Source of the DNA: Acidobacteriota bacterium
GTDB lineage: Bacteria; Acidobacteriota; Terriglobia; Terriglobales; SCQP01
Direction: 5' to 3'
Length of the DNA stretch: 10,441 bases
Assembly: GCA_021823305.1 (NCBI GenBank)
Contig: JAKAOE010000028.1
Span: forward strand, 1 to 10,441
The number at the start of each line of letters is the position of its first letter. The first letter of the stretch is position 1. The translations under genes were made by a program, and so were the position numbers. Below are positions 1-10,441 of the stretch, one piece after another. Below the pieces are notes generated by a model. The model worked only from the letters and a program-made list of their open reading frames with translations. It ran no database searches and was not told the DNA's origin.

Positions 1-2
1 CC

Positions 3-413
3 GGCCGCAAGGCTTTGCCCGAGCTGCGCGCGCCCGAGACCTTCCACGTCTGGCTCTTCCGCATCGTCAAGCGCGCCTGCTACCGCCAGCGCGGCCTGCA
101 TCGTCAGCAGGGCCCCGCGGTTTCCTTGGAGGACCTGCCTGATGCCGGCGCCGAGCTCGAGGCCGGCGCTGCCTGGCCCGACGAGATGCTGCTGCGCGAG
201 GAAACCCGCCGCCAGGTGCAGCAGGCCCTGGCCACGCTCTCCGCCGCCGACCGCCTCATCGTCCTGCTGCGCGATTTCGAGGAACTCCCCACCGCCGAAG
301 TCGCCGGCATCATGGACCTGGGCGAATCGGCGGTCAAAATGCGCCTGCACCGCGCCCGGCAAAAGCTCCGCCGCCTGCTCGCCCCCGCCGGCGACTCCGC
401 GCCTCCGGCCTAG
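3..413 (+). CDS. ECF-type RNA polymerase sigma factor, 5' partial
   Basis: This is the C-terminal 136 residues of a sigma-70 family factor, which directs RNA polymerase to a small regulon. The frame is open to the left edge, so the start lies outside the window; a TTG at 15 is internal, because the end of sigma region 2 (FHVWLFRIVKRACYRQR, about residues 14-30) spans it. After an acidic linker, region 4 occupies about residues 75-125, with the helix-turn-helix TAEVAGIMDLGESAVKMRLH followed by the usual RARQKLRRLL. The linker and region 4 lengths fit extracytoplasmic-function (ECF) sigma factors. The usual anti-sigma partner is not downstream, where the convergent efflux operon begins at once. 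It may lie upstream or be missing. The family is certain; the regulon cannot be read from here. Confidence 0.93.
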   Translation, partial: GRKALPELRAPETFHVWLFRIVKRACYRQRGLHRQQGPAVSLEDLPDAGAELEAGAAWPDEMLLREETRRQVQQALATLSAADRLIVLLRDFEELPTAEVAGIMDLGESAVKMRLHRARQKLRRLLAPAGDSAPPA

Positions 414-3400
414 GCCGCCGCCGGCGCTTCGCGCCGCCACGCCATGTAGTACAGCACCGGCACCGCCAGACGCGAGATCAGCGTCGAGGCCACCTCGCCC
501 GCCATCAGCGAGATCGCCAGACCCTGGAAGATCGGGTCGGGCAGGATCACCGACGCGCCCACGATCACCGCCGCCGCCGTCAGCAGCATCGGCCGGAAGC
601 GCACCGCCCCCGCGTCCACCACCGCCTGCGCCAGCTCCGCGCCCTGCGCCCGCCGCAGCTCGATGAAGTCCACCAGAATGATCGAGTTACGCACGATGAT
701 GCCGGCGCCGGCGATGAAGCCGATCATCGAGGTTGCGGTGAAGAACGCCCCCAGCGCCCAGTGCGCCGGCAGGATGCCGATCAACGTCAGCGGGATCGGC
801 GCCAGGATCACCAGCGGCGTCTTGTAGCTGCGGAACCAGAACACCACCAGCACATAGATCAGCGCCAGCACCGCCGCGAACGCCAGCCCCAGGTCCTTGA
901 ACACACGCACCGTCGTGTCCCACTCCCCGTCCCAGCGCAGCGTGAAGTGGCGGGTGCTGCCCGGTGCCGCGCCCAGCGAGATCGCCAGCGGCCGCCCGTC
1001 GGGCCCGGTCAGTTTCGCCAGCCGCTTGTCCATGTTGAACATGGCGTACGCCGGGCTCTCCACCCCGCCCGCCACATCGCCCATCACGTACACCACCGGC
1101 CGCAGGTCCTTGTGCTGGATCGGCTGCGCCACCACGCCCGTGTGCACCGTCACCAGCTCCGACAGCGGCACCGCGCCCCGGCCGCCCTGCGCCGGCACCG
1201 AAATCCGCAGCAGGTTGGCCACGCCGGAACGGTCCGCGCGGCTCAGCCGCACCCGGATCGGCACCGGCTCGGCCTCGCGCGCGATGTGCGCCAGCCCCGC
1301 CGTCTCGCCCGAGAGCGCGATCTGCAGCGTTTGCGCCACCGCGCTCACCGCCACGCCGCTCAGCGCCGCCTTGCGCTGGTCCATGGCGAACGCCAGCCGC
1401 CGCTCCGGATCCCGCACGAACCAGTCCACGTCCACCACTCCCGGCGTGGTCAGGAACACGCGCTTCACCTGTGCCGCCATCGCGATCTGCTGGCCGTAGT
1501 CGGGGCCATAGATCTCCGCCACCAGCGTCTGCAACACCGGCGGTCCGGGCGGAATCTCGGCCACCGTGAGGCGCGCTCCCGCCGCCGCGGCGATCCGGTC
1601 CAGCCCCGGGCGGAAGCGCAGCGCCAGCGCGTGGCTCGACAGCGGCCGCTTCGATGCGTCCACCAGGTTGACCTGCAGGTCGGCCTGGTTGGGGTTGGTG
1701 CGCAGGAAGTAATGCCGCACCAGCCCGTTGAAGTTGTAGGGCGCGGCCGCGCCGACGTAGCTCTCCACGTTGGTCACCTGCGGTTGCCGCTGCAGCCACC
1801 CGCTCAGCCGCTGCGCCAGCGCCGCGGTGCGCTCCAGCGGCGCGCCGTCGGGCATCTGGACGATCACCTCCATCTCGCTCTTGTTGTCGAAGGGCAGCAT
1901 CTTCACGATCACCGCCTTCATGTACAGCATGCTCAGCGCCGCCAGCAGCAGCGCCACCACCCCGCCCAGGAACGCCCAGCGGTACCGCCGGTGCGCCAGC
2001 AGCGGCGCCATCACCCGCCGGTACAGCCGTGTCATCCAATCCTCGGGCGCGCCCGCGCCGTGCCCGCCCGCGTCCACGGCGTACGCCGGGCGGCAGCGCC
2101 CGCGCAGCGTCCGCACCGCCGCCCAGGGCGCGATGATGAAGGCGCTGGCCAGCGAGATCACCATCGCCGCCGACGCCCCCACCGGGATCGGCCGCATATA
2201 TGGCCCCATCAGCCCGCCCACGAACGCCATCGGCAGCAGCGCCGCGATCACCGTCAGCGTCGCCAGGATGGTCGGGTTGCCCACCTCCGCCACCGCCTCC
2301 ACCGCCACCGCCGGCAGCGGCCGGTCGCAGTTCTGCGGCAGGTGCCAGTGGCGCGCGATGTTCTCCACCACCACGATCGCGTCATCCACCAGGATGCCGA
2401 TCGAAAAGATCAGCGCGAACAGCGTGATCCGGTTCAGCGTGTAGCCGTACAGCTGGAACAGGAACAGCGTCAGCAGCAGCGTCACCGGGATCGCCACCCC
2501 CACCACCGCCGACTCGCGCCAGCCCAGCGCGAAGCCCACCAGCAGCACCACCGACACCGTCGCCAGCAGCATGTGGAACAGCAGCTCGTTCGAGCGCTCC
2601 TCGGCCGTCTTGCCGTAGTTGCGCGTCACCGTCACCGCCACGCCCGAGGGGATCATCCGTCCCTCCAGCGGCCGCACCTGCGCCAGCACGTCGTCCACCA
2701 CCTGGATCGCGTTCGAGCCCTCCAGCTTCGACACCGCGATCGTCACCGCCGGCAGCGGATGCGGGTCGGCCGCCGTCGTGATGCGCACGTAGTGCGTCGC
2801 GCTCGCCGGCCCGTCGCTGACCGTCGCCACGTCGCCCAGCAGCACCGGCTTCCCCGCGCTCACCCCCACCACCACGTCGCTCAATTCCTTGGCGCTGGTC
2901 AGGAACTGCCCGGCGTACACCACCGACTCGCGGTTGTCGCGGTCGAATGTGCCCGCGCGCGCCTGCCGATCCGCCGCTCCGATCGCCCGCGCCACCGTCT
3001 CCGGCGCCAGCCCGTAGGCCGCCAGGCGCGCCGTCTGCAGCCGCACCTCGAGCGCCCGCGGCTCACCGCCGATGATGCCCACGTCGCTCACCTGCGGCAC
3101 CCGCCGGATGATGTCCTGCAGCGTATCCGCCACCCGCCGCAGTTGGTAGCCGTCGTAGCCCGGCCCGGAGAGCGTCAGCGCCAACACCGGCACGTCGTAA
3201 ATCGAGCGCAGCTTGATCAGCGGCGGCGACGCCCCCGGCGGCAGTTCGTCCAGGTGCGCGTAGAGCTTGGTGTAGACCTGCGTCAGGCTCTGCTGCACGT
3301 CCAGCCCCACGCGGAATCGCACCACCACCATCGCCAGCCCCGGGCTCGAGGTCGAGTACACGTGGTCCACGCCCGGGATTTCCTCGATCAGCCGCTCCAT

Positions 3401-3649
3401 CGGGTAGGTCAGCCGCTGCTCCACCTCCGCCGGCGACGCTCCCGGCATCTGCGAGAACACGTCCACGAACGGCACCCGGATCTGCGGCTCCTCCTCGCGC
3501 GGCATCGTCCACAGCGACCAGCCGCCCAGCAGCACTGATCCCAGGATGAACAGCGGCGTCAGCTTGGAGTGGATGAAGTGGCCGGCGATGCGTCCCGCCA
3601 GCCCCTGTCCGGGCGCCGCGCCGGAGGCGTGCGGGTCAGCGTGACGCAC
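410..3649 (-). CDS. RND-family efflux pump permease (inner-membrane subunit)
   Basis: This 1079-residue proton-driven RND transporter has full family length. It should sit in the inner membrane and export substrate through the adaptor and outer membrane factor encoded just upstream. The 12 helices follow the family layout: TM1 about 31-48, TM2-6 about 356-512, TM7 about 558-577 and TM8-12 about 916-1071, with large periplasmic loops after TM1 and TM7. TM4 carries the proton-relay pair D422-D423 in GILVDDAIVVVEN. TM10 has Arg987 (IIVRNSIILVDF) where AcrB has its relay Lys. PREEEPQI (50-57) and VKMLPFDNKSE (582-592) mark the subfamily usually annotated as acriflavin resistance-type RND, not a clear CzcA/CusA metal pump. 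The GTG start at 3649 lies inside the adaptor gene (14-base overlap) and has a GGGGA five bases upstream. Substrate unknown. Confidence 0.96.
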   Translation of the reverse strand: MRHADPHASGAAPGQGLAGRIAGHFIHSKLTPLFILGSVLLGGWSLWTMPREEEPQIRVPFVDVFSQMPGASPAEVEQRLTYPMERLIEEIPGVDHVYSTSSPGLAMVVVRFRVGLDVQQSLTQVYTKLYAHLDELPPGASPPLIKLRSIYDVPVLALTLSGPGYDGYQLRRVADTLQDIIRRVPQVSDVGIIGGEPRALEVRLQTARLAAYGLAPETVARAIGAADRQARAGTFDRDNRESVVYAGQFLTSAKELSDVVVGVSAGKPVLLGDVATVSDGPASATHYVRITTAADPHPLPAVTIAVSKLEGSNAIQVVDDVLAQVRPLEGRMIPSGVAVTVTRNYGKTAEERSNELLFHMLLATVSVVLLVGFALGWRESAVVGVAIPVTLLLTLFLFQLYGYTLNRITLFALIFSIGILVDDAIVVVENIARHWHLPQNCDRPLPAVAVEAVAEVGNPTILATLTVIAALLPMAFVGGLMGPYMRPIPVGASAAMVISLASAFIIAPWAAVRTLRGRCRPAYAVDAGGHGAGAPEDWMTRLYRRVMAPLLAHRRYRWAFLGGVVALLLAALSMLYMKAVIVKMLPFDNKSEMEVIVQMPDGAPLERTAALAQRLSGWLQRQPQVTNVESYVGAAAPYNFNGLVRHYFLRTNPNQADLQVNLVDASKRPLSSHALALRFRPGLDRIAAAAGARLTVAEIPPGPPVLQTLVAEIYGPDYGQQIAMAAQVKRVFLTTPGVVDVDWFVRDPERRLAFAMDQRKAALSGVAVSAVAQTLQIALSGETAGLAHIAREAEPVPIRVRLSRADRSGVANLLRISVPAQGGRGAVPLSELVTVHTGVVAQPIQHKDLRPVVYVMGDVAGGVESPAYAMFNMDKRLAKLTGPDGRPLAISLGAAPGSTRHFTLRWDGEWDTTVRVFKDLGLAFAAVLALIYVLVVFWFRSYKTPLVILAPIPLTLIGILPAHWALGAFFTATSMIGFIAGAGIIVRNSIILVDFIELRRAQGAELAQAVVDAGAVRFRPMLLTAAAVIVGASVILPDPIFQGLAISLMAGEVASTLISRLAVPVLYYMAWRREAPAAA

Positions 3650-4814
3650 GCGCGTCCCCCGCCAGCCGTTGCGGGTTGAGCAAGTACCGCTCGCCCGCGC
3701 TCAGCCCCGACAGCACCTCGACCTGGTTCCCGTGCGCCGTTCCCAGCGTCACCAGCCGCAGTTCCGCCCGTCCCGCCGCGTTGATCACGTACATCTCCTC
3801 CAGCTCGCCGAAGCGCAGCACCGCCGCCGCCGGCACCCGCAGCGCCGCCGCCGCCGGCGCGCCCGCCAGCGGCAGCTCCGCCTCCCCGTACAGTCCGCTG
3901 CGCAGCCCGGGCGCGTCCGGCAGCGCCAGCTTCACCACCGCCGCGCGCGCCTCCGGGTCGCTGGTGGGTGCGATCTCGCGGATCGTCGCCGCCAGCTCGC
4001 GTCCCGCCGGCGCGCCCAGCCGCACCGCCGCCCGCGCCCCCAGCCGCAGCCGCCCCACCACGCTGTCGGGCGCCGCCACCGCGATCTGCCAGCCGCCCGC
4101 CCGCTCCAGCCGCAGCAGCGGCGTGCCCGGCGCCGCCAGGTCGCCGGGGTTCACATACTTCGCCGTCACCACGCCCGCGAACGGCGCGCCCACCGCGCTG
4201 TAGCCGGCCTGGATCTCGGCCTGCGCCCGCCGCGCCCGCGCCGCCGTCGCGCGCTCCGCCGCGCCGCGCACCGCGTCATGCGCCGCCTGCGCCGCGGCCG
4301 CCGCCGCGCGCGCCTCCGCCTGCACCTGTTCGTACTCGTGCGGGCTCACCGAGTTCTCCCGCCGCAGCGTCTGGTAGCGTTCATACGTCGCCTGCGCCAG
4401 CCGTGCCCGCGCGTTCGCCGCGTGCGCCTGCTGCCCGGCCGCCTGCAGTGCCGCGCCCGCCGCCGCCACCTCCGCCCGCGCCGCCGCCAGCCCCTGCTCC
4501 GCCACCGGCGTGGCCAGCTCCACCAGCGTCTCGCCCGCCTTGACCCGCGCGCCCACATCCACCCGCACCGCGCGCACCGTGCCGCTCGCCTGCGCCGCCA
4601 GCGTGGCCGTGGTGCGCGCTTCCACCGTGCCCACCGCGGCGTAAGTCGCCGCCGCCGTCTCCGCCTGCTCCTTGGCCACGCGCGCGCCCGCTGGCAGCGC
4701 CCAGCCCGCCGCCGGCGCGGCCGCCGGCTGCGTCGCCGTCCCGCAGCCCGCCAGCGCCCCGCTCAGCGCCATCCCCAGCGCCGCCGTCCATCCCAGCCGT
4801 AGAGTTTTCGTCAC
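3636..4814 (-). CDS. HlyD/AcrA-type periplasmic adaptor lipoprotein of RND efflux system
   Basis: This 392-residue membrane fusion protein bridges the RND pump and the TolC-like channel. The N-terminus is a lipoprotein signal with lipobox LAGC (Cys24), which should anchor it to a membrane. The first half of a biotinyl-lipoyl domain (about 65-105, SGTVRAVRVDVGARVKAGETL) is followed by an Ala-rich alpha-hairpin (about 105-200). The lipoyl return half is IQAGYSAVGAPFAGVVTAKYVNPGD (in part 204-225), then come beta-barrel and membrane-proximal domains ending in LSGLSAGERYLLNP. The start is the GTG at 4812-4814: it overlaps the stop of the upstream gene as GTGA and has GGGAG seven bases before it. 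The open frame runs further upstream, but that part is an out-of-frame reading of the tolC-like gene. Substrate cannot be inferred from the adaptor. Confidence 0.94.
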   Translation of the reverse strand: MTKTLRLGWTAALGMALSGALAGCGTATQPAAAPAAGWALPAGARVAKEQAETAAATYAAVGTVEARTTATLAAQASGTVRAVRVDVGARVKAGETLVELATPVAEQGLAAARAEVAAAGAALQAAGQQAHAANARARLAQATYERYQTLRRENSVSPHEYEQVQAEARAAAAAAQAAHDAVRGAAERATAARARRAQAEIQAGYSAVGAPFAGVVTAKYVNPGDLAAPGTPLLRLERAGGWQIAVAAPDSVVGRLRLGARAAVRLGAPAGRELAATIREIAPTSDPEARAAVVKLALPDAPGLRSGLYGEAELPLAGAPAAAALRVPAAAVLRFGELEEMYVINAAGRAELRLVTLGTAHGNQVEVLSGLSAGERYLLNPQRLAGDARASR

Positions 4815-6211
4815 CGCGTAGCTCCCGTCACCGCCGTCGCACTCAGCTCGCCCGCCGCCAGCGCCCGGTTGGCCGCGCTCACCGCCAGCGCGTAGCGCGC
4901 CTCGAGCGCCTGGTTCTGCGCCTGCGTCAGCGCCGTCTCCGCCCCCAGCAGCTCGGTGATCGTCGCCAGGCCGCTGGTGTACCGGTTGCGCTCGATCGTT
5001 AGCGCCGCCGCCGCTTGCGCCGCCGCCTGGCGCGCGATCCGCGCCTGTTGCGCCGCCGTCACGCCCGCCTGCCACGCCTCCCGCACCTCCATCTCCACCC
5101 CCTGCCGCAGCTCCGCGCTGCGTGCCGTCTCCCGCCGCTCCGCCGCCAGCGCCGCCTGCAGCGCCGCCCGCCGCCGCCCGCCGCTGTAGGGTGTCCAGCG
5201 CAGCGTCAGCCCCAGCGTCCAGTTCGAGCCGCCGCCATTTGCGAACCGCCACTGGTCGTGCTCCCACGCCGCCGCTCCCTCCAGCGTCGGCAGAAAGGCG
5301 GCCTGCGCCCGCGTCACTTCCGCCCGCGCCGCCGCCAGCCGGTTCCGCTCCGCCTGCAGCTCCGGCCGCCGCCGCTGCGCCGCCTCGAGCAGCGCCGCCA
5401 GCGAGGCCGCCTCCGGCGCCACGCCCGCTTGCGCGTCGTCCGCATCCGGCGGCAACGGCACCGGCGTCGCCTGGTCGCGCCCCATCGCCTGGTTCAGCCC
5501 CGCCCGCGCCACCTCCGCCTGCCCCTGTGCCGCCGCCAGCGCTTCCTCGGCCTGCGCTGCATATACCTGCGCCCGCAGCGCGTCGGCCTGCACCGCCATC
5601 CCGGCGCGGTACCGCGCCTGCGCTTGGTGCAGGCTGGAGGCGGCCTCGGCCGCCGCGCTGCGCGCGATCCGCACCCCCGCTTCTTCCGCCGCCAGCCGGT
5701 AGTAGGCGTTCACCACCGCCGCCACCACCCCCTGCCGCGCCTGCTCGCTTGCGCTCGCCGCCGCCTTTACCCCGAGGCGCGCCTCGCGCGTGCGCAGTTC
5801 GGCCTGCCGCGCGTCGAACAGCGGCACGCCCACCGCGACCCGCGTCGCGTAGTTGTTCAGCGGCGCCGGATGGTTGAGCTGGTTGAGCGCCAGGTCCGCG
5901 ACGGTGAAGCGCTGCTGGCTGAGCAGCGTCCCGAACACGCTCACCGGATTGTCGCTGCGCGTAAAGCCTTCGCTGGTCTCCACTTGCGGCCGCCGCCCCG
6001 CCGCCGCCTCGCCCACCGCCGCCCGCGCCGCCGACTCCTCCGCCTGCGCCGCGCGCAGCCGCGGGCTGTGCGCCAGCGCGATCGTCACCGCCTCCCGCAG
6101 GCTCAGCCCCCGCGCCGCCGGCCCGGCCGCCTGCTGCGCCCCTGCCGCCAGCGCCAGCGCCAACGCGCCCACCGCCGGCGCCAACCTGTGGCGACCGCGC
6201 CCGCCGCTCAT
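4811..6211 (-). CDS. TolC/OprM-type outer membrane efflux protein
   Basis: This 466-residue outer membrane factor forms the exit channel of the tripartite pump. A basic, hydrophobic signal peptide (about 1-25, ending near AAGA/QQ) has no lipobox cysteine, so this is not an OprM-type lipoprotein. Two outer membrane efflux repeats follow. The first begins at LSLREAVTIALAHSPRLRAA (36-55) and the second near residue 268. Each has the NPxLxxA-like entry helix and long Ala/Gln/Arg-rich helices, with VAVGVPLFDARQAE (126-139) and LGLTLRWTPYSGGRRRAA (333-350) as the strand and turn elements. The ATG at 6209-6211 overlaps the stop of the DUF2892 gene as ATGA. An in-frame ATG at 6268 is rejected because it would lie inside that gene. 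No good Shine-Dalgarno is seen, which fits coupling by reinitiation. Confidence 0.94.
   Translation of the reverse strand: MSGGRGRHRLAPAVGALALALAAGAQQAAGPAARGLSLREAVTIALAHSPRLRAAQAEESAARAAVGEAAAGRRPQVETSEGFTRSDNPVSVFGTLLSQQRFTVADLALNQLNHPAPLNNYATRVAVGVPLFDARQAELRTREARLGVKAAASASEQARQGVVAAVVNAYYRLAAEEAGVRIARSAAAEAASSLHQAQARYRAGMAVQADALRAQVYAAQAEEALAAAQGQAEVARAGLNQAMGRDQATPVPLPPDADDAQAGVAPEAASLAALLEAAQRRRPELQAERNRLAAARAEVTRAQAAFLPTLEGAAAWEHDQWRFANGGGSNWTLGLTLRWTPYSGGRRRAALQAALAAERRETARSAELRQGVEMEVREAWQAGVTAAQQARIARQAAAQAAAALTIERNRYTSGLATITELLGAETALTQAQNQALEARYALAVSAANRALAAGELSATAVTGATR
4822..4826 (-). promoter_or_regulatory. Ribosome binding site of the adaptor gene
   Basis: GGGAG on the minus strand lies seven bases before the GTG at 4814, inside the last codons of the tolC-like gene. 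It supports the GTG, overlapping the previous stop, as the adaptor start instead of any upstream codon. Confidence 0.6.
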
Positions 6212-6411
6212 CGGCTCGCCGCCAGCGCCGGCTTGCGCAACCGGTTCAGCAGCATCGCCAGCGGGCAAAAATCAGTGAATCCCGACTGCAGCAGGTTCGC
6301 GCCCACGAAGGCCGTCAGCCAGTACCAGCCCGGCGCGACGAAATGCCCCAACCCCAAGCTCAGCAACACCATGGCCCCGGCGAAGATTCTCACGATCCGT
6401 TCGGTTTGCAT
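6208..6411 (-). CDS. DUF2892 / YgaP-like small inner-membrane protein
   Basis: This 67-residue protein resembles the transmembrane domain of YgaP (DUF2892), but it has no rhodanese domain. Two membrane helices are visible, about residues 8-22 (RIFAGAMVLLSLGLG) and 27-43, followed by the family signature SGFTDFCP with Cys49-Pro50 and a basic tail. The family's biochemical role is unknown, although it often occurs near sulfur and efflux genes. The ATG at 6411 is chosen because GGGAG stands at 6417-6421 and because family members start just before the first helix. An in-frame ATG at 6480 would add a 23-residue polar extension without a clear ribosome site. It is the first gene of the efflux operon and its stop overlaps the tolC-like start. 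It could be an accessory subunit of the pump, but that is inference. Confidence 0.88.
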   Translation of the reverse strand: MQTERIVRIFAGAMVLLSLGLGHFVAPGWYWLTAFVGANLLQSGFTDFCPLAMLLNRLRKPALAASR

Positions 6412-6416
6412 GCGGT

Positions 6417-6421
6417 CTCCC
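6417..6421 (-). promoter_or_regulatory. Ribosome binding site of the DUF2892 gene
   Basis: GGGAG on the minus strand, five bases before the ATG at 6411, fixes the start of the first gene of the efflux operon. Four bases further upstream lies the inverted repeat at 6426-6442. Confidence 0.6.
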
Positions 6422-6425
6422 GTCC

Positions 6426-6442
6426 GGCCGGCGGTTCCGGCC
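6426..6442. repeat. Perfect inverted repeat GGCCGG-N5-CCGGCC
   Basis: Six-base GC-only arms with a five-base spacer would form a stable hairpin in the leader of the minus-strand operon, directly upstream of its ribosome binding site. There is no following T-run in either direction, so it is not an intrinsic terminator. It might tune translation or be a protein site, but chance is also possible at this GC content. Confidence 0.45.
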
Positions 6443-6485
6443 TTCCTCCGCATAGAGGCAGCCGGGGGGCAAAACGTCACTTTCC

Positions 6486-6499
6486 GTGATTTCTGTCAC
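6486..6499. promoter_or_regulatory. Candidate CRP/FNR-family operator (GTGA-N6-TCAC)
   Basis: GTGA at 6486-6489 and TCAC at 6496-6499 are separated by exactly six bases, which is the core of the CRP-type consensus TGTGA-N6-TCACA. A third half-site, TCAC at 6477-6480, lies to the left and also forms an inverted pair with the central GTGA. The outer bases do not match the full CRP consensus. The position between two divergent genes is right for an operator, but no regulator gene lies in the window and the site is short. Confidence 0.4.
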
Positions 6500-6543
6500 C
6501 GAACCCGTGCCCGTGCGTCTGATGGAAGCGGCTTGGAATTGTC

Positions 6544-6963
6544 ATGCACCTTCCTTCCCCTTACGGCTACATCCGCGCTGTGCACCTCGACTTCGACGAC
6601 GCCGTCGCCCGCCTCGAGCAGGCGCTCGCCGAGGAGGGCTTCGGCGTCCTCTGCCGCATCGACCTCCAGGCCAAGTTGAAGGAAAAGCTGGGTGTGGAGT
6701 TCCCGCGCTACATTCAGCTTGGCGCCTGCAACCCGCGGCTCGCCGAGCAGGCGCTGCGCCACGATCTCGCCATTGGCCTGCTGCTGCCCTGTCCCGCCGT
6801 CGTCTACCAGGCCGACGGCCGTATCTTCCTTGGCGCCGTGGACGCCGTCCGCCGCCTGACCGCCGGCGCCGCCTCGCCTGATCCCGCGCTGGAGGCGCTT
6901 GCGCGCGACATCAACCTCCACCTTCAGCGCGCCATCGATCGCGCCGCCGATGCGCGGCCCTGA
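6544..6963 (+). CDS. DUF302 domain protein
   Basis: This 139-residue cytoplasmic protein belongs to the DUF302 (TT1751-like) family, whose function is unknown. The family pattern is clear: DFDDAVARLEQALAEEGFGVL (in part 16-36) followed by a RIDLQAKLKEKLGV segment, then YIQLGACNPRLAEQAL (56-71), and LLLPCPAVVY (79-88). The two family cysteines are present (Cys62 and Cys83). The protein has no signal peptide or membrane helix. The ATG at 6544 gives the normal N-terminus, with a modest GGAA eight bases upstream. It is transcribed away from the DUF2892/efflux operon across a shared promoter region. From memory, DUF302 and DUF2892 genes recur near RND pumps and sulfur genes in other bacteria, which suggests they belong together here. 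The role in the system is unknown. Confidence 0.9.
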   Translation: MHLPSPYGYIRAVHLDFDDAVARLEQALAEEGFGVLCRIDLQAKLKEKLGVEFPRYIQLGACNPRLAEQALRHDLAIGLLLPCPAVVYQADGRIFLGAVDAVRRLTAGAASPDPALEALARDINLHLQRAIDRAADARP

Positions 6964-6965
6964 GG
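6962..6965 (+). promoter_or_regulatory. Ribosome binding site of the deacetylase gene, overlapping the DUF302 stop
   Basis: GAGG overlaps the TGA stop of the DUF302 gene and lies seven bases before the GTG at 6973. This points to co-transcription and supports the GTG start. Confidence 0.5.
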
Positions 6966-6972
6966 CGGTCGC

Positions 6973-7709
6973 GTGCCCGCCCCCCGCCGTTTGCCCGTCC
7001 ACTTCGACGTCGTCGCCTTCGGCGCCCACCCCGACGATCTGGAGGCGGTCATGGCGGCACCGCGCTCAAGCTGCGCCAGGCCGGCCGCACCATTCTCTTC
7101 GTGGATTTGTGCGACGGCGAGCCCGCGCGCTATGCCCCGGCCGGCGTCCGCGGGCGCCAGGCGGCGCTCGCCGCGCGCCTGCTTGGCGTCCAGCGCCTTA
7201 CCCTCCGCCTACGCGATCGCCTCATCCGCGACACCATCGCCGCCCGCCTCCAGGTCGCCGCGCTGCTGCGGCATTACCGCCCGCGCTGGGTCTTCACCAC
7301 CGCCGGCGCCGGCGTCCATCCCGACCATCAGGCCGCCGCCGCCATCGTCGCCAACGGCGTCTTCTACGCCCTGCCCAAGTGGGACCAGGTCGCCGGCGCC
7401 GCCGCTCTCCGCCGCTCCGAGCCGCACGTCATCGAGCGCCTCTTTTTCGGCCACTGCCGCATGGAGCCCGCCTGGAGCCGCTTTGATTTCGCCGTGGACG
7501 TCAGCGCCGTCTATGAGCGCAAGCTCGCCGCCCTGCGCGCCTACGAGTCCGTCTTCCGCGGCGACCAGGCCACCCTGCTCGACAAATACGCGGCCGAGGA
7601 CCGCTACATCGGCAGCCTGGTCGGCGTCCGCTTCGCCGAATCCTTCCGCGCCCGCAGCCCGCTGCTCGTCGCCTCCCCCGAGGCCTTCCTCCCCGCCCGC
7701 TTCGGTTAG
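6973..7709 (+). pseudogene. PIG-L/LmbE family deacetylase, frameshifted by one base
   Basis: PIG-L/LmbE enzymes are zinc-dependent N-deacetylases of GlcNAc-type substrates, including steps of bacillithiol and mycothiol synthesis. The N-terminus in one frame, FDVVAFGAHPDDLEAVM (residues 11-27), has the zinc motif AHPDDxE. The rest of the protein lies in another frame from about 7053. It reads GGTALKLRQAG, a VDLCDGEP segment, the second zinc motif region GVHPDHQAA and a C-terminal YERKLAALRAYESVF. Restoring one G in the GG at 7053-7054 (ATG GGC GGC ACC) joins the parts into an ordinary 245-residue protein. All else looks intact, so the lesion is either very recent or a sequencing error. As given, translation leaves the family frame after residue 27 and runs on to 7785, into the convergent gene. 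It lies 9 bases after the DUF302 gene, probably in the same transcript. Confidence 0.85.
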
Positions 7710-7747
7710 CCGCGACCGCGGTGAGGCCGCGCTGGAGCCCGCGCCAA

Positions 7748-8440
7748 TCAGCGCCCCAGCGCGATCGTTATTTGCCCCGGCTTGAAATCCACCTCCAGTT
7801 GCTCCCCGCCGGTCAACCTCCAGCCGGTTACGGTCGCATTTCTTAGCCTGACTGTCATCGCTCTCATTTGCCTGCCCATCCGGTCGCTCGTGGTGGCGAC
7901 CAGTTGGAGCGATTGCGCCCGGCCGCTCAACCCCGCCAGGATGAGGTCTCGGGTTGCCGGGCTCAGTGTGGTCGTGCACACCAACTCGGTCGCGCCATTG
8001 CTGTCGCTGTACCGCAGAGAGTTGCAGTCGATGAGATTTCCGCCAGCCGGGGGCGGAGAAGCCTGAACCGGCGCCGCCGCCGGCGCGCTGCGCAGCGCGC
8101 CGCTGGGCGGGGTGTTCGCCGTAAACGCCGCCGCCGTCGCGCCCGCGCTTGCGCCCAGGACCGTAATCCGACTGGCCCAGATCATGCTGCCCGTTAGCTT
8201 GCCCGTCACCTGCACCGAATTGCCGGCCTGCAGGCGGGCGTGCGAGAATCGCCCGCCCGCCACCTCCACCGCGCCCTGCGTCCGCACCCAGACTGGGGCG
8301 CGTCCCGGCTGGTCCAGTTGAAAATAGCCGGCGCGCAGGACGCCGACGGTTCCCGTGTAAACCTGCTGGGCGGGCAACAGGATCGCGCCGAGCGCGATCA
8401 GCGTGCCGGCCCGGACGGCCCATGATGTCAGGATTCGCAT
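7748..8440 (-). CDS. Secreted protein of unknown function, two beta-rich domains
   Basis: The product has 230 residues. A Sec signal peptide is visible (MRILTSWAVR then a hydrophobic core to about 22, likely cut at LPA/QQ near residue 24). Residues 27-95 alternate as in a small beta barrel with VQVTGKLTG and ASRITVL, reminiscent of OB-fold or DUF5666-type domains. A Pro/Ala linker spans about 96-133. The C-terminal domain (134-230) has two cysteines, Cys139 and Cys155, which could pair in the periplasm. Its end, VRLRNATVTGWRLTGGEQLE then VDFKPGQITIAL, is loosely like the last strands of Hcp-type barrels, but this is only a resemblance. The ATG at 8440 has an excellent AAGGAG five bases upstream. 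It is the last gene of the minus-strand group, 19 bases after the cysteine-cluster gene. I do not recognise the family. Confidence 0.85.
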   Translation of the reverse strand: MRILTSWAVRAGTLIALGAILLPAQQVYTGTVGVLRAGYFQLDQPGRAPVWVRTQGAVEVAGGRFSHARLQAGNSVQVTGKLTGSMIWASRITVLGASAGATAAAFTANTPPSGALRSAPAAAPVQASPPPAGGNLIDCNSLRYSDSNGATELVCTTTLSPATRDLILAGLSGRAQSLQLVATTSDRMGRQMRAMTVRLRNATVTGWRLTGGEQLEVDFKPGQITIALGR

Positions 8441-8445
8441 AGGTT

Positions 8446-8451
8446 CTCCTT
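8446..8451 (-). promoter_or_regulatory. Strong ribosome binding site (AAGGAG) of the secreted-protein gene
   Basis: A six-base consensus Shine-Dalgarno on the minus strand lies five bases before the ATG at 8440 and within the 19-base gap to the preceding gene. It decides the start and predicts strong translation. Confidence 0.8.
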
Positions 8452-8459
8452 ATTCGCAC

Positions 8460-9641
8460 TTACCGCGCCAACGTGCCGGTGCCCGGAACGTCGCCGGATG
8501 CGCCGGCAAATTCCCGAAAGCCGCCCTCCGCCTTGGCTGCGGCGTCCGGATTTTGCAACAACCCGAAATCCGCCAGCTTCAGCACCAGGTCTTCCCCCAG
8601 ATCGATGTTCTCCCGCTCCTGAATCGCTGCCATGGCCGCGCGCGCCGTCCGGCCATGAAAATAGTGCAGCACGTGCAGCACCGCCACTGGCAGCTCCAGC
8701 GGGTCGAGCTGGCTGTAGCTGAGCGTGCGCACGCTATCGGTTGCGATGTTTACCAGTTCAAAGGCCGCCGGTTCAAGCCGCTCCGGCAGTTGCGCATCGC
8801 GCAGTCGCTCGTAGGCCAGCCGCGCCAGCCGCGCCAGCGCCCGCGCTTCCGGTCCGCAGATGGCCAGTACCTGCGTCCATGGCAACTCCCGGACCCGCTC
8901 GGCGCAGGCACGGTACCACTCCATTTCACGCCCCAGCCAGTTGCGCCACAGCCGCCGCTGCGCGCCGGGTTCGGCGCGATGGTCAAGCTGCTCGGCGCGC
9001 AGCGGCTCGGCTTCGCTCGAGCGTGCGGCAGCCAGCAATGGACGCAGCGCCTCCAGATCGAAGCCCAAGTCCAGCGCGCACCATAGTGCCAGGCTGCGCT
9101 CAACCGTTCCCAACAGTGGATGCACGTAGTCGCGCCAGAACGCCTGGCCGCGCGCCCCGCGCACGTATTTGCAATACCAGGTCGAGCAGGTGGATTCGCG
9201 GTACCTCCAGACCCCGCAGCGGCCGCCGTCCTCCAAATAATGTGGGCAGCGCAGCGCCCGGCTGCGCCCGAAAGCCGCCGCCCCGTGCCGGTACAACAGC
9301 GCGTAATCGGCCGGCGGCTCCAGGCTCAGTGGTGTGACGCCGACACCGCCCTGGATGCGTTCTTCGACCGTCAGGCGGCCGGCGGCCAGCGCCGGATCGT
9401 CGTCGCTCAGAATCTGCCCGGTGAGGAAATTGTGCAACTCGGGGACGTACGAGCAGCACTTCATCGCCGGCTCGAAGTACAAACGGCCGTCGTCCGGGGC
9501 GGCATCTCCGGGCTTGGCCAGCATGGCGCAATCCGCGCAAGTGGCACGGGTTTCAGCCGGAATCGGCCCCTCGAACAGAGCCTCCAGCCAGCCGGCGTGA
9601 AGCGCCGGCAGGACCGCGGTCGCCCCAGTTTGGCGCGCCAT
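8460..9641 (-). CDS. Eight-cysteine cluster protein, YkgJ/FliB-like (putative metal- or Fe-S-binding)
   Basis: This 393-residue cytoplasmic protein has no signal peptide. The first 160 residues hold exactly eight cysteines. They form CADC (35, 38), KCCSYVPELHNFLTG (62, 63), RCPHY (132), GGRCGVWRYRESTCSTWYCK (142, 152, 157). This order, CxxC then CC then CP then CG(V/I)(W/Y)xxR...C, recalls the YkgJ zinc/iron-chelating family (PF03692), which also covers flagellin lysine N-methylase FliB. The spacing is looser than in short YkgJ proteins, so the assignment is by pattern only. The C-terminal half is helical and Arg/Leu-rich. It ends in a possible winged-helix-like segment (about 310-362, LPVAVLHVLHYFHGR to LKLADFGLL). 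The ATG at 9641 follows an AAGG near the previous stop. The gene lies between the lysine-repeat gene (13 bases away) and the secreted-protein gene (19 bases away). Substrate and reaction are unknown. Confidence 0.85.
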   Translation of the reverse strand: MARQTGATAVLPALHAGWLEALFEGPIPAETRATCADCAMLAKPGDAAPDDGRLYFEPAMKCCSYVPELHNFLTGQILSDDDPALAAGRLTVEERIQGGVGVTPLSLEPPADYALLYRHGAAAFGRSRALRCPHYLEDGGRCGVWRYRESTCSTWYCKYVRGARGQAFWRDYVHPLLGTVERSLALWCALDLGFDLEALRPLLAAARSSEAEPLRAEQLDHRAEPGAQRRLWRNWLGREMEWYRACAERVRELPWTQVLAICGPEARALARLARLAYERLRDAQLPERLEPAAFELVNIATDSVRTLSYSQLDPLELPVAVLHVLHYFHGRTARAAMAAIQERENIDLGEDLVLKLADFGLLQNPDAAAKAEGGFREFAGASGDVPGTGTLAR

Positions 9642-9654
9642 CTATGCCAGCCTT

Positions 9655-9957
9655 TTAGAACTCATAGTGTTTAATTCCCGTCTTGGCATAGGGCTTCGTG
9701 TAGGTCTTCAGCAGTGATTTGTTGAAGGCCTTATGCAGGCCTTTGTTGGCCATGGCGTTGGCCGATTTGCTGTAGCCCGTCGCGGCCCGCTTGGAAGCGC
9801 CTTTGTCCATGACCATGGCGCCCGGCTTCGGCGCCACGCCGCCGCGCGGATGTTTGAGGCTCTGCGCATTGTAGGCGGCGTGCGCCGGCTTGCCCGGCGG
9901 TTTGGGCTTGGGCGTCTGACCCAACAAGCCCCATAACGCCAGCAGAAGTGAATCCAT
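9655..9957 (-). CDS. Small lysine-rich protein with tetrapeptide (xxxK) repeats
   Basis: The product has 100 residues, 15 of them Lys and few acidic, so it is strongly basic. A short hydrophobic start (SLLLALWGLLG, 3-13) leads into a Pro/Lys stretch (QTPKPKPPGKP, 14-24). From residue 44 most lysines fall on positions divisible by four (44, 52, 56, 64, 72, 76, 80, 84, 88, 92, 96). The last seven tetrads are MANK, GLHK, AFNK, SLLK, TYTK, PYAK and TGIK, with a small residue first, often a hydrophobic or aromatic residue second, and Lys last. The chain ends HYEF. The start is certain: AAAGGAGG lies seven bases before the ATG, and upstream extensions are compositionally unlike coding sequence. There are no cysteines. 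I know no such family. It might be a secreted or membrane-tethered polycation, but the N-terminus lacks the positive charge of a normal signal peptide. Confidence 0.85.
   Translation of the reverse strand: MDSLLLALWGLLGQTPKPKPPGKPAHAAYNAQSLKHPRGGVAPKPGAMVMDKGASKRAATGYSKSANAMANKGLHKAFNKSLLKTYTKPYAKTGIKHYEF
9670..9837 (-). repeat. Degenerate 12-base coding repeat (tetrapeptides ending in Lys)
   Basis: This stretch encodes residues 41-96 of the small basic protein as 14 consecutive tetrapeptides, of which 11 end in Lys. The lysine codons are a mix of AAA and AAG, and the other codons vary freely. The periodicity is therefore kept at the protein level and is not a fresh DNA tandem duplication. 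Confidence 0.75.
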
Positions 9958-9964
9958 ACGACGG

Positions 9965-9972
9965 CCTCCTTT
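9965..9972 (-). promoter_or_regulatory. Near-perfect ribosome binding site (AAAGGAGG) of the lysine-repeat gene
   Basis: An eight-base match to the anti-Shine-Dalgarno lies seven bases before the ATG at 9957. It is the strongest ribosome site in the window, which suggests that the small protein is made in quantity. Confidence 0.85.
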
Positions 9973-10000
9973 GGTTTCAGCATTTTTACGGCAGTCCGTT

Positions 10001-10441
10001 TCAATGGCAGGCGGACTGCACGGTGACCACGTTGGAGTAAGCGATGATGGGCGACGTGATGGCGATCCGCGCCCAATAGGCGCCCGCTCGCGGCAGTGTC
10101 CAGAGGGTGGTGAAGCTGCGTTGCCCGGCGGCGTTGAACTGCAGGCGATACACCGGGCCAAGGGGCCGTCCGCCGTACTGCAGCCGGTAAAACAGCGTTC
10201 CAGCCCGGCTCGAAATCAGCGTCGCGGTGAGGCGAATCTGCGCCGGGCACGCCCCCTGGTAGCGCAGCGGCGAGGCGGCGAGCCGCGCCTGGGTCTGCGC
10301 CAGCGGCGCCCACAGCCGGGGCGGCGAAACCTGCGGCGCACGAGCCGTCGCCGGCCGTGCCGACATCGAGCGCGAGGGGGACGCCTGCCCGAGCGGGCGC
10401 AAGTTGAGCGGGGGGTGATAAACATTCCCGATGCCTGCCTG
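10001..10441 (-). CDS. Secreted or surface protein with C-terminal Ig-like beta domain, 5' partial
   Basis: The frame is open to the right edge and starts within QAGIGNVYHPPLN, so the N-terminus is outside the window. A TTG at 10402 is in frame but is unlikely to be the true start. The 146 visible residues comprise a Pro/Arg/Ala-rich linker (about 20-55) and one compact beta domain (about 60-145). This domain begins YQGACPAQIRLTATL and ends AYSNVVTVQSACH. Its two cysteines (visible positions 65 and 145) bracket it as if forming a disulfide. The strand pattern, with TLFYRLQYGGRP, LQFNAAGQRSFTTLWTLP and a GxYWARI strand followed by a SN-containing last strand, fits an Ig-like or bacterial adhesin-type sandwich. 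The gene is 43 bases upstream of the lysine-repeat gene and probably in the same transcript. The function is unknown. Confidence 0.75.
   Translation of the reverse strand, partial: QAGIGNVYHPPLNLRPLGQASPSRSMSARPATARAPQVSPPRLWAPLAQTQARLAASPLRYQGACPAQIRLTATLISSRAGTLFYRLQYGGRPLGPVYRLQFNAAGQRSFTTLWTLPRAGAYWARIAITSPIIAYSNVVTVQSACH

Follow-up and report, generated by a model that had tools for sequence, protein, structure and literature searches.

A lysine-array precursor-like protein beside a Cys-rich enzyme with a predicted RiPP recognition element: a candidate RiPP pair in an Acidobacteriota genome

RiPP systems that depend on a RiPP recognition element (RRE), such as those for lasso peptides, cyanobactins, thiopeptides, PQQ and radical-SAM peptides, combine a small precursor, built of a conserved leader and a variable core, with an adjacent enzyme carrying a bbb-aaa RRE. 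The locus described here has the same kind of precursor, next to an enzyme in which the RRE is predicted. Lys/Tyr repeats with regularly spaced Lys are found in silaffins and mussel adhesive proteins, to which the present core is similar by description. A further point of comparison is FliB, which methylates most exposed lysines of flagellin and has eight conserved cysteines, with a [4Fe-4S] cluster held by a CX4CX3CC motif, according to the FliB passages of PMC8598068. The window, that is, the whole stretch of 10,441 nucleotides analysed (contig JAKAOE010000028.1), holds the following features of the gene pair.

9655..9957, minus strand: precursor-like gene, 100 aa, leader plus Lys-array core (ORF; homologues L003/L012, L004/L011 and L013).
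9838..9957, minus strand: leader, residues 1-40, hydrophobic N-terminus, conserved ..NAQxLxxPRGG, 46-56% identity to three homologues.
9838..9843, minus strand: Gly39-Gly40, putative leader/core boundary (alignments of 19 and 41 rows).
9658..9837, minus strand: core, residues 41-100, net charge +10, 11 Lys in one phase.
9670..9744, minus strand: uninterrupted run of Lys at every fourth residue, residues 72-96, 7 Lys.
8460..9641, minus strand: putative modifying enzyme gene, 393 aa, 13 bases downstream of the precursor-like gene.

The 100-aa protein carries Lys at residues 17, 19, 23, 35, 44, 52, 56, 64, 72, 76, 80, 84, 88, 92 and 96. Between residues 41 and 100, 11/11 Lys fall in one four-residue phase, which is broken at 48 (Met), 60 (Thr) and 68 (Ala), and residues 72-96 provide seven consecutive Lys at period four. 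A sequence-only reading of this DNA had drawn attention to Lys at every fourth residue; the positions were confirmed, and the interval it gave, 9670-9837, is exactly residues 41-96, within the core that follows Gly-Gly. The four leader Lys (residues 1-40), which went unmentioned there, lie outside the phase of the core.

Shuffling of the full protein (n=50,002) gave 11 Lys in one phase in 5 shuffles, a period-4 run of at least 7 in 1, and a run of at least 7 at any period from 3 to 8 in 11. When the core was shuffled by itself, a run of 7 was reached in 0/20,000. By this check, which had been proposed together with the claim, the run of 7 is not expected from composition. The longest period-4 Lys run among 741 other ORFs (>=90 aa, from the collected loci, with window-gene loci and some duplicates excluded) was 4, save for the L012 homologue with 10; few of these ORFs are Lys-rich, the genomes being Lys-poor, and 10 segments of 60 aa held at least 8 Lys. 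The Lys codons of the gene are a mixture of AAA and AAG, and Tandem Repeats Finder found no DNA tandem repeat in 9600-10000. The pattern therefore lies in the protein, as had been argued earlier from synonymous variation. The tetrad rule put forward at the same time (small, hydrophobic or aromatic, variable, Lys) survived in part: among the tetrads that end at residues 72-96, seven in all, six open with a small residue and five have a hydrophobic or aromatic residue second, and the rule is loose.

When the protein database was searched with the single sequence, the window's own protein alone came back, and no homologue was found when genome contigs were scanned with the single precursor sequence. 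Two clear homologues (E 3e-10 and 3e-9) came from a whole-genome search of 14 genomes of the family, both directly upstream of a homologue of the 393-aa enzyme gene, and a locus scan with the enzyme gene added a third, L013. Weak small-protein matches were obtained in G010 (6.7e-4, with an internal stop) and G005 (0.05), both without the enzyme, and as a second match in G000 (0.04). With a profile from seven linked small proteins, 59 proteins matched at E<=10 and 55 at E<=1e-3, with the window's own protein and four more of the query members among them. Most of these relatives are built alike: the N-terminus is short and hydrophobic, ..GADAIVQPNGGA.. is conserved, and the tail varies and is rich in Lys, Arg and His. 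The ..YNAQSLKHPRGGV.. of the window is a divergent form of that conserved segment. A Coat_F match (E 0.073) was taken as chance.

That the array reflects chance, composition or a spurious ORF is very improbable. The window's genome is a draft, 73% complete and split into 471 contigs, and the protein is returned alone by the single-sequence search; against this, the shuffles contradict such an origin, comparable loci in six other genomes hold homologues, and a GGAGG site is present at 9965-9969, 5' of the precursor ATG.

The Gly-Gly was invariant in the 19-row alignment, and with 41 rows the first Gly was invariant and the second nearly so, P0170 having Gly-Ser. Leader identities of the window's protein to L012, L011 and L013 were 54, 56 and 46%, and the corresponding core identities 38, 22 and 25%. 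As judged from the alignments, conservation splits at Gly-Gly. A conserved leader and a variable core in a short ORF, the trait of RiPP precursors, was found in 3/3 pairs. In the structural model, the precursor has an N-terminal helix at 3-12 (pLDDT 61) with disorder beyond, and the core is disordered (block-mean pLDDT 49-59); such predicted disorder would be expected of a precursor and is uninformative on function.

The expectation that homologues keep the four-residue Lys phase was borne out by L012, with a run of 10, but not by L011, whose best run was 4, or by L013, which is not strict, and P0136, of the QPNGG type, has no period four. Strict period four was present in 2 of 4 close homologues, and strict conservation of the phase was rejected on L011 and L013. 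A looser regularity was seen more widely. Ten enzyme-linked Lys-rich cores contained 57 Lys pairs four residues apart against 28.7 expected; these cores were hand-picked from enzyme loci, partly for Lys-richness, a choice that the composition-preserving shuffles do not reproduce. With the window and L012 removed, the remaining eight gave 40 i,i+4 pairs against 24.0 expected (0/5000 shuffles), the excess holding at p<=0.0014 in each leave-one-out set, and no other Lys spacing from 1 to 10 fell below p=0.1. In the Lys-rich control of 10 segments there were 11 spacing-4 pairs against 10.2 expected. The general property of the linked cores appears to be Lys-richness with an i,i+4 excess, not a strict every-fourth rule.

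With the precursor profile, 9/9 copies in 7 genomes were at an enzyme locus; most of these genomes had been reached via the enzyme, so the linkage arises partly by selection. A precursor without the enzyme could be detected solely in the 14-genome family search and the 396-genome phylum sample, and in the latter the window's copy alone matched at E<=1e-4. Across the eight genomes named by enzyme locus, 8 copies were found in 6 (E<=1e-3), all at the enzyme locus, and none at E<=1e-3 in two genomes with classical-GG loci. Together with the window's copy these make up the 9 in 7 genomes; G837 and G838 share contigs with G003 and G009 and were counted once.

The wider enzyme loci numbered 63 (62 of 64 enzyme loci plus L010, with L019 and L074 left out), several of which end at contig ends. 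A Lys-rich small GG ORF was present in 8/63 (L010-L015, L041, L049), by a search made partly on Lys content, and classical double-glycine small ORFs in 9/63 (L017, L022, L024, L025, L026, L034, L037, L046, L058). By the criteria used, neither type of GG precursor adjoined the enzyme in 46/63. L025 carries an NHLM exporter (TIGR03797, above cut-off), with relatives among the ORFs of 65 loci in L026 (2e-161) and L055 (1e-68), and weaker ones in L028, L023 and L041. L046 encodes a radical-SAM/SPASM protein, which scores above cut-off for PF04055 and under it for the NCBIfam maturase models, and a fragment resembling TIGR04500 that stays under cut-off; neither has relatives elsewhere among the same ORFs. 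In a 45-row enzyme tree the window grouped with L012, L011 and L013 (96/98 for the four; the bootstrap is not fully settled), and the Lys-rich-GG label required 3 changes and did not form one clade.

Several further observations were made at these loci. At L046:3524-3808 (minus strand), next to the radical-SAM/SPASM gene, is another double-glycine precursor, which has a repeat of the GISTGISTGISTG type and ends in a Cys/Gly-rich stretch. Several double-glycine cores, from loci drawn from L025, L026, L046, L058, L022, L024, L017, L034 and L037, carry a short hydrophobic-Lys motif (FLKIDG, FIKINTG, TVKLHK, SIKLEHE), the first of which is reminiscent of the start of Hcp proteins. Hcp-like (PF05638) proteins were seen near the pair at L013:1574-2197, plus strand (E 4e-7), and at 7748-8440, minus strand, of the window (0.033, below cut-off); homology between the window's downstream 230-aa gene and the Hcp-like gene of L013 was dropped at E 1.6. 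A CPBP/Rce1-like protease gene (PF02517) is upstream of the precursor at L011:1720-2475 and L004:371-1378, both on the plus strand. The ORF next to the CPBP/Rce1-like gene has an EELFFRGL motif, which we take to resemble that family. Proteases of the CPBP/Rce1 type could cut leaders. Elsewhere in the window, 7101-7709 (plus strand) encodes a BshB1-like bacillithiol deacetylase, with PF02585 above and TIGR04001 below cut-off. Named from sequence, 410-6268 (minus strand) holds a single run of genes for an RND pump, an adaptor of HlyD type and an outer membrane protein of TolC type, and 1-413 (plus strand) a partial sigma-factor-like ORF.

The neighbouring enzyme has two parts of interest.

9171..9539, minus strand: Cys-rich part of the enzyme, residues 35-157, with C35xxC38, C62C63, C132, C142, C152 and C157.
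8526..8789, minus strand: RRE-like domain of the enzyme, residues 285-372.

Homologues of the enzyme numbered 173 at E<=1e-5, itself included, among 8000 candidates scored. It is rare and patchy, occurring in 4/200 genomes of the order, 5/399 of the class and 5/396 of the phylum sample, counts that each include the window's own genome and, for the class, one partial match. Over 30 sequences, C62, C63, C132, C142, C152 and C157 were invariant and C35 and C38 nearly so, as was a ninth cysteine, C246. Much of the Cys-rich part is modelled with low confidence (block means 51-68). The window's enzyme had no match in Pfam or NCBIfam at E<=1, a PDB sequence search with its profile gave none at E<=10, and no Foldseek match stands out for its N-terminal part, a negative that carries no weight.

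The neighbour had earlier been called YkgJ-like, for which the support is weak: PF03692 matched 9/30 enzyme relatives at E<=1 (best E 0.016), but the window's own protein gave no such match and the gathering score was not reached, the matches falling far short of the 23-bit cut-off if 15.5 bits at E 0.028 is a guide. The enzyme's RCPHYLEDGGRCGVWRYRESTCSTW aligns with CPxL..GxCxVYxxRPxxCRxF of YkgJ, and between YkgJ and the Cys-rich part this 27-column motif alone matches (15.7%). The cysteine spacing is CX2C-X23-CC in the enzyme versus CX2CX2CC in YkgJ/PF03692. Membership of FliB was rejected on an hhalign probability of 1% and a different cysteine spacing, with a FliB set of 15 of 20 loci fetched (8 over the NF038110 cut-off, 7 below) and a YkgJ set of 23/24 loci, one being dropped for a stop. 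The FliB and YkgJ profiles matched each other at 96%, and the NF038110 profile gave no match at E<=10 on the window's own genome.

For the C-terminal domain, the ten best structural matches were all RiPP proteins, and the modelled bbb-aaa winged helix agrees in fold with solved RREs. With Foldseek alone, leaving VIA-align aside, nothing significant matched the enzyme model (E of at least 1.6). By hhalign, PqqD (PF05402, 20 rows) matched weakly, at 15% probability, in the expected stretch of the enzyme, and the other two parts at 0.1%.

On balance, we think it probable that the 100-aa protein is a RiPP-type precursor and that the gene downstream encodes its maturase, which would modify Lys of the tail. 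The leader (residues 1-40) would dock on the C-terminal RRE domain, holding the tail before the N-terminal eight-cysteine centre, probably an Fe-S or metal site, which would then modify the Lys side chains successively. The [small]-[hydrophobic/aromatic]-x-Lys tetrad would present each Lys in a similar local frame. Lys modification is the best guess because the linked cores share and space Lys. As to its kind, the likeliest chemistry would be N-methylation, solely by analogy with FliB as a Cys-rich [4Fe-4S] Lys methyltransferase of many substrate Lys. Cleavage after Gly-Gly by a protease may follow. At E<=1e-3, 4/7 pair-carrying genomes had a C39 peptidase (3 over cut-off) and none was found in G003, G009 and G157, some assemblies being incomplete and one of these three rated 100% complete.

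Alternatively, the two genes may form a RiPP pair in which the enzyme acts on something other than Lys, such as the Tyr/Phe of the tetrads, the backbone or Gly/Pro, with Lys just making the product cationic, for example as an antimicrobial or a membrane- or nucleic-acid-binding peptide. The linkage and RRE evidence would be identical, classical-GG cores at the other enzyme loci mostly hold few Lys, the tails of QPNGG type combine Lys with much Arg and His, and the link to FliB is weak. The i,i+4 enrichment over eight other enzyme-linked cores and the Lys-rich GG precursors at 8/63 loci, found partly by Lys content, speak for Lys, and we regard the alternative as unlikely, albeit a serious one. 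Less likely still, and improbable in our view, is a simple basic protein whose charge lets it bind DNA, RNA, cell wall or membrane, its Cys-rich neighbour being a non-modifying RRE-like partner or chaperone. The core charge of +10 and modelled disorder, the hydrophobic N-terminal segment and the lack of a recognised catalytic family for the enzyme would suit such a protein, but charge alone leaves the i,i+4 spacing unexplained, and the GG leader, predicted RRE and tandem paralogues (L014) form a layout of peptide biosynthesis rather than of a free polycation. Of the two roles first suggested, polycation or arrayed-Lys substrate, the GG leader, the disordered core and the link, in the operon and across genomes, with an enzyme that has a predicted RRE point to the substrate, with the plain polycation kept as the lesser possibility.

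Taking the precursor-maturase reading further, an RRE-fused family of Cys-rich Fe-S enzymes might iteratively modify a periodic Lys array of a ribosomal precursor, as a new RiPP class spread across Acidobacteriota and other phyla; its product would be a polycation with a modified Lys at every fourth residue. We hold this broader proposal tentatively, as plausible but short of probable. The locus is put forward as a candidate RiPP class, with an unusual Lys-array core and an RRE-fused enzyme of unassigned family. In literature searches that lay mostly outside subscription journals, nothing was found linking YkgJ or PF03692 to RiPPs, or on N-methyl-Lys RiPP precursors with an RRE. Judged by title, no paper joining FliB, RiPP and lysine was on such a system; a search for methyllysine in leader-bearing ribosomal peptides gave just a review of pyrrolysine systems, and a word search of the main text of two RRE-Finder papers did not hit YkgJ, FliB or PF03692. 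If true, the proposal would say what an enzyme family of >170 members does and on which substrate, its representative in the window being without a Pfam or NCBIfam match (E<=1), and RiPPs would gain a new domain fusion and possibly a new chemistry. The system would test Lys modification by a Cys-rich centre outside FliB, and the array would be a ready assay, with seven Lys in similar frames on one ~11-kDa substrate, so that a single mass spectrum would show both iteration and directionality.

Compared with FliB as described in the passages of PMC8598068 on that enzyme, eight conserved cysteines and a Cys-rich N-terminal part are common to both, whereas the CX4CX3CC motif is absent from the enzyme, which has CX2C-X23-CC. 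The action on many Lys of one substrate is a trait of FliB there and, by analogy, a proposal for the enzyme. An RRE is predicted at the enzyme's C-terminus, and those passages describe none for FliB ('PqqD' occurs 0 times in that paper). Distant enzyme loci carry LSxEDLExVxGG leaders like those of double-glycine (bacteriocin, NHLM) peptides, whereas the window's leader has a hydrophobic start and the end QSLKHPRGG. Tandem precursors, as at L014, are a further likeness to RRE-dependent RiPP systems. Unlike in those systems, the predicted RRE is fused C-terminally to a Cys-rich part without an above-cut-off Pfam match, and the core is a lysine tetrad array.
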